Source: Allopusillimonas soli
Lineage (GTDB): Bacteria; Pseudomonadota; Gammaproteobacteria; Burkholderiales; Burkholderiaceae_B
Assembly: GCF_004153445.1 (NCBI RefSeq)
Contig: NZ_SDQC01000005.1
Location: 248,001 to 312,000 of the forward strand
DNA: 64,000 bases
Direction: 5' to 3'
Below the pieces are notes generated by a model that worked only from the letters and a program-made list of their open reading frames with translations, was not told the DNA's origin and ran no database searches. Both the position numbers and the translations under genes were made by a program. Positions 1-64,000 of the stretch are shown here, one piece after another. Position 1 is the first letter of the stretch, and each line of letters opens with the position of its first letter.

Positions 1-120
1 TATCAGCTCGATGGACATGAGCAGAATGATCAGATTGCGGCGGTTGAGAAAGAAGCCAAAAACGCCAATGGCAAAGAGGATGGCGCCCAATACCAGGTAA
101 TGCGCGAGTGTGAGTGTCAT
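1..120 (-). CDS. nuoK: NADH-quinone oxidoreductase subunit K (partial)
   Basis: Only the first 40 codons are in the window; the gene runs off the left edge. The N-terminus [19 protein letters not shown] followed by a second hydrophobic stretch is typical of NuoK, a small three-helix membrane subunit of the proton-pumping arm of complex I. Its start codon overlaps the nuoJ stop in an ATGA arrangement, which implies translational coupling. It continues the nuoA-J order, and nuoL-N are expected beyond the edge. The family assignment is firm; the C-terminal half cannot be assessed. Confidence 0.93.
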
Positions 121-779
121 GTGTTGTCCCCTTGAGCCGGCTCAGCCTGGACGGGCGCGGCAGGCGCTTCCGTCTGCGATGCGATGCTTACGAGGCGCAC
201 GCGGTCCTGCGCCCGCACACGAATCTGCTCGGAGGGGCGCGTACGCTTGTAGTCTGCGCGCTTGCGAAGTGTCAGCGCGATGGCGGCGATCATGCCCACC
301 AGCAGGATCACCCCGCCAACCTGAACAGCAAAGACATAATCGGTGTACATGGCCACGCCCAGCGCGCGGGTGTTGTCGTAATCGTTGGCAATCTGTGCGG
401 CCGGCCCGGCATCCAGCCATGTGCTGACCACCACAAACGCCATTTCCAGCACCATAACCAAACCGATGACCAGGCCCAGCGGCAGATAGGTCTTGAGGCC
501 CGCGCGCAGCTTCTCCATGCGCATGTCAAGCATCATCACGACAAACAGGAAAAGCACCATGACGGCGCCCACATACACAAGCACCAGCAATAGTGACAGG
601 AACTCCGCGCCTTGCAGCATCCAAAGCATGGACGCGGTGAAAAATGTCAGGATCAGGTGCAGCACGCCGGTCACGGGGCTGGTGGCCGTTATGACGCGAA
701 AGGCCGCGATGACCAGGATGATGGCCAGCAGATAGAACAGGACTGTAGAAAAAATCATGGGTGTCGGGTCCGCCATCAA
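117..779 (-). CDS. nuoJ: NADH-quinone oxidoreductase subunit J
   Basis: A 220-residue membrane protein with about five hydrophobic helices. It contains the NuoJ-typical segment [20 protein letters not shown] (residues about 41-60) followed by [17 protein letters not shown]. NuoJ belongs to the proton-translocating membrane arm of complex I. Its C-terminal tail beyond about residue 180 is polar and Ala/Pro-rich and reaches the usual betaproteobacterial length. The start overlaps nuoI by four bases and the stop overlaps nuoK by four bases, so all three are probably coupled in translation. Confidence 0.96.
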
Positions 780-1264
780 CGATAAGGTGCATCTTCGGCG
801 CGACGGCGCGCAATTTCGGATTCGTACCGATCGCCGATGGCCAGAAGCATGTCTTTGGTGTAGTACAGGTCGCCCCGCTTTTCACCGTGATACTCGGAAA
901 TGTGTGTCTCGACAATGGAGTCGACCGGACAGCTCTCCTCGCAAAAGCCGCAGAAAATGCATTTTGCCAGGTCGATGTCGTAGCGCGTGGTGCGGCGCGT
1001 GCCGTCCTCACGCTCGGCCGACTCGATGGTGATGGCCAATGCCGGGCAAACCGCCTCACACAGTTTGCAGGCGATGCAACGCTCCTCGCCGTTCGGGTAG
1101 CGGCGCAATGCGTGCAGGCCGCGAAAACGGGGCGATGCGGGCGTCTTCTCCTGGGGATAGCGCAAGGTGATCTTGCGGCGGAAAAAGTACTTGCCCGTGA
1201 GCTTCATGCCCTTGAACATCTCGGACAGCATCAGGCTGCCGAAAAAATCCTTGATAGCTTCCAT
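776..1264 (-). CDS. nuoI: NADH-quinone oxidoreductase subunit I (two 4Fe-4S clusters)
   Basis: A 162-residue ferredoxin-like subunit of the complex I peripheral arm. Two CxxCxxCxxxCP motifs are visible, with cysteines at residues 63/66/69/73 and 102/105/108/112. They ligate clusters N6a and N6b, which pass electrons to NuoB. The open frame continues 24 codons upstream. I chose the MEAIKDFF start because it matches the family length and has AGGGAC just before it, and the extra residues look unrelated. Lies 17 bases after nuoH in the operon. Confidence 0.96.
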
Positions 1265-1281
1265 AATCTTGTCCCTGTGTC

Positions 1282-2355
1282 CTATTGCCAAATATTCCAG
1301 GGCGTTTGCATCCAGATCGCCACGAGCAGCAGCCATATGCCGGTAAAAGGAATAAATACCTTCCAGCCCAGGCGCATGATCTGGTCATAGCGATAACGGG
1401 GGAACGTCGCACGGAACCATATAAACATCGAAACCACGACAAATGCCTTCAGGCCCAGCCACAGCCAGCCGGGAACCCAGGTGAAGGGCGCGAAATCCAG
1501 TGGCGGCATCCAGCCGCCCAGGAACATGATGGATGCCAGCGCGGACAGCAGAATCATGTTGGCATACTCGCCCAGGAAAAACAGGGCAAAACCCATCCCC
1601 GAATATTCCACCATGTGCCCCGCCACGATCTCCGACTCTCCTTCGACCACGTCGAAGGGATGGCGGTTGGTTTCCGCCACGGCTGAAATGACGTAGATGA
1701 TGAACAGCGGCAGCAGCGGCAGCCAGTTCCAAGACATGAAACTGATGCCGTGCTCGGCAAACCAGCCTCGCGCCTGGCCTTCGACGATGCCGCTCATGTT
1801 GAGCGTACCCGACACCAGCAGCACGGTAACCAGCACAAAACCGATGGCCAGTTCGTAGGACACCATCTGCGCCGCCGCACGCAGCGCACCCAGAAATGCG
1901 TACTTGGAGTTGGAGGCCCAACCCGCCACGATGACGCCATAGACGCCCAGGGAAGTAATGGCCATGAGGAAAAGCAGGCCCGCATTCACATTGGCCAGCA
2001 CCATGTCGGGCCCGAAGGGGATGACGGCCCAGGCTGCCAGCGCCGGCATCAGCGTAACGACCGGCGCCAGTATATACAGCACCTTGTTGGCCTTGGAAGG
2101 AACAATAAGTTCCTTGGTAAGCAGCTTGAACACATCGGCGAAAGGCTGCAGCAAGCCACGGTAGCCCACGCGGTTCGGCCCCATGCGCACATGCATGGCG
2201 CCAATCATCTTGCGTTCCCAATACGTCAGATAGGCCACGCACAGAATGATGGGCACCGCTATGATCACGATCTTGACGACCGTCCAGACTACCAGCCAGG
2301 GCGTCGGCCCGATAAGTTCGGTGCCGAAGTTATTGATTGCAGTAAGCCACTCCAT
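1282..2355 (-). CDS. nuoH: NADH-quinone oxidoreductase subunit H
   Basis: A 357-residue polytopic membrane protein with about eight helices. The NuoH signatures [24 protein letters not shown] (split here as AYLTYWERK, then [11 protein letters not shown]) and [19 protein letters not shown] are intact near residues 42-65 and 208-226. NuoH anchors the peripheral arm and forms part of the quinone-binding cavity. The acidic residues of the ETNR-PFD-EGESE loop needed for quinone coupling are all present. The start codon overlaps the last base of nuoG. Confidence 0.97.
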
Positions 2356-4682
2356 CAGGCACGCTCCACCGTAAGTTCACCAAAGCCGCCACCCAGCGGT
2401 TGTGTGAGCGCAAAGGCCGTCGAGATATGCACGCAGCCAGGCGCCACTGTGTCGTCCAGTTGGGCGGACAGGGTGATCTGCCCTTGCGCCGACTTGAACT
2501 TCAACACATCGCCATCCTGCGCGCCAATGCTGGCCAGCGTTGCGCCGCTGATGCGCGCACGCGGCGCACGCGATGCGGCTGTGGCCTGAAGCGCCTCGGC
2601 ACGGCGCACGATGGCGTCGCTGCGGTATATGGGCACGTCGGCCACGCGCTCGATGCCCGCCGGTTTCGACGCAAGACCTGGCTTGACAGCCACCTCGTTG
2701 GACAGCCGCGCTTCCACGCCGCCGACCATGACCGTGTCGCGCACGGACTCTGACGTTTCGTCCTCAAAGCCGGGCAGTTCAAACAAATTGCCCAGAACGC
2801 GCAGCACTTTCCAACCCGGACGGGTATCGGCATAAGGCGCCGCCACGCCCTTGAAGCTTTGCACACGGCCCTCGGCGTTCACGAAGGTACCGGAGGTTTC
2901 GGTAAACGGCGAAACCGGCAGCATGACATCGGCCCATTCCTCGGCTGCCGAACGGTATGAAGTCAGCGCAACCTTGAAGCCCGCCGCCTTCAATGTGTCT
3001 AGCGCCCTGGCGCCATTGTCGCTGTCCAGGCCAGGCTCGGCGTGAAGCACAATGTAGCCTCTGAGCGGTTCGCGCAACATCTGCTCGGCGGTCAGGCCAC
3101 CTTGCGCAGGCGTTGCGCCTGCCAGATAACCGCCCACCGTGTTGCCACCTGGTGTGAGGAAGCCCAATGTCGCGCCTGCCGCGCCAGCCACGGCGGAGGC
3201 ATTGGCCGCAACCAGGCTGGCTTGCTCAAGCGACACAGCCATATTTCCGATCAGCACCGCAACCTTCTCGCCAGAAGCCAGGCTGGCGGCAATAGCCCGG
3301 GCCGCCTCACTGGCCTGTATGCCCTCGAAGGATGCCGGCGCTGCCTGCTGGGAAGCCTCGGCCAGCGCGACGGCCACTTCCGCCAGCGCGTTGGGCAACT
3401 GGCTGGGCGCCACATTGATGCGTGCCTGGACAGGGAACAGCGGCTCATCGGCCACGGAGCCAATAAAGGACACCTGCGTGCCTGTCTTGCAGGCCTGGCG
3501 CAGGCGCTGCGCCATCAGCGGGTGATCAGCGCGGATGAAAGAACCCACGACGAGCACGCGGTCGAGCTTGCCCAGATCAGCCACCGGCATGCCCAGCCAG
3601 GGAATGCCCTTGATCGCCTGGTCAAAACCGGGGTCGGTGACGCGAAGGCGGAAATCGACATTCTCAGAGCCCAGCCCGCGCGCCAGTCGGGCCAGCAAGG
3701 CCAGTTCCTCGACGGTGGCAATGGGACTGCCGATGGCGCCGATCTGATCGGCGCCGAAATTCTCGCGCACCGCATTCAGTCCGCGCATGGCGACCTGCAG
3801 CGCATCGGCCCAGGACGCTTCGCGCCACTGGCCGTCTTCACCCTTGATCATGGGGTGCGCCAGACGATCCTCGACGTACAGTGCTTCGTAGGAAAAGCGA
3901 TCCCTATCGCTGATCCAGCATTCATTGACGGCCTCGTTCTCGAACGGAACCACGCGCAACACGCGATCCAGCTTGGACTGCACCACCAGGTTCGCACCGA
4001 GGCTGTCGTGAGGACTGACGGAGAAGCGCCGCGCCATTTCCCAGGTACGGGCCGTAAACTTGAACGGCTTGGACAGCAGTGCGCCGACCGGGCAGATATC
4101 AATCATGTTGCCCGAAAGCTCGGATTCCACGGCCTTGCCTACGAACGTGGTGATCTCGGCGTGCTCGCCGCGGTTGATCATCCCGATTTCCATGATGCCG
4201 CCGATTTCCTGGCCAAACCGCACACAGCGCGTGCAATGAATGCAGCGCTGCATGGCTTCGGTGGAAATGAGCGGACCCATTTCCTTGGCCACCACAACGC
4301 GCTTGGCTTCCTTGTACCGCGAAGCCGACGCGCCGTAGCCGACAGCCAGATCCTGCAACTGGCATTCGCCGCCCTGATCGCACACCGGACAATCCAGCGG
4401 ATGATTGATGAGCAGGAATTCCATCACGCTCTTCTGGGCCGCCACAGCCTTCTCGGAGCGTGTGCGCACTACCATGCCGTTGGTGACAGGGGTGGCACAG
4501 GCAGGCAACGCCTTGGGCGCCTTTTCGACGTCCACCAGGCACATGCGGCAATTGGCCGCCACGGACAGCTTCTTGTGGTAGCAAAAATGTGGCACATACA
4601 CACCGAGCTTGTGAGCGGCCTGAATGACCATGCTCCCCTCGGGCGCTTCTGTCTTTATGCCATCGATGGTGATTTCAACCAT
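2355..4682 (-). CDS. nuoG: NADH-quinone oxidoreductase subunit G
   Basis: A 775-residue iron-sulfur subunit of complex I. An N-terminal 2Fe-2S ferredoxin domain has cysteines at 34, 45, 48 and 62. It is followed by the His-Cys3 site (H94, C98, C101, C107) and a 4Fe-4S site (C147, C150, C153, C197). A long molybdopterin-oxidoreductase-like domain makes up the rest. The open frame extends 106 codons further upstream through nuoF sequence. The true start is MVEITIDG, with AGGACA about 7 bases before it and the expected family N-terminus. It sits 14 bases after nuoF. Confidence 0.96.
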
Positions 4683-4696
4683 TGGAATGTCCTGAC

Positions 4697-6064
4697 CTAC
4701 AAATATTTGGGCACCACACAGCGCTTGTGCTCGATGTGGTGCGCGAACTCGTCGCGGAAGTGCTTGATGAAGCTGCGTACCGGCATGGCGGCCGCATCGC
4801 CCAGGGCGCAAATGGTGCGGCCCATGATATTGCGCGCCACGTCGTCGAGCACATCCATGTCCTCGGGGCGTCCGTGGCCATACTCGATGCGCTCGACCAT
4901 GCGGTACAGCCATCCCGTGCCTTCGCGGCACGGCGTGCACTGGCCGCAGCTTTCCTCGAAGTAGAAATAAGACAACCGGAGCAGCGACTTGACCATGCAC
5001 CGGGTTTCATCCATGACGATCACGGCGCCCGAGCCCAGCATGGAGCCGGCCTTGGCAATGGCGTCGTAGTCCATGTTGGTTTGCATCATGATGTCGGCGG
5101 GCAGCACAGGCGCGCTGGAGCCGCCGGGAATCACCGCCTTGAGCTTGCGCCCGCCCCGCATGCCGCCGGCCAGCTCGAGCAGCTTGCTGAAAGGCGTGCC
5201 GAGCGGGATCTCGTAGTTTCCAGGCAGCTCGACATCGCCGGTGATCGAAAAAATCTTGGTGCCTCCAGCATTCGGAACCCCCATCTCCAGGTATTCCTGG
5301 GCGCTGTTGCGGAAAATCCAGGGCACCGCGGCGAACGTCTCGGTGTTGTTGATGGTGGTGGGCTTGCCATACAGGCCGAAGCTGGCGGGAAATGGCGGCT
5401 TGAAGCGCGGCTGGCCTTTCTTGCCCTCCAGCGACTCAAGCAGCGCGGTTTCTTCGCCGCAGATATAGGCGCCATAGCCATGAAAGGCGTGCAATTGGAA
5501 GTCGAAGCCGGATCCGAGGATATTGTCGCCCAGAAAGCCGGCCTGTCTCGCCTGTTCGAGCGCCTGCTCGAAGCGCTCATAGATCTCGAATATTTCCCCG
5601 TGTATATAGTTGTAGCCCACGCTGATGCCCATGGCGAAGGCGGCGATGGCCATGCCTTCGATCACGATATGCGGATTGAAGCGCAGAATGTCGCGGTCTT
5701 TGAAGGTGCCCGGCTCGCCCTCATCGGAATTGCACACCAGGTATTTCTGGCCTGGCAGCGTGCGCGGCATGAAACTCCATTTCAGGCCAGTGGGAAAACC
5801 AGCCCCGCCCCGCCCGCGCAGGCTCGAGGCCTTGACTTCGGCAATGACGTCCTCGGGCTTCATGCCCGTGGTGAGGATCTTGCGCAGCGCCTCGTAGCCG
5901 CCACGCTTGACGTAGTCCTCGATGCCCCAGTTGCTGCCGTCAAGCCCGTCCAGAATCTGCGGCGACATGTGCCGGCCATGAAAAATCATGCTGGTCGAGA
6001 GGTCACCCGATGGAACAGGCGTCAAGCCCTGTGAAAACTGCTGCAAGAAGCCCGCGCTGCTCAT
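4697..6064 (-). CDS. nuoF: NADH-quinone oxidoreductase subunit F (NADH-binding, FMN)
   Basis: A 455-residue subunit that binds NADH and FMN and carries cluster N3, the electron entry point of complex I. Visible motifs are the FMN-binding glycine-rich [15 protein letters not shown] (about residues 84-98), [13 protein letters not shown], and the 4Fe-4S motif [12 protein letters not shown] near residue 360. The start ATG overlaps the nuoE stop in ATGA form, which supports the full-length start and coupling. The N-terminus is a few residues longer than in some homologues. Confidence 0.97.
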
Positions 6065-6555
6065 GCCGACTCCCCATGTTCTTTGAGTTCCTGAATCATT
6101 GCATCAATCTTTTCCGATGACATCCGAACACACATATGCTTGTTGTTCATGGTCATGACAGGCGCATCGCCGCAGGCGCCCATGCATTCGCCTTCCATCA
6201 GGGTAAACATGCCGTCAGGCGTGGTCTCGTCGAAATCGATGCCCAGCTTCTGCTTCAGGTAATCGGCTGCCTTGACGCCATCGCGCAGGGCACAGGGCAG
6301 ATTGGTGCAGACCGTGATCTTGAATCGGCCCACTGGATGCGTGTCGAACATGTTGTAGAACGTGGCGACTTCCTGGACAGCGATAGCGGGCTGGCCCAGA
6401 TAGGCGGCGACATCATTGATGACGTCTGTGGAGACCCATCCTTTTTCGTCCTGGGCGATGGCGAGCGCGGCCATGATGGCTGAGCGCTTTTGGTCATCGG
6501 GAAACTTCGTGAGTTCCTGGTCGATTCTCTGATAGGCTTGTTCGGAAAGCAGCAT
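6061..6555 (-). CDS. nuoE: NADH-quinone oxidoreductase subunit E (2Fe-2S)
   Basis: A 164-residue thioredoxin-like 2Fe-2S protein of the NADH dehydrogenase module. The four cluster ligands are visible as CTNLPC (C83, C88) and CMGAC (C124, C128), the standard NuoE pattern. The N-terminal helical part (about residues 1-60) contains the usual VATFYNMF motif at its end. It precedes nuoF with a four-base overlap and follows nuoD after about 40 bases. Confidence 0.97.
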
Positions 6556-6597
6556 AATTTGAATCCGGTATTTATACCCTGGCGTGTGCCGTGTAAT

Positions 6598-7854
6598 TTA
6601 ACGGTCGATCTCGCCAAACACGATATCTTGTGTTCCTATGATGGTGACCGCGTCGGCAATCATGTGTCCGCGCGACATTTCGTCCATGGACTGCAGATGT
6701 GCAAACCCCGGCGCGCGTATCTTCATGCGATAGGGCTTGTTGGCGCCATCCGACACCATGTAGATGCCGAACTCGCCCTTGGGATGCTCGACGGCCGCGT
6801 ATGCTTCGCCAGCAGGCACATGCATGCCCTCGGTGAACAGCTTGAAATGGTGAATGAGATCTTCCATGCCGGTCTTCATCTTTTCACGCCGCGGCGGCGC
6901 CACCTTGTGGTTGTCGACGATGACGGGACCGGGGTTGTTGCGCAGCCACTCCACGCACTGGCGGATGATACGGTTGCTCTCGCGCATTTCGGCGATGCGC
7001 ACCAGATAGCGATCGTAGCAATCGCCGTTGACACCCACCGGAATATCGAAATCGAGCCGATCATAAACCTCGTAGGGTTGCATGCGGCGCAAATCCCACT
7101 CGACACCCGATCCGCGCAACATGGGGCCGGTAAAGCCCAGCGCCTTGGCGCGGTCGGGGTCGACCACGCCGATGCCCACCAGGCGCTGCTTCCAGATGCG
7201 ATTGTCGGTCAACAGTGTTTCGTATTCATCGACGCAGGTCGGAAAACGGTCGGTGAAATCCTCGATAAAATCCAGCATCGAGCCCGAGCGGGCGTCGTTC
7301 ATGGCCTTGAGTTCTTTTTCGCCGCGGTACTTGCTGGATTGACCGTACTGGGGCATGGCATTGGGCAGATCGCGATAGACACCGCCCGGCCGATAGTAGG
7401 CCGCGTGCATGCGCGCGCCCGACACCGCCTCGTAGCAGTCCATGAGATCTTCGCGTTCGCGGAAGGCGTACAGGAATACAGCCATGGCGCCCACGTCAAG
7501 CGCATGCGACCCAAGTGACATGAGATGGTTCAACAGGCGCGTGATCTCGTCGAACATGACGCGGATATACTGCGCACGCAAAGGCACCTCGATGCCCAAC
7601 AGCCGCTCGACAGCCATGACATAGGCGTGCTCATTGCACATCATGGACACGTAGTCGAGACGATCCATGTAGGGCAGCGCCTGCAGATAAGTCTTGTGCT
7701 CTGCCAACTTCTCAGTCGCGCGGTGCAGCAGGCCGATATGCGGATCGGCCCGTTGTATGACCTCGCCATCCAGCTCGAGCACCAGGCGCAAAACGCCGTG
7801 CGCGGCCGGATGCTGCGGCCCGAAGTTCAGTGTGTAGTTTTTGATTTCAGCCAT
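6598..7854 (-). CDS. nuoD: NADH-quinone oxidoreductase subunit D
   Basis: A 418-residue 49-kDa-type subunit, related to hydrogenase large subunits, that forms the quinone site with NuoB. Family motifs seen are [13 protein letters not shown] at residues 12-24, [31 protein letters not shown], and the C-terminal [20 protein letters not shown] that ends in DR. Length and termini match the family. NuoC is encoded separately just upstream, not fused as in enterobacteria. Confidence 0.97.
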
Positions 7855-7857
7855 GTT

Positions 7858-8469
7858 CTAGCGCCCTGCTCCGTAACCTTCTTCACGCACGATGCGTGGT
7901 GTGATCTGCCGTGGCTCGATGGTGACGGGCTGGTAGATCACCCGCTGCTGCTCGGTGTCGTAGCGCATTTCGACATTGCCGCTGAGCGGGAAATCCTTGC
8001 GGAAGGGATATCCGATGAAACCATAATCGGTCAGGATGCGGCGCAAGTCGGGATGGCCCTCGAAGACAATGCCAAACAGGTCGAAGGCCTCGCGCTCGTA
8101 CCAGTTGACGCTGGGCCAGACATGCACAAGGGTGGCAATAACGGGAAACTCGTCGTCGTGCACATAAGCGCGTACGCGCAGGCGCCAGTTGTGGCGCACG
8201 GACAGCAGATGCACCACCACCGCAAAGCGCTGCGGATGCAGGCCTGGCTCGGCAACCAGCGTGGGCGCTCCCCAGCCGGAGTAGTCGATGCCGCAAAGGT
8301 CTATGCATGTATCGAAACCCAGAGAGTCGGTGTCGCGCAAGATAGTACAGACGTCGACCCACTTCTTGGCGGGAACCTCAAGCGTCAGCTCGCCAAGGGC
8401 GAGCTTGAGCGCGGCGGACTCGCCCAGTGTCGCGAGCAGATTCTGGTGTAGCGTTTCAAGCCGGGTCAT
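7858..8469 (-). CDS. nuoC: NADH-quinone oxidoreductase subunit C
   Basis: A 203-residue 30-kDa-type subunit of the complex I connecting module. The signature [38 protein letters not shown] is present around residues 124-160 (ERE-D-GI-F-GHP-LRRI-D-G-HP-like pattern). NuoC helps attach NuoD and the NADH module. Only three bases separate its stop from nuoD. It starts 36 bases downstream of nuoB. Confidence 0.96.
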
Positions 8470-8505
8470 AATGTAATTCAGCGTTGGATGTTGGCTACCA
8501 GGCGA

Positions 8506-8982
8506 CTATCGCGCGATGGTATTGGTATTGCGGATTTTCGTCTGCATTTGGAGCAGGCCGTATACCAAGGCCTCGGCGGTGGGGGGGCAGCCTGGCACAT
8601 AGACGTCCACGGGCACGATGCGATCACAGCCGCGCACGACGGAATAGGAGTAATGGTAATACCCGCCCCCATTCGCACAGGAACCCATGGACACAACCCA
8701 GCGCGGCTCGGCCATTTGGTCGTACACCTTGCGCAGCGCGGGCGCCATCTTGTTGCACAGCGTGCCCGCCACGATCATCAGGTCGGACTGCCGGGGGCTG
8801 GGGCGAAAAATAATGCCGAACTGATCCAGGTCGTAGCGAGCCGCACCCGCATGCATCATTTCCACCGCGCAACACGCAAGACCAAACGTCATGGGCCACA
8901 GCGAACCCGTCTTGGCCCAGTTGAGGAACTTGTCCGCACTGGTGGTAATGAAACCTTCTTTCATGATGCCATCTATAGCCAT
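8506..8982 (-). CDS. nuoB: NADH-quinone oxidoreductase subunit B (cluster N2)
   Basis: A 158-residue subunit carrying the terminal 4Fe-4S cluster N2 that reduces quinone. Ligands are visible as the adjacent cysteines C37-C38 in [11 protein letters not shown]102 in [10 protein letters not shown] and C132 in [10 protein letters not shown]. The open frame extends 29 codons upstream into the intergenic hairpin. I use the [10 protein letters not shown] start, which fits family length. The leftover upstream residues are low-complexity and unlike NuoB. Confidence 0.97.
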
Positions 8983-9055
8983 AATTTTGCCTCTATGCCA
9001 ATGCCGGGCGCGAGCCTGGTGCCGCGCAGCCGAGCCCGCCAGGAGCGCGGGCTGT

Positions 9056-9088
9056 AAACCGGGCGGCATTCCTGCCGCCCGGTTTTTT
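9056..9088. repeat. Perfect stem-loop between nuoA and nuoB
   Basis: A 13-bp perfect inverted repeat: AAACCGGGCGGCA, loop TTCC, TGCCGCCCGGTTT. On the plus strand it is followed by more Ts (six in a row, 9083-9088), which gives the look of an intrinsic terminator for antisense transcription. On the minus strand, the sense direction of nuo, only three Ts follow, so strong termination inside the operon is unlikely. It may instead adjust transcript stability or relative expression of nuoA and nuoB. The role is inferred. Confidence 0.7.
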
Positions 9089-9093
9089 GCAAT

Positions 9094-9453
9094 CTATTCC
9101 CAGTCCAGTGCGCCCTTTTTCCATTCGTAGACAAAGCCCACGGTGAGAATGGCAAGAAACACCACAACCGTCCAGAAACCAACCAGACCCACGACGCCGT
9201 TGGCGATGGCCCACGGAAAAAGAAATGCAATTTCCAGATCAAACATGATGAACAGAATGGCGACCAGGTAGTAGCGCACATCGAATTTCATGCGCGAGTC
9301 GTCGAAGGCGTCGAAGCCACATTCGTACTGAGACAGTTTTTCCGCATACGGACGATGCGGCCCAAGTACTCTGCCTGCACCCAACAGGGCAAAGCCTATG
9401 CCCGTGGCCACAATAATAAAGAGCAGAACAGGGAAGTACTGTTGCAGGTTCAT
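9094..9453 (-). CDS. nuoA: NADH-quinone oxidoreductase subunit A
   Basis: A 119-residue three-helix membrane protein and the first gene of the nuo operon. The conserved loop [45 protein letters not shown] is seen around residues 38-82 (key residues [23 protein letters not shown]). NuoA lies next to the quinone cavity at the junction of the membrane and peripheral arms. A gap of about 110 bases with a strong hairpin separates it from nuoB, the largest gap in the operon. Confidence 0.97.
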
Positions 9454-9487
9454 ACCATGCTTCCAATCTCAATGAGTAAACTCTCGG

Positions 9488-9496
9488 ATTGTAGCA
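9488..9496 (-). promoter_or_regulatory. Candidate extended -10 promoter element of the nuo operon
   Basis: On the minus strand the sequence TGCTACAAT lies about 35 bases before the nuoA start and fits an extended -10 box (TGnTANAAT). No good -35 hexamer is seen 16-18 bases upstream, which is tolerated by extended -10 promoters. This is the only plausible sigma-70 element I see between nuoA and the upstream terminator. Confidence 0.4.
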
Positions 9497-9550
9497 TTTT
9501 GAGAGCGTCATTCTGCTGAATGCAAGCTGTCGGACACACATCAGGCCAAT

Positions 9551-9580
9551 AAAAAAGCCATCCTTGCGGATGGCTTTTTT
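9551..9580. terminator. Bidirectional-looking intrinsic terminator after the porin gene
   Basis: The hairpin AAAAAAGCCATCC, loop TTGC, GGATGGCTTTTTT has six Ts on both strands. It lies about 80 bases beyond the porin stop on the minus strand and upstream of the nuo promoter region, so it most likely ends the porin transcript and insulates nuo. A second GC-rich inverted repeat (CGGCCCGGC AA GCCGGGCCG, about 9607-9626) sits between it and the porin stop. Confidence 0.85.
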
Positions 9581-9657
9581 GCATACAGCTATCTGCCTGT
9601 TCGTGACGGCCCGGCAAGCCGGGCCGCATCGATGCATGGACATGCCATGCAAGCCGA

Positions 9658-10794
9658 TTAGAACTGGTGGCGGATACCGACGCCGACCAGGGTCGAATCG
9701 AGGTCGTCGATGAACAGCGCGTTCTTGGCGTACGAACCGATGGCGTACAGGTTGGTGCGCTTGGACAGGTTGTAGGTGTAGCCCAGGGAGTAGATCTGGG
9801 TGTCTTCCCAACGGCCGGTGCCCGAGGGCGCGTCGGTGGGATCAGCAACTTGCCACGAAGCCAGCACCTTGCCGTTGCCGACCGGAGCGGACAGACCCAA
9901 CAGGTAGGAGTTGACCTTCAGGCCGTCAACACCAACGAAGGTGCCTTGGGGCAGAGGGCCGAAGCTGCCGCCTGCGAACCAGCCGTCCTTGGTTTGACCG
10001 AAAGCGCCCGAAACCTTGAGCACTTCGAAGTCATAGGCACCGCCGATGTTCCATTCCTTGAACTTGACTTCGTTGCCAAAGCCGTCGTCATCAACCTTGA
10101 TCTGGTCATAGGTGGCAGCCAAGCCGATGGGGCCGTTGGCGTAGCGCAGACCAGCCGTGATGCCCTTGCCGTCCATATCAGCCGGGTTGGGGTTGGCACC
10201 GTCGATGTCCCAGCCTTGACCGCCTGCTACGCTAAACGAGTAGCCGACGCCCAGTTGGAAACCGGAGAAGTTGGGGGTTTGGTACATGACCATGTTGTCC
10301 CAACGCATGGTGTTGGCCGAGCTGAAGGACGTACCGACGTTGGCTTGGCCGAAGCCGCCGCCGAAGGGGTCAACAATACCGGGCAGGTACTTGGAAGCGA
10401 TGTTGGTTTGACGACCAAGGTCCAGACGGCCCCAGGAATCGCCAGCCAGACCGACGGTGGCTTGACGGCCGAACAGACGGCCACCCTGGGCGCTGTTACC
10501 GGTACCCAGATCGAAGCCGCTTTCCAGTTGGAACACAACGCTCAGGCCATCGCCCAGGTCCTCAACACCCTTCAGGCCCCAGCGGTTGCCGGACTGAACG
10601 CCGTTGATGAGGCCGGTCTTCTTGGCTTCGTAATCGGTGTAGTTACGCGGCGTCTGACGGTAGTAGGCGGGGCCATCAACCTTTTGGTAGCCGATACCGC
10701 CGTCCAGGATACCGTACAGGGTAACCGACGTTTCTGCTTGAGCAACGCCGGCAAAGCCGACGACGAGAGCAGCAGCGAGCAGAGTCTTTTTCAT
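9658..10794 (-). CDS. Outer-membrane general porin (Porin_4 family)
   Basis: A 378-residue protein with a clear signal peptide MKKTLLAAALVVGFAGVAQA cut before ETSVTLYGILDGGIGY, the classic start of betaproteobacterial trimeric porins (OmpC/Omp32 type). Features are alternating beta-strand segments, the conserved NRWGLKGVEDLGDGL and GRQATVGLAG-WG-LDLGRQ motifs, and a terminal phenylalanine (GVGIRHQF) recognised by the BAM machinery. It forms a diffusion channel for small hydrophilic solutes. It stands alone with its own terminator, and its start has GGAGA about 10 bases upstream. Substrate preference cannot be read from sequence. Confidence 0.94.
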   Translation of the reverse strand: MKKTLLAAALVVGFAGVAQAETSVTLYGILDGGIGYQKVDGPAYYRQTPRNYTDYEAKKTGLINGVQSGNRWGLKGVEDLGDGLSVVFQLESGFDLGTGNSAQGGRLFGRQATVGLAGDSWGRLDLGRQTNIASKYLPGIVDPFGGGFGQANVGTSFSSANTMRWDNMVMYQTPNFSGFQLGVGYSFSVAGGQGWDIDGANPNPADMDGKGITAGLRYANGPIGLAATYDQIKVDDDGFGNEVKFKEWNIGGAYDFEVLKVSGAFGQTKDGWFAGGSFGPLPQGTFVGVDGLKVNSYLLGLSAPVGNGKVLASWQVADPTDAPSGTGRWEDTQIYSLGYTYNLSKRTNLYAIGSYAKNALFIDDLDSTLVGVGIRHQF

Positions 10795-11225
10795 GTAAGA
10801 AATCTCCGTAGATTTGAGTAACCAGAGCAGCGACTACCTAACTGTGCTGCTGCCCTTTCTAACTCCGCGATGGGAAGTTGCTGCTATTGCATCAAAATTC
10901 CCGCGACATGGCTATTGCCCCGGCGGCAAAAATGCGGTTTTTCGCCGATCGCGTTGGTTATAAACAACAAAACCGTGAATTTCCGGAAAAATTGTGCGGG
11001 TTTACCCGCATTTCATCTGTGGCGCGGACACTACAGAAAAGTCGCTTGGCTTTCCTTAAGCCTTTTTTCAAGTTCATTCTGTAATCCCTTGTTTTCATTG
11101 AAGGTTTGAGGCACTTCCAAACATTGCCAATTAGCCCTGAATTTTCAATGATTTACCGTCCGCGGCGAAGGCCAGGATGCCCTTGGAGCGGCGACGCGAT
11201 GCGCCCCGCGGCAGGGGAACGCGAA
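10795..11225. other. Intergenic region upstream of the porin gene
   Basis: About 430 bases without a convincing gene; small open frames here have no family features. It should hold the porin promoter. It is locally AT-richer than its surroundings. A short palindrome TGCGGGTTTACCCGCA (10995-11010, 7-bp arms around TT) could be a regulator site or a small hairpin. No terminator with a T-run is seen for the DUF1513 gene that ends at its right side. Confidence 0.5.
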
Positions 11226-12377
11226 TCAGATGATGCGGCGCATGTGATTATCCCAGGACAAGCCTGTTTGCCGAGGCTTGATCGTCACCGGAACCGGCAC
11301 GCGATCCCGGTGTTCCAGGGGCACGGCGCCGGACGGCCAGGCAATGGCGACAAGTGCCCCGCCTCCATTGCTGGCCAGGAACCCCCCATCCTTGCGGGGC
11401 GCGACGCCGCATCCATCGTGAAATGACGTCCTTCCCAGGCATGCGCCCGACGAGGCATCCCAGAACACGATGCAGTTGCCCACCGGACTGGAGGTGGCAA
11501 TCCGGGTGCCAGATGCATCGCAAGCAACAGAACCCACATAATTGTCCATGCCGCGCAGCACGTCGGGCGGGCCCGCGAACAGATCCGGGTTGGCGCCGCG
11601 CCGGTGGCGCCCCACCAATGGGGGCCGTTCAGCCGCCGGGCCGGTATGCTGACAGCCGAACCACACCGCGCCCGCCGCGTCCACCGTCATGTGCCGTATG
11701 GAAAGGCGATTGAATTGCGGCGCCAGCGCGACCTGCTCCAGCAGGTCGCCGGTATGCAAGTCGATATAGGCGAGGGAAGGATGCATGTCATGCGCATTGA
11801 GCGCCAGCTTGCCGTAGTCGGGATGCGTCAGAATACCGCCGTTGGCCACGCACAGCGTCTGGCCGTCCGGCAGCAGAACCACTTCGTGCGGACCAACGCC
11901 GCCGCTATCGAACTCGCCGATCCGTCGATAGCCGCCACCCTCGCTGGCATCATATAGGCCCAGCACACCCTTGCCAGCTTCATAATCATTCTCGGTCGCG
12001 ATCATCAGCTTGCCGTCGGGAGAAAAAACACCGTGGCCGAAGAAATGCCGCCCGGACTCTGCAGCCATGGCCTTTGGCGGGCCTTTGCCGTCAAAGGCGA
12101 ATGCGACAGCGAAAAACCCCGGTTGGCGTCCGAATGCGACCGCCCTGCCACGCGCCGCATCAATCGCGAAGCTGTGTCCCCTGTCGGGCATGGGCACCAC
12201 CAGGTGGTCCCGGCCGTGCGCATCAAGCACGACAGCCTGGTATTGCTGTCCTCGCTTGCGCGCCGCCAGATAAAGCGCCTCCTGCCCTGCCAGCACCGCC
12301 GCCGGTGCGAGCGCGCCAAGTCCGCAGGCTCCCATTGCGGCCAGGAACCGGCGCCGGTCCATTTCCCTCATGTACAT
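11226..12377 (-). CDS. DUF1513 family protein, Tat-like signal
   Basis: A 383-residue predicted beta-propeller-like periplasmic protein. The N-terminus contains MDRRRFLAAMGACGLGALAPAAVLA, a twin-arginine-type signal (RRRFL then a hydrophobic stretch). Motifs HGVFSPDGKLMIATENDYEAGKGVLGLYD and GVGPHEVVLLPDGQTLCVANGGI are DUF1513-like, and WD/NHL-type repeats follow. The 12377 start is chosen because AGGAG lies 8 bases before it; ATG at 12362 is an alternative. It is last in a four-gene operon with two imelysins and a di-heme oxidoreductase, an arrangement known from Pseudomonas iron-regulated loci. The molecular function is unknown. Confidence 0.85.
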   Translation of the reverse strand: MYMREMDRRRFLAAMGACGLGALAPAAVLAGQEALYLAARKRGQQYQAVVLDAHGRDHLVVPMPDRGHSFAIDAARGRAVAFGRQPGFFAVAFAFDGKGPPKAMAAESGRHFFGHGVFSPDGKLMIATENDYEAGKGVLGLYDASEGGGYRRIGEFDSGGVGPHEVVLLPDGQTLCVANGGILTHPDYGKLALNAHDMHPSLAYIDLHTGDLLEQVALAPQFNRLSIRHMTVDAAGAVWFGCQHTGPAAERPPLVGRHRRGANPDLFAGPPDVLRGMDNYVGSVACDASGTRIATSSPVGNCIVFWDASSGACLGRTSFHDGCGVAPRKDGGFLASNGGGALVAIAWPSGAVPLEHRDRVPVPVTIKPRQTGLSWDNHMRRII

Positions 12378-12407
12378 GTGCTCAACTCCTGTTCTGATTC
12401 GGTGCGC

Positions 12408-13559
12408 TCAATCGCCATCCAGGGCATTGAAGCCTATGCTCACGCCAAAAGCCGGCGCCATGTGGGCATCAACGATATTCTTGGCGTTGTCCAGCAGAAG
12501 CGACTGGAGCGTGAGCCGCCGGTAGCCATCCTCGGTGCCCAGGAAAGCATCCAGACTTTCCGGCATGGCGGCAAACCCCTGCGCCGCGCGCTCCAGCTCG
12601 TCCCGCAGGCTGGCGCCTATCCAGCTTTCATCGCCCTTGTACTCAAAGCCTGTAGCTTGTGCGAATGCCGCCATTCCCTCCATCGAGGCCTGCATGGACT
12701 GTGCGAACAGGCCGCTGCGCCAGAATGGTGCCCGTTTCTCGCGCGCCGCCTGGCGGTTTTTGCCAAGCACAGGCATTATCTTGACATCGCGCGCGAACTG
12801 CAGCCCTGTGGACAGGGCTTTCATCGCTTCCGCAGCGACCTCCTGCTGATTGCGGTACAGCGGGTTCTCAGGCCCTGGCTGCGAGAACCAGCCCGCATAC
12901 TCGCCACCCTCACCCCACGTTTGCACAAGCGTGGCGCCCACCCGGGCCAGATTCCCGGCCACCGCCACCGCATAGGTGCAAGCGGCGGAAAAATCGGCCT
13001 GTCCGCGTGCATCGTCGGCCACCAGGCCATGGTCCCGATACAGAACATACTCGAGGGCAGGCAGACCCTGCAGTGCAACGCTGTGGGTGGCAAGCGTCTC
13101 GGCATCCGGAATGGCGGGGTGTCCCGCCTCATCCGACGACCGCCCACCAGCCTCGTCCTTCCCACCAGCCTTGTCCTCCGCACCGGCCAGCAGGCCCTGG
13201 ACCTGCCGCAGCGTCAGGCCGCGCGGATCTGGCCAGAATGCGATACGTTCGTAACGGTTCTCCGCCACAAGCGGTCCGAAGCGCAGGAACTCTATACCTG
13301 TCCACGCACGCACCAGCGCCGAGAAACCGTCGCGCACCCGGCCAGCCGGCGCAGGCTTCTGCGCCACGCAGTAGTCGTTTATGGCCGCCTGCATCTGTAC
13401 CGCGGCTTCGTGAAAGCGCATCATGGCGGGCGCAATATATCCGCGCAGCAGATTCCCTCCAAGATCCTGTGGCAAGGGTGCCGCCTTGGCGCCAAGCGCG
13501 CTCAGCGCCAACAGCAGCCCCGCCGCCACGCGAAGAGGGGATGGAGAGAACATGCTCAT
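12408..13559 (-). CDS. Imelysin-family periplasmic protein (degenerate motif)
   Basis: A 383-residue secreted protein with signal peptide LRVAAGLLLALSALGAKA. The helical imelysin domain is recognised by the ARWTGIEFLRFGPL-like start, EYVLYRD in the middle and the C-terminal GFNALDGD. Imelysins are iron-starvation-linked periplasmic or outer-membrane proteins related to EfeO. The usual GxHxxE motif reads GLPALE here (His replaced by Pro), so the metal or substrate site probably differs from the first imelysin of this operon. It lies between the di-heme oxidoreductase and DUF1513 genes. Confidence 0.85.
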   Translation of the reverse strand: MSMFSPSPLRVAAGLLLALSALGAKAAPLPQDLGGNLLRGYIAPAMMRFHEAAVQMQAAINDYCVAQKPAPAGRVRDGFSALVRAWTGIEFLRFGPLVAENRYERIAFWPDPRGLTLRQVQGLLAGAEDKAGGKDEAGGRSSDEAGHPAIPDAETLATHSVALQGLPALEYVLYRDHGLVADDARGQADFSAACTYAVAVAGNLARVGATLVQTWGEGGEYAGWFSQPGPENPLYRNQQEVAAEAMKALSTGLQFARDVKIMPVLGKNRQAAREKRAPFWRSGLFAQSMQASMEGMAAFAQATGFEYKGDESWIGASLRDELERAAQGFAAMPESLDAFLGTEDGYRRLTLQSLLLDNAKNIVDAHMAPAFGVSIGFNALDGD

Positions 13560-13618
13560 GAAAAACCTCCATGGGAGACATTGCAGTGAATCATTTCAGG
13601 CAGCCGGCTGCGGTCCGG

Positions 13619-15289
13619 CTATAGCGATTCCAGAAAACGAATCAGGTCGGCACGCTGCGCCGGCGTCATGGCGACCACGCGGTCGCGCGCGGCCTGCGCC
13701 TCCCCGCCATGCCACAGGATGGCCTCAAGCAGAGTGCGCGCCCGGCCATCGTGCAGCCAAGTTGCATTCGGATTGACCGTCTTGGTCAAGCCTATTCCCC
13801 ATAGGGGCGGTGTGCGCCATTCCCGGCCGCTGGCGTCGCCTTCGTCCTGGCCATCGGCAAGGCCCGGCCCCATGTCGTGCAGGAGCAAGTCGGTATAAGG
13901 CCAGATCAGTTGGAAGCGATGCTCGGGCCGACTGGCATCGCGACTGGTGACATACTTGGGTACGTGGCAGGCAATGCAGTTGGACGCATAGAACAGCGCC
14001 TTGCCCGCCAACACGCGCTCATCATCGACATCCCTGCGCTGCGGCAGCGCAAGATTGACGGAATAAGTCGTGACGAAATCCATCAGCCGGCCGGGCACCT
14101 CGTGCTCGCCCAGATGTGGCTGGGCGCCATGAGGCATGCGGGCACAGTCGGGCTGCGCTTCGGTGCAATCGCCATAATGACTGGGAAAAAGCGGTGTCGA
14201 CAGGCCCATATCTCCGGAAAATGCATTGGCCGATTGCCGCTCCACGGTGGGCTGCCCGGCCTTCCAGTTGAATCGGCCCAGCACGCGCTCCCCGGTTTTT
14301 GGGTCGGTCAGCCAGTTCGGGCGCCCCGAAACGCCGTCGCCGTGATTTTTTGCTGCATGCGCGAGAATGTCGTCGATATGGATGGCTTCGAGCAGCCCCA
14401 GCCCCAGCATGGGCGGCGCAAGGCGCGGCGAAAGACGCGTGTCAGGATGCAGGGGGCCGTAGGCAAGGTTTTCGACGCGGTACGAGGGATCCATGAGGGT
14501 GACGGTCTCTCCGCCATTCAGCATCACAGGAACCTCGGTGTAGTCGATGGCAATCTGACCCTCGGCAGGGATCCCGGCCACGGCAAATGGCTGCAACTGA
14601 TGGCCATAGACGGGATCGGGCAAGGATGCGACTTCACCCTGCCCATGCTCGGGCAAGGCCGCCTTTTGAGACGCTCCGCCGGCCGCCGCCGCCGCGGCTA
14701 GGATGCGGGCATCGCGCTGAATGCGCGTACGTGCTTGCTGCACACTGCCGGGCAACGACAGACGCACGAGCAGTGCCACGGCGTCGGCGCGCTGGTCGGG
14801 ATCGAAGCCCGGCACCGTGCCGCGTCCGTCCTTGACATGACAGGCCTGACACGATCGTGCATTGAACAAGGGCCCCAGCCCGTCGGATGCCTGCGTGGAA
14901 GCCGGCGACGACACCCAATCCTTGCGAAACAGGCCGTTGCCCACGAGAAAGGCCTGGCGCCCCTCGAAGTCGAGGTTGGCCGAAGGATGCGAAAAAATGT
15001 CGCGGTTGATCAACTTGTCGACCGTGCCCGCGCCGCCCTGCATGAGCTCAAATGGCTCTGCCCGGTCAAACTGGGTGGCCGGCTGCGTGACCTTGGCAAC
15101 CCGCAGCCGGTCGGCCGCGGACAGGTCGCCGCGCGCCGGGCGGCCCAGCATGGACCATGGATCGGGATGCCCAGCCTGCGCCGGCGCCTTGGAGGACGGC
15201 TCGTCAGTCGACTGGCTCGCGTGGCCTGCCATATTGGGTGCCGCACACAGAACGGCACCCAGGACGAATACTGCTGCGTATCTGGCCAC
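13619..15289 (-). CDS. Di-heme oxidoreductase family protein (thiol-oxidoreductase-like)
   Basis: A 556-residue exported protein (signal peptide with VFVLGAVLCAAPNMAGHA) of the DHOR/DUF1111 family, related to di-heme cytochrome c peroxidases. Two c-type heme motifs are visible: CQACH in NARSCQACHVKDGRG (about residue 160) and CIACH in ASNCIACHVPKYV near residue 440. Conserved LWGIGLTKTVNPNATWLHDGRARTLLEAILWHGGEA lies close to the C-terminus. It probably performs an electron-transfer step for iron handling with the flanking imelysins; the substrate is unknown. The start follows the upstream imelysin stop by five bases. Confidence 0.88.
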   Translation of the reverse strand: MARYAAVFVLGAVLCAAPNMAGHASQSTDEPSSKAPAQAGHPDPWSMLGRPARGDLSAADRLRVAKVTQPATQFDRAEPFELMQGGAGTVDKLINRDIFSHPSANLDFEGRQAFLVGNGLFRKDWVSSPASTQASDGLGPLFNARSCQACHVKDGRGTVPGFDPDQRADAVALLVRLSLPGSVQQARTRIQRDARILAAAAAAGGASQKAALPEHGQGEVASLPDPVYGHQLQPFAVAGIPAEGQIAIDYTEVPVMLNGGETVTLMDPSYRVENLAYGPLHPDTRLSPRLAPPMLGLGLLEAIHIDDILAHAAKNHGDGVSGRPNWLTDPKTGERVLGRFNWKAGQPTVERQSANAFSGDMGLSTPLFPSHYGDCTEAQPDCARMPHGAQPHLGEHEVPGRLMDFVTTYSVNLALPQRRDVDDERVLAGKALFYASNCIACHVPKYVTSRDASRPEHRFQLIWPYTDLLLHDMGPGLADGQDEGDASGREWRTPPLWGIGLTKTVNPNATWLHDGRARTLLEAILWHGGEAQAARDRVVAMTPAQRADLIRFLESL

Positions 15290-15294
15290 GATGA

Positions 15295-16590
15295 CTACTG
15301 GAATACGGCGTTGGGATTATCCAGGCTGTCCGATCCTTCGAGCGCGATATCGCCGAGTTCGAGTGTGGCGATCACGCGCTCGATGCTGCGGGTCTGCGAG
15401 ACCAGGGCGTCGATGACATGCTGAACGACGGCATTACCCTCCGCGTTGCCCTGCCCGATCATTTGATCATAGGTTTCGATGGTTTCCGCCCGCGTCTTCA
15501 TGGCCTGCATGGCACTGTGGGTGGCCGCCAGCCGTTCGCGCATTTCCTTATCGAGCGCGGGATCACGCGCCTGAACGAGCGCGGACAGGCTGGGCCCTTC
15601 GACTGTCGAACCGTTCGCGCGCCGGTATTGCCCCAGATATACATTCATCATGCCCACCTGGTTGTAATAGTGCGAGTTGTGCGTGTTGTCGGAAAAGCAA
15701 TCGTGCTCCTCCTCGGGATCATGTAGCATCAGACCCAGCTTGATGCGCTCGCCGGCCAGTTCTCCGTACGACAGGCTGCCCAGGCCCGTGAGCATGGCCG
15801 CCAGTCCCGCTTGCGGATCGTCCTGAACCGCCTTGCGCGCAGCGCCGTCGGCCTGCCAGTTCCCCACCATTTCCTGAAGATCTTCGACCAGCATGGCGGT
15901 GACAACCTTCAGATATTGCACACGTCTTTCGCAATTTCCGCCCGTGCAGTTCGCTGGGTCGAAATCGGTGTGCGGCCTGTCGCCGGCGTGGCGCTGCTGG
16001 GGCGTGCCTTCGCGTCCCTCGGGTGCGGGGCCTGTTCCGTTGAGATCCTGGCCCCACAGCAGAAACTCGATGGCGTGATAGCCGGTGGCGACATTGGCCT
16101 CGTTGCCGTCGGCCTCATGCAGCACCTCGCGCAGCAGCGTTGGCGTAATCTCGCTGGTATCGACCTCTTTGCCGCCCACATTCAGCCGCGTATTCGCAAT
16201 GACGTTGACAACGTAATAAGCGTTGACATCGGACTCCACGCCATAGGAGGCGTCAACGTAGTCGATCATGCCTTCGTCCAGCGGCCAGGCATTCACGCGA
16301 CCCTCCCAGTCATCGACGATGGGATTGCCGAACCGGAAAGCCTCCGTCTGCTGATAAGGCACGCGCGCCGCGATCCATGCCGCCCGCGCCGCATCGAGCG
16401 TCTGCGCCGAAGGCTGTGCGGCCAGCATGTCAATGGCCTCTTGCAGCGCCTGCGCCGTTGACAGCGAATCCTGATACTTGGCAAGCGCCAGATCGGCATA
16501 ATGGGCTGTAACCGCCTTGGGCTCGGGCGCGGCCCAGACCGTTGACATGAAAAGCGCGGCCATGCCCACGCCTGCGATGAGTTTACGCAT
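15295..16590 (-). CDS. Imelysin-family protein with intact GxHxxE motif
   Basis: A 431-residue exported protein, signal peptide MRKLIAGVGMAALFMSTVWA. The open frame runs 55 codons further upstream, but this start has a GGGGGA ribosome site and a proper signal sequence. The imelysin motif GYHAIEFLLWGQDLNGTGP begins at residue 170 with His172 and Glu175 intact. Family members are iron-regulated, membrane-associated or periplasmic, and proposed to bind iron or heme or cleave peptides. It is first in the operon, preceded by a Fur-like site. The second imelysin in the operon lacks the His. Confidence 0.9.
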   Translation of the reverse strand: MRKLIAGVGMAALFMSTVWAAPEPKAVTAHYADLALAKYQDSLSTAQALQEAIDMLAAQPSAQTLDAARAAWIAARVPYQQTEAFRFGNPIVDDWEGRVNAWPLDEGMIDYVDASYGVESDVNAYYVVNVIANTRLNVGGKEVDTSEITPTLLREVLHEADGNEANVATGYHAIEFLLWGQDLNGTGPAPEGREGTPQQRHAGDRPHTDFDPANCTGGNCERRVQYLKVVTAMLVEDLQEMVGNWQADGAARKAVQDDPQAGLAAMLTGLGSLSYGELAGERIKLGLMLHDPEEEHDCFSDNTHNSHYYNQVGMMNVYLGQYRRANGSTVEGPSLSALVQARDPALDKEMRERLAATHSAMQAMKTRAETIETYDQMIGQGNAEGNAVVQHVIDALVSQTRSIERVIATLELGDIALEGSDSLDNPNAVFQ

Positions 16591-16771
16591 GCTGCAAATC
16601 CCCCGGAAGATTGTCTGGCCAGGCGGCACTGAAGAGAAACGCCACCGCGCAACCGACCCGAAATCAGGCCCTCGCGCAGGCACGAAATAATGCGACATGC
16701 CGCCCGCCCTGCTGATGAACAGTATTTGCCGCCAGGCCAGCCCCACGCCAACCATTCAGCAAAACGTAAGT

Positions 16772-16790
16772 GTAAACGATTTGCATTTCG
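16772..16790 (-). promoter_or_regulatory. Fur-like box upstream of the imelysin operon
   Basis: On the minus strand CGAAATGCAAATCGTTTAC matches 11 of 19 positions of the Fur consensus GATAATGATAATCATTATC, including AATG..AATC.TT in register. It lies about 180 bases before the imelysin start. Imelysin/DHOR operons are iron-repressed in other proteobacteria, which fits. The match is moderate and needs binding evidence. Confidence 0.45.
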
Positions 16791-16844
16791 TGCCAACCAC
16801 CCGGCTCGTGTCAGTGTCCTTAACTAGGGAAATTGCGCATATGC

Positions 16845-16867
16845 AGTTGTACGACAACTGATAACAA
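16845..16867. promoter_or_regulatory. GntR/FadR-type operator, copy 1, before udh
   Basis: AGTTGT-ACG-ACAACT is an exact inverted repeat with a 3-base spacer. Its core TTGTACGACAA fits the FadR-subfamily pattern TNGTNNNACNA. It is followed by GATAACAA, and the same arrangement recurs at 21601-21622. Placed about 40 bases before the udh start, it is the likely binding site of the GntR regulator encoded at the end of the cluster. Confidence 0.75.
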
Positions 16868-16904
16868 TATGAGCACTGCCTTAACCGCAACAGGATAGAC
16901 TTGC

Positions 16905-17714
16905 GTGGACATCTCTCAAACTTTTGATCGCCTCCTGCTGACCGGCGCCGCGGGTGGCCTGGGCACCGTGCTGCGCGACACCCTGCAGCCCTGCACCCGC
17001 ATCCTGCGCCTGTCCGATATCGTGCCTGTTCAGGCCGGGCCGGATCAGGAGGCGGTTACTTGTGATCTCGCGGACAAACAGGCTGTGGACAAACTGGTCG
17101 ACGGCTGCGATGCCATTGTCCATATGGGAGGGGTGTCTGTGGAACGCCCTTTCAAGGAGATACTTGAAGCCAATATCAAAGGTGTCTTTCATATTTACGA
17201 GGGGGCCCGCCGGCATGGCGTGAAGCGTGTCGTCTTTGCCAGCTCCAATCATGTCATTGGCTTCTACAGGCAAACCGAACGCATAGACGCGCAAGTTCCC
17301 CGCCGTCCCGATGGCTATTACGGCCTTTCCAAGGCGTATGGCGAAGAGATGGCCAGCTTCTACTTCGACCGCTATGGCATCGAGACCGTCAGCATAAGGA
17401 TCGGATCGTGCTTTCCGGCTGTGAAGGACAGGCGCATGATGCATACATGGATCAGCGCCCGCGACCTGACACAGATCATCCTGAACGGCCTGATGGCCCA
17501 AAAAGTGGGCCACACCATTGTTTATGGCATGTCCGCGAACAAGAATGTCTGGTGGGACAACCGTTGCGCCGACCACCTGGGATACTTGCCGCAGGACACG
17601 TCGGAGGTTTTCCGCGATCAAGTCGAGCGCCAACCCATGCCTACTCCGGACGATCCGGTCAGCGTCTACCAGGGCGGGGCATTTACCGCCGCCGGCCCCT
17701 ATGGGGACGACTGA
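16905..17714 (+). CDS. udh: Uronate dehydrogenase (NAD-dependent epimerase/dehydratase fold)
   Basis: A 269-residue short-chain dehydrogenase that oxidises D-galacturonate or D-glucuronate to the aldarolactone. The NAD-binding motif GAAGGLG is at residues 14-20, and the catalytic pair of YGLSK is Tyr139/Lys143. The stretch FASSNHVIGFY and the DRRMMHTWIS segment are typical of bacterial Udh. GTG at 16905 is the start, with AGGA 9 bases upstream. The stop overlaps the next permease start (TGATG). It leads an operon with a complete ABC importer and a GntR regulator. Later steps of the aldarate pathway are not in the window. Confidence 0.87.
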   Translation: MDISQTFDRLLLTGAAGGLGTVLRDTLQPCTRILRLSDIVPVQAGPDQEAVTCDLADKQAVDKLVDGCDAIVHMGGVSVERPFKEILEANIKGVFHIYEGARRHGVKRVVFASSNHVIGFYRQTERIDAQVPRRPDGYYGLSKAYGEEMASFYFDRYGIETVSIRIGSCFPAVKDRRMMHTWISARDLTQIILNGLMAQKVGHTIVYGMSANKNVWWDNRCADHLGYLPQDTSEVFRDQVERQPMPTPDDPVSVYQGGAFTAAGPYGDD

Positions 17715-18445
17715 TGGTTGCCTACCATTTCGACTTCCCTGGCCTGCTGCCTTACTGGCACATGTTTCTGCAAGGCGCGCTGCTGACGCTGGAGCTGACA
17801 CTTGCCTCCACCGTATTCGGACTGATTATCGGCATACTGTGCGCGATCGGACGCCGCAGCGCGCTTCGCCCCCTTGCGGTCGTCTGCGGCGTCTATGTAG
17901 AGGCGGTTCGCAATACGCCCTTTCTCGTACAGATTTTCATCTTCTATTTTGGCCTGTCCAGCCTGGGGCTGCAGATGCCTGCGTCCGTTGCTGCCGTCAT
18001 CACCATGGTAATCAATGTCGGGGCGTACTCGGGCGAAATCATACGCGCCGGCATGGACGCCATACCGCGCGGGCAGATTGAGGCTGCCGAATGCCTGGGC
18101 CTGTCGCGCCCTCGCATCTACTGGCATGTGATCATGCTTCCGGCCTTCGAAAAGGTCTACCCATCGATCACTAGCCAGTTCATCCTGATGATGCTGATGT
18201 CCTCCGTGACGTCGCAGATATCGACCGAAGAGTTGACGGCCGTGGCCAACAACGTACAGTCCATCACCTTTCTGTCGCTCGAGGCCTATATCGTCGTTGC
18301 TGTTCTGTATCTGATCCTGGCGGTCATCCTGCGCTTTCTGTTCGTGTTGGGGGAAGTCTGGCTGTTTCGCCGCAAGCGTGTGCTGGCCCTGGCACGGCGC
18401 CGGCTGGCTGCCGCCCCCATCGCGGCCGACACGGCCAGCGCGTGA
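17714..18445 (+). CDS. ABC transporter permease, polar amino-acid family
   Basis: A 243-residue inner-membrane protein of the HisM/GlnP type with about five helices. EAA-loop signature: GAYSGEIIRAGMDAIPRGQIEAAECLGLS in the second half (key residues G-E--R-G---IP-GQ-EAA--LGLS). It also contains VEAVRNTPFLVQIFIFYFGL, a standard permease segment. The open frame reads further upstream through udh; the real start is the ATG that overlaps the udh stop, so the two are coupled. The family normally imports amino acids, but the udh context points to a uronate or aldarate substrate (inference). Confidence 0.9.
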   Translation: MVAYHFDFPGLLPYWHMFLQGALLTLELTLASTVFGLIIGILCAIGRRSALRPLAVVCGVYVEAVRNTPFLVQIFIFYFGLSSLGLQMPASVAAVITMVINVGAYSGEIIRAGMDAIPRGQIEAAECLGLSRPRIYWHVIMLPAFEKVYPSITSQFILMMLMSSVTSQISTEELTAVANNVQSITFLSLEAYIVVAVLYLILAVILRFLFVLGEVWLFRRKRVLALARRRLAAAPIAADTASA

Positions 18446-18454
18446 GGCGCCATC

Positions 18455-19105
18455 ATGGAACACTTTACGCTCATTCAGTTCATCTACATGCTCAAAGGCG
18501 TCGGCTGGACCTTGATTCTGTCGCTGATCTCCTTCGTACTGGGCAGTGCGGGAGGGTTCGGCGTGATGCTCGCGCGCATCTCACGCGTCGGATGGCTGCG
18601 GTTTGCCACGTCGCTCTTCATTCAGACCATACAGGGCATACCTTTGCTCGTCTTGCTGTTCATCGTCTATTTCGGTGTGGGCGTATTCGGTCTGAATGTC
18701 GAACCGCTGGCAGCGGCCAGCATCGCGCTCATGATCTATGTCAGCGCCTTCCTCGGCGAGATATGGCGCGGCAGCGTGCAATCCATTGAAAAAACGCAAT
18801 GGGAAGCATCCGAGTGCCTGGGCCTTTCACGCTGGCAATCACTGCGGCTGGTGATCATTCCGCAGGCGGTCAGGCTTTCGTTGCCTGCTACGGTCGGCTT
18901 TCTTGTGCAGGTCATCAAGTCCACGTCCCTGGCATCAGTGGTCGGGTTCGTTGAACTGACGCGCGCGGGCCAGATTATCAATAACTCGCTGTTCCAGCCA
19001 TTTCTTGTCTTCACGCTGGTGGGCGTACTGTACTTCGCGCTCTGCTACCCGTTGTCGATATGGAGCCGGGCCATGGAAAGGAAACTCAATGTCGGCAATC
19101 GTTAA
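18455..19105 (+). CDS. ABC transporter permease, polar amino-acid family (second subunit)
   Basis: A 216-residue membrane protein homologous to the preceding permease, with TIQGIPLLVLLFIVYFGVGV and the EAA loop SAFLGEIWRGSVQSIEKTQWEASECLGLS. Together the two would form a heterodimeric channel. It begins nine bases after the first permease, and its end overlaps the ATPase start by 17 bases, a sign of tight co-expression. Substrate as for the operon: probably a sugar acid, not shown by the sequence of this subunit itself. Confidence 0.9.
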   Translation: MEHFTLIQFIYMLKGVGWTLILSLISFVLGSAGGFGVMLARISRVGWLRFATSLFIQTIQGIPLLVLLFIVYFGVGVFGLNVEPLAAASIALMIYVSAFLGEIWRGSVQSIEKTQWEASECLGLSRWQSLRLVIIPQAVRLSLPATVGFLVQVIKSTSLASVVGFVELTRAGQIINNSLFQPFLVFTLVGVLYFALCYPLSIWSRAMERKLNVGNR

Positions 19106-19817
19106 AGTCGAGAACATTCGCAAGCGCTTCGGCGGGAACGAGGTGCTCAAGGGCGTGTCCTTCGATATCCAGAAAGGGCAGGTGGTGGCGATCATCGGCC
19201 AGAGCGGTTCAGGCAAGAGTACCGCCCTGCGCTGCATCAATCATCTGGAACTCATCAATGGCGGCTCCATACAAGTGTGCGGCCATGAAATCGGCTCGCC
19301 GCATATCGACTTGCGGCGTCTGCGGCAGGACGTGGGCATCGTATTTCAAAGCTACAACTTGTTCCCTCACCTGACGGTCAGGCAGAACATCATGCTCGCG
19401 CTCAAGCATGTCAAGAAGCTGTCGCGCCGCGTTTGCGAAGAAAAGGCCGATATGGTGCTGCGCAAGGTTGGCCTGTCCGAAAAGGCGGAACAGTATCCGG
19501 AACAGCTTTCCGGTGGCCAGCAGCAGCGCGTGGCTATCGCGCGGTCACTGGCCATGGAGCCGCAGGTCATGCTGTTCGATGAAGTGACCTCGGCACTGGA
19601 TCCGCAGCTGACGGGCGAAGTGCTGCGCGTCATCGAGGACCTCGCCCGCGGTGGGATGACGATGATTCTGGTCACACACGAAATGGCATTCGCGCGCCGC
19701 GTGGCGGACAAGATCATCTACATGCATCAGGGTCTGGTGTGGGAAACAGGGGGCCCTGAAATGCTGGAAAACCCGCAAACGCAGGAATTGCGGGACTTTG
19801 TGGGTACCGGTCTGTAG
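19089..19817 (+). CDS. ABC transporter ATP-binding protein, GlnQ/HisP type
   Basis: A 242-residue ATPase. Walker A GQSGSGKST (about residues 38-46), signature [16 protein letters not shown] and Walker B VMLFDEVTSALDP are complete, followed by the switch His in VTHEMAFAR. The Walker B-following residue is Val where Pro is commonest (DEVTSALD), a frequent variant. The start was taken at MSAIVKVENIRKRFGG inside the end of the second permease. It supplies energy for the import system encoded by the four adjacent genes. Confidence 0.92.
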   Translation: MSAIVKVENIRKRFGGNEVLKGVSFDIQKGQVVAIIGQSGSGKSTALRCINHLELINGGSIQVCGHEIGSPHIDLRRLRQDVGIVFQSYNLFPHLTVRQNIMLALKHVKKLSRRVCEEKADMVLRKVGLSEKAEQYPEQLSGGQQQRVAIARSLAMEPQVMLFDEVTSALDPQLTGEVLRVIEDLARGGMTMILVTHEMAFARRVADKIIYMHQGLVWETGGPEMLENPQTQELRDFVGTGL

Positions 19818-19877
19818 CGACCCGGCACCCGGATTCTTCTCGTTCAACCAGAAACCATCATTACCATGAGGCAATCA

Positions 19878-20675
19878 ATGCGCATTTCCAAAACTCTCAG
19901 CAAACTCGCGTTCTGCTCCGGCGTACTCGCCCTGTGCGCCACGGCGCACGCGGAGGATGCTCTGGACCGAATCAAGGACGCGGGCACCATTCGGGTCGCC
20001 GTGGCCATGGGCGTGCCCATGTTCAGCTATGCCAACGCAAACATGCAGCCCGAAGGCTCGGATATCGACACCGCGAAGCTGCTTGCCAAGGACCTGGGCG
20101 TCAAGCTTCAACTGGTGGAAATAACCAATGCCGCGCGGGTTCCCACCATCCAGACGGGCAAGGCCGACATCGCTGTCGCCAATCTTTCCATTACGCCACA
20201 ACGCCAGAAGGTCATCGACTTTTCCATACCCTATGCATCGCTGCAGACCATCGTAGCTGCGCCCAAGGATGTGAAGATCAAGGACTACGCCGACCTCAAG
20301 GACGTGACCATCGGCGTGACGCGAGCCACGGTAAACGACGCGGATATCAGCAAGAATGCCAGCGACGCAAATATCCGCCGCTTCGAGGATGACGCCACCC
20401 TGGTGACCGCAGCCGTGACGGGTCAGGTACAAGCGATTTCCTCGCAATGGCCCAATGTGGCAGAAGTGAACAAAAAGCTGACCGACAAGCCTTACGAAAC
20501 CAAGTTCGTGCAGCATGAGTTCATGCTGGGCATTGCGCTGCCAAAAAACAATCCTAAACTGCAGGCTTGGCTGAACGATTGGATCAAGGCCAATCTGGCC
20601 AATGGAAAACTCAATGGCATCTATAAAAAGTACCATGGCAGCGACTTGTCCGGCAAAGTGGTAAAAGGCCAGTAG
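19878..20675 (+). CDS. Periplasmic substrate-binding protein (family 3) of the uronate-locus ABC transporter
   Basis: A 265-residue protein with signal peptide MRISKTLSKLAFCSGVLALC through ATAHA and a mature start EDALDRIKDAGTIRVAV. SBP family 3 features: PEGSDIDTAKLLAKDLGVKLQLVEI, IQTGKADIAVANLSITPQRQKVIDFS. An ATG 12 bases earlier is possible, but GAGG lies about 8 bases before the chosen start. It binds the ligand and delivers it to the two permeases. Its operon with uronate dehydrogenase suggests a uronate-type ligand, although the family is best known for amino acids. Confidence 0.9.
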   Translation: MRISKTLSKLAFCSGVLALCATAHAEDALDRIKDAGTIRVAVAMGVPMFSYANANMQPEGSDIDTAKLLAKDLGVKLQLVEITNAARVPTIQTGKADIAVANLSITPQRQKVIDFSIPYASLQTIVAAPKDVKIKDYADLKDVTIGVTRATVNDADISKNASDANIRRFEDDATLVTAAVTGQVQAISSQWPNVAEVNKKLTDKPYETKFVQHEFMLGIALPKNNPKLQAWLNDWIKANLANGKLNGIYKKYHGSDLSGKVVKGQ

Positions 20676-20696
20676 CACACTACAATCACTGTCGTC

Positions 20697-21437
20697 ATGA
20701 GCGTTCTCACTTCCACATCCACGGCAATACGCCCGCGCCGCCGCGCCCGAAGCTTGGCGCAGGAGGTCGTGGACAGCCTGCTGGGGCAGATACAAAGTGG
20801 GGAACTCGGCAAAGGCGACCGGCTGCCCACCGAATCCGAGCTGATGCGCATGCTGGGTGTGAGCAGGACCGTGGTGCGCGAGGCCATATCCCGGCTGCAG
20901 GCGGCCGGCGTGGTCGAGACTCGCCACGGCATCGGCTCGTTCGTGCTTGAGGTGCAAGCGCCCCATAACTTCCACATTGATCCCAAGGAACTGGTCACGA
21001 TTCACGACATCCTCGATGTCCTTCAATTGCGTCAAAGTCTGGAATCCGCCGCGGCGGGCATTGCGGCCATCAAGCGCAGCCCGCAGGATCTAGATCACAT
21101 GCAGGCCATTTTGAGGGAATTCCGGGCGTTGCTTGAGGCGGGCAAGGAAACCGTGGACGCGGATTTTCGCTTCCATCTTGCCATCGCGCAGGCAACCGGC
21201 AACCGGTACTTCGTCGAGTTCATGTCCTACCTTGGACAGACAGTCATTCCGCGAACGCGCATCAACACAGCCTCCTTGGGCAAGGAAACCCAAGCGCGCT
21301 ATCTGGAACGGGTGCATTATGAGCATGAGGAAATCGCGCGCGCCATCGCCATGCAGAATGCGGTGGTTGCCAGCAGCGCGATGCAATTGCATTTGAACAA
21401 CAGCGCGGAGCGGCTGCGCTCGACGCTAGAAGGCTAG
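20697..21437 (+). CDS. GntR-family transcriptional regulator, FadR (FCD) subfamily
   Basis: A 246-residue regulator. The winged helix (residues about 18-85) contains RLPTESELMRMLGVSRTVVREAISRLQAAGVVETRHGIGSFV (family hallmarks PTESEL, VSRTVVREA, RHGIGSFV). The C-terminal all-helical FCD ligand domain carries D-FRFHLAIAQATGN and later conserved His residues that usually bind a metal and carboxylate ligand. It is the last gene of the uronate operon and the obvious candidate to bind the TTGTACGACAA sites at 16845 and 21601, probably releasing on a uronate or aldarate. Confidence 0.9.
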   Translation: MSVLTSTSTAIRPRRRARSLAQEVVDSLLGQIQSGELGKGDRLPTESELMRMLGVSRTVVREAISRLQAAGVVETRHGIGSFVLEVQAPHNFHIDPKELVTIHDILDVLQLRQSLESAAAGIAAIKRSPQDLDHMQAILREFRALLEAGKETVDADFRFHLAIAQATGNRYFVEFMSYLGQTVIPRTRINTASLGKETQARYLERVHYEHEEIARAIAMQNAVVASSAMQLHLNNSAERLRSTLEG

Positions 21438-21600
21438 GGGGCGCGCGATGCCTGGCGACCGAGGGCGCCGCCCTGCCCAGCCCCAGATCCCTTGAGCGAG
21501 CGGAATCCAGAAACCGTTCGCAAAGCACGCAGCCTTCAGCACTGGCATGGCACTGGAAACACAACTCCAAACAGCGCTTCACATGACAGCGTGACCTATG

Positions 21601-21622
21601 GTTGTACGACAACAGATAACAA
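21601..21622. promoter_or_regulatory. GntR/FadR-type operator, copy 2, after gntR
   Basis: GTTGTACGACAAC, then A, then GATAACAA: identical to 16846-16867 except for one base at the variable position, that is 21 of 22 bases shared. Same orientation, 4.75 kb apart, bracketing the uronate cluster. It has no obvious target gene directly downstream on the plus strand, where only tRNAs on the minus strand follow. It could be a second binding site for DNA looping, a relic of a lost gene, or a duplicated boundary. Confidence 0.7.
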
Positions 21623-21711
21623 ATGGCGCTTGCTCAGAAAAAGAAGAAGAGTCAGCGCCGAAGCGCCTAACAAAACGTGTATGAAAGATCTTTGGCTATG
21701 GCAACATGGGG

Positions 21712-21748
21712 AATAAAAATCCCCGTAAACCAATGGTTTATGGGGATT
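21712..21748 (-). terminator. Intrinsic terminator for the tRNA-Leu/tRNA-Ser transcript
   Basis: Read on the minus strand: AATCCCC, A, TAAACC, ATT, GGTTTA, C, GGGGATT and then TTTATT. The two-part stem and U-rich tail lie 15 bases after the CCA end of tRNA-Leu, the expected place for termination of the tRNA operon. Confidence 0.8.
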
Positions 21749-21763
21749 CTGTGCTTTATTCAA

Positions 21764-21849
21764 TGGTGCCCGAGACCGGAATCGAACCGGTACGATCAAA
21801 GATCGAGGGATTTTAAGTCCCTTGTGTCTACCAATTCCACCACTCGGGC
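21764..21849 (-). tRNA. tRNA-Leu (anticodon UAA)
   Basis: An 86-base leucine tRNA with encoded CCA. The acceptor GCCCGAG pairs with CTCGGGC, the TpsiC arm reads CCGGTTCGATTCCGG, and the anticodon loop CTTAAAA gives UAA. The long variable arm is as expected for class II tRNAs. No intron, although this is the tRNA that carries a group I intron in many cyanobacteria at the position where the neighbouring tRNA-Ser is interrupted here. Confidence 0.96.
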
Positions 21850-21930
21850 GCAACGCGGATATCGAACCCGCATCACATATAACCTGCCAGGGCCTGGCCC
21901 CACGGACCGACCAGCACGCTTCTAGCGGCG

Positions 21931-21962
21931 TTTCCGCCGAGGGCATGCGCGAGAGGCGGAAA
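21931..21962. repeat. Inverted repeat between the two tRNAs
   Basis: TTTCCGCC and GGCGGAAA form an 8-bp stem with a 16-base loop in the spacer between tRNA-Ser and tRNA-Leu. No T-run follows on either strand, so it is not a terminator. It may guide tRNA precursor processing. Low certainty of function. Confidence 0.45.
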
Positions 21963-21973
21963 GCCCGCGCGAC

Positions 21974-22287
21974 TGGCGGAAGGTCAGGGATTCGAACCCT
22001 GGAGGGGCTTGCGCCCCTGCCGGTTTTCCTTGCCACTATAGCTTTCGCTACCAGGCTGCACGCCTGTTTGATGGTCTGGACTTTGTCTTCGCCGTGACCC
22101 TGCGGGTTTTAGGCGGGAGCCGTCAAGTCTCTACACGTTCCTGATCAGGCCAGGCTTCGCTCGGCGTTGCCTCGGACATGCGCATATCCAGGGGGTTCGC
22201 CGAATTTGACTCCTTACATCCACCACGTTTCCATGGCGGCGCTCGATTGAACAAGACCGGTGCATTCGACCACTCTGCCAACCTTCC
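21974..22287 (-). tRNA. tRNA-Ser (anticodon UGA), interrupted by a group I intron
   Basis: Two exons, 22253-22287 and 21974-22028 on the minus strand, join to a 90-base serine tRNA with encoded CCA. Acceptor GGAAGGT pairs with ACCTTCC, discriminator G, TpsiC arm CAGGGTTCGAATCCCTG, long variable arm AGGGGCGCAAGCCCCT. Joining after U34 restores anticodon loop CUUGAAA with stem CCGGU/ACCGG, hence anticodon UGA. The 224-base insert is annotated separately. The gene follows the nhaA stop by 18 bases on the same strand and precedes tRNA-Leu(UAA). A tRNA scanner without intron handling could miss or truncate it. Confidence 0.93.
22029..22252 (-). ncRNA. Group I self-splicing intron (IC3, Azoarcus-like) in tRNA-Ser(UGA)
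   Basis: A 224-base insertion between U34 and G35 of the anticodon, with no open reading frame. Hallmarks on the minus strand: 5' exon ends in U and the intron ends in G. P1 is CUUG/CGAG with a U-G wobble at the splice site. P2 is CCGCCAUG-GAAA-CGUGGUGG with a GNRA loop. The core is GUCAAAUUCGGCGAA paired through UCGGCG/CGCCGA, with GGCAACGCCGAGC. P7 is GACUU/AAGUC within GUGUAGAGACUUGACGG and AAAGUCCAG. P9 is UAGC-GAAA-GCUA. These blocks closely match, from memory, the Azoarcus tRNA-Ile intron, one of the smallest known ribozymes. Splicing activity is inferred. Confidence 0.9.
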
Positions 22288-22305
22288 GTCGGGCTGAATT
22301 GTACC

Positions 22306-23688
22306 TTATGCCGACGAGGGATCCGGGCCACGGGAATGCGACCTTGTCCTGCGCACAACAACTGCCCTGCCCCATGCAAGCCCGAGTAGCGCGGACAGGA
22401 CCGAGGCCATCAGCACGCCCAGCTTGGCGGCCGCGAGAAGATTAAGGTTCTGAAAGGCCAGCGTGGCAATGAAGATGGACATCGTGAAGCCTATGCCCGC
22501 CAACAGGCCCACCAGCCAGACCGCCGGCCAGTTCATTCCTTCCGGAAGCTGGCAGCCGCCCACGCGTACGGCCAGCCAGCTTGCCGCCACGACGCCCATC
22601 GGCTTGCCCAGCGCCAGCGCCACCAACACGCCAGCCAGAACTGCGCGGGAGCCATCGGCAGCCAGATTGATACCATCCAGCGTGACACCCGCATTCGCCA
22701 GTGCGAACAAGGGCATCACGCCAAACGCCACCCAGGGATGGAGCGCCATTTGTACTCGGGTAACCGGAGGCAACATGTCGCGCTGCGCAAGCCGAAGCTG
22801 CCTGAGCGGTACGCCAAGATGATGAGGGTCGTGCTCAGCGCCGGCCTGACGTGCCTGCAGATCTCCGACGGCGCTGGCGGCGAGATGGAGTGGCGCGTGA
22901 TGCGCCGGACGCAAGGCAACAGGCGTCAGGAGACCCAGCACGACCCCGGCAAGCGTGGGATGGGCGCCCGTCATGAGCAGGCCGGTCCAGAGTACCGCCC
23001 CCGGCACGATATAAGCGAGGGCGGAGCCCGCGCCGACACGCTGCAAGCCCAGCACCATGGCTATGCCCAGCGCCGCCACTGCCAGGCCAGTGTAGTCGAG
23101 ACCGCCGGAATAGAACAGGGCGATGATGAGCACGGCGACGATGTCATCGATAATGGCCAGCGCCAGCAGAAATATACGCACGCTGCCCGGAATGGCGCGC
23201 CCAAGCAGCGCCAGCACCCCTACGGCAAAGGCAATGTCGGTGGCGGTGGGCACGGCCCAGCCCACGCGTGTGGCGGGGTCCGTATTGAAAACGAGATATA
23301 TCGCCGCCGGCAGCAATACGCCGCCCACTGCTGCGGCCAGCGGGAGACTCGCAAGGCGGATGCTGGCCAGGGCGCCTTCGTGAATCTCGCGCCGTATCTC
23401 CATGCCCACGACCAGGAAGAATACCGTCATGAGGGCGTCGTTGATCCAGAAATGCAGCGACTGCACATAGGAGAAACCGCCGATGTCGACGCCGATGCGC
23501 GCATGCCAAAGCGCATGATAGCTGTCGCTGTAGGGAGAGTTTGCCCAGATGAGGGCAGCGGCGGCGGCAATCAGCAGCAATATGCCGCTGACGGCTTCGA
23601 TGTGCAGGAACCGGGACAGCGCGGCGAATGCGTTCTCGGCGAATACCTGCGCGCGCGGCGGGGTGCGGTGAGGGAAATTGCTGGCCAT
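22306..23688 (-). CDS. nhaA: Na+/H+ antiporter NhaA
   Basis: A 460-residue inner-membrane antiporter that exports sodium in exchange for protons. Family motifs are [36 protein letters not shown] near the N-terminus (key: ASGI-L-ANS-Y), the [12 protein letters not shown] segment, the [17 protein letters not shown] discontinuous-helix motif and [19 protein letters not shown] with the paired ion-binding aspartates. It is somewhat longer than the E. coli protein because of a polar loop around residues 270-300 rich in His and Arg. The stop codon is 18 bases before the tRNA-Ser gene on the same strand. Confidence 0.95.
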
Positions 23689-23868
23689 GGTCGCAATGTC
23701 TCCGCGCGGCGGCCCGACCTGCGCTTGAACCTGCCCACTGCACCGTGCAATGCGACACCCGGCGCAATTCTAACCGAGTTCGCGAGCGCGATGCCAGCCC
23801 TTTGCCAAACTGGCGCCAAAGCGCTGTGACGGTAATAATGACGGTTTGACCCATTTGCAGGAGCAAGT

Positions 23869-24846
23869 ATGAAAGCAGTGGAAATCTCAAAGCCCGGCGG
23901 ACCCGAGGTGCTGCAGCTGGTCGACCGTCCCCAACCCGAGCCCAAGGCGGGAGAAGTCCTCATCAAGGTTTCCGCCGCAGGCATCAACCGGCCCGATGTG
24001 TTTCAACGCAAGGGCAACTATCCACCGCTACCGGGCGCGTCCGACCTGCCCGGCCTCGAGGTTGCCGGCGAGATCGTCGGCGGCGATGTCGGCGACACCG
24101 GCCTGTCCATCGGCGACCGGGTCTGCGCGCTGGTCTCCGGCGGCGGCTATGCCGAGTACTGCGCGGCACCGGCCGCCCAATGCCTGCCTATCCCTGCCGG
24201 CCTGTCCGACATCGAGGCCGCGGCACTGCCCGAAACCTACTTTACGGTCTGGACGAATGTCTTTGACCGCGGCGGCCTGTCGGATGGCGAAAGCCTGCTG
24301 GTTCATGGCGGCGCCAGCGGCATAGGCACCACAGCCATTCAACTGGCTGCGGCTCTGGGCCACAAAGTGTACGCAACAGCGGGCAGCGACGAGCGTGCCC
24401 GCGCAACGGAAAGCCTCGGGGCCGTGCTGGGCATCAACTACCGCACGCAGGACTTCGTGGAGGAAGTGCGACAGGCAACCGACGGAGAAGGCGTCAACGT
24501 AATCCTGGACATGGTGGCCGGCGACTATATCAACCGCGATCTTTCCTGCCTGGCCGACGAAGGCCGCATCGTCATCATCGCCCTGCTCGGCGGCGCGAAG
24601 GCCACCCTGGATTGCAGCCAATTGATGCGCCGGCGGCTTACCGTCACCGGTTCCACGCTTCGACCGCGGCCCGTAGCCTTCAAGGCGCGGATTGCACAGT
24701 CACTGCGCAAGCGCGTCTGGCCGCTGCTGGAAGCCGGCACGGTGCGCCCCGTCATCCATGCCACATTTCCGCTGGCCCAGGCCGCCGATGCGCATGCCCT
24801 GATGGACGCGGGAGAACAGATAGGCAAAATCGTCCTAACCGTCTAA
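23869..24846 (+). CDS. NAD(P)H:quinone oxidoreductase (zeta-crystallin type)
   Basis: A 325-residue medium-chain dehydrogenase/reductase without catalytic zinc ligands. The N-terminal GroES-like fold has INRPDVFQRKGNYPPLPGASDLPGLEVAGEIV. The NADPH-binding segment LLVHGGASGIGTTAIQLAAALGHKVYATAGSDE is at about residues 143-175. It would reduce quinones or related electrophiles. AGGAG lies 6 bases before the ATG. It precedes tpiA and secG, an arrangement seen in other betaproteobacteria where nuoA follows. Confidence 0.9.
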   Translation: MKAVEISKPGGPEVLQLVDRPQPEPKAGEVLIKVSAAGINRPDVFQRKGNYPPLPGASDLPGLEVAGEIVGGDVGDTGLSIGDRVCALVSGGGYAEYCAAPAAQCLPIPAGLSDIEAAALPETYFTVWTNVFDRGGLSDGESLLVHGGASGIGTTAIQLAAALGHKVYATAGSDERARATESLGAVLGINYRTQDFVEEVRQATDGEGVNVILDMVAGDYINRDLSCLADEGRIVIIALLGGAKATLDCSQLMRRRLTVTGSTLRPRPVAFKARIAQSLRKRVWPLLEAGTVRPVIHATFPLAQAADAHALMDAGEQIGKIVLTV

Positions 24847-24994
24847 CACGCAGCATCGTCGTACGGCGGGAGGATGATGCCGCGGCGCACGCTACCGGGC
24901 AAGGCGGCAGCAAGCGCCAGGCCCGTGCGGCCGTGCGCCGCATCGCTTATCACGCTACAATGCCGGGTTAACCCAATTTCCGACTCTGGCACCC

Positions 24995-25747
24995 ATGAGC
25001 TCATCCCCAAATCGCCGACGCCTGGTCATAGGCAACTGGAAAATGCACGGCACCCAGGCCGGCAATGCCACGCTGCTCGACGGCCTGCGCTCTGGCGCGA
25101 GCATGGCGGACGACCGCGACGTGGCCGTCTGCGTACCCTTCCCCTATATCCCCCAGGCCAGTACCCTGCTTCAGGGCAGCGGCATCACCTGGGGCGCGCA
25201 AGATGTCAGCATGCATGCCCAAGGCGCCTATACTGGCGAGGTATCGGCGGCCATGCTGGCAGACTTCGCCTGCAAACTGGTGCTCGTGGGGCATTCCGAG
25301 CGCCGCAGCATGCATGGCGAAAGCGACAAGCTCGTCGCGGACAAGGCAGTGGCGGCGCTGGGAGCGGGGATCACACCCGTCATCTGCGTCGGGGAAACAC
25401 TCGAGGAACAACAGGCCGGGCAGACCAAGGATATCATCGCGCGCCAGCTGGCGCCGGTTCTTGCGCTGGGTGCGCAAAAGCTCGCGCACGTGGTGCTTGC
25501 CTATGAGCCCGTGTGGGCCATCGGCACGGGCCTGAGCGCCACGCCCGAGCAGGCTCAGGAGGTTCATGCTTTCATCCGCGACCGCCTTGCCGGTCAAGGA
25601 TCCGCGCACGTGCGCATCCTGTATGGCGGCAGCGTCAAGCCCGACAACGCCGCCAGCCTCTTCGCCATGCCCGATATCGACGGCGCGCTCGTGGGTGGCG
25701 CCTCGCTCAAGGCACAGGATTTCTTACATATCGCAGCGGCCGCCTAG
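24995..25747 (+). CDS. tpiA: Triosephosphate isomerase
   Basis: A 250-residue cytosolic TIM-barrel enzyme interconverting dihydroxyacetone phosphate and glyceraldehyde 3-phosphate. The active-site residues are visible: Asn/Lys in GNWKMHG (residues 13-19), His in LVGHSERR (near 96) and Glu in AYEPVWAIGTG (near 168). The phosphate loops YGGSVKPDN and GALVGGASL are also present. Only 16 bases separate it from secG, so both are probably transcribed together. Confidence 0.97.
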   Translation: MSSSPNRRRLVIGNWKMHGTQAGNATLLDGLRSGASMADDRDVAVCVPFPYIPQASTLLQGSGITWGAQDVSMHAQGAYTGEVSAAMLADFACKLVLVGHSERRSMHGESDKLVADKAVAALGAGITPVICVGETLEEQQAGQTKDIIARQLAPVLALGAQKLAHVVLAYEPVWAIGTGLSATPEQAQEVHAFIRDRLAGQGSAHVRILYGGSVKPDNAASLFAMPDIDGALVGGASLKAQDFLHIAAAA

Positions 25748-25763
25748 GCCCGGAGTTCTCTAC

Positions 25764-26336
25764 ATGCATTGGTTGTCATCCGTACTACTGGCGATCCAGG
25801 TCATATCGTCACTGAGCATCATCGTGCTGGTCCTGCTTCAGCAAGGCAAAGGCGCCGACATGGGCTCATCCTTCGGCAGCGGCTCAGCTGGCAGCGTATT
25901 CGGCGCCAGCGGCGCGGCCAACTTCCTCTCGCGCACCACCAAATGGGCCGCCATCATCTTCTTCGTGTCCACGGGCGGCCTGGCCTACATCGCACACCAT
26001 CCCGCCAGCAAGGCCAAAGTAGAAAGCGGCGTCATGCAGGGCTACGAAGCGCCCGCCGTGCCAAGCACCGGCTCCGAGGTACCTGGCGGCGCCAACACAG
26101 GCGCATCGGTACCGTCCGCGCCGGCGCCTCAGGCGGCCCAGCCCCAGAGCGATGCCGCTCCCGCCGAGGGCGCCTCCGCAAACCCGGCCGGCAGCGTACC
26201 GGATGCCGCATCTACCAGCGCCCCGGCAACGGCGCCTTCCGCATCCGCGTCAACCGATACGGCCCCCGCTAACGCCGCAGCGGCCGACGGCGCAGGCTCG
26301 GAGTCCGACGCGTCAGGCTCCGAACCGAAACAGTAG
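25764..26336 (+). CDS. secG: Protein translocase subunit SecG with long C-terminal extension
   Basis: A 190-residue protein. The first 80 residues are a standard SecG: two transmembrane helices flanking QQGKGADMGSSFGSGSAGSVFGASGAANFLSRTTKWAA (key residues QQGKGAD-G-SFG-G-S---FG--G---FL). SecG supports the SecYEG channel. The remaining residues, about 100, form a low-complexity Ala/Ser/Pro/Gly tail, so the protein is much longer than the 110-residue E. coli form. The open frame reads upstream through tpiA; this ATG is chosen by family alignment. Confidence 0.95.
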   Translation: MHWLSSVLLAIQVISSLSIIVLVLLQQGKGADMGSSFGSGSAGSVFGASGAANFLSRTTKWAAIIFFVSTGGLAYIAHHPASKAKVESGVMQGYEAPAVPSTGSEVPGGANTGASVPSAPAPQAAQPQSDAAPAEGASANPAGSVPDAASTSAPATAPSASASTDTAPANAAAADGAGSESDASGSEPKQ

Positions 26337-26447
26337 CGTCTCTCCCATTTTGGCCCCTGCCTGAATGCCTCCCGGGAAACGGCATCGCAGGCAGATCAGG
26401 GGCATCAGCAACCGCCGGCAATTCATGCTAGAATTGCCGTCTTTCAA

Positions 26448-26532
26448 GCCGACGTGGTGGAATTGGTAGACACGCTATCTTGAGGGGGTAGTGGCGAAAG
26501 CCGTGCGAGTTCGATTCTCGCCGTCGGCACCA
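26448..26532 (+). tRNA. tRNA-Leu (anticodon GAG)
   Basis: An 85-base class II tRNA with encoded CCA. Acceptor GCCGACG pairs with CGTCGGC, the TpsiC arm reads GCGAGTTCGATTCTCGC, and the anticodon loop TTGAGGG gives GAG. It follows secG, the usual companion in many proteobacteria (leuU next to secG in E. coli). Confidence 0.96.
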
Positions 26533-26546
26533 GCTTGGAATAGATA

Positions 26547-26580
26547 AAAGCCTATAGATCATTGATTTATAGGCTTTTTT
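26547..26580 (+). terminator. Intrinsic terminator after tRNA-Leu(GAG)
   Basis: AAAGCCTATA, an 11-base loop, then TATAGGCTTTTTT form a stem of about ten pairs followed by a run of six Ts, 15 bases after the tRNA CCA end. Confidence 0.88.
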
Positions 26581-26737
26581 ATTTTCGTGTAGATAAATTC
26601 TGCGCAAAGCTGGTGCCCCGGCGTCTTAATGCAACAGGTGTATAGTGCTGAAGTCCCGGCTTTCGATCAGGAAGCGTCAACCCGCCGCACAGGTGTCGCA
26701 AACATATCGCATGCCGTGATTCAACTGTGGAGTCGAA

Positions 26738-27640
26738 GTGAAAGCTGGTGATACCGATCGCGGGGCACTCGTCCTGATGTTCCTGACCGTAGTGCTCTGG
26801 GCGTTCAGCTGGATAGCCATGAAAACGCTTGCGACCCTCATCGGCCCCTTCACCCTGGTCATGGTGCGCTATGCCATCGCCTTCGTGGTATTGCTCATCA
26901 TCATGGTCGCTACCGGGCGCTCGCTGAAGCTGCCGCCGCTGTGGTTGATGCTTGGCATAGCCGTTTTCCAGACAGTCGCCTTCCAGTGCCTCTGTCAGCT
27001 TGCTCTGCAAACGGGCGGTGCCGGCCATGTCGTCATGCTGGCCTACACCATGCCATTCTGGGTCGTTGTATTCGCATGGCCCATGCTGGGCGAGCGGCCC
27101 ACAGGCCGGCATATCACGGGCTTCGCGCTGGCAGGCGCAGGGCTCATCGGCATTATCGCACCCTGGGAGGGGCTGGGCACGATCACGGGGTCTTTGCTCG
27201 CCCTGCTGGGCGGTGCATCATGGGGGCTGGGCGCGGTCCTGTCCAAGATCATGTTCCGGCGGCATGCGCCGGAGGTCATGAATCTGGCTGTCTGGCAGAT
27301 GCTGCTGGGCGTCGTCCTGACCTGGCCGCTCACCCGTATCTTTCCGCAGCAGGACATTGTATGGGGGCCAACCCTGTACTGGGGCCTGGCCTACATGGGC
27401 ATCATGGCTTCCGCATTGGGATGGTGGCTCTGGTTATCGGTTATCAAACGCGTCAGCGCAACCGCAGCCGGTATGTCCAGCTTGGGCGTGCCCGTGCTGA
27501 CCATCGTCTTCGCGTGGCTGCTGCTGCATGAGCGACCCACCAGCTGGGAGCTGGCAGGCGTGGTCATGATCATGGCCGGACTCGTGGTCGTGACGCTTGC
27601 CGGCGGAAAGCCAGCCGCCAGCCCGGCCAAAACACGCTAG
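26738..27640 (+). CDS. EamA-family (DMT superfamily) transporter
   Basis: A 300-residue membrane protein with about ten helices arranged as two EamA repeats, including VLWAFSWIAMKTLATLIGPFTLVMVRYAIAFVVL in repeat one (FSWI-MK--- and RY motifs) and SSLGVPVLTIVFAWLLLHERPTSWELAGVVMIMAGLVVV in repeat two. Family members export amino acids or other metabolites. Start is GTG with GGAG about 6 bases before it. It is monocistronic and convergent with acs, and the substrate cannot be predicted. Confidence 0.88.
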   Translation: MKAGDTDRGALVLMFLTVVLWAFSWIAMKTLATLIGPFTLVMVRYAIAFVVLLIIMVATGRSLKLPPLWLMLGIAVFQTVAFQCLCQLALQTGGAGHVVMLAYTMPFWVVVFAWPMLGERPTGRHITGFALAGAGLIGIIAPWEGLGTITGSLLALLGGASWGLGAVLSKIMFRRHAPEVMNLAVWQMLLGVVLTWPLTRIFPQQDIVWGPTLYWGLAYMGIMASALGWWLWLSVIKRVSATAAGMSSLGVPVLTIVFAWLLLHERPTSWELAGVVMIMAGLVVVTLAGGKPAASPAKTR

Positions 27641-27770
27641 CCGCCGGCAAATTCCGGCTGCGTCGGCGCCGCCGCCCCTACCCTGCCTCGACGGCAGCAT
27701 CACTGGACGGCATGCGCGAAACCGCCATCCCACAGCACGGCACTGCGTCGCGCAAGATGGCGGTAATACC

Positions 27771-29750
27771 CTAGCGGGCTTTGGACAACTGGTCCAGAAT
27801 AGCTGGATTCTCGAGCGTGGACGTATCCTGCGTGACGGGTTCACCCTTAGCCACCACACGCAGCAGACGCCGCATGATCTTGCCCGAGCGTGTCTTGGGC
27901 AGGTTTTCCCCAAAACGAATGTCCTTGGGCTTGGCAATGGGTCCGATTTCCTTGCCCACCCAATCACGCAATGTCTTGGCGATGGTTTCGGCTTCGCTGT
28001 CGTCGGGCAGGTTGCGGTTCAATACCACAAAGGCCACGATGGCTTCGCCCGTGGTGGCATCCGGTCGTCCAACCACTGCAGCCTCGGCCACCAGATCGTG
28101 CGCCACCAGGGCCGACTCGACCTCCATGGTGCCCAAGCGGTGACCAGACACATTGAGCACGTCATCGATACGGCCCATAATCCAGAAGTAGCCGTCGCTG
28201 TCGCGCTGAGCGCCGTCTCCTGCAAGATAGTAGCCCTTGAGTTCGGGTGGAAAGTAGCTTTTCTTGAAGCGGTCCGGATCGCCCCAGATGGTTCGTATCA
28301 TGCCCGGCCAAGGGCGCTTCATGACCAGAAAACCGCCCTTGCCCCGCTCGACTTCATCGCCCGCTTCGTCCACGATGGCCGCCTCGATACCCGGCAAAGG
28401 CAGCGTGCAGGAGCCCGGCTTGAGCGGCGTGACGCCTGGCAGCGGCGTGATCATATGCGCGCCGGTTTCGGTCTGCCACCATGTGTCCAGCACCGGGCAG
28501 CGCTCCCCACCCACATTGGTGTAGTACCACATCCAGGCCTCCGGGTTGATGGGTTCGCCGACCGAGCCAATAATGCGCAGGCTGGTGAGATCGTATTCAC
28601 GCGGATGGCGTTCCGGCGTCGCTTCCGCCGCCTTGGTCAACGAGCGAATGGCGGTGGGGGCGGTATAGAAGATCGAGACCTTGTGCCGCTGTATCATGTC
28701 CCAGAAGCGCCCAACATCGGGATAGGTCGGCACGCCTTCGAAAACAACCTGTGTCAGGCCCGCCGCGAGCGGCCCATAAGTGACATAAGTATGTCCGGTA
28801 ACCCAGCCCACATCGGCTGTGCACCAAAACACGTCGCTGTCCTTGGCGTCGAATGTCCATTTGACCGTCAACAAGGCCCACAGCAGGAAACCCGCGCAGG
28901 CGTGCTGTACGCCCTTGGGCTTGCCTGTGGAACCCGAGGTATAAAGAATGAATAGAGGATGCTCGGCATTGAGCTGCTCTGGCTCGCAGGTATCGGCCTG
29001 ATTGCCGCATACATCGTGCATCCAGAGGTCCCGTCCATCCCGCCACTGCACCTGGCCGCCGGTTCTACGGTAAACAATGACATGGCGCACACCTTCGCAT
29101 CCACCCATCTCCAGCGACTCGTCCACTGCGCTCTTAAGTGGAATGCTCCGGCCACCGCGCATTTGCTCGTCGGCCGTGATCACCAGCGTGGCGCCCACGT
29201 CCACCGTGCGCTCATGCAGACTCTTGGACGAGAATCCGCCGAAAACGACGGAATGGATGATGCCCAGCCGCGCGCAGGCCTGCATGGCCACCACCGCCTC
29301 TATGGACATGGGCATGTATATGATGGCGCGCTCGCCCGCCTTGTATCCAAGCGCCTTGATGCCGTTGGCAAACTGGCAAACGCGAGCGTGGAGTTCCTTA
29401 TAGGTGATCTGAGTGACCTTGCCGTCATCCGCCTCAAAGATAATGGCGGTTTTGTTGGCGGTGGGGGTGCCAAGATGTTTGTCCAGGCAGTTGGCTGACA
29501 CGTTCAGTTCGCCATCTCCGAACCAGCGGTAAAACGGCGCCTTGCCGTCATCCACAATCTGCGTGAACGGTTTATCCCACACAAGATGCTCGCGTGCGAG
29601 CTTTTCCCAGAATGCATCCGGATTCTTGCGCGCATCCTCGCACATGGTCTGGTAGGCATCCATGCCGGAAATGGCTGCGCCCTTTACCAAGTTCGGAAAC
29701 GGCGGAAATACGCGGTTTTCGATCAAGACGGATTCGATTTCAGTAGACAT
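27771..29750 (-). CDS. acs: Acetyl-CoA synthetase (AMP-forming)
   Basis: A 659-residue adenylate-forming enzyme that makes acetyl-CoA from acetate, ATP and CoA. Motifs visible: [17 protein letters not shown] (P-loop-like A3), [16 protein letters not shown], the [35 protein letters not shown] region (YLAGDGA-RDSDGY-WI-GR-DDV), and the C-terminal [11 protein letters not shown] whose lysine is acetylated to control activity in other bacteria. Length matches the family. It is monocistronic. Confidence 0.97.
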
Positions 29751-29897
29751 GTTGATTTGGCTCCTTGCTGTGTATTTGTTCGATTTATCGGCTCACCGTA
29801 GCGCGCGAGGCTTACTTCAGCCTGACAAATGCGGGCGCGTGCGCCCAATCGTTCGCACACGGCCGATGCGGCAGCACATCATCGACCTGCTGCCCAA

Positions 29898-31187
29898 CTA
29901 GACAGCGATAGTATCGCGCACACGGACGCCTCGGGCAAAATCGAGCCGGCTCAGAACGATAAGGGCGGCCACAAAGAACAGCCCGGTGCAAAGCAAGGCC
30001 ATGCGATGATTTCCGCCCGTCAACCAGCTGACCAGGCCGTAGAACAGCGGTCCCACCACGGATGCCAACTGCGTTGCAAATGTCCAGAGAGAATAAAATT
30101 CGGCCAAACGCGCGCTCGGCGCCAACGCGCCCACCATGGCGCGGCCCGCGCTTTGGCTGGTGCCCATGCAAAGCCCCGCCACCATGGCGGCAACCCAGAA
30201 CATGGCAGCCGAGACGGCTTGGCTGGCCAGCAGGACCATGACCATCCACCCGCACAACGTGATGGTCAGCGCGCGCTTGTGGCCGATGCGGTCCTGAATG
30301 AAGCCAAACAGAAAAGCGCCTATCGCCGCTGCGATATTGACAACGAATATCAGCACCATGGTCTGGGCGATGGTAAAGCCCATGGCCTGGGTGGCATAGA
30401 CGGATGACAGGGTAATCACCACCGAAATACCGGCCTGATAACAGGTGCAGCACATTAGCAGGCGGCGGAAATCCGGAAAATTGTCGCGAGTGTCGCGCCA
30501 CCCCGACGCCAGGCGTACCAGCATTTTCTCCACTGGCCTTGCGCTCGGCGGCGTGCGCTCACGCAGGAACAGAAAGGACGGCAACGCTGCTATCGCAAAG
30601 ATGGCTGCGGTCAGCAGCATGACCCACGCCACAGCCTGGTGCGTCTGCAAGCCACGTCCAGTTGCGTAGTTGACCAGGGCAATGGACAGCCCAAGCGTAA
30701 GCATGCCGCCCACATAGCCGAAACTCCATCCCCAGCCCGACACGCGTCCAAGCGCCTCCCGGCGGGCGATCTCGGGCAGAAAGGCGGCAACGGAAGATTC
30801 GCCCACGCTATAACAGTAGTTGGACACGGCGACAAAGACCAGACCCCACAGAATGTCTCCCGGCCGGGTCAGGCCCAGCAGCGCCGTGGCGATAACACAG
30901 CCCACAGTGCTGGTAAACAGCAGGCGGCGCTTGGCAGCGCGCGCGTCGGCGCGCGCACCCAGGGAGGGCATGGTCAACATGACCAAAAGATAGGACAGCG
31001 AGAGCGCACAGGTCAGCGCCAAGGTGCCCCAGCTTCGCCCCGCCGCCACCGAGCCCACGAAGTAGGCACTGAACACCGTGGTAAGCACCACGGTGGTATA
31101 GCCCGAATTGGCGAAGTCATACATCGCCCAGCTCCAGGCTTCGCGGGGCGATACGCCTGGATTCAGGGCCTGGCGAAACAAGCTCAC
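29898..31187 (-). CDS. MFS transporter, UMF1/Atg22-like
   Basis: A 429-residue protein with about 12 transmembrane helices. The N-terminal SPREAWSWAMYDFANSGYTTVVLTTVFSAYF is diagnostic for the Atg22/UMF1 branch of the major facilitator superfamily (W-MYDFANSGY-T-V motif). Its homologues in yeast release amino acids from the vacuole; the bacterial substrates are unknown. Its start overlaps the stop of the upstream GlcG-like gene by four bases (ATGA), so the two are co-translated. Confidence 0.88.
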   Translation of the reverse strand: MSLFRQALNPGVSPREAWSWAMYDFANSGYTTVVLTTVFSAYFVGSVAAGRSWGTLALTCALSLSYLLVMLTMPSLGARADARAAKRRLLFTSTVGCVIATALLGLTRPGDILWGLVFVAVSNYCYSVGESSVAAFLPEIARREALGRVSGWGWSFGYVGGMLTLGLSIALVNYATGRGLQTHQAVAWVMLLTAAIFAIAALPSFLFLRERTPPSARPVEKMLVRLASGWRDTRDNFPDFRRLLMCCTCYQAGISVVITLSSVYATQAMGFTIAQTMVLIFVVNIAAAIGAFLFGFIQDRIGHKRALTITLCGWMVMVLLASQAVSAAMFWVAAMVAGLCMGTSQSAGRAMVGALAPSARLAEFYSLWTFATQLASVVGPLFYGLVSWLTGGNHRMALLCTGLFFVAALIVLSRLDFARGVRVRDTIAV

Positions 31188-31588
31188 AATTTCAGTGCCG
31201 CGATGCCCGCACGTGCAATTTCCACGTCCTCGGTGGATTTGACTCCGGATACACCCACAGCGCCAATGACATGCCCATTGGCAATAATGGGTACCCCGCC
31301 CTCCAGGATGGCCTCGAGCGGCACGGATAGAAATGCGGTACGGCCCTGATTGATGCTTTCTTCATAAAGGCGGGATTCGCGTCGGCCCAACGCAGCCGTG
31401 CGCGCCTTGCCCGGAGATATCTGCGCGGAAATCGGCGCCGCCCCATCAAGACGGGACAGACCCAGCAAATGCCCTCCATCATCCACCACGGAGATGGTGA
31501 CGGCCCAGTTCCGGCCCTGGGCATGTTGACGTGCTGCTGAGAGAATGGCATCGACATCGCTAGCGGTAAGTACGGGTTTGGTATCCAT
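31184..31588 (-). CDS. GlcG/HbpS-family small protein
   Basis: A 134-residue protein of the GlcG/HbpS/DUF336 family, with the recognisable middle NWAVTISVVDDGGHLLGLSRLDGAAPISAQISPGKARTAALGRRES and the C-terminal GGVPIIANGHVIGAVGVSGVKSTEDVEIARAGIAAL. Members bind heme, corrinoid or small molecules, or have no known role, and often sit beside transporters or dehydrogenases. Here it is coupled to an Atg22-type MFS gene. A specific function cannot be assigned. Confidence 0.87.
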   Translation of the reverse strand: MDTKPVLTASDVDAILSAARQHAQGRNWAVTISVVDDGGHLLGLSRLDGAAPISAQISPGKARTAALGRRESRLYEESINQGRTAFLSVPLEAILEGGVPIIANGHVIGAVGVSGVKSTEDVEIARAGIAALKL

Positions 31589-31932
31589 TGCAGTCCTGCG
31601 TAAAAGTTATTGATTGACCGTCAAGAAGAGGCCGCCGGCCATGGATGAGGATAGCCATGCGGCGGCACTATAGACTAGCCTGCCCGCTGAATTGCGTAAA
31701 GGCGCGACCGTGCCGGCGCCGCGTCCTTCCCGCCAGTAACAAATTAGGGAGAGGAAAGTTCTTTACCTTCTCTTGACGTTTGGTTAAACTTTCCCGGTCC
31801 CTCAGTTTAATTTGCGTAAAACCGGCCTTTCGGGCACAGTTTGCGTCTAATTTTGTGGTTTTTAGTTGTTTTAATGCAACTTTCCACGTATTAGGCCAAA
31901 AGGCGGTTTTACCCAGACTCAAACGAACGCTC
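31589..31932. other. Divergent intergenic region between glcG-like and NlpC/P60 genes
   Basis: About 344 bases, no gene seen. Two inverted repeats stand out: GCCGCCG...CGGCGGC (31631-31666, with ATGG/CCAT inside the loop) and TTAAACT...AGTTTAA (31784-31810). TTGACG at 31773-31778 resembles a -35 hexamer for the lipoprotein gene, but no good -10 is spaced from it. The long leader before the lipoprotein start could carry regulatory structure. Confidence 0.45.
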
Positions 31933-32571
31933 ATGCCGCCACATCGAACACGACGCCTATCCCCGTACCTATTCATTCCCGATCAACTGTGGCGTAGTGC
32001 TCGATCACTGCTTATAGTCTCCACGCTGGCACTCGCTGGCTGTGCCACTACTCAGGGCCCTCAGTTCGCAGATTCCTCTCCCAGCCGTCTGGCTCGCGAC
32101 ACCTACCTCTCAAAAACGCAATCCGACCCGCTTGGCGCCTACCTCTCCCGCCAGGCACTCAGCTATCCCGCCGCGCCATCCGCCCAAATCGGACGCGACT
32201 CTCTTGTTGCCACGGCACTCAGCCTGCTCGGCACCAAGTACCGCTATGGCGGCGAGGCGCCCAGCACCGGCTTCGACTGTAGCGGCCTGGTCATATACGC
32301 CGCCGAAAAATCCCTGGGGTTGAAATTGCCCCGCCGTGCCCGCGATATCGCGCATAAGGGCAAGGCGGTCAAGCGCACAGAACTCAAGCGCGGCGACCTG
32401 GTCTTCTTCAACACACTGGGTCACCGGTACTCGCATGTCGGCATTTATCTGGGCAACCAGAAGTTCGTGCATGCGCCACGCACCGGCTCCGTCGTGCGCA
32501 TCGAGGACATGGATGTGTCGTACTGGAGAAAGCGCTATAACGGCGCGCGTCGCTTGGCTGCCATTAACTAG
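31933..32571 (+). CDS. NlpC/P60-family lipoprotein (peptidoglycan endopeptidase)
   Basis: A 212-residue predicted lipoprotein. The signal ends in the lipobox LALAGC (Cys about residue 36). The NlpC/P60 cysteine-peptidase domain fills the C-terminal half: GTKYRYGGEAPSTGFDCSGLVIYA with the catalytic Cys, then HRYSHVGIYLGNQKFVHAP with the catalytic His and its partner His. Such enzymes cleave gamma-D-Glu-diaminopimelate or related bonds in peptidoglycan. The open frame begins 51 codons earlier, but this ATG gives a normal lipoprotein signal. It is followed by a strong terminator. Confidence 0.92.
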   Translation: MPPHRTRRLSPYLFIPDQLWRSARSLLIVSTLALAGCATTQGPQFADSSPSRLARDTYLSKTQSDPLGAYLSRQALSYPAAPSAQIGRDSLVATALSLLGTKYRYGGEAPSTGFDCSGLVIYAAEKSLGLKLPRRARDIAHKGKAVKRTELKRGDLVFFNTLGHRYSHVGIYLGNQKFVHAPRTGSVVRIEDMDVSYWRKRYNGARRLAAIN

Positions 32572-32594
32572 CCCTTGGGTTCGCCCCGTAAAGC

Positions 32595-32629
32595 AAAAAT
32601 GGCTGAAGCATGTGCTTCAGCCATTTTTT
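32595..32629. terminator. Bidirectional intrinsic terminator
   Basis: AAAAATGGCTGAAGCA, TG, TGCTTCAGCCATTTTTT: a 16-bp perfect stem with A/T tracts on both sides, placed between the convergent NlpC/P60 and DUF2325 genes. It can serve both. Confidence 0.92.
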
Positions 32630-32648
32630 GTACAGCAACGTAATGGTT

Positions 32649-33050
32649 TCAGCCATTCATGCGTACCCGAGGCGAGCCTCCCTGTCGTTTTCCATTGGCC
32701 CTGTAGTTGAGTGGCTGAGCCGCCGCCTCGTTGGCAACCGGACAAGTTTCACAGTACCCGCATTGATTAAGCGCCTGCTTCATGCTGCATACCGAGCGGC
32801 GGCAGGCCAGCACGCGAATGCCGGCGCGCTGTGCCGCGGCGCGGAAGGTTTTCATGACATTGTGGCCAAGAAAATCGGTGAGAAGAATAAGGAGCTCTGT
32901 GCCTGACGGCAACTGCAGCGTCTTTTTTTGATGAGAAGGATCGCGTCCGCTGATATGGTGGCGTATAGCGATGTTGTGTCCCTTTAGCAACTCGGGAATG
33001 TTGCCGAGCCGATCGGCACCGACCACCACTGCGCTGACAAGTTGAGACAT
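32649..33050 (-). CDS. DUF2325 family protein, predicted iron-regulated
   Basis: A 133-residue protein. The DUF2325 domain covers roughly residues 5-90: VVVGADRLGNIPELLKGHNI, the HHISGRDP stretch and ELLILLTDFLGHNVMKTFRAAA, ending in VLACRRSVCSMKQAL. Beyond it are CGYCETC cysteines that could bind metal. An ATG 18 bases earlier is possible, but GGAG sits about 9 bases before the chosen start. A strong Fur box lies 27 bases upstream, so expression is expected when iron is scarce. No biochemical role is known to me. Confidence 0.85.
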   Translation of the reverse strand: MSQLVSAVVVGADRLGNIPELLKGHNIAIRHHISGRDPSHQKKTLQLPSGTELLILLTDFLGHNVMKTFRAAAQRAGIRVLACRRSVCSMKQALNQCGYCETCPVANEAAAQPLNYRANGKRQGGSPRVRMNG

Positions 33051-33076
33051 GGGAAGACTCCGGAACAAGAAAGTCT

Positions 33077-33095
33077 GGTAACGATAATCATTCTT
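33077..33095. promoter_or_regulatory. Fur box upstream of the DUF2325 gene
   Basis: GGTAACGATAATCATTCTT matches 15 of 19 positions of the Fur consensus GATAATGATAATCATTATC, with GATAATCATT exact. It lies 27 bases before the DUF2325 start and between that gene and the upstream cysB-like gene, so the DUF2325 gene probably has its own iron-responsive promoter. Confidence 0.75.
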
Positions 33096-33129
33096 ATTTC
33101 CATTGTCAACGGGGCAACGCTGTAAAACT

Positions 33130-34116
33130 TCATTTCCCTCCGGAAACCAGGGGCGGAGACGCCAATCCGTCGGCCCTGGGCGACTCGTCTATCGCCTTTT
33201 GGACGACCTCTCGGGTGAGTTCGGGAGCAAGCATCTCGAGCAGGACGTAGACGTAATCACGCAGAAAGACACCCGACTTGACGGCGACATTGGTGACATG
33301 GGTGCCGAACAGATGGCCCGCCGGCAGGCCCACCAGTCCCTTATCGCGGCGAGGATCAAAAGCCATACCGGCAATGATGCCTATGCCCATGCCCACGTCG
33401 ACATAAGTCTTGATGACATCGGCATCAATGGCTTCCAGCACAATATTAGGCACGACATCGTGAGACGCAAAGACCTCGTCTATAGTGCGGCGCCCGGAAA
33501 ACGCGTGGTCATAGGTGACGATGGGGTACTGTGCCAGCCGCGCCAGGCTCAGGTCGCGCGCCTGACTCGAGGTGAGTTCCGCAAGCGGATGATCAGGTCG
33601 CACGACGATAACGTGCTCCCATGAGTACACCGGCAGGGCGGCCAGCCCAGGCGTGGTGGAGAGTGTTTCCGTGGCAATGGCGACGTCTGCCTGCTCATGC
33701 AGCACCATGCGCGCCAAGTGAGGCGGGTTCCCTTCCGCCAGCGACAGACGCACCTTGGGAAAGCGCTCGAGAAACGGCGGTATGACGCGCGGCAGAATAT
33801 AGCGCGCCTGGGCATGGGTGCAGGCGATGACGAGCCCTCCTTCGTCCCGGCGGGCAAATTCGTCGCTGACTTTCTTGAGATTATCGACTTCGCGCATGAT
33901 GCGGTCGATGACCTGGGCAACTGACTGACCGGGCTTGGTCAGCCCCTTGATACGTTTACCGTGGCGTTCGAATATCTTGATGCCGAGTTCGTCCTCGAAC
34001 TCGATAATGGCCTTGGAGACGCCGGGTTGTGAAGTAAACAGCGCCCGCGCTGCCTCTGTTAGATTGAAATTACGGCGTATCGTTTCGCGCACGAAGCGAA
34101 ATTGCTGGAGATTCAT
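33130..34116 (-). CDS. LysR-family regulator, CysB/Cbl type
   Basis: A 328-residue regulator starting MNLQQFRFVRETIRRNFNLTEAARALFTSQPGVSKAIIEFEDELGIKIFERHGKRIKGLTKPG, the winged helix-turn-helix typical of CysB and Cbl (key: NLTEAA--L-TSQPGVSK-I-ELE-ELG--IF-R-GKR--GLT-PG). The C-terminal effector domain has PHLARMVLHEQADVAIATE and the VGMGIGIIAGMAFD segment. It would control sulfur assimilation in response to O-/N-acetylserine or sulfate. ATG at 34143 is also in frame; the chosen start matches the family. No cys genes are adjacent, so CysB versus Cbl is open. Confidence 0.88.
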   Translation of the reverse strand: MNLQQFRFVRETIRRNFNLTEAARALFTSQPGVSKAIIEFEDELGIKIFERHGKRIKGLTKPGQSVAQVIDRIMREVDNLKKVSDEFARRDEGGLVIACTHAQARYILPRVIPPFLERFPKVRLSLAEGNPPHLARMVLHEQADVAIATETLSTTPGLAALPVYSWEHVIVVRPDHPLAELTSSQARDLSLARLAQYPIVTYDHAFSGRRTIDEVFASHDVVPNIVLEAIDADVIKTYVDVGMGIGIIAGMAFDPRRDKGLVGLPAGHLFGTHVTNVAVKSGVFLRDYVYVLLEMLAPELTREVVQKAIDESPRADGLASPPLVSGGK

Positions 34117-34242
34117 ATGTGATGGCCTATTTTGATCAGCCATTATATGGAATATAGAAACAAGTTTATATCAATTCTAGTTATTAGTTTACGCCTGGGA
34201 AACACGGCGCGCTCGCCCCCGGTTCGTGCCCACATGCAGGAC

Positions 34243-34287
34243 GGAAAAAAATAAAAGACCCGAGTCCGGCAAAACGCCAGACCCGGG
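34243..34287 (-). terminator. Probable terminator after mmsA
   Basis: On the minus strand an imperfect stem (CCCG..CGGG, GTC/GAC, GGC/GCC separated by single mismatches, loop GTTTT) is followed by CTTTTATTTTTTT. It lies 80 bases beyond the mmsA stop. Confidence 0.7.
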
Positions 34288-34367
34288 CCTAGCCCCGACT
34301 CTCAGCACCATGTGAGTTGTCGGGATGACGCAATGGCCAGCCTTGTGGGCTCGGCCATGCTGCTGGC

Positions 34368-35861
34368 TTATTTCATGGAAATCGTCGTATTGACTTCCTT
34401 GGCATGGGCGGACCAGCGCGCGGTGACAGTCTTGGTTTGAGTCCAGAAATGAACCGCCTGTTTGCCGTTCGGACCCAGGTCACCCAGCTTGGATGCCCGC
34501 GAACCGGTAAAGCTGAACCAGGCCACTGGCACCGGAATGGGAATATTGATGCCGATCTGGCCTACATCGATATTGTGCTGGAAATAGCGGGCAGCGCCGC
34601 CATCCTGCGTAAAGACAGCCACGCCGTTGCCGTTGGGGTTGGCATTGATGAACGCCACAGCCTCTTCCAGCGTGTCGACGCATACGACGCACAGCACAGG
34701 TCCGAAGATTTCTTCCTGGTAAATCGACATCCCGGCCTTGACGCCACTGAAAACGGTGGGCCCCACGAAGTTGCCCTTCTCGTAGCCCTTGACCGACAGG
34801 TCGCGTCCATCGAGCAGCAGTTCGGCGCCTTCATCCACCCCTTTCTGAATCAACCCCTCGACGCGTGTCCGTGCGTTGGGCGAGACCAGCGGCCCGAGGT
34901 CCGCGCCGCGGTCCGAGCCGACATTGACCTTGAGTTTCTTTGCCCGCTCCACAAAATCGGGCAGCCAGTCCTTGGCGGCGCCCACCATGACGGCCACAGA
35001 GGTGGCCATGCAGCGTTGGCCTGCCGCGCCGAATGCGGCGCCCACCAGCTGGTTCAGCGCCACATCGCGATCGGCATCCGGCAGAATGACGCAGTGATTC
35101 TTGGCACCCATCATGGCTTGGCAGCGCTTGCCCGCCTGGGACGCGCGCTGATATATCTGCGTGCCCACATGCGTGGAGCCGATGAATGACACCGCCTTTA
35201 TGTCGGGATGGTCGCAAATGCCGTTGGCCATGTCAGGGCCACCGTGCACGACGTTGAGCACGCCTGGCGGCAGACCCGCCTCCAGCGCCAATTGCGCCAG
35301 CATGAGGGACGAACTTGGATCCTGCTCGGAAGGTTTGAGGATGAACGTATTGCCCGCGGAGATTGCCATGGGAAACATGAAGCACGGCAGCATGATGGGG
35401 AAGTTGAAGGCGGTTATGCCCGCACACACGCCCAGCGGCTGGATCAGCGTATAGACATCGATGCCGGTAGCCGCGTTTTCGGCATACTCGCCTAACTGCA
35501 GCGAAGCCATGGCGCATGCATGTTCGATCACTTCAAGGCCTCGGCCGACTTCGCCTTCCGCATCGGGCAGCGTCTTGCCGTGCTCAAGCGAAATGGACTT
35601 GGCCAGTGCCGCTGTATTGTCGCGCACGAGCTTCTGCAGATTAAGCATGACCCGTGTGCGGGTTGCCTGGCTGGTATTGCGCCACTTTCCGTAGGCTTCC
35701 TTGGCGTTGGCCACGGCCTTGTCGAGCTCTTCACGGGTGGCGAAGGGTACCTTAGCCACGACCTCCTGGGTAGCGGGGTTAAGCACATCCCGCCACTCGG
35801 TAGTCTTGGATTGCACCAGTTCGCCACCGATCAATAGCGGTATGCGGGGAACTTCACTCAT
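34368..35861 (-). CDS. mmsA: CoA-acylating methylmalonate-semialdehyde dehydrogenase
   Basis: A 497-residue aldehyde dehydrogenase converting (methyl)malonate semialdehyde with CoA and NAD+ to propionyl- or acetyl-CoA and CO2, used in valine, beta-alanine and inositol breakdown. The nucleotide site GSTHVGTQIYQRAS and the catalytic cysteine in FGAAGQRCMATSVAVMVG (about residue 285) are clear, and ITAFNFPIMLPCFMFPMAISAGNTFILKPSE is typical of MmsA. It is the second gene of a two-gene operon whose first gene encodes a periplasmic binding protein, with a divergent LysR gene. Confidence 0.94.
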   Translation of the reverse strand: MSEVPRIPLLIGGELVQSKTTEWRDVLNPATQEVVAKVPFATREELDKAVANAKEAYGKWRNTSQATRTRVMLNLQKLVRDNTAALAKSISLEHGKTLPDAEGEVGRGLEVIEHACAMASLQLGEYAENAATGIDVYTLIQPLGVCAGITAFNFPIMLPCFMFPMAISAGNTFILKPSEQDPSSSLMLAQLALEAGLPPGVLNVVHGGPDMANGICDHPDIKAVSFIGSTHVGTQIYQRASQAGKRCQAMMGAKNHCVILPDADRDVALNQLVGAAFGAAGQRCMATSVAVMVGAAKDWLPDFVERAKKLKVNVGSDRGADLGPLVSPNARTRVEGLIQKGVDEGAELLLDGRDLSVKGYEKGNFVGPTVFSGVKAGMSIYQEEIFGPVLCVVCVDTLEEAVAFINANPNGNGVAVFTQDGGAARYFQHNIDVGQIGINIPIPVPVAWFSFTGSRASKLGDLGPNGKQAVHFWTQTKTVTARWSAHAKEVNTTISMK

Positions 35862-35882
35862 TATTGCGTCTCCTGAAAAAAA

Positions 35883-37094
35883 TCAACTTTTCTTGACCAG
35901 CGGGCATGTGGATTCTGACAGCGGCTGGAAAGCATCCTTGGCGGGGATGGTCGCCATGAGCTTGGACAGATCCCACTCGCCCTTCGATTCCGAGGGCTTC
36001 TTCACCTCGTATAGATACATGTCGTGGATGACGCGGCCATCAGGACGTATGGATGCATTGTGCATGATTGGATCCTCGATGGGAATCTCGCGCATCTTGG
36101 CCGCCACCTCCTTGCCTTCTACGGAACCCGTGGCCGCCACGGCCTTGAGATAATGCAGCACGCTCGAATAGACGCCAGCCTGGGTCATGGTGGGCTTCAA
36201 GCCATCGAATGCGTCGGCAAACCGCTTGGACCATGCGCGCGAGGCATCGTCGAAATCCCAATAAAACCCATCAACGTACGACAGGCCCTGGGCGTTTTCC
36301 AGGCCCAAGGCGCGCAAGTCGGAGAGGAATATCAGCAGGGACGCCAGCTTCTGTCCGCCCTCCACGATGCCAAATTCACGTGCCTGCTTGATCGCATTCA
36401 CAGTGTCGGCCCCGCCATTGGCCAGCGCAACCACCTGCGCGCCGGAACTCTGGGCCTGCAGAAGATAAGAGGCGAAATCGGGCACATTGAGCGGATGGCG
36501 CACCGCGCCGACGACTGTCCCACCCAGCGATTTCACCATGTCCGACGCGCCCTTCTCCAACGAATGACCGAAGGCATAGTCCACCGTGATGAAATACCAG
36601 GACTTTCCGCCCTTGTCTATCATCGCCTTCACACCGCCTACAGACTGCGAGTAGACGTCGAACATCCAGTGAAAGCCCACCGGCGAGCAATGGTCGTTCG
36701 TCAGGCCGGTTGTGGCCGGGCCCGAAAACATCACGACTTTGTCTTTTTGTTTCGCGATGTCCTGCACCGCCAGCGCCACCGCTGAGTTGGTCAGATCGGC
36801 AATGGCCGTCACGCCGTCGCGGTCAAACCACTCCCTGGCCTTGGCAGCTCCCACATCGGCCTTGTTCTGGTTGTCCGCCGATACCAGATCGATATCCATG
36901 CCCTTGCATTCAGCCTTCAGGCAATCGTCGATGGCCAGCTTGGCGGCCACCACCGATCCCTTGCCGCCCATGGACGCATACGTGCCGGACATATCGGTGA
37001 GGATGCCTATCTTGACCGGAGGCGTCGCCGCCTGAGCCACGCCTGCAATGCCCATGCATGTGCCCAGCGCCAGGAACAATCGGGATAGCTTCAT
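35883..37094 (-). CDS. Branched-chain-amino-acid-type substrate-binding protein (orphan)
   Basis: A 403-residue periplasmic protein with signal peptide MKLSRLFLALGTCMGIAGVA then QAATPPVKIGILTDMSGTYASMGGKGS, the start of the Peripla_BP_6 fold. Paired cysteines (IDDCLKAECKGMD) may form a disulfide. The open frame reads 53 codons upstream, but this start has the signal peptide. No permease or ATPase gene is nearby, so it must share a transporter encoded elsewhere or act in sensing. It precedes mmsA by 21 bases, which suggests a ligand whose breakdown yields malonate or methylmalonate semialdehyde. Confidence 0.9.
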   Translation of the reverse strand: MKLSRLFLALGTCMGIAGVAQAATPPVKIGILTDMSGTYASMGGKGSVVAAKLAIDDCLKAECKGMDIDLVSADNQNKADVGAAKAREWFDRDGVTAIADLTNSAVALAVQDIAKQKDKVVMFSGPATTGLTNDHCSPVGFHWMFDVYSQSVGGVKAMIDKGGKSWYFITVDYAFGHSLEKGASDMVKSLGGTVVGAVRHPLNVPDFASYLLQAQSSGAQVVALANGGADTVNAIKQAREFGIVEGGQKLASLLIFLSDLRALGLENAQGLSYVDGFYWDFDDASRAWSKRFADAFDGLKPTMTQAGVYSSVLHYLKAVAATGSVEGKEVAAKMREIPIEDPIMHNASIRPDGRVIHDMYLYEVKKPSESKGEWDLSKLMATIPAKDAFQPLSESTCPLVKKS

Positions 37095-37243
37095 ACCTGT
37101 CTCCATATTTCTATTGTTGTGAGGTTGGGGTTTGACGTCCGGCATGGCCGCATTTTGTCTGGCCAGCGTCCCCACTACGCCGCCGTATATGCCTCTACTA
37201 TTCGCGGCCCCACCGCTACAGGCAGTGTAGTTGTGTAAAAAAC

Positions 37244-37261
37244 ATATTTCCATGAGAATAT
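37244..37261. promoter_or_regulatory. Candidate LysR-type operator between SBP-mmsA and lysR
   Basis: ATATTTCCATGAGAATAT is an imperfect palindrome (arms ATATT/AATAT, T-N-A type) in the 206-base divergent space, 40 bases before the lysR start. LysR regulators usually bind such sites and control both themselves and the divergent operon. Weak but well placed. Confidence 0.45.
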
Positions 37262-37300
37262 TTGCACATTCATTGCTAATAAATGCGCAACGGAGACATC

Positions 37301-38221
37301 ATGCTCGATTGGGATGGGCTGAGATATTTTCTGGAAGTGGCCCGCACGCAGCGTGTCAGCACCGCCGGCGCCCGGCTTGGCGTGCGCCATTCAACCGTAT
37401 CGCGCCGCATCCAGGCGCTGGAACGCGAACTGGATACACTGTTGTTCGAAAAATCCAAGACCACTGGCTACACCCTGACGGAAGACGGCAGTCGGTTCCT
37501 GGCCTATGCCGAGCAGATCGAAGGCACGTTGAACTCGGCGCGCGAGGACATCGCCGGGCAATCGCGCACGCTGTCGGGGCATCTGCGCGTGGGATCCACG
37601 GAGGGCTTCGGCAGCTATGTGCTCTCGCCGCTCATGATCGACTTCCAGAACCGCTATCCCGCGATTACGCTCGATATCATGCCCGTGCCTCGATTCATCA
37701 GCCTGTCCAAGCGCGAGGCTGACATCGCCATTGCGCTGGAACGCCCGCAGCGCGGCCCTTACCTATGCACCAAGCTGCTGGACTACAGCCTGAAACTGTA
37801 TGGGCACCGCGACTACCTGGCCCGTAACCAGCCCATCCGGACGCGAGGCGACCTGGCGCACCATGCCTTTATTGGATATGTCGACGAGCTGGTGTTCAGC
37901 GATCATTTACGCTATCTGGAGGATGTCGTTGCGCACACGCGCGTTATTTTTCGCAGCACGAGTGTGATTGCACAATATCATGCCGTGCTGCAGGGCCGAT
38001 CCCTGGCCATCCTGCCATGCTTTATGGCGGAACAGGATGCGCGCCTGCAAGTGGTGCTCGAACAGGATGTCGCGGTGACGCGCAGTTTCTGGATGTACTG
38101 TCATGAGGATCTGCGCCATTCCGCGCGCGTCATGACGCTGTGGGACTTCCTCAAGCGCGCGGTGCAGTTGAACGCTCCGCTGCTCCGGGGTGAGTCAGGC
38201 GCGCTGCGGTTCCTGGACTGA
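37301..38221 (+). CDS. LysR-family transcriptional regulator
   Basis: A 306-residue regulator. The helix-turn-helix is in LRYFLEVARTQRVSTAGARLGVRHSTVSRRIQALERELDTLLFEK (residues about 6-50). A periplasmic-binding-like effector domain follows from about residue 90. GGAGA lies 5 bases before the chosen ATG; an earlier TTG/ATG read-through adds six unlikely residues. It is transcribed away from the SBP-mmsA operon and is its likely activator. The effector is unknown, perhaps a valine- or beta-alanine-pathway intermediate. Confidence 0.88.
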   Translation: MLDWDGLRYFLEVARTQRVSTAGARLGVRHSTVSRRIQALERELDTLLFEKSKTTGYTLTEDGSRFLAYAEQIEGTLNSAREDIAGQSRTLSGHLRVGSTEGFGSYVLSPLMIDFQNRYPAITLDIMPVPRFISLSKREADIAIALERPQRGPYLCTKLLDYSLKLYGHRDYLARNQPIRTRGDLAHHAFIGYVDELVFSDHLRYLEDVVAHTRVIFRSTSVIAQYHAVLQGRSLAILPCFMAEQDARLQVVLEQDVAVTRSFWMYCHEDLRHSARVMTLWDFLKRAVQLNAPLLRGESGALRFLD

Positions 38222-38301
38222 GCACCGTCTTCGCGCTGGACGCTCCCCGGGCTGCGGACACATTGCTTACAATAATGCTTTCCCTTCCGTCGGCCCCCGC
38301 C

Positions 38302-38931
38302 ATGAATGCACTGCAAGTACTCGAATCCAGCCCCGTCCTGCCGGTGATTGTCATCCATGACATGGACGTCGCTGTCGAGCTGGCGCATGCGCTGGTACGA
38401 GGAGGCGTAAGCTGCCTGGAAATCACGCTGCGCTCGGAAGCGGCGCTCGAAGCCATCGCACACATCAGCCGCGAGGTACCCGAGGCGCTGGTTGGCGCAG
38501 GCACCCTGCGCAATGCCCGGCAACTTGAGGCCGCCCTGCGCGCCGGCGCTCGTTTCGGTGTGAGCCCTGGCCTGACACCCGAACTCGCGGCTGCGGCGCG
38601 CAACGCCGACGTTCCATTCCTGCCCGGGGTCGCAACAGCGTCGGAATCCATGATCGCAGCCGATGCAGGCTTCACGGTACAGAAGCTGTTTCCCGCTCAG
38701 GCCGTCGGCGGCGTGGCGCTGCTCAAGGCTTTGTATGGCCCGATGCCGGATATCGCATTCTGCCCAACGGGCGGCATCAACGCGACCAATGCAGGCCAAT
38801 ACATGGCGCTGCCCAATGTGAAATGCGTGGGCGGCTCATGGCTGACGCCCGACGACGCGGTGGCGCGGCGCCAGTGGGATGAGATCACCGCGCTGGCCCG
38901 GCAAGCGTGCGCGCTGCGCACGGCCTCATAG
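38302..38931 (+). CDS. eda: 2-dehydro-3-deoxy-phosphogluconate (KDPG) aldolase
   Basis: A 209-residue class I aldolase that splits KDPG to pyruvate and glyceraldehyde 3-phosphate, the last Entner-Doudoroff step. The active-site Glu in SCLEITLRSEAAL, the Schiff-base Lys in FTVQKLFPAQAVGG and the phosphate loop PTGGINATNAGQY are present. In-frame starts at 38275 or 38263 would add nine or more residues; no strong ribosome site decides. It is convergent with the 2-ketogluconate operon, which produces 6-phosphogluconate. The dehydratase gene edd is not in this window. Confidence 0.93.
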   Translation: MNALQVLESSPVLPVIVIHDMDVAVELAHALVRGGVSCLEITLRSEAALEAIAHISREVPEALVGAGTLRNARQLEAALRAGARFGVSPGLTPELAAAARNADVPFLPGVATASESMIAADAGFTVQKLFPAQAVGGVALLKALYGPMPDIAFCPTGGINATNAGQYMALPNVKCVGGSWLTPDDAVARRQWDEITALARQACALRTAS

Positions 38932-38961
38932 CTCGCGCAGCGTTGCACGACATCCTGCCCG

Positions 38962-39939
38962 CTAGTCGGCCTTGTCCAGCGGATAGGCCGCCGGCGGTGT
39001 GTCACCGCGCAGCACGCACAGAAGATTGTCCACCGCCATGTGCGCCATCGCGGCGCGGGTTTCGTGCGTGGCGGATCCGGCATGCGGCAAGGCCAGCACG
39101 CTTGGATGGTCCCGTAGCGGAGAGTCTGCGGGCAAGGGTTCAGTGTCAAAGACGTCGAGCCCCGCCGCGCGCAGGCGGCCATGATCCAATGCATCCAGCA
39201 AGGCATCCTCTTGCACCACCGGGCCGCGGGCCGCATTGATCAATATGGCTTCCGGCTTCATCATGGCCAATTGCGCGGGCCCGATCATGCCGCGCGTGGC
39301 TTCCGTGAGCGGCAACATGACAACCAGAAAATCCGATTGCGCCAGGACATCGTTTAAAGATGCCGGGCATGCCTTGCCCTCCGGCAACCCACTATCGACC
39401 GCACTGCGCGTGTAGTACAGCACCGGCATGCCAAAGCCCAGTGCGGCCCGCCGCGCCACTGCCTTTCCGATGCGGCCGTAGCCGAGTATACCCAGCGTCT
39501 TGCCGTGCACATCCCAGCCATACTGCGCAGCCGTTATGCTCCGCCGCCAGCGGCCCTGTTGCACATAGCGGCCAAGTTCAAGTACACGCCGGCTCGTGCC
39601 GAGTATCAGCGCAAAAGTCAGATCGGCAACCGCTTCGGTAAGCACGCCAGGCGTGTGGCACAGCGTCACGCCGCGCTTCTTCATGGCGTCCAGAGCGAAA
39701 TGATCTATCCCGACCGAAATAGTCGATATCACCTTGAGAAGGGGCGCCCGCGCCAGCAGAGAATCGTCGATGCGGTAGCCTGAGCCTATCAGGCCATGCA
39801 CGAAGGGCAGCGCCTCGAAAAAAGCCTGTTCCTGCGCCTCCTGGCGTGGATCGGCCTCGATGACGTCGTGTTCGGCACGCACCCGCTCCAACTCTTGCGC
39901 GGGAAGCCCCCGGTATACCAGTACTTTCTTTCTGTCCAT
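38962..39939 (-). CDS. kguD: 2-ketogluconate-6-phosphate reductase (D-2-hydroxyacid dehydrogenase family)
   Basis: A 325-residue NAD(P)-dependent reductase. The Rossmann motif GKTLGILGYGRIGKAVARRAA is near residue 145, the substrate arginine is in INAARGPVVQEDAL and the catalytic His in LALPHAGSATHETR. The family includes KguD, TkrA and glyoxylate/hydroxypyruvate reductases. Position directly after a KguK-like kinase under a PtxS-type operator favours reduction of 2-keto-6-phosphogluconate to 6-phosphogluconate. A general 2-ketoacid reductase role is the alternative. Confidence 0.82.
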   Translation of the reverse strand: MDRKKVLVYRGLPAQELERVRAEHDVIEADPRQEAQEQAFFEALPFVHGLIGSGYRIDDSLLARAPLLKVISTISVGIDHFALDAMKKRGVTLCHTPGVLTEAVADLTFALILGTSRRVLELGRYVQQGRWRRSITAAQYGWDVHGKTLGILGYGRIGKAVARRAALGFGMPVLYYTRSAVDSGLPEGKACPASLNDVLAQSDFLVVMLPLTEATRGMIGPAQLAMMKPEAILINAARGPVVQEDALLDALDHGRLRAAGLDVFDTEPLPADSPLRDHPSVLALPHAGSATHETRAAMAHMAVDNLLCVLRGDTPPAAYPLDKAD

Positions 39940-39988
39940 GTGATTATCCAGCAACAATGCGTGAGCCAGCAGACAACATGGTAGCCGA

Positions 39989-40957
39989 TCAATCCATCCG
40001 GGCGAGCTCCGCGCGCGTCGGCAGGCCTTCCGTATCGCCCCTGACCTGGACCGCGCGAGCGCCTATCCATGCGCCGCGCCGCACGGCTTCGGTCAATGGC
40101 AAACCTTCAAGCAGCCCGCTGATAACACCCACTGCGAAACCATCGCCCGCGCCCACCGTGTCCACCACCTGCGCAACGGGGAACCCGGGCACATAGCCTT
40201 GCCCCGCTGCGTGGCTGAAGTAGGCGCCCTGCGCGCCCAGCTTGACGACCACCACCTGCGCACCGAGATTACGGTAATGCGCGGCAATCTCCTCGGGCGT
40301 ATCGCATCCAGTCAGCAGGCGCCCTTCCTCGATACCCGGAAAGATCCAATCGGCGTCCGCCGCAAGCGCATTGATGCCTTGGCGCATATGCGCCGTGGAG
40401 GCCCACAGCGTTGGGCGCAGATTGGGATCGAAAGAGACGATCCCGCCCGATTTCCGCATCATGGACATGGTCTGGCGGGCCACCTCCATGCAGTTGCCGG
40501 AGATGGCGGCAAAGACGCCAGTGGCATGCAAGAGGCGCGCGGCACACAGCCACGCGGCATCGATTTCATCAACCCGCATAAGGCTGGCCGCCGAGCCCTT
40601 GCGGTGATATTCGACGGGAGGATCGCTGCCGTCGATAACGCGCCCCTTGAATTGAAAGCCTGTACGCTGCGCATCAGCGCATACGACATGCGAGCAGTCT
40701 ATGCCCTCGCGTTGCATTTCCGCGAGCAGATACCGTCCCATCGTATCGTTTCCGAGGCGGCTGGCCCAGCCCACCTTGAAACCCAGACGTGCCAACCCGA
40801 TGGCGACATTGGTCTCCGCGCCCGCCGTGCGCTTGTGAAAAAGCATGGCCTGTTCGAGCGGGCCGGGTTCATCGGCCACCAGCAAGGTCATGGCCTCGCC
40901 GAAGGTGATCACATCCAGCGCGTCAGTCTTGCGGTTTTCCCTCAACCGGGAAGTCAT
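39989..40957 (-). CDS. kguK: PfkB-family kinase, probable 2-ketogluconate kinase
   Basis: A 322-residue ribokinase-like enzyme. The N-terminus DVITFGEAMTLLVADEPGPLEQAMLFHKRTAGAETNVAIGLARLGFKVGWASRLGND is family-typical (G-ETNVAIGLARLG). The catalytic motif DTVGAGDGFAVGVISGLLEG lies near residue 270. The extended similarity in RTGFQFKGR, SFDPNLRPTLW and WIGARAVQVRGDTEGLPTR resembles Pseudomonas KguK. KDG kinase is the main alternative. Gene order (transporter, kinase, reductase) and the PtxS-type operator support 2-ketogluconate. Confidence 0.8.
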   Translation of the reverse strand: MTSRLRENRKTDALDVITFGEAMTLLVADEPGPLEQAMLFHKRTAGAETNVAIGLARLGFKVGWASRLGNDTMGRYLLAEMQREGIDCSHVVCADAQRTGFQFKGRVIDGSDPPVEYHRKGSAASLMRVDEIDAAWLCAARLLHATGVFAAISGNCMEVARQTMSMMRKSGGIVSFDPNLRPTLWASTAHMRQGINALAADADWIFPGIEEGRLLTGCDTPEEIAAHYRNLGAQVVVVKLGAQGAYFSHAAGQGYVPGFPVAQVVDTVGAGDGFAVGVISGLLEGLPLTEAVRRGAWIGARAVQVRGDTEGLPTRAELARMD

Positions 40958-41046
40958 GATTCGTGTTCCTTTGCAAGTCCAATGTCAAAGACGTGTGGCC
41001 GGCCGTTTCTTTGCCGCCAACAGGGTCGCATTGATCGCGGCGCCGG

Positions 41047-41838
41047 TCAGGAGTTCAGTATCTGCCCGAGAAAAGTACGTGTTTTGTCGTGTTTCGGATT
41101 GCCAAAAAACTCGGCGGGCACGCCTTCCTCGACAATACGGCCATCCGCCATGAAAATCACGCGGTCCGCCACACTGCGCGCAAACCCCATTTCATGCGTC
41201 ACGCACAGCATGGTCATGCCGTCCTGCGCAAGCCCTATCATGGTGTCCAGCACTTCCTTGACCATTTCCGGATCCAGCGCCGATGTGGGTTCGTCGAACA
41301 GCATGATTTTTGGCGTCATGCACAGGGCACGCGCAATCGCGACGCGCTGCTGCTGCCCGCCCGAGAGCTGGCTGGGATATTTGGCAGCCTGGTCGGCAAT
41401 GCGCACGCGCCTGAGGTAGGTCATTGCCAGTTCCTCGGCTTGCGCCTTGCTGGCTCCGCGCGAACGCATAGGCGCCAACATGCAGTTCTGCAGCACCGTC
41501 ATGTGCGGAAATAGGTTGAACTGCTGAAAGACCATGCCCACTTCCTGGCGCACAGCCTCTATGTTGCGCTCACCGGCCGTCAGCGCAATATCGTCGACCA
41601 CGATCGTGCCCTGCTGTACCTTTTCCAATCCATTGATGCAGCGAATCAGCGTGGACTTGCCTGACCCCGACGGCCCGCAGATCACGATGCGTTCGCCCGG
41701 GGACACAGCCAGGGAAATATCCGTTAGGACCTGAAAATGGCCAAACCATTTGTTCAGGCCCTGGATACGGATGATGGGTTCCGAAGACCCCGCTTCCCGA
41801 CGGACCGGCGCCGCAGCGGCTGTATTCGTATCAGTCAT
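41047..41838 (-). CDS. ABC transporter ATP-binding protein, polar amino-acid family
   Basis: A 263-residue ATPase with Walker [10 protein letters not shown] (about residue 50), signature [16 protein letters not shown], Walker [15 protein letters not shown] and the switch His of [11 protein letters not shown]. The N-terminal 20 residues are a polar extension. It is the fourth gene of the importer encoded just upstream, followed by kguK. Although the family is named after amino-acid transport, the locus is regulated and composed as a 2-ketogluconate system. Confidence 0.9.
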
Positions 41839-41890
41839 GGTGGGGAAAACCTCCGGAGATCGTTCGATTCATGACGATGGCGCGAGTCGC

Positions 41891-42727
41891 CTACTTCGAG
41901 CCCTTGGCTGCGGCGGTGCCGTCCGACAGCTTGGGCAGTGGGCTTCCCAGCCATTTCTGATAAAGCTTGTCAAAAGTACCGTTGTCGATGTTCTGCGTAA
42001 TGAGCTTGTTGAATGTGTCCAGCGTCTTGGGTTCACCCTTGCGCATGGCCACCGCCATCTCCTGCTGCAGCAGCACAAATTTGGTGTCGAACTTGCCTGG
42101 CGCACGCTTGGCAATCTGACCGGCAACCGTGGTGGAACAGCCGATGGCATCGACCTGGCCGGAAAGCAGGGCCTGCATGGCGGAGGCGTCGTCATCGAAG
42201 CGCCGAATCTCGGCATCTTTGGGCGCTACCTTGGTCACGGCGATATCCTGCGTGCTGGCGCGCGCGACACCCACCCGCAATCCCGACAGATCCTCGGCCT
42301 TGCCGATTTTGTCGTCCTTGGGTCCAAACAGCACAATCTGCGCCGCCGAATAAGGATGCGAGAACTGTACCTGCTCCGCGCGCTTCGGTGTAATGGCCAG
42401 CGACGCAACGAGCACGTCGACCTTACCGGTCAGGAGAAAGGGAATGCGATTCGGCCCCGTCACGGGAACCAGTTCTATCTTTACGCCCAGGTCCTTGGCG
42501 AGTTGACGCGCCACATCCGCATCATAGCCATCCGGCTTGTTTTCTGCATTCAGGATGCCATAGGGCGGGAAATCCACCAGCAGCCCTGCCCGCAGCACAC
42601 CGTTCTGCTTGATGGTGTCGATTGTTTCAGCGGCCGAGGCCGGCGCGGCTGCGGACAAGGCCAACGCGCCACAGCCCGCGAACAGGGCACTGACCAGGAA
42701 ATTGCGTATCTTATTGTTCAGGAACAT
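41891..42727 (-). CDS. Periplasmic substrate-binding protein (family 3), probable sugar-acid binder
   Basis: A 278-residue exported protein with signal peptide through ALALSAAAPASA and mature start AETIDTIKQNGVLRAGLLVDFPPYGI. SBP family 3 segments are GYDADVARQLAKDLGVKIELVPV and LLTGKVDVLVASLAITPKRAEQVQFSHPY. The C-terminus is Lys/Ala-rich. It sits between the permease and ATPase genes of the putative 2-ketogluconate importer. The ligand is inferred from context only. Confidence 0.88.
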   Translation of the reverse strand: MFLNNKIRNFLVSALFAGCGALALSAAAPASAAETIDTIKQNGVLRAGLLVDFPPYGILNAENKPDGYDADVARQLAKDLGVKIELVPVTGPNRIPFLLTGKVDVLVASLAITPKRAEQVQFSHPYSAAQIVLFGPKDDKIGKAEDLSGLRVGVARASTQDIAVTKVAPKDAEIRRFDDDASAMQALLSGQVDAIGCSTTVAGQIAKRAPGKFDTKFVLLQQEMAVAMRKGEPKTLDTFNKLITQNIDNGTFDKLYQKWLGSPLPKLSDGTAAAKGSK

Positions 42728-42771
42728 GATTTTGCCTCCATTAAAAATTCAACCGCCCGAAGCCGGGACTT

Positions 42772-43425
42772 CTAGCGCGCCAGCGATGCGGCCAGACGCC
42801 GCTCCATATAGCCCGCCAGCAGCGACAGCGGCCAGCACAATGCGAAATAAATAACAGCCACCACGGAAAACACCAGCATGGGCTGGAACGTGGCATTGTT
42901 GATGATCTGGCCCGCGCGGGTCAGCTCGGTAAAGCCGATGATGGCAGCCAGCGACGTGCCCTTGACGATCTGCACCAGATAGCCCACTGTGGGCGGCACG
43001 GCGATCTTCAGGGCCTGCGGCAGAACGACATCGCGCATCCTGTAGCGATAGGACAGGCCCAGCGCATCGGCTGCCTCCCATTGTCCTCGGGGAATAGCCT
43101 CGATGCAGCCTCGCCAGATTTCGCCCAGAAAAGCCCCGCTGTTCAAGGTCAGCGCCGTGGCGGCCGCAATCCAGGGATTGACTTCCAATCCGATCACGGG
43201 CGCGCCAAAGAACACCAGAAAGAGCTGCAGCAGCAGCGGCGTGCCGCGAAACAGCTGGATGAAGCCCATGGCCAGCCGCCGCGGGAGCGCATGTTCGGAC
43301 GTCCGTGCCAATGCCACGGCAAGACCGACAATGCCTCCTCCAACGAATGCCATCAGCGACAACAGCACCGTCCATTGGGCTGCCTCAAGTATGAAAAGAA
43401 AGTCGGGGAGGCCGAAGATGCGCAT
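42772..43425 (-). CDS. ABC transporter permease, polar amino-acid family
   Basis: A 217-residue membrane protein. FIQLFRGTPLLLQLFLVFFGAP and the EAA loop GAFLGEIWRGCIEAIPRGQWEAADALGLS identify the HisQ/GlnP type. The start ATG shares one base with the stop of the upstream permease (TAATG), so the pair is translationally coupled. It forms a heterodimer with that permease in the importer of the kgu-type operon. Confidence 0.9.
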   Translation of the reverse strand: MRIFGLPDFLFILEAAQWTVLLSLMAFVGGGIVGLAVALARTSEHALPRRLAMGFIQLFRGTPLLLQLFLVFFGAPVIGLEVNPWIAAATALTLNSGAFLGEIWRGCIEAIPRGQWEAADALGLSYRYRMRDVVLPQALKIAVPPTVGYLVQIVKGTSLAAIIGFTELTRAGQIINNATFQPMLVFSVVAVIYFALCWPLSLLAGYMERRLAASLAR

Positions 43426-44096
43426 TATCGTCTGTCCGGATAGTTCAGCCCCCACTGGAATACCAGCCGGAACAAATAGGAGAATGCCAACGTCAGGGCA
43501 AGATAGATGCCGGTGACAACGATATAAATCTCAAAATTGCGGAAGGTTTCGGACGTGAGATTGGCCGCCACCGAAGTCAAATCGTTGGCGGAAATGACCG
43601 ACACCACGCTGGATGCGAGCATCAGGAGGATGAACTGGCTGGTCAGGGCCGGATAGATGGCCCGCAGTGCGGGCTTCAGGATCACAAACCGGAACACTTC
43701 CACGCGCGAAAGATTCAGCGCCAGCCCCGCTTCGATCTGGCCTCGGGGAATGGACTCAATGCCAGCGCGGACAATCTCCGTTGCGTAGGCGCCCAGATTG
43801 AACACCATGGCGACCAGCGCGGCGTAATAGGGAGACCAGCGTATGCCGATCGCCGGCAGGGCGAAAAAAAAGAAAAAAAGCTGTACGAGGAAAGGCGTGT
43901 TGCGGATGACCTCAATATAGACGCTGATGAGCCAGCGCAATGGCCGGGGACCGGCCGTTTTTCCCCACGCGCACAGAACGGCCAGCGCCAGCCCGAGAAT
44001 CATGGCCGAGAACGACAGCTGTATCGTCATCCATGTGCCGCGCAGCAGGAGCGGCCAGGCGTCGAATACGGGACCGAACTGGAAATCGTAGTTCAC
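43425..44096 (-). CDS. ABC transporter permease, polar amino-acid family (first gene of the operon)
   Basis: About 223 residues from a GTG start (VNYDFQFGPVFDAWPLLLRG). An open frame continues 56 codons upstream, but those residues are unlike permeases and would cover the operator at 44136-44149. No good ribosome site decides, so the exact start is uncertain. Family segments: VYIEVIRNTPFLVQLFFFFFAL and the EAA loop GAYATEIVRAGIESIPRGQIEAGLALNLS. Leads the importer-kguK-kguD operon. Confidence 0.83.
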   Translation of the reverse strand: MNYDFQFGPVFDAWPLLLRGTWMTIQLSFSAMILGLALAVLCAWGKTAGPRPLRWLISVYIEVIRNTPFLVQLFFFFFALPAIGIRWSPYYAALVAMVFNLGAYATEIVRAGIESIPRGQIEAGLALNLSRVEVFRFVILKPALRAIYPALTSQFILLMLASSVVSVISANDLTSVAANLTSETFRNFEIYIVVTGIYLALTLAFSYLFRLVFQWGLNYPDRR

Positions 44097-44135
44097 GTTG
44101 TGCTGTATCCGTGTAATCGCGAGCGGCGAAACGTA

Positions 44136-44149
44136 TGAAACCGGTTTCA
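44136..44149. promoter_or_regulatory. PtxS-type operator, exact palindrome
   Basis: TGAAACCGGTTTCA, a perfect 14-bp palindrome with the central CG of LacI-family operators. From established work this is the recognition sequence of Pseudomonas PtxS, the 2-ketogluconate repressor. It lies 40 bases before the first permease start and beside a LacI-family gene, so it should control the importer-kguK-kguD operon. Confidence 0.85.
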
Positions 44150-44202
44150 GACTGGCATGAAAAGAAAACGAAATTGTAGCATCGACTTTTTTGCGACAGG
44201 CG

Positions 44203-44216
44203 TGAAACCGGGTTTT
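44203..44216. promoter_or_regulatory. Second, imperfect PtxS-type operator
   Basis: TGAAACCGGGTTTT matches the perfect operator at 44136 in 11 of 14 positions, with the left half TGAAACCGG exact. It is centred 67 bases from the first site, within range for cooperative or looped binding by a LacI-family tetramer. Confidence 0.55.
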
Positions 44217-44276
44217 CCCCGAGCCTGGCCCATCATGCAATGGCTTGTCCGCCGGGGCAGCCATCCGCCTCTATTT

Positions 44277-45314
44277 CTACTGACGGCGTGTTGATCCTCG
44301 CGCAGCCAGAAGGCCTGGCAGCAACATACGGCGGGCCGGCGTGTCCAGCCCTCCTACACGCTGCAAAAGACACTGCGCGGCCAACTGCCCGATGCGGTCT
44401 GTAGGCTGCGCCATGGCGCTGATGCCGGGTCCCACAAAAGGCGCCCAGGGCGTATCGTCGATGCCGATGAGACCGATGTCGCGCCCGAGGCGCCATCCGA
44501 GCCGGGCGACTGCGGCAACCACCTGTAGTGTTACCACGGCATTGCCGGAAATCACCGCGGGAGACGCGCCCGCGGCACGCCGGCGCAATGCCTGCAATGC
44601 CTGCACCAGCGTTTCCTGATCGTCGACAGCGCTGTCCAGGCTTTGGCCCGAAACCGCCTGGCCGGGCATTGCATGCTGCACCAGAAAATCCTCGAATGCC
44701 CGTGATCGCTCGATGCGCGAACTGACCGCGCCACGCGGCTCTGTCACAAACAACAATTCACGATAGCCGCGCGCAAGCAGGTGCGAGGCGCTGTCGCCGA
44801 TGGCCTGCCGGTTGTCGAGCGACACAAAATCCACATCAAGTCCGGGATGCAGCCGGTCCACCAGCACCACAGGTTTGCCTTGCGTCGCTGTTTCAAGCAG
44901 GGAGCCCGTGTCGTGGCCCATGGTGTTCAGGATGTAGCCTTCGACTTTGTACGAAGCAAGCGCCTTCAGGCCGGCACTTTCACGCTCGCGCTCATTGCCC
45001 AGGTTGAACAGCATGACCAGGTAGCCCGCCTTGCGGCACGCCTGCTCCGCGCCCCGCAGCACCGCCACGGAATAAGGATTGGCGATATCGGCCACGACAA
45101 GCCCGATGAGGCGGGACCGACCGCGCTTGAGCGCCTGGGCCATGGGACTGGGCACATAGCCCAGCTCGGCCACGGCGGCCTCCACGCGTGCGGCGATTTC
45201 CGGTGAAAGCAACGCGTCGCGATGATTCAGGAACCGCGATACGGTGGCCTTGGAGACGCCCGCGTGGCGCGCAACGTCGGCAATGGTATTGCGGCGGCTG
45301 GCAGGCTTGCTCAT
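44277..45314 (-). CDS. ptxS: LacI-family repressor, PtxS-like
   Basis: A 345-residue regulator. The DNA-binding domain TIADVARHAGVSKATVSRFLNHRDALLSPEIAARVEAAVAELGYVPSPMAQALKRGRSRLIGLVVADIANPY covers residues 10-80 (key: DVA--AGVSKATVSR-LN, hinge PS-MAQALK-GRS). A periplasmic-binding-like effector domain follows, with the IGIDDTPWAPFVGPGIS segment. The name PtxS rests on the exact PtxS operator just downstream and the kgu-type genes it would control. The start overlaps the oxidoreductase stop by four bases, so it is also read from the upstream sugar operon. Confidence 0.82.
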   Translation of the reverse strand: MSKPASRRNTIADVARHAGVSKATVSRFLNHRDALLSPEIAARVEAAVAELGYVPSPMAQALKRGRSRLIGLVVADIANPYSVAVLRGAEQACRKAGYLVMLFNLGNERERESAGLKALASYKVEGYILNTMGHDTGSLLETATQGKPVVLVDRLHPGLDVDFVSLDNRQAIGDSASHLLARGYRELLFVTEPRGAVSSRIERSRAFEDFLVQHAMPGQAVSGQSLDSAVDDQETLVQALQALRRRAAGASPAVISGNAVVTLQVVAAVARLGWRLGRDIGLIGIDDTPWAPFVGPGISAMAQPTDRIGQLAAQCLLQRVGGLDTPARRMLLPGLLAARGSTRRQ

Positions 45315-46456
45315 GCCAGGCTGACCCAGGCACTGTCCGCATGACTGCTATCGAGAACGGCCTGGATGAAGCGATGCCCCATGACGCCGTCGCGAAAATC
45401 GGGTAGCAGACCTTCAGGCGTGCTGCCGCGCCCGCCTGCCTGAATGCGGTCCGCCGCGTCGCGGTACAGCTGCGCAAACGCTTCTATATAGCCCTCCGGG
45501 TGTCCGGCGGGAATGCGCGTGGCATGCAGGGCATCCTGGCCTTGCACGCGTCCGCGCGTAAGCCGCTGCGCGGCGCCGCCCTGGGGCGTCAGCCAAAGCT
45601 CATTGGGATTTTCCTGTTCGAATCGCAACTGCGCATGCGTGCCATAGATGCGCAGCGTCAGGGCATTCTCGCAGCCTGTGGCGACCTGGCTGGCCCATAG
45701 CGTGCCGCGCGCGCCATTGGCATAGCGCAGCATGACTTGCACGTGATCATCCAGTACCCGGCCGTGCCCGAATGTGCTGAGCTCCGCAGCCAAATGACTG
45801 GGCTCCACACCACTGACATAAGCCGCCAACTGGTAGGCATGCACGCCCACATCACCCAATGTGCCCGCTGGCCCTGCCATGGCCGGATCTTCCCGCCAGG
45901 CGCCTTCGCCCGTGATGGCCGGCCCGCCCGCCCACCAGTCTTGAGCGTATTCGACCTGAAGCAACCGCAGTTCGCCTATTGCGCCCTGCCTCACAAGCTC
46001 GCGCGCATGCCGGACCATGGGATAGCCCGTATAGGTGTGCGTGAGCACGCAGACCAATCCACTGCGGGCTGCCTGCGCCTGGAGCATTTCGGCCTGAGCC
46101 AGCGATATGGCCAGCGGCTTGTCGCAAATGACGTGTATTCCCTGCGCCAGAAAAGCGCTGGCCACCGGGGCATGCAGGTGATTGGGCGTGACGATGGAAA
46201 CGACATCGATGCCGCCCTGCCCCGCGCGCCGTAATGCGCCTTCGCATTCGGCCATCTCCTGCCAATGCAAGTAGCTGCGTTCCGATGCAATACCCGCCTC
46301 TGCGGCGCTGGCGGCACTTTTTTCCGGACGGCTGGACAGCGCACCGGCAAGCAGCTCGTAGCGATCATCCAGGCGGGCAGCCATGCGATGCACCGCGCCG
46401 ATGAATGCCCCCTGGCCGCCGCCAACCATGCCCCATTTCAGTTTCTTGCCCATCAT
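45311..46456 (-). CDS. Gfo/Idh/MocA-family oxidoreductase
   Basis: A 381-residue NAD(P)-dependent sugar oxidoreductase. N-terminal GMVGGGQGAFIGAVHRMAARLDDRYELLAGALSS is the nucleotide fold. VSIVTPNHLHAPVASAFLAQGIHVICDKPLA contains the family EKP motif as DKP, and GTLGDVGVHAYQLAAYVSG the conserved G-H. It likely reduces or oxidises a sugar hydroxyl. It is paired with the isomerase/epimerase gene 12 bases upstream and a ribose-type ABC importer, a combination used in keto-sugar or glycoside pathways. The substrate is unknown. Confidence 0.87.
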   Translation of the reverse strand: MMGKKLKWGMVGGGQGAFIGAVHRMAARLDDRYELLAGALSSRPEKSAASAAEAGIASERSYLHWQEMAECEGALRRAGQGGIDVVSIVTPNHLHAPVASAFLAQGIHVICDKPLAISLAQAEMLQAQAARSGLVCVLTHTYTGYPMVRHARELVRQGAIGELRLLQVEYAQDWWAGGPAITGEGAWREDPAMAGPAGTLGDVGVHAYQLAAYVSGVEPSHLAAELSTFGHGRVLDDHVQVMLRYANGARGTLWASQVATGCENALTLRIYGTHAQLRFEQENPNELWLTPQGGAAQRLTRGRVQGQDALHATRIPAGHPEGYIEAFAQLYRDAADRIQAGGRGSTPEGLLPDFRDGVMGHRFIQAVLDSSHADSAWVSLA

Positions 46457-46467
46457 CTTTCCCGCAT

Positions 46468-47526
46468 TCAGGCATCCAGTCCCAGCATGGCCCGCCGTTG
46501 GTCCGCCGAAACGCCGCTGTCGACAAAATCGTCAAAAGCGCGTTCCGCTACACGAATAAGATGATCGCGAATGAAGGACGCGCCCTCCGCAGCGCCCTGC
46601 TCCGGATGCTTGAGACAGCACTCCCACTCCAGGACCGCCCATCCGTCAAAATCGTACTGCGCCATACGTGAAAAAATGCCGGTGAAATCCACCTGGCCGT
46701 CGCCAAGAGAGCGAAAGCGACCCGCGCGCCCGAGCCAGGAAGCGTATCCCCCATAGACGCCCTGCCGGCCCGTGGGATTGAACTCCGCGTCCTTCACATG
46801 AAAGCATTTCACGCGTTCGTGATAAATGTCCAGGAAGGCCAGGTAGTCCAGTTGCTGCAGGAGGAAATGACTTGGATCATACAGAATATTGGCCCGCTCA
46901 TGACCGCCGACGCCTTCCAGGAAACGCTCGAAGCTGATGCCGTCATGCAGATCCTCTCCCGGATGCAGCTCAAAACCGATGTCGACCCCCGCGTCGTCAA
47001 ATGCGTCGAGTACCGGTCGCCAACGCCGCGCCAGCTCGTCAAAAGCATCCTCGACAAGCCCGGCGGGCCGCTGTGGCCATGGATAGAGATAGGGCCACGC
47101 CAACGCGCCTGAAAATGTGGCATGCGCGCGCAATTCCAGTCTGCGCGACGCCTGGGCGGCCAGCAGCAATTGCTGGTGTGCCCAGGCTTGCCGCGCCTTG
47201 GGCTTGCCGCGCACCGCCGCAGCGGCGAACCCGTCGAACAGCGTATCGTAGGCGGGATGCACCGCAAGCAGCTGCCCTTGCAAATGCGTGGACAGCTCGG
47301 TAATGGCCACGCCGGCGTCGGCCAGCATGCCCCGTACATCGTCGCAGTATGACTGGCTATTGGCTGCCTGCTCCAAATCGAACAGCGCCGGATCATTGGT
47401 GGGTATCTGCACCCCTTTGTAGCCCAGGCCGGCCGCCCATGCGGCCAGGCCCTTCAAGCTGTCAAAGGGGGCCTTTTTCCCAGCAAACTGTGCCAGGAAA
47501 ATAGCCGGACCTTTGATGGTTTTCAT
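46468..47526 (-). CDS. Sugar phosphate isomerase/epimerase family protein (TIM barrel)
   Basis: A 352-residue xylose-isomerase-like TIM-barrel protein. Metal-binding type residues are seen in DIGFELHPGEDLHDG (Glu, His), NILYDPSHFLLQQLD (Asp, His), VKCFHVKDAEFN (His, Asp) and WAVLEWECC (Glu). Similar proteins are IolE-type, YcjR-type and KguE-like isomerases. It is encoded between the ribose-type binding protein and the Gfo/Idh/MocA oxidoreductase and probably works on the same imported sugar. The reaction is not identifiable from sequence. Confidence 0.84.
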   Translation of the reverse strand: MKTIKGPAIFLAQFAGKKAPFDSLKGLAAWAAGLGYKGVQIPTNDPALFDLEQAANSQSYCDDVRGMLADAGVAITELSTHLQGQLLAVHPAYDTLFDGFAAAAVRGKPKARQAWAHQQLLLAAQASRRLELRAHATFSGALAWPYLYPWPQRPAGLVEDAFDELARRWRPVLDAFDDAGVDIGFELHPGEDLHDGISFERFLEGVGGHERANILYDPSHFLLQQLDYLAFLDIYHERVKCFHVKDAEFNPTGRQGVYGGYASWLGRAGRFRSLGDGQVDFTGIFSRMAQYDFDGWAVLEWECCLKHPEQGAAEGASFIRDHLIRVAERAFDDFVDSGVSADQRRAMLGLDA

Positions 47527-47538
47527 GCACGACTCCGT

Positions 47539-48507
47539 TCAGAATGGCGAATCAGGAAAGTAGAAGTCCTTCGCATTTTCCTTGGTGATCAGGACCGAAG
47601 GAATGATGGTCTTGGCGGGCAGGGCTTCGCCCTTCAGGCGCGCCTCGGCAGTCAGCTTGATTGCGTCGTAAATGAACTTCGGCGAATAGGAAACATCAGC
47701 CTTGATGAGCGGATTGCTGTCGTCCAGTATGGTCTTGACCATGCCCTTGGCACCCGCGCCGCCAAACACGATCTTGATGTCCTTGCGATCCGCCTGGCGT
47801 ATCGCCTTGAGCACGCCAACAGCCATATCATCATCAGCCGCCCAGACTGCATCAATGTGCTTGAAACGCGTCAGGTAATCCTGCATGACCTTGAAGGCGT
47901 CGTCGCGATTCCAGTTGCCGTAGCGCGCATCCAGTATCTTGATGTCCGGATGCTTGTCGGTCACCGCCTTGAAGGCGTCCATGCGCTCATTGTCAAGCGT
48001 GGTGGGAATGCCTCGCAGCACAACGACATCGCCCTTGCCGTTCAGTTGCTCCACCAGATACTCGGCGGCCAGCCTGCCGAACGCCGTGTTGTCGCCCGAC
48101 ACATAGGCATCCTGGGCGCTGGTGTCCGTCAGGCCGCGGTCGACCACGGTAATGTACACACCCTTTTTCTTAAGCTGCATGACCGGTTGGGTCAGCGAAG
48201 CCGACTCAAAGGGCATGATGACCAGCGCGTTGATCTTGTTCACCGTGAGCAGATCCTGCAGCTGATTGGCCTGCTGCGGCGCACCGCTGGATGTCTTCAC
48301 AATGACCTTCAGCTCGGGATGCGCTTTCTCCAACTCTTTCTTGGCCTGTTCCGACCACCACACCACGCCGGCTGTAAAGCTGTGCGTGGCGGCGGGGATG
48401 GACACACCCAGCGTGACCGGCTCGGCGGCCGGTGCCGCGGTGCTCCACATGCCCAGCATGGCGATGGCGCCCAGGCCGGCTGCAATACTGCGTAGCGATC
48501 GTTTCAT
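47539..48507 (-). CDS. Ribose-type ABC transporter substrate-binding protein
   Basis: A 322-residue periplasmic protein (Peripla_BP_4). Signal peptide [20 protein letters not shown] then WSTAAPA; mature part [29 protein letters not shown] with ligand-site motifs [15 protein letters not shown] and [10 protein letters not shown]. The start has GGAGGTAACA directly before it; a longer frame upstream is unrelated. It belongs with the permease and double ATPase upstream and would bind a neutral or modified monosaccharide. Confidence 0.92.
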
Positions 48508-48578
48508 TGTTACCTCCAGGTTTGGCTTTTTTAGGAAGAAAACCGGATACGCGGCCAGAAGGCGTGACCCGGAATAGC

Positions 48579-49658
48579 TCAGGTTCGGCGCCGTTGCAGG
48601 AACGCCACGATGATAATGACGAACCCCTGCACCGCCGCGTTCAGATAAACGCTGATGATGCTGGTGAGATTCAGGATATTGCCGATCACGGACAACAGGA
48701 TGGCGCCCACAACCGTGCCCGTCATGGTTCCCGACCCGCCCTTTAGCGCCGTGCCGCCCACAATGACCGCGGCAATCGCCTCCAATTCCCATAGCAGCCC
48801 GGTGGTGGGCGTTGCCGATCCCAGACGCGGCACATACAGCACGGTGGCAATACCCACGCAAATGCCCAGCAGAACATAGGTAAGCGTCTTGGTCAGGTCC
48901 ACGTTCACCGCGGCATAGCGGGCCACCTGTTCATTCGAGCCTATGGCTTGCACATAGCGCCCGAAGGCGCTGCGGTTCAACAGCAGGCCGCCCAGCAGCG
49001 CGATGGCCAGAAACACCCATACGGGGACAGGCACGCCGAGCAGGCTTGCGTAATACACAGGGCTGTATGCATCCGACAGATTCATGTCCAGCGTGATCGC
49101 GCCACCGTCGGACAGATAGGTCAGATAGGCGCGAAAGATGCCCAACGTGCCCAGGGTGACAATAAAGGGTTCAATGCGCCCCCGGGTAATGAGCAGCCCG
49201 TGCGCGAGGCCCAGCACACCCCCCAGCAGCAATGCGAAGGCCATGCCTATGGCAATTACCAGTGCCGGGGATGCAACGGCCCCCGTGAGCCCATTCATCA
49301 CCAGAATCATGCTGCCGGCAATCAGTGCCGCCATCGAGCCGACAGAAAGATCGATGCCACCGGAAATGATCACAAAGCACATGCCTACGGAAATAATCCC
49401 GATGAACGATGTGCGTGTCAGCACATTCATGATGTTGTCGACATCGGCAAAACTGCTGTTAAGCAGCGTACCCGCAACGCACAGCAACACGAGGCCGGCG
49501 ATGGGACCCAGACCGTGCAGGCGCCCGCCCCAGCCCGATCCGGAAAGCCGCGGCAGGCTGCCGCGCTCGTTCGCCGCCGCGGCGGTCTCTGACTTGGAGG
49601 GCGCTGCCGGGCCGCGTCCGCCCTCAGCTGGATTGGTGTGTTCCGGTTGCATGCGCAA
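48579..49658 (-). CDS. Ribose-type ABC transporter permease
   Basis: A 359-residue RbsC-family membrane protein. After a 45-residue polar Ala/Gly/Glu-rich N-terminal extension come about nine helices with the family motifs [29 protein letters not shown] (split: [13 protein letters not shown], then SMAALIAG) and [29 protein letters not shown]. The start lies inside the end of the ATPase gene (overlap 35 bases); ATG six bases later is also possible. Confidence 0.9.
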
Positions 49659-51123
49659 TCAGCTCCTTCTCGTTCAGTTGCTCCGCATCCAGCATGGCCG
49701 TGAGATATCCCGTGCGCATCACCGCTACCCTATGGCATAGCCCGATGAGCTCGACCAGCTCGGACGAAATCACAATGACTGCCAAGCCTTGCCTGGCCAG
49801 GTCATGAATGAGGAAGTAGATGTCGCGTTTGGCGCCTATGTCCACGCCACGTGTCGGCTCGTCCAGAACGACAATGCCGGGGCCGGGATGCAGTACCTTG
49901 GCCAATGCCAGTTTCTGCTGGTTGCCGCCCGACAATGAAGAGGCGAGCGCCTCCGGGTCTCGCGCGCGTATGCCGAACGCCTGAATGGCCTGCTCCATGG
50001 CGCGCCGCTCCGCAGCCGCGTCCAGGAGCGGATGCGTGTAGCGCTGAAGCGCCATTAGCGTAAGATTCTGCCGCATCCCGAAGGACAGAACAATGCCCTT
50101 GCCCTTGCGGTCCTCGCTCAGGTAGGTCAGCCCCTGGCGTGCCGCATCGCGCGGATTGCGAATCTGCGTTTCGCGCCCGCCTATGCGTATGCGTCCCGAC
50201 GTGCGGCGCCGCAAGCCAAGCAAGCCTTCGAACAATTCAGTGCGGCCGGCGCCTACCAGGCCAGCAAAGCCCAATATCTCGCCCGGCCTGACCGAAAAAC
50301 CGACATCATGCGCCCATCCCGGCACCTCGATTCCCTGGACCTCCAGCGCAAACTCCGCGTTTTCCGGAGCGTGAGCCTTGGATGGAAACAGGTCCTCGAG
50401 TTCGCGCCCGACCATCAGGTTGGCCATCTCCCGGCGTGAGACGGAGGCGGTGGGCCGGCTTGTGACGTAGGCGCCATCGCGCATGACGACAATGTCGTCG
50501 GTGATGCGCGCCACCTCGTCCAGCTTGTGCGATATATAGATGACGCTGCAACCCCGGCCCCGCATCTGGCTGATGAGGCCGAACAACCGGTCAGTCTCGG
50601 TGGGGGTGAGCGTTGCCGTCGGCTCATCCATGATGAGCAATCGCGCATCCCGGGCCAGTGCCTTGGCAATTTCCACCAGCTGCTTTTCAGCCACGATCAG
50701 TTGGCTGACGCGGGCATCCGGATCCACGTTCAGCCCGACACGCTTGAGCAGTGCAGCAGTTTCCGTGCGCATGCGCGCCGCGTCCAGGAATAGACCGCGC
50801 CGGTGCTCGCGGCCAAGAAAAATATTCTCGGCGATGGTGAGATCCTCGGCCAGGTTGATTTCCTGGTGGATAAGTACGATGCCCAGCATCTCCGCCTCAC
50901 GTGGCGATGCGAAATCGCACGGCTTGCCGTCCACCCACACTCGCCCTTGCGTCGGACGCTCATAGCCACCGAGAATTTTCATCAGCGTGGACTTGCCGGC
51001 GCCGTTTTCCCCGAGCAGGCCGTGTACTTTGCCTGGCGGTAAAGAGAAGCTCACGTCGCGCAGCACGCGCACAGGGCCGAAATCCTTGCTGACCGATTCG
51101 AATGCTATCGTCAGACTCATCAA
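49624..51123 (-). CDS. Sugar ABC transporter ATP-binding protein, RbsA/MglA type (two ATPase domains)
   Basis: A 499-residue protein with duplicated ATPase modules. Domain one has [20 protein letters not shown] (Walker A, about residue 36), signature-like [18 protein letters not shown] and Walker [16 protein letters not shown]. Domain two has the degenerate [16 protein letters not shown], the signature [15 protein letters not shown] and [14 protein letters not shown]. This is the standard sugar-importer layout. The start overlaps the LacI gene stop (ATGA). Transport substrate unknown. Confidence 0.93.
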
Positions 51124-52106
51124 GCGCTCTCCCGAAGTACCAGGCTGTGCGGCAGAATGATGCCTTCCGCGCCGGATTTCTGTGTATCCAGCCTGCGCAG
51201 CAACAAGGCGGCGGCATGCCTGCCGAGATCGCGCATGGGCTGCGCCACCGTCGTCAACGACGGACAGGTCTGGCGCGCAAGATCAATATCATCGAACCCC
51301 ATGACCGCCATGTCGCCGGGAACGCTCAGCCCACTGTCGTGCAGACCGCGCATCACGCCCAGCGCCAGTGTGTCGGACACCGCGAAAATGGCGGTAGGCG
51401 GATCAGTCAACGCCAATAGACCCGCAACCGCGCTGCGGCCGGCCGCGAAATCCAGCCCCTCGGCGCGAACCAGATATTCATCCTCGACCTCGATGCCCGC
51501 GGCGGCCAGCGCATCCATGTATCCCTGCAGCCGCTCGCGCGCATACATATAGCGGGTATCGGAATTGACGAAGGCGATCCGGCAATGGCCCTTGTCCAGC
51601 AGATATGCTGCCGCCTCGCGCGCTGCCGCGCGGTTGTCGATGCCCGCATAGGGAATGCCGGCGCCACGATCGAATTCGCAGCAAGCCACCCAGGGAAAAT
51701 GCAGCGCCTCGGCCTGCCGCGCCTGCTGCACGGTATCCGGATCCAGGCAGATCGCCCCGTCGGCCCGGCGCGTGTGCAGCAGATCGAGATAGCGCCGTTC
51801 CCGGAACGGATCGCCATTGGTCTCGCACAGCAACAGCGCATAGCTGCGCGCCTGCACAGCCTCGTCTATGCCCTGCACGATCTGCGCATAAAAAGGATTG
51901 CCAATATCGGGCACCATCACCAGCAGCAAACGGCTTTCATCGGTGCGTAGGCTGCGAGCGAGTTGATTGACGCGATAGCCAAGTGCGTGGATGGACGCCG
52001 TGACCCGTGCTCGCGTGGACTCGCGCACGGCTTGGCTCGCGTTGAGCACGCGCGATACCGTGGCCACCGATACGCCGGCGTGCGCCGCCACCTGGGAAAT
52101 GGACAC
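51120..52106 (-). CDS. LacI-family transcriptional regulator of the ribose-type sugar operon
   Basis: About 328 residues from a GTG start: VSISQVAAHAGVSVATVSRVLNASQAVRESTRARVTASIHALGYRVNQLARSLRTDESRLLLVMVPDIGNPF (key HTH AAHAGVSVATVSRVLN and hinge N-LARSLRT--S). The open frame offers an ATG 37 codons earlier, but this would bury the 18-bp operator in coding sequence, and AGGGGA sits 7 bases before the GTG. It is first in a directon that includes the transporter, isomerase, oxidoreductase and ptxS. It probably represses that operon and itself. Confidence 0.85.
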   Translation of the reverse strand: MSISQVAAHAGVSVATVSRVLNASQAVRESTRARVTASIHALGYRVNQLARSLRTDESRLLLVMVPDIGNPFYAQIVQGIDEAVQARSYALLLCETNGDPFRERRYLDLLHTRRADGAICLDPDTVQQARQAEALHFPWVACCEFDRGAGIPYAGIDNRAAAREAAAYLLDKGHCRIAFVNSDTRYMYARERLQGYMDALAAAGIEVEDEYLVRAEGLDFAAGRSAVAGLLALTDPPTAIFAVSDTLALGVMRGLHDSGLSVPGDMAVMGFDDIDLARQTCPSLTTVAQPMRDLGRHAAALLLRRLDTQKSGAEGIILPHSLVLRESA

Positions 52107-52172
52107 TTTGCCTTCCCCTGCGGCGTCCCCGTCGAGCTGATGATGCTTGGCGCCCACTGCTTGTTCCACATT

Positions 52173-52190
52173 AATGTAATCGATTACATT
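52173..52190. promoter_or_regulatory. LacI-type operator, 18-bp perfect palindrome
   Basis: AATGTAATCGATTACATT is self-complementary over 18 bases. Its core TGTAATCGATTACA fits the LacI/GalR operator style with central CG. It is 67 bases before the LacI GTG start and 120 bases before the divergent zwf, so it may control one or both directions. Confidence 0.82.
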
Positions 52191-52311
52191 ATCCTGGGCG
52201 GCGCTGCCTTTTCCCATGCGGGCTTACCCTAAAGCCGTCCCGTCATTACAATGGGGTAACAATGGCGCCGCCAGGCTGATTCAGGCGCGCCGCGCGTAAT
52301 GAAGGAAGTTC

Positions 52312-53772
52312 ATGGCAACGACTCCAGCCTTCGATATCGTCTTTTTCGGTGGCACCGGCGACTTGGCCTTGCGCAAGCTGTTGCCGTCGCTCTACCACGC
52401 CCACAAGGATGGTGTCCTGCATCCCGATGGACGCATCCACGCCCTGGGTCGCAAGGCACTGGGGCAGGACGGCTACCTGGCGCTCCTTGAAGAGCGCGTG
52501 CGCCCGCGACTGGGCGAGCACGCCGACGAGCCGATGTGGAAAACCTTTCTGGCGCGCGTGCATTTCCATGTTCTCGACGCTCAGCAGCCCCAGCATTACG
52601 CCACACTGGCCAATGTGCTGGGACCTCCGTCGGACCGTGTCGTCGTGTGCTATCTGGCCACGGCGCCATCACTGTTCATCCCAATCTGCGAGCATCTCGC
52701 GGCGGCTGGTTTGAATCACTCCAACGTGCGGGTGGTGCTCGAGAAACCCCTGGGACACGACCTCCCCTCCTCCAACGCTATCAACGAAGCGGTGGGCCAG
52801 TGCTTCACCGAGAATCAGATCTACCGCATCGATCATTACCTGGGCAAGGAGTCGGTGCAGAATCTGCTTGCCGTGCGCTTTGGCAACACGCTGTTCGAGC
52901 CGCTGTGGCGGCGCGAGTGGATAGACAACGTCCAGATCACCATCGCCGAGGAGCTGGGCGTCGAAGAGCGCGGCGATTTCTACGACCGCACCGGCGCACT
53001 GCGCGACATGCTGCAAAGTCATCTGCTGCAATTGCTGTGCATGGTGGCCATGGAACCGCCAGCGAGCCTCACCGAAGACGCTGTGCGCGACGAAAAGCTC
53101 AAGGTGCTTCGATCGCTCAAGCCATTCACACCCGAAGACGTGCTCACCAAGGCTGTGCGCGGACAATACCGCAGCGGCGCCATCAACGGCAGGCCTGTGC
53201 CGGCGTATCGGGACGAGCCCCATGTCGACCCGGCCAGCAATACGGAGACCTTCGTAGCGCTGCAGGCCGAAGTATCGAACTGGCGCTGGTCGGGCGTGCC
53301 GTTCTTTCTACGCACCGGCAAGCGCATGCAGGAACGCGTTGCGGAAATCGTCATCAACTTCCGCCGCGTCCCGCACACGCTGTTTCCCATGCCCATAGGC
53401 CTGCAGTCGGGCAACAGGCTCGTCATCCGGCTGCAGCCCAAAGAGGGCGTGCGCCTGTATTTCCTTGCCAAGCAGCCAGGCGATGCGATGAGCCTGCAGT
53501 CCACGTATCTGGATCTGGACTTCCATGCGATGTTCAAGGCGCGCTGGTCCGATGCGTACGAGCGCCTGCTCCTGGATGTGATACGCGGGCGGCTTGCGCT
53601 CTTCATGCGACGCGATGAGCAGGCCCAGGCATGGTCCTGGGTCGAACCCATTCTTGACTGCTGGAGCAGGCACGCCATTGCGCCCAAGATGTATACCGCA
53701 GGCAGTTGGGGGCCCGCTGCATCCAGCGGCCTGCTTTCGCGAGCGGGCGTAGCCTGGCACGAGGAGGCCTGA
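52312..53772 (+). CDS. zwf: Glucose-6-phosphate 1-dehydrogenase
   Basis: A 486-residue cytosolic enzyme oxidising glucose 6-phosphate to 6-phosphogluconolactone with NADP+ or NAD+. The dinucleotide motif FFGGTGDLALRKLLPSLYH is near the N-terminus, the active-site peptide RIDHYLGKESVQN (catalytic His and Lys) near residue 180, and FFLRTGKRM further on. Length fits. It leads zwf-pgl-glk and is divergent from a LacI-regulated sugar operon. The palindrome at 52173 may also affect it. Confidence 0.97.
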   Translation: MATTPAFDIVFFGGTGDLALRKLLPSLYHAHKDGVLHPDGRIHALGRKALGQDGYLALLEERVRPRLGEHADEPMWKTFLARVHFHVLDAQQPQHYATLANVLGPPSDRVVVCYLATAPSLFIPICEHLAAAGLNHSNVRVVLEKPLGHDLPSSNAINEAVGQCFTENQIYRIDHYLGKESVQNLLAVRFGNTLFEPLWRREWIDNVQITIAEELGVEERGDFYDRTGALRDMLQSHLLQLLCMVAMEPPASLTEDAVRDEKLKVLRSLKPFTPEDVLTKAVRGQYRSGAINGRPVPAYRDEPHVDPASNTETFVALQAEVSNWRWSGVPFFLRTGKRMQERVAEIVINFRRVPHTLFPMPIGLQSGNRLVIRLQPKEGVRLYFLAKQPGDAMSLQSTYLDLDFHAMFKARWSDAYERLLLDVIRGRLALFMRRDEQAQAWSWVEPILDCWSRHAIAPKMYTAGSWGPAASSGLLSRAGVAWHEEA

Positions 53773-53775
53773 ATC

Positions 53776-54450
53776 ATGTGGCGCGAATTTGAATCCTCCG
53801 TGGACTGCGCGCGGGCTCTAGCCACCGACATCGGCACCCGGCTCGAGCGCGTGGTCGAACGCAATGGCAGCGCAGGCCTGGCGGTATCCGGTGGCCGTAG
53901 CCCGATTGCGCTTTTCGAGACCCTCAGCGGTCTGGATCTGCCCTGGGCCGCCATCAACATCTCCCTGGTGGATGAGCGTTTCGTGCCCACCGACAGCGAG
54001 GACAGCAATGAACATCTTGTGCGCACGCACCTGCTTCGCGGCAGCGCGGCCCATGCGCACTTTACCGGGCTGGTCACGGACGCGGACGATCTTGCACACT
54101 CGCTCGAGACAGCCAACCTGGCCGAGGGCGATCCCGCGGTCGTTGTGCTGGGTATGGGCGACGACGGCCATACCGCGTCGCTTTTCCCCGGCGCGCCTCA
54201 ACTTCCTCAAGGCCTGGATCCGCGCAGCCCCCAGCGCTACGTGCACATAACGCCTCCCCATGCCCCGCACGAACGCATCAGCATGACGCTACGCGCCATT
54301 CTGTCCGCGCGCCGCATCATTCTGCTCATCTCAGGCGCGCATAAACGGGAGGTATTGGGACGCGCCGCCACCGGACCCGATCCCGCCCTGCCCGTGAGCT
54401 ATGTCATCAACCAAACCGGAGTTCCCTTCGATGTCTACTGGCACGCCTGA
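53776..54450 (+). CDS. pgl: 6-phosphogluconolactonase
   Basis: A 224-residue SOL/DevB-family hydrolase that opens 6-phosphogluconolactone to 6-phosphogluconate. Motifs are LAVSGGRSPIALFETLSGLDLPW, INISLVDERFVPTDSEDSNEHLVRTHLL and VVLGMGDDGHTASLFPGAPQL, all family signatures. It begins three bases after zwf and overlaps glk by 20 bases, which indicates one transcription unit. Confidence 0.96.
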   Translation: MWREFESSVDCARALATDIGTRLERVVERNGSAGLAVSGGRSPIALFETLSGLDLPWAAINISLVDERFVPTDSEDSNEHLVRTHLLRGSAAHAHFTGLVTDADDLAHSLETANLAEGDPAVVVLGMGDDGHTASLFPGAPQLPQGLDPRSPQRYVHITPPHAPHERISMTLRAILSARRIILLISGAHKREVLGRAATGPDPALPVSYVINQTGVPFDVYWHA

Positions 54451-55441
54451 CACCCCCGCGCCCGCGGCCTCACGCCAACACGAATGCCACCTGGTTGCCG
54501 ACGTGGGCGGCACACACGCCCGTTTTGCGCTTTGCACCAGCGTCGACGACATTCACGGTATCGAGGTCCTCGGCAGCGACGATTTCCCCACCATGGAAGC
54601 GGCCATCCGCCAGTACCTGGCCAACCAGGGCAACCCCCATGTGCGGCACGCCGTCATCGGCATCGCCAACCCCATCCTGGGTGACCATATCAAAATGACC
54701 AATGCGAGCTGGGAGTTTTCCATTGAACAGTTGCGCAAGGCCCTGAAGTTCGAGAATCTGCATGTCATCAACGACTTCACCGCGCAGGCGCTGGCCATCC
54801 CGCATCTGCACGCCAACGAACTATACAAGGTTGGCGGCGGCGAGGCCGTGCCGGGCGCGGCATTGGGCGTTCTGGGCCCCGGAACCGGACTGGGCGTGTC
54901 CGGGCTCGTGCGCACGCCGAGAGGCCGATGGATTCCTCTTGCGGCCGAGGGCGGACATGTCAGCTTTGCTCCGCAGGACGACCTCGAAGCCATGCTCTGG
55001 CGCGCAGCGCGCGGCAAGCATCCCGACCATGTATCCGTGGAGAGATTGGTTTCCGGCCCCGGCTTGGCCTTCATCTATGAATGTCTGTGCAACGATGCCG
55101 GGCAGGCTGTGCAGGACTACTCCCCGTCCCAGATCAGCGAACACGGCATCGCCAATACCGATAGAATCTGTCGTCTTGCGCTGGATACCTTCTGTGCAAT
55201 ACTCGGCACCGCCGCCAGCGATCTGGCGTTGACCCTGGGTGCACGCGGCGGCATTTACATTGGCGGTGGCATCGTCAAGAAGCTGGGAGACTATTTTCAT
55301 CAGTCCCCCTTCCGCATGCGATTCGAAGACAAGGGGAGGTTCAGCGGTTATCTTGCCGCCATTCCTGTCCATGTCATTGATGCACGTCAGCCCGCCTTGC
55401 GGGGCGCGGCCGCGTACTTCGAAACGCTGGCCAACGAATAG
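54431..55441 (+). CDS. glk: Glucokinase
   Basis: A 336-residue ROK-unrelated, E. coli-type glucokinase. ATP/phosphate motif VADVGGTHARFALCTS near residue 25, glucose-binding VINDFTAQALAIP and LGPGTGLGVSGLVRT, then the EGGHVSFAPQ segment. It phosphorylates glucose to glucose 6-phosphate for Zwf. An ATG 30 bases earlier is in frame, but GGAG precedes the chosen start at a better distance (about 11). The presence of glk, zwf, pgl and eda implies real sugar use, unlike strictly asaccharolytic relatives. Confidence 0.94.
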   Translation: MSTGTPDTPAPAASRQHECHLVADVGGTHARFALCTSVDDIHGIEVLGSDDFPTMEAAIRQYLANQGNPHVRHAVIGIANPILGDHIKMTNASWEFSIEQLRKALKFENLHVINDFTAQALAIPHLHANELYKVGGGEAVPGAALGVLGPGTGLGVSGLVRTPRGRWIPLAAEGGHVSFAPQDDLEAMLWRAARGKHPDHVSVERLVSGPGLAFIYECLCNDAGQAVQDYSPSQISEHGIANTDRICRLALDTFCAILGTAASDLALTLGARGGIYIGGGIVKKLGDYFHQSPFRMRFEDKGRFSGYLAAIPVHVIDARQPALRGAAAYFETLANE

Positions 55442-55620
55442 CACCGAACCACCCCGCACGTCAGCCAGCGCCAAGTCGCTGTCATGCCGTTAATGTCTTG
55501 ATACACCAACCCACTCCCAGCATCCGTTCGGATTTCTTTCGGCGCTACGATAAGGGTGTGGCGCATTCCACAGGCAGAACCAATCGTGCGTCATCGGCAC
55601 AATCCAAGATGGAGGTCACC

Positions 55621-55914
55621 ATGGGCGAGTTCGCCAAGAAGACAGAAGCCAAATTCGAGGACGACTGCATACGTTTCAGTTGGGACAACGCCGACGGTAG
55701 GAGAGACTATGAGATCTCCGGCGCTGCGCTGCGCCAGGTGTTCGGTGCGCGTGACAACACAGGCAGCGAGCTACTTGAAGCATTTGAACGGGGTCGTGAA
55801 CAAATAACCCGGGCGGTGGCCTTGTCTCTCAATGCCCCCACCGACGGCGTCACGGAACTGGGTACCGGGGATTTCGGGCAAGAAGAAAACAGCAACGGTA
55901 TGGCGCCGCCGTAG
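55621..55914 (+). CDS. Small DUF1488-like protein
   Basis: A 97-residue hypothetical protein. The pattern IRFSWDNADGRRDYEISGAALRQVFG then LLEAFERGREQITRAVALSL and a terminal ELGTGDF resembles DUF1488 proteins (FW-DG, LL-AF--NR--I, L-A-DF). The chosen ATG has GGAGGT 5 bases upstream; the frame upstream of it is not needed. Stands alone between glk and ynfA. The function of the family is unknown. Confidence 0.72.
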   Translation: MGEFAKKTEAKFEDDCIRFSWDNADGRRDYEISGAALRQVFGARDNTGSELLEAFERGREQITRAVALSLNAPTDGVTELGTGDFGQEENSNGMAPP

Positions 55915-55937
55915 CAGTTCTCGCGGTCGCCCAAGCT

Positions 55938-56273
55938 TCAGCCCGGCGGCTTCTGCCAGCCCAGCACTATGACGGCCATGCCCAGCAAGGCGATGGCCGC
56001 CCCAAGCCAGTCGTGCATGGACAGCTTCGCGCCATCCACGAAGCGCAGCCACAGAAGTGCCGTAACCACATACACGCCGCCGTACGCTGCGTAAACCCGC
56101 CCGCTGGCGGCGGGGTGCAGGCTGAGTAGCCATACGAACAAGCCCAGGCTGATGACGGCTGGAAATAACACCCACCAGGGGCCGCCTTTGCGCAGCCACA
56201 GATAGGGCAGATAGCACCCCACGATCTCCGCGAGCGCGGTGGCGAAGAACAGTGCCGCCGTCTTCAACATCAT
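55938..56273 (-). CDS. YnfA-family (UPF0060) small membrane protein
   Basis: A 111-residue inner-membrane protein with four helices, related to small multidrug resistance proteins. Family signatures are [26 protein letters not shown] and [24 protein letters not shown], ending in the [12 protein letters not shown] helix. Homologues are proposed exporters of toxic cations, not certain here. The start overlaps the HAD gene stop by four bases, so they form an operon. Confidence 0.93.
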
Positions 56274-56986
56274 GGCGAGATCCCCATTGCGGCAGACACG
56301 CCGCCACCCCGCAGCGCACGCAACACGTCCTTGAGCTCACGCATGTCGTGCAGCACGACGCCGGCGCCTGCATCGGCCAGGCGCTGGGCCTGATCAGGCT
56401 CGTGATGGGATGCGCCGACGTAGCCCACCACCCGCATGCTGGCGGCCCGGGCTGCCTGCACACCCGCCTGGCTGTCCTCGATGACCATGCAATCCTCAGG
56501 TGCAAACCCCATTTCCTTCGCAGCAAATAAAAAGATATCAGGCGCCGGTTTGCCTTGCGCCACCTGCGCGGTACTGAAGATATGCGGCGAAAAGTCATCC
56601 CATAAGCCCGTCTGCCGCAGCGTAGCCCCCAGTTTGCCAGGTTGGCTGCTGGAAGCGACACAAAACCTCATGCTCCAGGACTTCAGTGTGTCCAATACAT
56701 CGCGCACCCCGGGCAGAATGTGTAACTCCTGCTCGAATGCCAGCTGCAGCATAGGGCCAAAGCGCGTGCTGAAGTCATCCGGCAGGCGGACGGCATGCTC
56801 GCGCTGCAGCTCGGCCCACATGTCTGCATCGGGTATTCCGGAGAATCGTCGCGCCACCTCGTCCGGGGAAATGGCAATCCCATGATCGGCCAGTGCAGCG
56901 GACTGTACTTTGGCCGAGATGTATTCGCTGTCGACGAGCACGCCGTCGCAGTCGAAAATAAGAAGGAGAGGAATGTTCCGCATCAT
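56270..56986 (-). CDS. HAD-superfamily phosphatase/phosphoglucomutase-like hydrolase
   Basis: A 238-residue HAD hydrolase. Motif [15 protein letters not shown] (nucleophile Asp, residues about 8-20), motif [12 protein letters not shown], and motif [40 protein letters not shown] are complete, with a helical cap between I and II. Closest styles are beta-phosphoglucomutase and YieH-type 6-phosphogluconate phosphatases. Start choice between two adjacent ATGs is arbitrary. The substrate is not identifiable. Confidence 0.9.
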
Positions 56987-57324
56987 GCTCAACCCATTCG
57001 TTGATCGCAGCAGTCTCGGCCCTGAGTGGCCCGACGCGGCGACCTCAACCTTGGCATGATACAGGAGCCCCACCCGAAGCCGCCACGCTGTCGCCGAGCC
57101 TCGCACAGGTCCGGCGCAAGTCCATGGACAGCCACCAAGCCGTACGAGCAAAGACGTCTTGTCGTGTTCTGTTTCAATTTCATTTCGTCGGGTTTCATCG
57201 GCGCATCATTCGAGGCCTCCTGTTTCGCGAGATTTCATCCCTCCCCGCTGGCCGCAAATTTAAGGGTAGGATGATTCCAGAGTCTGTGCGGTCTGGCCGT
57301 ACAGGCATATTCAGGGAGGCGAAC
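56987..57324. other. Intergenic region between HAD gene and lipoprotein gene
   Basis: About 338 bases between divergent genes. An open frame runs through it into the lipoprotein gene, but its residues look random and no ribosome site or family motif is seen, so I treat it as untranslated. It must hold promoters for both directions. No clear palindrome or terminator was found. Confidence 0.5.
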
Positions 57325-57840
57325 ATGTCCTTGACCCATTTCAGATACATGCGAACCTGGCCGCGCGCCGGCACTGCACTGCGCATGGCCCTGGCGGTGT
57401 GCCTTGCACTTGCCCTGTCGGCGTGTGCCTATGACGATCCGTTCTATGGTGGCTCCCGCGGTTACGGCGGCGGCTATGACCAGGACTACTACGGCGGCTA
57501 CAACGACGGCCCTTACTACAACCGCGGCTATTACAGTGGGCGGGATGACTGGCGCGCCCGCGAACGATATCGCGCTGAACAACGACGGCATGTCGCCGAA
57601 CAGCGCAGGCATCACGAAGCGCAGCGTCGCCGCATAGAAGAGCAACGTCGGCACCAGGCTCGCCAAGAACAGCGCAGACGTGCGGATCGCCATCGTTCAG
57701 GCACGCATGGCTCCGACTGGCGGCAACGCCGCCACGCAACGCCTGGTATTCATGGGAACGGGCAACCCTGGGTAAAGCCCGTGCCCCGCAAAAACCACTC
57801 CATGAGAAGGCACGGCGTGGATGAATTCGGAAACCGCTGA
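57325..57840 (+). CDS. Predicted lipoprotein, Tyr/Gly-rich then Arg/His/Gln-rich
   Basis: A 171-residue protein with lipobox LALSAC (Cys about residue 33) after a hydrophobic signal. Residues 36-70 are a Tyr/Gly/Asp repeat (GGYDQDYYGGYNDGPYYNRGYY style). Residues 75-125 are packed with Arg, His, Glu and Gln (AEQRRHVAEQRRHHEAQRR), probably a charged helix. AGGGAGG lies 6 bases before the ATG. No enzymatic motif is seen. It could interact with the cell wall, nucleic acid or metals. Function unknown. Confidence 0.75.
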   Translation: MSLTHFRYMRTWPRAGTALRMALAVCLALALSACAYDDPFYGGSRGYGGGYDQDYYGGYNDGPYYNRGYYSGRDDWRARERYRAEQRRHVAEQRRHHEAQRRRIEEQRRHQARQEQRRRADRHRSGTHGSDWRQRRHATPGIHGNGQPWVKPVPRKNHSMRRHGVDEFGNR

Positions 57841-57860
57841 ACTGGATGGGGTAGTCGGGC

Positions 57861-58460
57861 TTAGGCAGCCTGGCCCTTTGCGCCCTCGACGAATAGATCG
57901 ACCACCGTATTGAACTCTTCCTCCAGATCGAGCTGCGGCCGGGTGAGCCAGCGCATAAGCGCGCCAAGATACAGATAATGAAAATAGACGCTCAATTGCG
58001 CCGACGATACGTTCGACCGCAGCTCTCCCCGCGCTTGCGCTGCGTCAATGAGCGATGCCCACACCGGCACCAGATCATTGTCTTTCCTTGAGACCGCAGT
58101 GGGATCGAAGCTGCGGAACTTATGACGGATGTAAGGCAGCAGATAGTCCGCATGCCGCTCACACCAGTGTGCGGACGCCTGAAGCAATACGCCAACGCCG
58201 GTACGAAAGCTGGCCTGTTCCATGTATGGCGTGCGTTGCGCCAAATCTTCCGCAAGCTGTGCCTCCAGCACGCTTTCCAGCAGAGCCTCCTTGACCGGGA
58301 AGTATTTGTACAAGGTCCGCTTGGAGACCTTCGCTTGACTGGCAACCTGCTCCATCGTCACACGCTCGTAGCCTTCTGATTCAAACAGGATGCGCGCGAC
58401 CCGATGGATATGCGCGGGCATCTCCACGCGGCGCCTGGGACGATCAGGTATGAATGCCAT
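57861..58460 (-). CDS. TetR-family transcriptional regulator
   Basis: A 199-residue repressor. The helix-turn-helix is in HRVARILFESEGYERVTMEQVASQAKVSKRTLYKYFPVKEALLESVLE (residues about 19-66). The C-terminal helical ligand domain is divergent, as usual. It is transcribed away from a glycosyltransferase gene, and the two share a long inverted repeat in the 61-base gap, so it very likely represses both genes and responds to a small lipophilic ligand. Confidence 0.9.
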   Translation of the reverse strand: MAFIPDRPRRRVEMPAHIHRVARILFESEGYERVTMEQVASQAKVSKRTLYKYFPVKEALLESVLEAQLAEDLAQRTPYMEQASFRTGVGVLLQASAHWCERHADYLLPYIRHKFRSFDPTAVSRKDNDLVPVWASLIDAAQARGELRSNVSSAQLSVYFHYLYLGALMRWLTRPQLDLEEEFNTVVDLFVEGAKGQAA

Positions 58461-58475
58461 ATCTCAATGCATAAT

Positions 58476-58512
58476 TAAATGCTAAAGTATACGACGTTTA
58501 CTTTAGCATTTA
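58476..58512. promoter_or_regulatory. TetR operator: 14-bp inverted repeat
   Basis: TAAATGCTAAAGTA (58476-58489) and its exact reverse complement TACTTTAGCATTTA (58499-58512) are separated by 9 bases. It fills most of the short divergent gap between the TetR gene and the glycosyltransferase and ends 9 bases before the latter's start, so a bound repressor would block both promoters. Confidence 0.85.
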
Positions 58513-58521
58513 TCCTGGCTT

Positions 58522-59748
58522 ATGAAAATCGCGATGCTTACTTATGGAACAGAGGGGGATACACGCCCATTGGCTGCGCTGGGTCACGCCTTATGCGAAG
58601 CGGGTCATGATGTCTGCCTGCTGGGGGATGCGCACAGCCTGGGCTCGCAACACCGCTTCGAAGGGCGGATGATGCCGCTTTCCGGCGACATTCAGGCGCT
58701 GTTCGGCAAGGGGGGACGACCAACCGGAGGGCGAGACACAGCCAAGGCATTGATCAGTTTGACCAATACACATGCGGCAGCCTGGATGAAAGAAACGTTG
58801 TCTGCAGCGCGCGAGTGCGACGCAATCGTGACTTCGGGGTTGGCCGGTTTTGTCGGACTCTCGGTCGCGGAATACCTGAAAATTCCAGTCTTGGGTGCAG
58901 GCATGATTCCTTTGACGCCTTCGCGGGCGTTCCCTTCTCCCTTCCTGCCGCCCGCCTGGATCCCCGCCCCGCTCAACAGGGCAAGCCTCGTCCTAACGAA
59001 CCAATTGTTCTGGCTTGCTTTCAAGAAGACGCTTAATCGTGCCCGGGCACAGGTTCTGGGACTGCCTCCAAGAGCGAAGCTATGGACGGATCACTCTATG
59101 CTTTACGGCATCTCGCCAACGATATTGCCACCACCTGACGATTGGCCTTCCCATGCGCATCTTTGCGGACAATGGCGGCGTCCGGCCGACGCTGGATACA
59201 CACCCCCTGACGCTCTGCGGGACTTCCTGGCCTGCGGCACGGCACCGATCTATGTGGGGTTTGGCAGCATGGCCGGAATCGATGTACCGCGCACGCTGGA
59301 AAAAATAATCGCCGCCTTGAATGGGCGCCGGGCCGTGGTCTGGCCCGGACGGCGTGATTCAAGATCAATGGATCTTCCTGACAATATCCTCCATATCGAC
59401 GCGGTACCGCACGACTGGCTGTTTCCCAGAATGGCCGCTGTGATTCATCACGGCGGATCGGGGACATCGCACTCGGCCGTACGCTCGGGAAGACCATCCA
59501 TCATCGTTCCGTTTACCGGTGACCAGCCTTTCTGGGCGCACCGTCTTCATCAACTTGGCGTAGCGCCCGCGGCAATTTCCCCGGCACGCCTGGACGCGAG
59601 CACCCTTCTCGCCGCCATCGATTTTGTGGAAAAGCCCGCTGTCGTCGCCCGCGCGGCCGAACTGGGCCGAAGAATGGCACGTGAAGATGGACTTATTGCC
59701 GGCGTTGCGCTGGTCGAAAAGATCTTTGCGAAGACAGGGAAAGCGTAA
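58522..59748 (+). CDS. Glycosyltransferase family 1 (UDP-sugar dependent, MGT-like)
   Basis: A 408-residue GT-B glycosyltransferase. N-terminal acceptor domain starts MKIAMLTYGTEGDTRPLAALGHALCEAGHDVCLLGD. The donor-binding signature near residue 315 reads IHHGGSGTSHSAVRSGRPSIIVPFTGDQPFWAHRLHQLGVAP (HHGG-GT, P---DQ-FWA). Relatives include sterol/flavonoid glucosyltransferases, macrolide glycosyltransferases and rhamnosyltransferases. Regulation by a divergent TetR suggests detoxification or modification of a lipophilic compound. No translocated partner genes are seen. The acceptor is unknown. Confidence 0.88.
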   Translation: MKIAMLTYGTEGDTRPLAALGHALCEAGHDVCLLGDAHSLGSQHRFEGRMMPLSGDIQALFGKGGRPTGGRDTAKALISLTNTHAAAWMKETLSAARECDAIVTSGLAGFVGLSVAEYLKIPVLGAGMIPLTPSRAFPSPFLPPAWIPAPLNRASLVLTNQLFWLAFKKTLNRARAQVLGLPPRAKLWTDHSMLYGISPTILPPPDDWPSHAHLCGQWRRPADAGYTPPDALRDFLACGTAPIYVGFGSMAGIDVPRTLEKIIAALNGRRAVVWPGRRDSRSMDLPDNILHIDAVPHDWLFPRMAAVIHHGGSGTSHSAVRSGRPSIIVPFTGDQPFWAHRLHQLGVAPAAISPARLDASTLLAAIDFVEKPAVVARAAELGRRMAREDGLIAGVALVEKIFAKTGKA

Positions 59749-59751
59749 TCG

Positions 59752-59783
59752 AAAAAGCCCCACTTCCCGGAAGAAAGTGGGGC
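59752..59783 (-). terminator. Intrinsic terminator after icd
   Basis: On the minus strand GCCCCACTT, an 8-base-plus loop, AAGTGGGGC and then TTTTTC lie about 45 bases after the icd stop. On the plus strand no T-run follows, so the glycosyltransferase transcript is ended only weakly here, if at all. Confidence 0.82.
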
Positions 59784-59825
59784 ATGGCAACATACGGCCC
59801 GCCGCGGGCAGCGGCCGGCGTCAGA

Positions 59826-61085
59826 CTAGTCCATATTGTCTATCATGACTTGGCCAAAGCCGGAGCACGACACTTGCGTAGCACCTTCGAGCAGGCGAGC
59901 GAAGTCGTATGTGACCTTCTTGGACAGAATGGATTTTTCCATGCTGGAAATAATAAGGTCGGCCGCTTCCGTCCAGCCCATGTGACGCAGCATCATTTCA
60001 GCCGACAGAATTTCCGAACCCGGGTTGACGTAATCTTTGCCGGCATACTTGGGCGCCGTGCCGTGGGTGGCCTCGAACATGGCGACGGAGTCAGACAGAT
60101 TCGCGCCAGGAGCGATGCCAATACCGCCCACCTGGGCGGCCAGCGCGTCGGATACATAATCGCCGTTGAGGTTCAGCGTGGCAATGACGTCGTACTCGGC
60201 GGGGCGCAGCAGAATCTGCTGCAGGAAGGCATCGGCGATCGAATCCTTGACCGTGATCTCGCGACCTGTCTTGGGATTTTTGAATTTGCACCATGGGCCG
60301 CCATCGATGGGCTGCGCACCGAACTCCTTCTGCGCCAGCTCATAGCCCCAATCACGGAAGCCGCCTTCCGTGAACTTCATGATGTTGCCCTTGTGAACCA
60401 GCGTGACCGAGGCGCGATCGTTGTCGATAGCGTACTGGATGGCCTTGCGCACGAGGCGCTGCGTGCCTTCGCGCGAAACCGGCTTGACGCCGATGCCGGA
60501 GGTTTCGGGAAAGCGAATCTTCTTGACGCCCAGCTCGTTCTGCAGAAATGCGATGAGCTTCTTGGCGTTGGCGCTCTCGGCCTCGAATTCGATGCCGGCG
60601 TAGATATCTTCCGAATTTTCGCGGAAAATGACCATATTGGTCTTCTCAGGTTCGCGCACCGGCGATGGAACACCCTTGAAGTACTGGATCGGGCGCAGGC
60701 AGACGTACAGGTCCAGCTGCTGGCGCAGGGCAACGTTGAGCGAACGAATGCCACCGCCCACGGGCGTGGTCAGCGGGCCTTTGATAGACACCACATACTC
60801 TTTCACCACATCGAGTGTTTCTTCGGGCAGCCAGACATCGGGGCCATATACCTTGGTGGACTTTTCACCGGCGTACACTTCCATCCAGTGGATTTTGCGC
60901 TTACCGCCATAGGCCTTGGTCACAGCCGCATCGACCACCTTCAGCATGACGGGAGTGATATCCGCACCAGTGCCGTCGCCTTCGATGTAGGGAATGATGG
61001 GCTGGTCAGGAACGGCCAGCGAGGAATCGGCATTGACCGTGATTTTCTGGCCCTCGGCAGGGACCTTGATGTGCTGATAGGACAT
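59826..61085 (-). CDS. icd: Isocitrate dehydrogenase (NADP+)
   Basis: A 419-residue TCA-cycle enzyme converting isocitrate to 2-oxoglutarate. Substrate motif [27 protein letters not shown] contains the phosphorylatable serine region of the E. coli type ([13 protein letters not shown]). Conserved [54 protein letters not shown] and the NADP-site [13 protein letters not shown] are present. Monocistronic, divergent from DUF1841. A TCTTATATAAGA palindrome at 61149-61160 lies in its upstream region. Confidence 0.97.
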
Positions 61086-61228
61086 GAATGCTCCAGTTGC
61101 TCCACGAAGCGTGGGATATCGTCAAAATTACAATAAGTGAATTTCTAGTCTTATATAAGAGTAGTTTAACGTACTTTCGGGCACGGTTAAAATAAAGGGT
61201 TCACAGGCAGTTTTACACGGAATCAGGC

Positions 61229-61657
61229 ATGTTCAACCCCTCCCGCGAGCAGGTGCGGCAGTTTTTCACCGAGGCGTGGCACAAACGCAGAAACCACGGT
61301 GTGCTGACGCCGCTGGAAACCATGGCGGCGGATCTGGTCGAGCTGCATCCGGAGTACCACGCCGACCTCGAGGACCCCGAGCGCGCAAACGCGGATTTCA
61401 CCGTTGAGGAAGGCCGCAGCAATCCGTTTCTGCATCTGTCCATGCATCTGGCAATCAATGAGCAACTGTCCATTGATCAGCCGCCGGGTATCAAGTCTGC
61501 ATTCGAAGCATTGCTGGCCAACCACGATCCACACGATGCCGCCCATATCATCATGGAAGCACTGGGCGAAGTAGTCTGGGAAGCACAGCGGCTAGGCAAG
61601 CCGCTGGATTCCGACAAATACATCGACCTGGTAAGGCGGCACGCCACGCGCCGCTAA
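61229..61657 (+). CDS. DUF1841 family protein
   Basis: A 142-residue cytosolic protein typical of betaproteobacteria. Signature start MFNPSREQVRQFFTEAWHKRR, then PLETMAADLVELHPEYHADLED and NPFLHLSMHLAINEQLSIDQPPGI, with HDAAHIIMEALGEVVWEAQR near the C-terminus. Conserved His residues suggest possible metal binding, but no activity is known. It precedes, in convergent orientation, two cytochrome c genes, as in related genomes. Confidence 0.93.
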   Translation: MFNPSREQVRQFFTEAWHKRRNHGVLTPLETMAADLVELHPEYHADLEDPERANADFTVEEGRSNPFLHLSMHLAINEQLSIDQPPGIKSAFEALLANHDPHDAAHIIMEALGEVVWEAQRLGKPLDSDKYIDLVRRHATRR

Positions 61658-61661
61658 AGCG

Positions 61662-62021
61662 CTATTTTTCCACCGACAGAGATGAAGGCAAGCTGGCCAG
61701 CCAGGCGGTCACATTTTCGATATCGGTTGCCGACAGTTGGGCGGCCATGGCGCCCATGACGGCATTCTTGCGAATGTTGGAACTGGCGGGCTCGTTGTTG
61801 TTGCCGCGCTGGTATGCCTTGAGCGCATGAGCCAGATAATCCTGATGCTGGCCAGCCAGAATGGGATAGGCGGGCATGACGGGCGACTTGGCGTCGGCAC
61901 CATGACAGGATGCACAGGTTTTCTCGAACAAGGCCTTGCCCGCATCCAGATCGGCTGCCGCGCTTATTCCCGAGGCAGCCAGCAAAGCGGAGCCGGCGAT
62001 GGCGATTAACAATTTCTTCAT
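61662..62021 (-). CDS. Mono-heme c-type cytochrome
   Basis: A 119-residue exported cytochrome. Signal peptide MKKLLIAIAGSALLAASGISAAA, heme motif CASCHGADAKSPVMPAYPILAGQHQDYLAHALKAY (C-x-x-C-H near residue 36, axial Met expected in the MGAMAAQLS segment). Class I c553/c4-domain type. It lies 12 bases after the upstream cytochrome gene and likely passes electrons between periplasmic partners; which ones is unknown. Confidence 0.92.
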   Translation of the reverse strand: MKKLLIAIAGSALLAASGISAAADLDAGKALFEKTCASCHGADAKSPVMPAYPILAGQHQDYLAHALKAYQRGNNNEPASSNIRKNAVMGAMAAQLSATDIENVTAWLASLPSSLSVEK

Positions 62022-62033
62022 ACGGGCCCCCGA

Positions 62034-62405
62034 TTACTTGAAGCTGGAATAATGAGCGGCAATGTCGGCCATGTCTTGAGGAGACAGGCTCTTCGCGATG
62101 GCTTCCATGGTGGGGAAGGTACGGGCACCGCTTGCATATTCCTTGAGGGCTGCCACGATATATTCGGCGTTCTGGCCCGCTATCATGGGTACGTGATACA
62201 CCTCGGGAAAACTGGATTTATATCCCTTGATACCATGGCAACCTATGCACATGGATATTTTGCCCAGTGCTGCCTGCGCATCGCCCACGGGCGCGGCGTC
62301 CGCCGGTGCCTTGGCATCGGCGGCGAAGGCCTGGCCCATGATCGCACAGGATGCCAGGACGACCAACGCAGACAGACTGCGCTTCAGAGATGTTCGCGAC
62401 GTCAT
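62034..62405 (-). CDS. Mono-heme c-type cytochrome
   Basis: A 123-residue exported cytochrome c. Signal peptide ends about AIMGQAFA; heme motif CIGCHGIKGYKSSFPEVYHVPMIAGQNAEYIVAALKEYASG (key CIGCH, near residue 53), with a likely axial Met in RTFPTMEAIAKSLSPQDMADIAAHY. It is similar in architecture to the next cytochrome, with which it forms an operon resembling a split di-heme cytochrome c4. Confidence 0.92.
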   Translation of the reverse strand: MTSRTSLKRSLSALVVLASCAIMGQAFAADAKAPADAAPVGDAQAALGKISMCIGCHGIKGYKSSFPEVYHVPMIAGQNAEYIVAALKEYASGARTFPTMEAIAKSLSPQDMADIAAHYSSFK

Positions 62406-62535
62406 AATAGCTCTTGTTTTGGCGTTATAAATTGAAAACGTTGACTTGAATCAACCACCCTTTGGAAAAACCCGATTGTACGATAATTGAGACAAGCAAT
62501 ACATCCCGACCTCCTTGTCCATAAAATCATGGAAC

Positions 62536-63408
62536 ATGCCAATGACCTCAGCAGCACCCGCAAATCATAATGAACGCTATACCGGCAGCGAGCGCTACGT
62601 TGCCACGGACGACCTGAAAATGGCCGTGAATGCGGCGCTTGCGCTGCAACGACCATTGTTGATCAAAGGCGAGCCCGGCACCGGCAAGACCATGCTGGCC
62701 GAAGAGGTTGCCGCATCCTTGGGCAGGCCATTGCTGCAATGGCATATAAAATCCACGACCAAGGCGCACCAGGGCCTGTACGAATATGACGCGGTGTCGC
62801 GCCTACGCGATTCGCAGTTGGGCGACGAAAAAGTGCGCGACATCGGCAACTATATCGTCAAGGGAATACTCTGGCAGGCTTTCGAATCTGCCCAGCCCGC
62901 CGTCGTGCTTATCGACGAAATCGACAAAGCTGACATCGAATTTCCCAATGATCTTTTGCGCGAACTCGATCGCATGGAATTCCATGTGTATGAAACCCGC
63001 CAGACCATCCAGGCCCGCCATCGTCCGCTCATCATCATCACATCCAACAACGAAAAAGATCTTCCCGACGCATTTTTACGCCGGTGCTTCTTCCATTACA
63101 TCAATTTCCCGACGCCCGAAACCATGCGGGAGATTGTCTCCGTGCACTATCCCGATCTGCGCGAAGAAGTGCTGCGGGCGGCGCTGGATACGTTCTTTGC
63201 TTTGCGCGAAGCACCGGGCCTCAAGAAAAAGCCTTCCACGTCCGAGTTCCTTGACTGGCTTCGTCTGTTGATCAACGAAGGCGTGCCCGTCACCGACATC
63301 GCCGACACCACGCAGGACCTGCCGGTGCTCGCGGGCGCACTACTCAAGAATGAACAGGATCTGACATTGCTTCAGCGCCTGGCCGCCATGACGCGCCAGC
63401 GGCGCTGA
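62536..63408 (+). CDS. MoxR-family AAA+ ATPase
   Basis: A protein of about 290 residues. Walker A GEPGTGKTMLAEEVAASLG (about residue 45), Walker B VVLIDEIDKADIEFPNDLLRELD, sensor 1 IIITSNNEKDLPDAFLRRCFFHY. MoxR ATPases act as chaperones, usually with a VWA-domain (CoxE-like) protein encoded next door; here an acetyltransferase follows, and any VWA gene would lie beyond the window. Starts at 62536 and 62542 are equally possible, and TTG at 62515 is less likely. Confidence 0.9.
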   Translation: MPMTSAAPANHNERYTGSERYVATDDLKMAVNAALALQRPLLIKGEPGTGKTMLAEEVAASLGRPLLQWHIKSTTKAHQGLYEYDAVSRLRDSQLGDEKVRDIGNYIVKGILWQAFESAQPAVVLIDEIDKADIEFPNDLLRELDRMEFHVYETRQTIQARHRPLIIITSNNEKDLPDAFLRRCFFHYINFPTPETMREIVSVHYPDLREEVLRAALDTFFALREAPGLKKKPSTSEFLDWLRLLINEGVPVTDIADTTQDLPVLAGALLKNEQDLTLLQRLAAMTRQRR

Positions 63409-63462
63409 TGCCGGCGCGCACGCTTTTTTATCCAGATGTCCTCTCTCGTCGGAAACCTACAC

Positions 63463-64000
63463 ATGACCCACTTGAACGCAGCATTTCACCTTATGCCAGA
63501 GCCCGTTACCCTCAGCGGCAACGGTGTCAGCCTGATCCCGCTCGAGCCGCAGCATGCAGACGCCCTGCGGGACGCCGCCCACGATGGAGATCTCTGGACG
63601 TTGCGCGTGACATCGGTGCCTGAACCGGGCACCGAAGGTGCCTATATTGAGACGGCGCTGCGGGGGCAGGCGGACGGGCACATGCTGCCTTTCGCCGTCC
63701 GCGATGATCTGAGCGGCAAGGTGATAGGCACCACGCGCTATCACGATATCGTGCCGGCCATTGCCCGCCTGGAGATCGGCCACACATGGTATGCCAAGCG
63801 CTGGCAGCGCACGCACGTCAACACCACCTGCAAGCTGCTTCTGCTGCGCCATGCCTTCGAGACGCTTGGCGCCAGCATCGTTGGATGGCGCACCGACAAC
63901 TACAACTTCGCATCCCAACGCGCCATCGAACGCCTGGGCGCCCGCAGAGACGGAGTCCTGCGCCATCATGCCTTACGGCGCGATGGCAGCGTGCGCGATA
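63463..64000 (+). CDS. GNAT-family N-acetyltransferase, RimJ/RimL-like (partial)
   Basis: The gene is cut by the right edge of the window after 179 codons. The plus-strand frame from ATG at 63463 reads MTHLNAAFHLMPEPVTLSG, then LIPLEPQHADALRDAA, VIGTTRYHDI, RLEIGHTWYAKRWQRTHVNTTCKLLLLRHAFETLGA and WRTDNYNFASQRAIERLGAR, the acetyl-CoA-binding and beta-bulge features of the RimJ/RimL branch. It likely acetylates a protein terminus or small amine. The opposite-strand frame over the same bases lacks any family feature. Confidence 0.85.
   Translation, partial: MTHLNAAFHLMPEPVTLSGNGVSLIPLEPQHADALRDAAHDGDLWTLRVTSVPEPGTEGAYIETALRGQADGHMLPFAVRDDLSGKVIGTTRYHDIVPAIARLEIGHTWYAKRWQRTHVNTTCKLLLLRHAFETLGASIVGWRTDNYNFASQRAIERLGARRDGVLRHHALRRDGSVRD

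Follow-up and report, generated by a model that had tools for sequence, protein, structure and literature searches.

A group I intron in the sole tRNA-Ser(UGA) gene found in the genome of Allopusillimonas soli

Introduction

Group I introns interrupt tRNA-Leu(UAA) genes of cyanobacteria and plastids, and their guanosine-binding helix is P7. A 2002 paper by Rudi, to go by its title, reportedly deals with a tRNA gene travelling with its intron in the Leu(UAA) case.

The accessible parts of the tRNAscan-SE 2.0 paper name fMet and Ile2 tRNAs as hosts (PMC8450103), those of a review of tRNA genes name fMet and Leu (PMC4033280), and those of a cyanobacterial survey claim Arg, Gly and Lys hosts, with inserts of only 22-49 nt (PMC5733544). 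No serine host is named in the accessible parts of a review of bacterial group I introns (PMC3984707), a 2025 database paper (PMC11835236) or a survey of archaea (PMC6125680). As described in the available portions of these PMC papers, the cyanobacterial tRNA-fMet introns resemble the intron reported here in being of group I and in interrupting an essential tRNA in its anticodon loop; they differ in that some contain reading frames (PMC5733544), for which an intron of 224 nt has no room. The literature searched, which covered few subscription papers, yielded no description of a group I intron in a bacterial tRNA-Ser gene.

Here we analyse a locus in Allopusillimonas soli for which a group I intron inside tRNA-Ser(UGA) had been predicted from the sequence (the original prediction). 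The window is the whole stretch of 64,000 nucleotides that was analysed (contig NZ_SDQC01000005.1, positions 248,001 to 312,000), and all coordinates without a locus or contig label refer to it.

Results

With introns allowed, ARAGORN identified a tRNA-Ser(UGA) gene at 22287-21974 on the minus strand that is interrupted after U34 by a 224-nt intron, in agreement with the host and insertion point predicted. The 5' exon (22253..22287, minus strand, as are all parts of the gene given below) ends in ...GGUCUU, the last base being U34, and over its first 36 bases the joined tRNA matches the genome exactly here. The intron (22029..22252) starts with GUUC and ends with AAG, its terminal G being 22029. 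The 3' exon (21974..22028) runs from G35, has a long variable arm and encodes CCA; it is supported both by ARAGORN and by the identity of the joined exons with an uninterrupted gene (see below). The next gene downstream is a tRNA-Leu(UAA) (21764..21849, minus strand; ARAGORN and Rfam), uninterrupted as originally stated. In its default run ARAGORN reported nothing at the serine locus and saw only tRNA-Leu(UAA) and tRNA-Leu(GAG) in the window, and the default Rfam scan of the window missed the intron, whose RF00028 score is under the gathering score. The interruption of tRNA-Ser(UGA) by a group I intron is real, chance being excluded by the interruption of the same site in 10 other genomes and by covariation.

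The Rfam group I intron model RF00028 matched 22262-22059 (minus strand) over all 253 model positions with 28.2 bits (E 5.1e-5 for the genome, E 2.3e-5 for the window stretch against all families), so that a covariance-model match exists below the gathering score of 50. This curated score for group I introns is also missed by the tRNA-Ile(CAU) intron of genome G643 (49.1 bits), which we take to be of the crystallised Azoarcus type, and we therefore did not treat the RF00028 score as a defining feature. The G643 score comes from a scan of ten loci together with an E value limit of 0.01, in which two serine introns scored 46.7 and 45.7 bits and one Arg intron 34.1 bits. Six of the ten did not reach significance at this limit with RF00028, three of them in serine hosts (L176, L178 and L332). 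The public model is weak for the tRNA-intron subgroup. The R1 model, of 23 introns, gave 140.9 bits (E 2.3e-33) for the window, a score that is high partly by construction since the window's intron is among the 23. The G643 and window introns share 140 identities over 190 aligned positions. The R1 model and a tree of 92 introns point to kinship, in sequence and host, with the IC3 tRNA introns of Ile(CAU), Leu(UAA) and Arg(CCU); the window intron itself is presumed to belong to IC3. There is no sign of a homing endonuclease, the intron being 224 nt long and overlapped by no reading frame of at least 150 aa.

In P1, drawn by hand from the sequence, the guide GAGCGCC (22238..22244) pairs with the exon end GGUCUU (22258-22253), with one bulged C and with U34 opposite G at 22244 as a U.G wobble. 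The guide is GAGCGCC or GAGCGCU in 10 of the 11 serine introns found and GAGCCC in the eleventh. The adjoining bases UC (22245..22246) can form P10 with G35-A36 (22028-22027), and in 11/11 serine introns C lies opposite G35 and U opposite A36. P2 is the hairpin GCCAUG-GAAA-CGUGGU (22222..22237), present with its GAAA loop in the unconstrained fold. P3 consists of GGAGUC (22208..22213) and GGCUCC (22116..22121), P4 of UUCGGC (22199..22204) and GCCGAG (22160..22165), and P7 of GACUU (22125..22129) and AAGUC (22079..22083). P5 and P5a occupy 22170..22194, with conserved P5 pairs between 22194-22193 and 22171-22170, and P6 and P6a occupy 22136..22159, with conserved P6 pairs between 22159-22158 and 22137-22136. 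P8 (22090..22115) joins CGCC at 22115-22112 to GGCG at 22093-22090. The P9 region (22030..22074), which lies outside the pair count, contains CCAU/GUGG and two hairpins seen in the unconstrained fold, CAGGC..GCCUG and a GAAA-capped UAGC/GCUA. The U-G wobble in P1, the GNRA-capped P2, P7, the GAAA-capped P9, the terminal G and the core motif blocks of the original prediction are thus all present in the sequence.

Covariation supports this core. Pairs were counted over 23 aligned introns, 25 pairs and six helices (575 cells), the helices having been drawn on these same sequences, and 99.0% of the cells in the core P3-P8, including the P3/P7 pseudoknot, are standard pairs. P3 and P7 are 100% paired although they are pseudoknotted, P4 is 95.7% paired, and three of the five P7 pairs are compensated. 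Across the 23 introns, compensatory changes on both sides affect 13 of the 25 pairs (109 cells), the covariation score is 0.500 compared to 0.153 in shuffles, and shifts of 1-3 columns lower the paired cells to 27.7-40.5%. Two of five covariation measures, the counts of pairs and of types, were not above shuffles. The terminal G and the U.G at the 5' splice site are each kept in 11/11 serine introns.

Compared through G643, the tRNA-Ile(CAU) intron is alike in its core, its GNRA-capped P2, four of the five P7 pairs and the terminal G, but it differs in its tRNA-Ile host, its insertion after CAU, its guide GUG and its place in a starred clade of its own. Leu(UAA) introns share the insertion after U34, as the original prediction noted, as well as the exon end CUU and a class II tRNA host, whereas their P10 pairs U with A35 (C with G35 in serine). 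Those of the family also have the guide GAGCCC or GAGCCU, in place of GAGCGCC in the window, and other P3 and P7 letters. Proteobacterial tRNA-Arg(CCU) introns have the same P6 letters, four of the five P7 pairs and the stretch AACGUGUAGAGACU, but differ in host, guide (GGG) and P3 letters. Serine introns have the P3 letters GGAGUC/GGCUCC, where one finds mostly CCCGUC/GGCGGG in Leu and GCGCUU/AGGCGC in Arg introns, and P7 reads GACUU/AAGUC, GAGCA/UGCUC and mostly GACUC/GAGUC, respectively.

The precursor would fold into the usual group I core. A guanosine at P7 would attack the bond after U34, marked by the U.G at the end of P1, and the freed U34 would then attack behind the terminal G (22029), with the P10 pairing of UC and G35-A36 as its guide. 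We infer from sequence that the intron would be self-splicing, and the same holds for both reactions and for how efficiently they would run in the cell. The nucleotide that precedes the guide is paired with the one that opens the 3' exon, and this pair depends on the host: it is C with G35 in 11/11 serine introns and U with A in 130/131 usable rows from other hosts (91/92 Leu(UAA), 24/24 Arg, 10/10 CAU and 5/5 Leu(CAA)). In this count 22 rows were unusable, rows with other ARAGORN labels were left out, some loci remain twice, and six rows were set aside as repeats, one of them (L249) wrongly, as its listed ends fit A-U. The pattern indicates that P10 is co-adapted to the host tRNA.

A serine host with the intron at the same site was found in 11 genomes from three families, which is a lower bound. 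The host is therefore unusual, as originally claimed, without being unique. In the family sample, a blastn search with the window intron (E 0.001) matched 70 of 268 genomes; at least the Leu(UAA) intron of G029 escaped this search and was found by the model. ARAGORN assigned the intron to tRNA-Ser(UGA) in nine of the 268 (G000, which is the source genome, G083, G102, G104, G105, G208, G209, G210 and G224). The other family matches are mostly in Leu(UAA), with some in Arg(CCU), one in a CAU gene (read as Ile) and one without a tRNA call (L241, at a contig end); every listed place was read. The model matched 61 of 399 genomes in the order sample (E 0.001), adding a serine host from another family (G427, 68% complete; 69/73 rows read, two of them, L303 and L326, without a tRNA call). 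The class sample (35/369 genomes, E 1e-8) added a serine host from a third family (G931), with 29 new loci and two already-read rows covered out of 40 rows and eight loci lacking a tRNA call. The phylum sample (32/349 genomes, E 1e-8) gave no further serine host among the places read (32/35 rows, 10 seen before).

Seven rows that ARAGORN labelled as Ser(UGA) (L317, L321, L358, L366 and L368) or as another serine tRNA (L318 and L354) were dropped before counting, because their D-arms and 3' exons read as Ile(CAU) or Leu(UAA); L317 was re-read from the full sequence and the other six only from their listed ends. L271, labelled tRNA-Pro, was read as Ile(CAU). A pattern scan of genome contigs, with a pattern that also fits intact genes, found the intron in one of the 118 stretches listed (L078, Pusillimonas sp. 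MFBS29, genome G210); most other 'interrupted' flags are intact genes with a changed stem pair. At four places (L060, L105, L136 and L164) a tRNA-Ser 5' half gives way to other sequence within the anticodon arm or directly behind it; these are possibly integration remnants. L303 (G442) is an intron core without recognisable tRNA halves, perhaps a decayed copy.

Other hosts were also observed. The source genome has a second such intron, 231 nt long, whose host is an additional tRNA-Leu(CAA) gene (L547:9205-9520, minus strand; G000:C10 near 615801-615947). An intact tRNA-Leu(CAA) is 2.2 kb away from this gene; also nearby are an OLD-type nuclease, a DNA methylase, a DUF6119 gene and a frame that by eye resembles an integrase and has no Pfam match. 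The 5' splice site of its intron has C opposite G, not U.G. Leu(CAA) is a host in four genomes (G000, G427, G607 and G660). In the order sample, L304, L305, L307, L309, L311, L320 and L322 are tRNA-Ile(CAU)-like and carry another, longer kind of intron, which according to ARAGORN lies between U33 and C34. Group I-like introns also occur in tRNA-Thr(UGU) (L310 and L316) and apparently in tRNA-Asn(GUU) (L324 and L325), neither of which was, to our knowledge, a host known beforehand.

The same tRNA occurs with the intron in the 11 genomes and without it in relatives (four congeners, G120 and G200). The joined exons are identical to the uninterrupted gene of G120, from another genus (90/90 bases), and the joined exons of G208 are identical to the uninterrupted gene of G200. 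Within the genus the intron is present in one of five genomes. In each of the four congeners the genes for tRNA-Ser(UGA) and tRNA-Leu(UAA) are adjacent and both uninterrupted, with the same dehydrogenase gene next to them, and the serine gene of the window differs from theirs by 21-22 bases. A strict pattern for intact tRNA-Ser(UGA) matched 43 of the 268 family genomes, being too strict to count empty sites. The joined exons of G083 (genus g7) are the same as those of G104 and G105 (genus g9) and differ from those of the five uninterrupted congeners compared at 15-20 of 90 bases. This sharing of exons, together with the differences from congeners, suggests joint transfer of the tRNA gene and its intron. 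We tentatively propose, at somewhat short of even confidence, that a separate tRNA-Ser(UGA) intron lineage moves between genera with the tRNA gene and displaces the resident allele. Vertical descent with losses is a possible alternative history.

As to the surroundings, an nhaA antiporter gene (22306-23760), with an nhaA-I RNA motif (23760-23705, minus strand), lies between the tRNA-Ser gene and the dehydrogenase gene in the window; in the four congeners the tRNA-Ser and dehydrogenase genes are within ~0.2 kb of each other.

A different origin, compatible with a functional intron, would be that a tRNA-Leu(UAA) intron of the family jumped to the neighbouring serine gene. In its favour, the two introns share the insertion point and the CUU exon end, and both tRNA genes lie within ~0.7 kb in 9/9 family genomes with a serine intron. 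However, the tree of 92 introns unites the 11 serine introns in a single group (90/68; bootstrap support not settled), outside the starred clade of 30 that holds the family Leu(UAA) introns (26 Leu(UAA) and 4 Leu(CAA)), with further Leu(UAA) introns placed elsewhere. L332 (G931) sits on a long branch, and removal of six long rows gave the serine group support of 98/95. Furthermore, serine introns agree with Arg introns, and not with these Leu introns, in P6 and in most of P7; their P7 is also nearly that of Ile introns. An AU test did not reject the joining of the serine introns with the family Leu clade (p 0.16). With its own tree group and its own P1/P10 pairing, the serine intron is not plainly the neighbouring Leu(UAA) intron moved, and we consider such a jump, for which the tree gave no support, rather improbable.

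Carriage by mobile elements was searched in three collections. There were 0 matches in 50,697 phage records, and 15 of 72,556 plasmid records matched weakly, none over 80% of the query. Among 120 pattern matches listed from IMG/VR, two passed a crude core filter and one was real: L442:8391-8724 is a tRNA-Ser(UGA) with a 244-nt intron beside prophage-like frames, and its serine gene may be host flank.

The source genome is a draft of 18 contigs with a completeness of 99.99% and 44 tRNA matches, 43 of them above the cut-off. No second tRNA-Ser(UGA) was found in it; the other serine anticodons are CGA, GGA and GCU, all in intact genes. The two exon halves match exactly nowhere else in the genome, and away from this locus the joined exons match best to the Ser(CGA) gene, over 37 bases at 89%, with all other matches at most 20 bases long. 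The joined tRNA-Ser would read UCA, which accounts for 28 of 12,482 codons in 28 long frames of the window (some of them possibly spurious), and growth should depend on splicing.

This bears on whether the intron has decayed or depends on a protein, such that the fold is kept while excision needs a host protein or hardly works. The low Rfam score is in line with such a state, and so is the unconstrained fold (z -2.96), from which P3, P7, the D-arm and the anticodon arm are missing and in which exon pairs with intron. Set against them are the compensatory pairs, terminal G, P1 U.G and P10 kept across diverged relatives, and, as no other gene for this tRNA was found, decay should be lethal unless the cell has another way of reading UCA. 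We regard decay or protein dependence as very unlikely. A pseudogene or assembly artefact with UCA read by another tRNA is hardly credible even in a draft genome, given its completeness, a similar interruption in 10 further genomes, exons identical to an uninterrupted gene, the use of UCA and the lack of any other tRNA found with a UGA anticodon.

Discussion

The feature is very probably a functional group I (IC3-like) intron between U34 and G35 of the only tRNA-Ser(UGA) gene found in the genome, a reading drawn from sequence comparison. Comparison supports its anatomy, boundaries and predicted structure, the absence of a second gene among those found and the host-specific co-adaptation. The intron is of a known kind, and its host, tRNA-Ser, is new and probably unreported.

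Serine thereby joins the hosts of tRNA introns in bacteria. The gene escaped the tRNA and Rfam scans run at default settings, so genomes of this kind can look as if they were without tRNA-Ser(UGA). The host-specific P10 pair, G-C in serine and A-U in other hosts, is a natural test of the adaptation of an intron to its host. If an intron lineage does move between genera with its tRNA gene, the tie between an essential tRNA and a ribozyme could last because its loss takes precise excision or a new replacement. The presence of intron-bearing and intron-free species in one genus makes the gain, loss and cost of ribozyme-dependent decoding testable.
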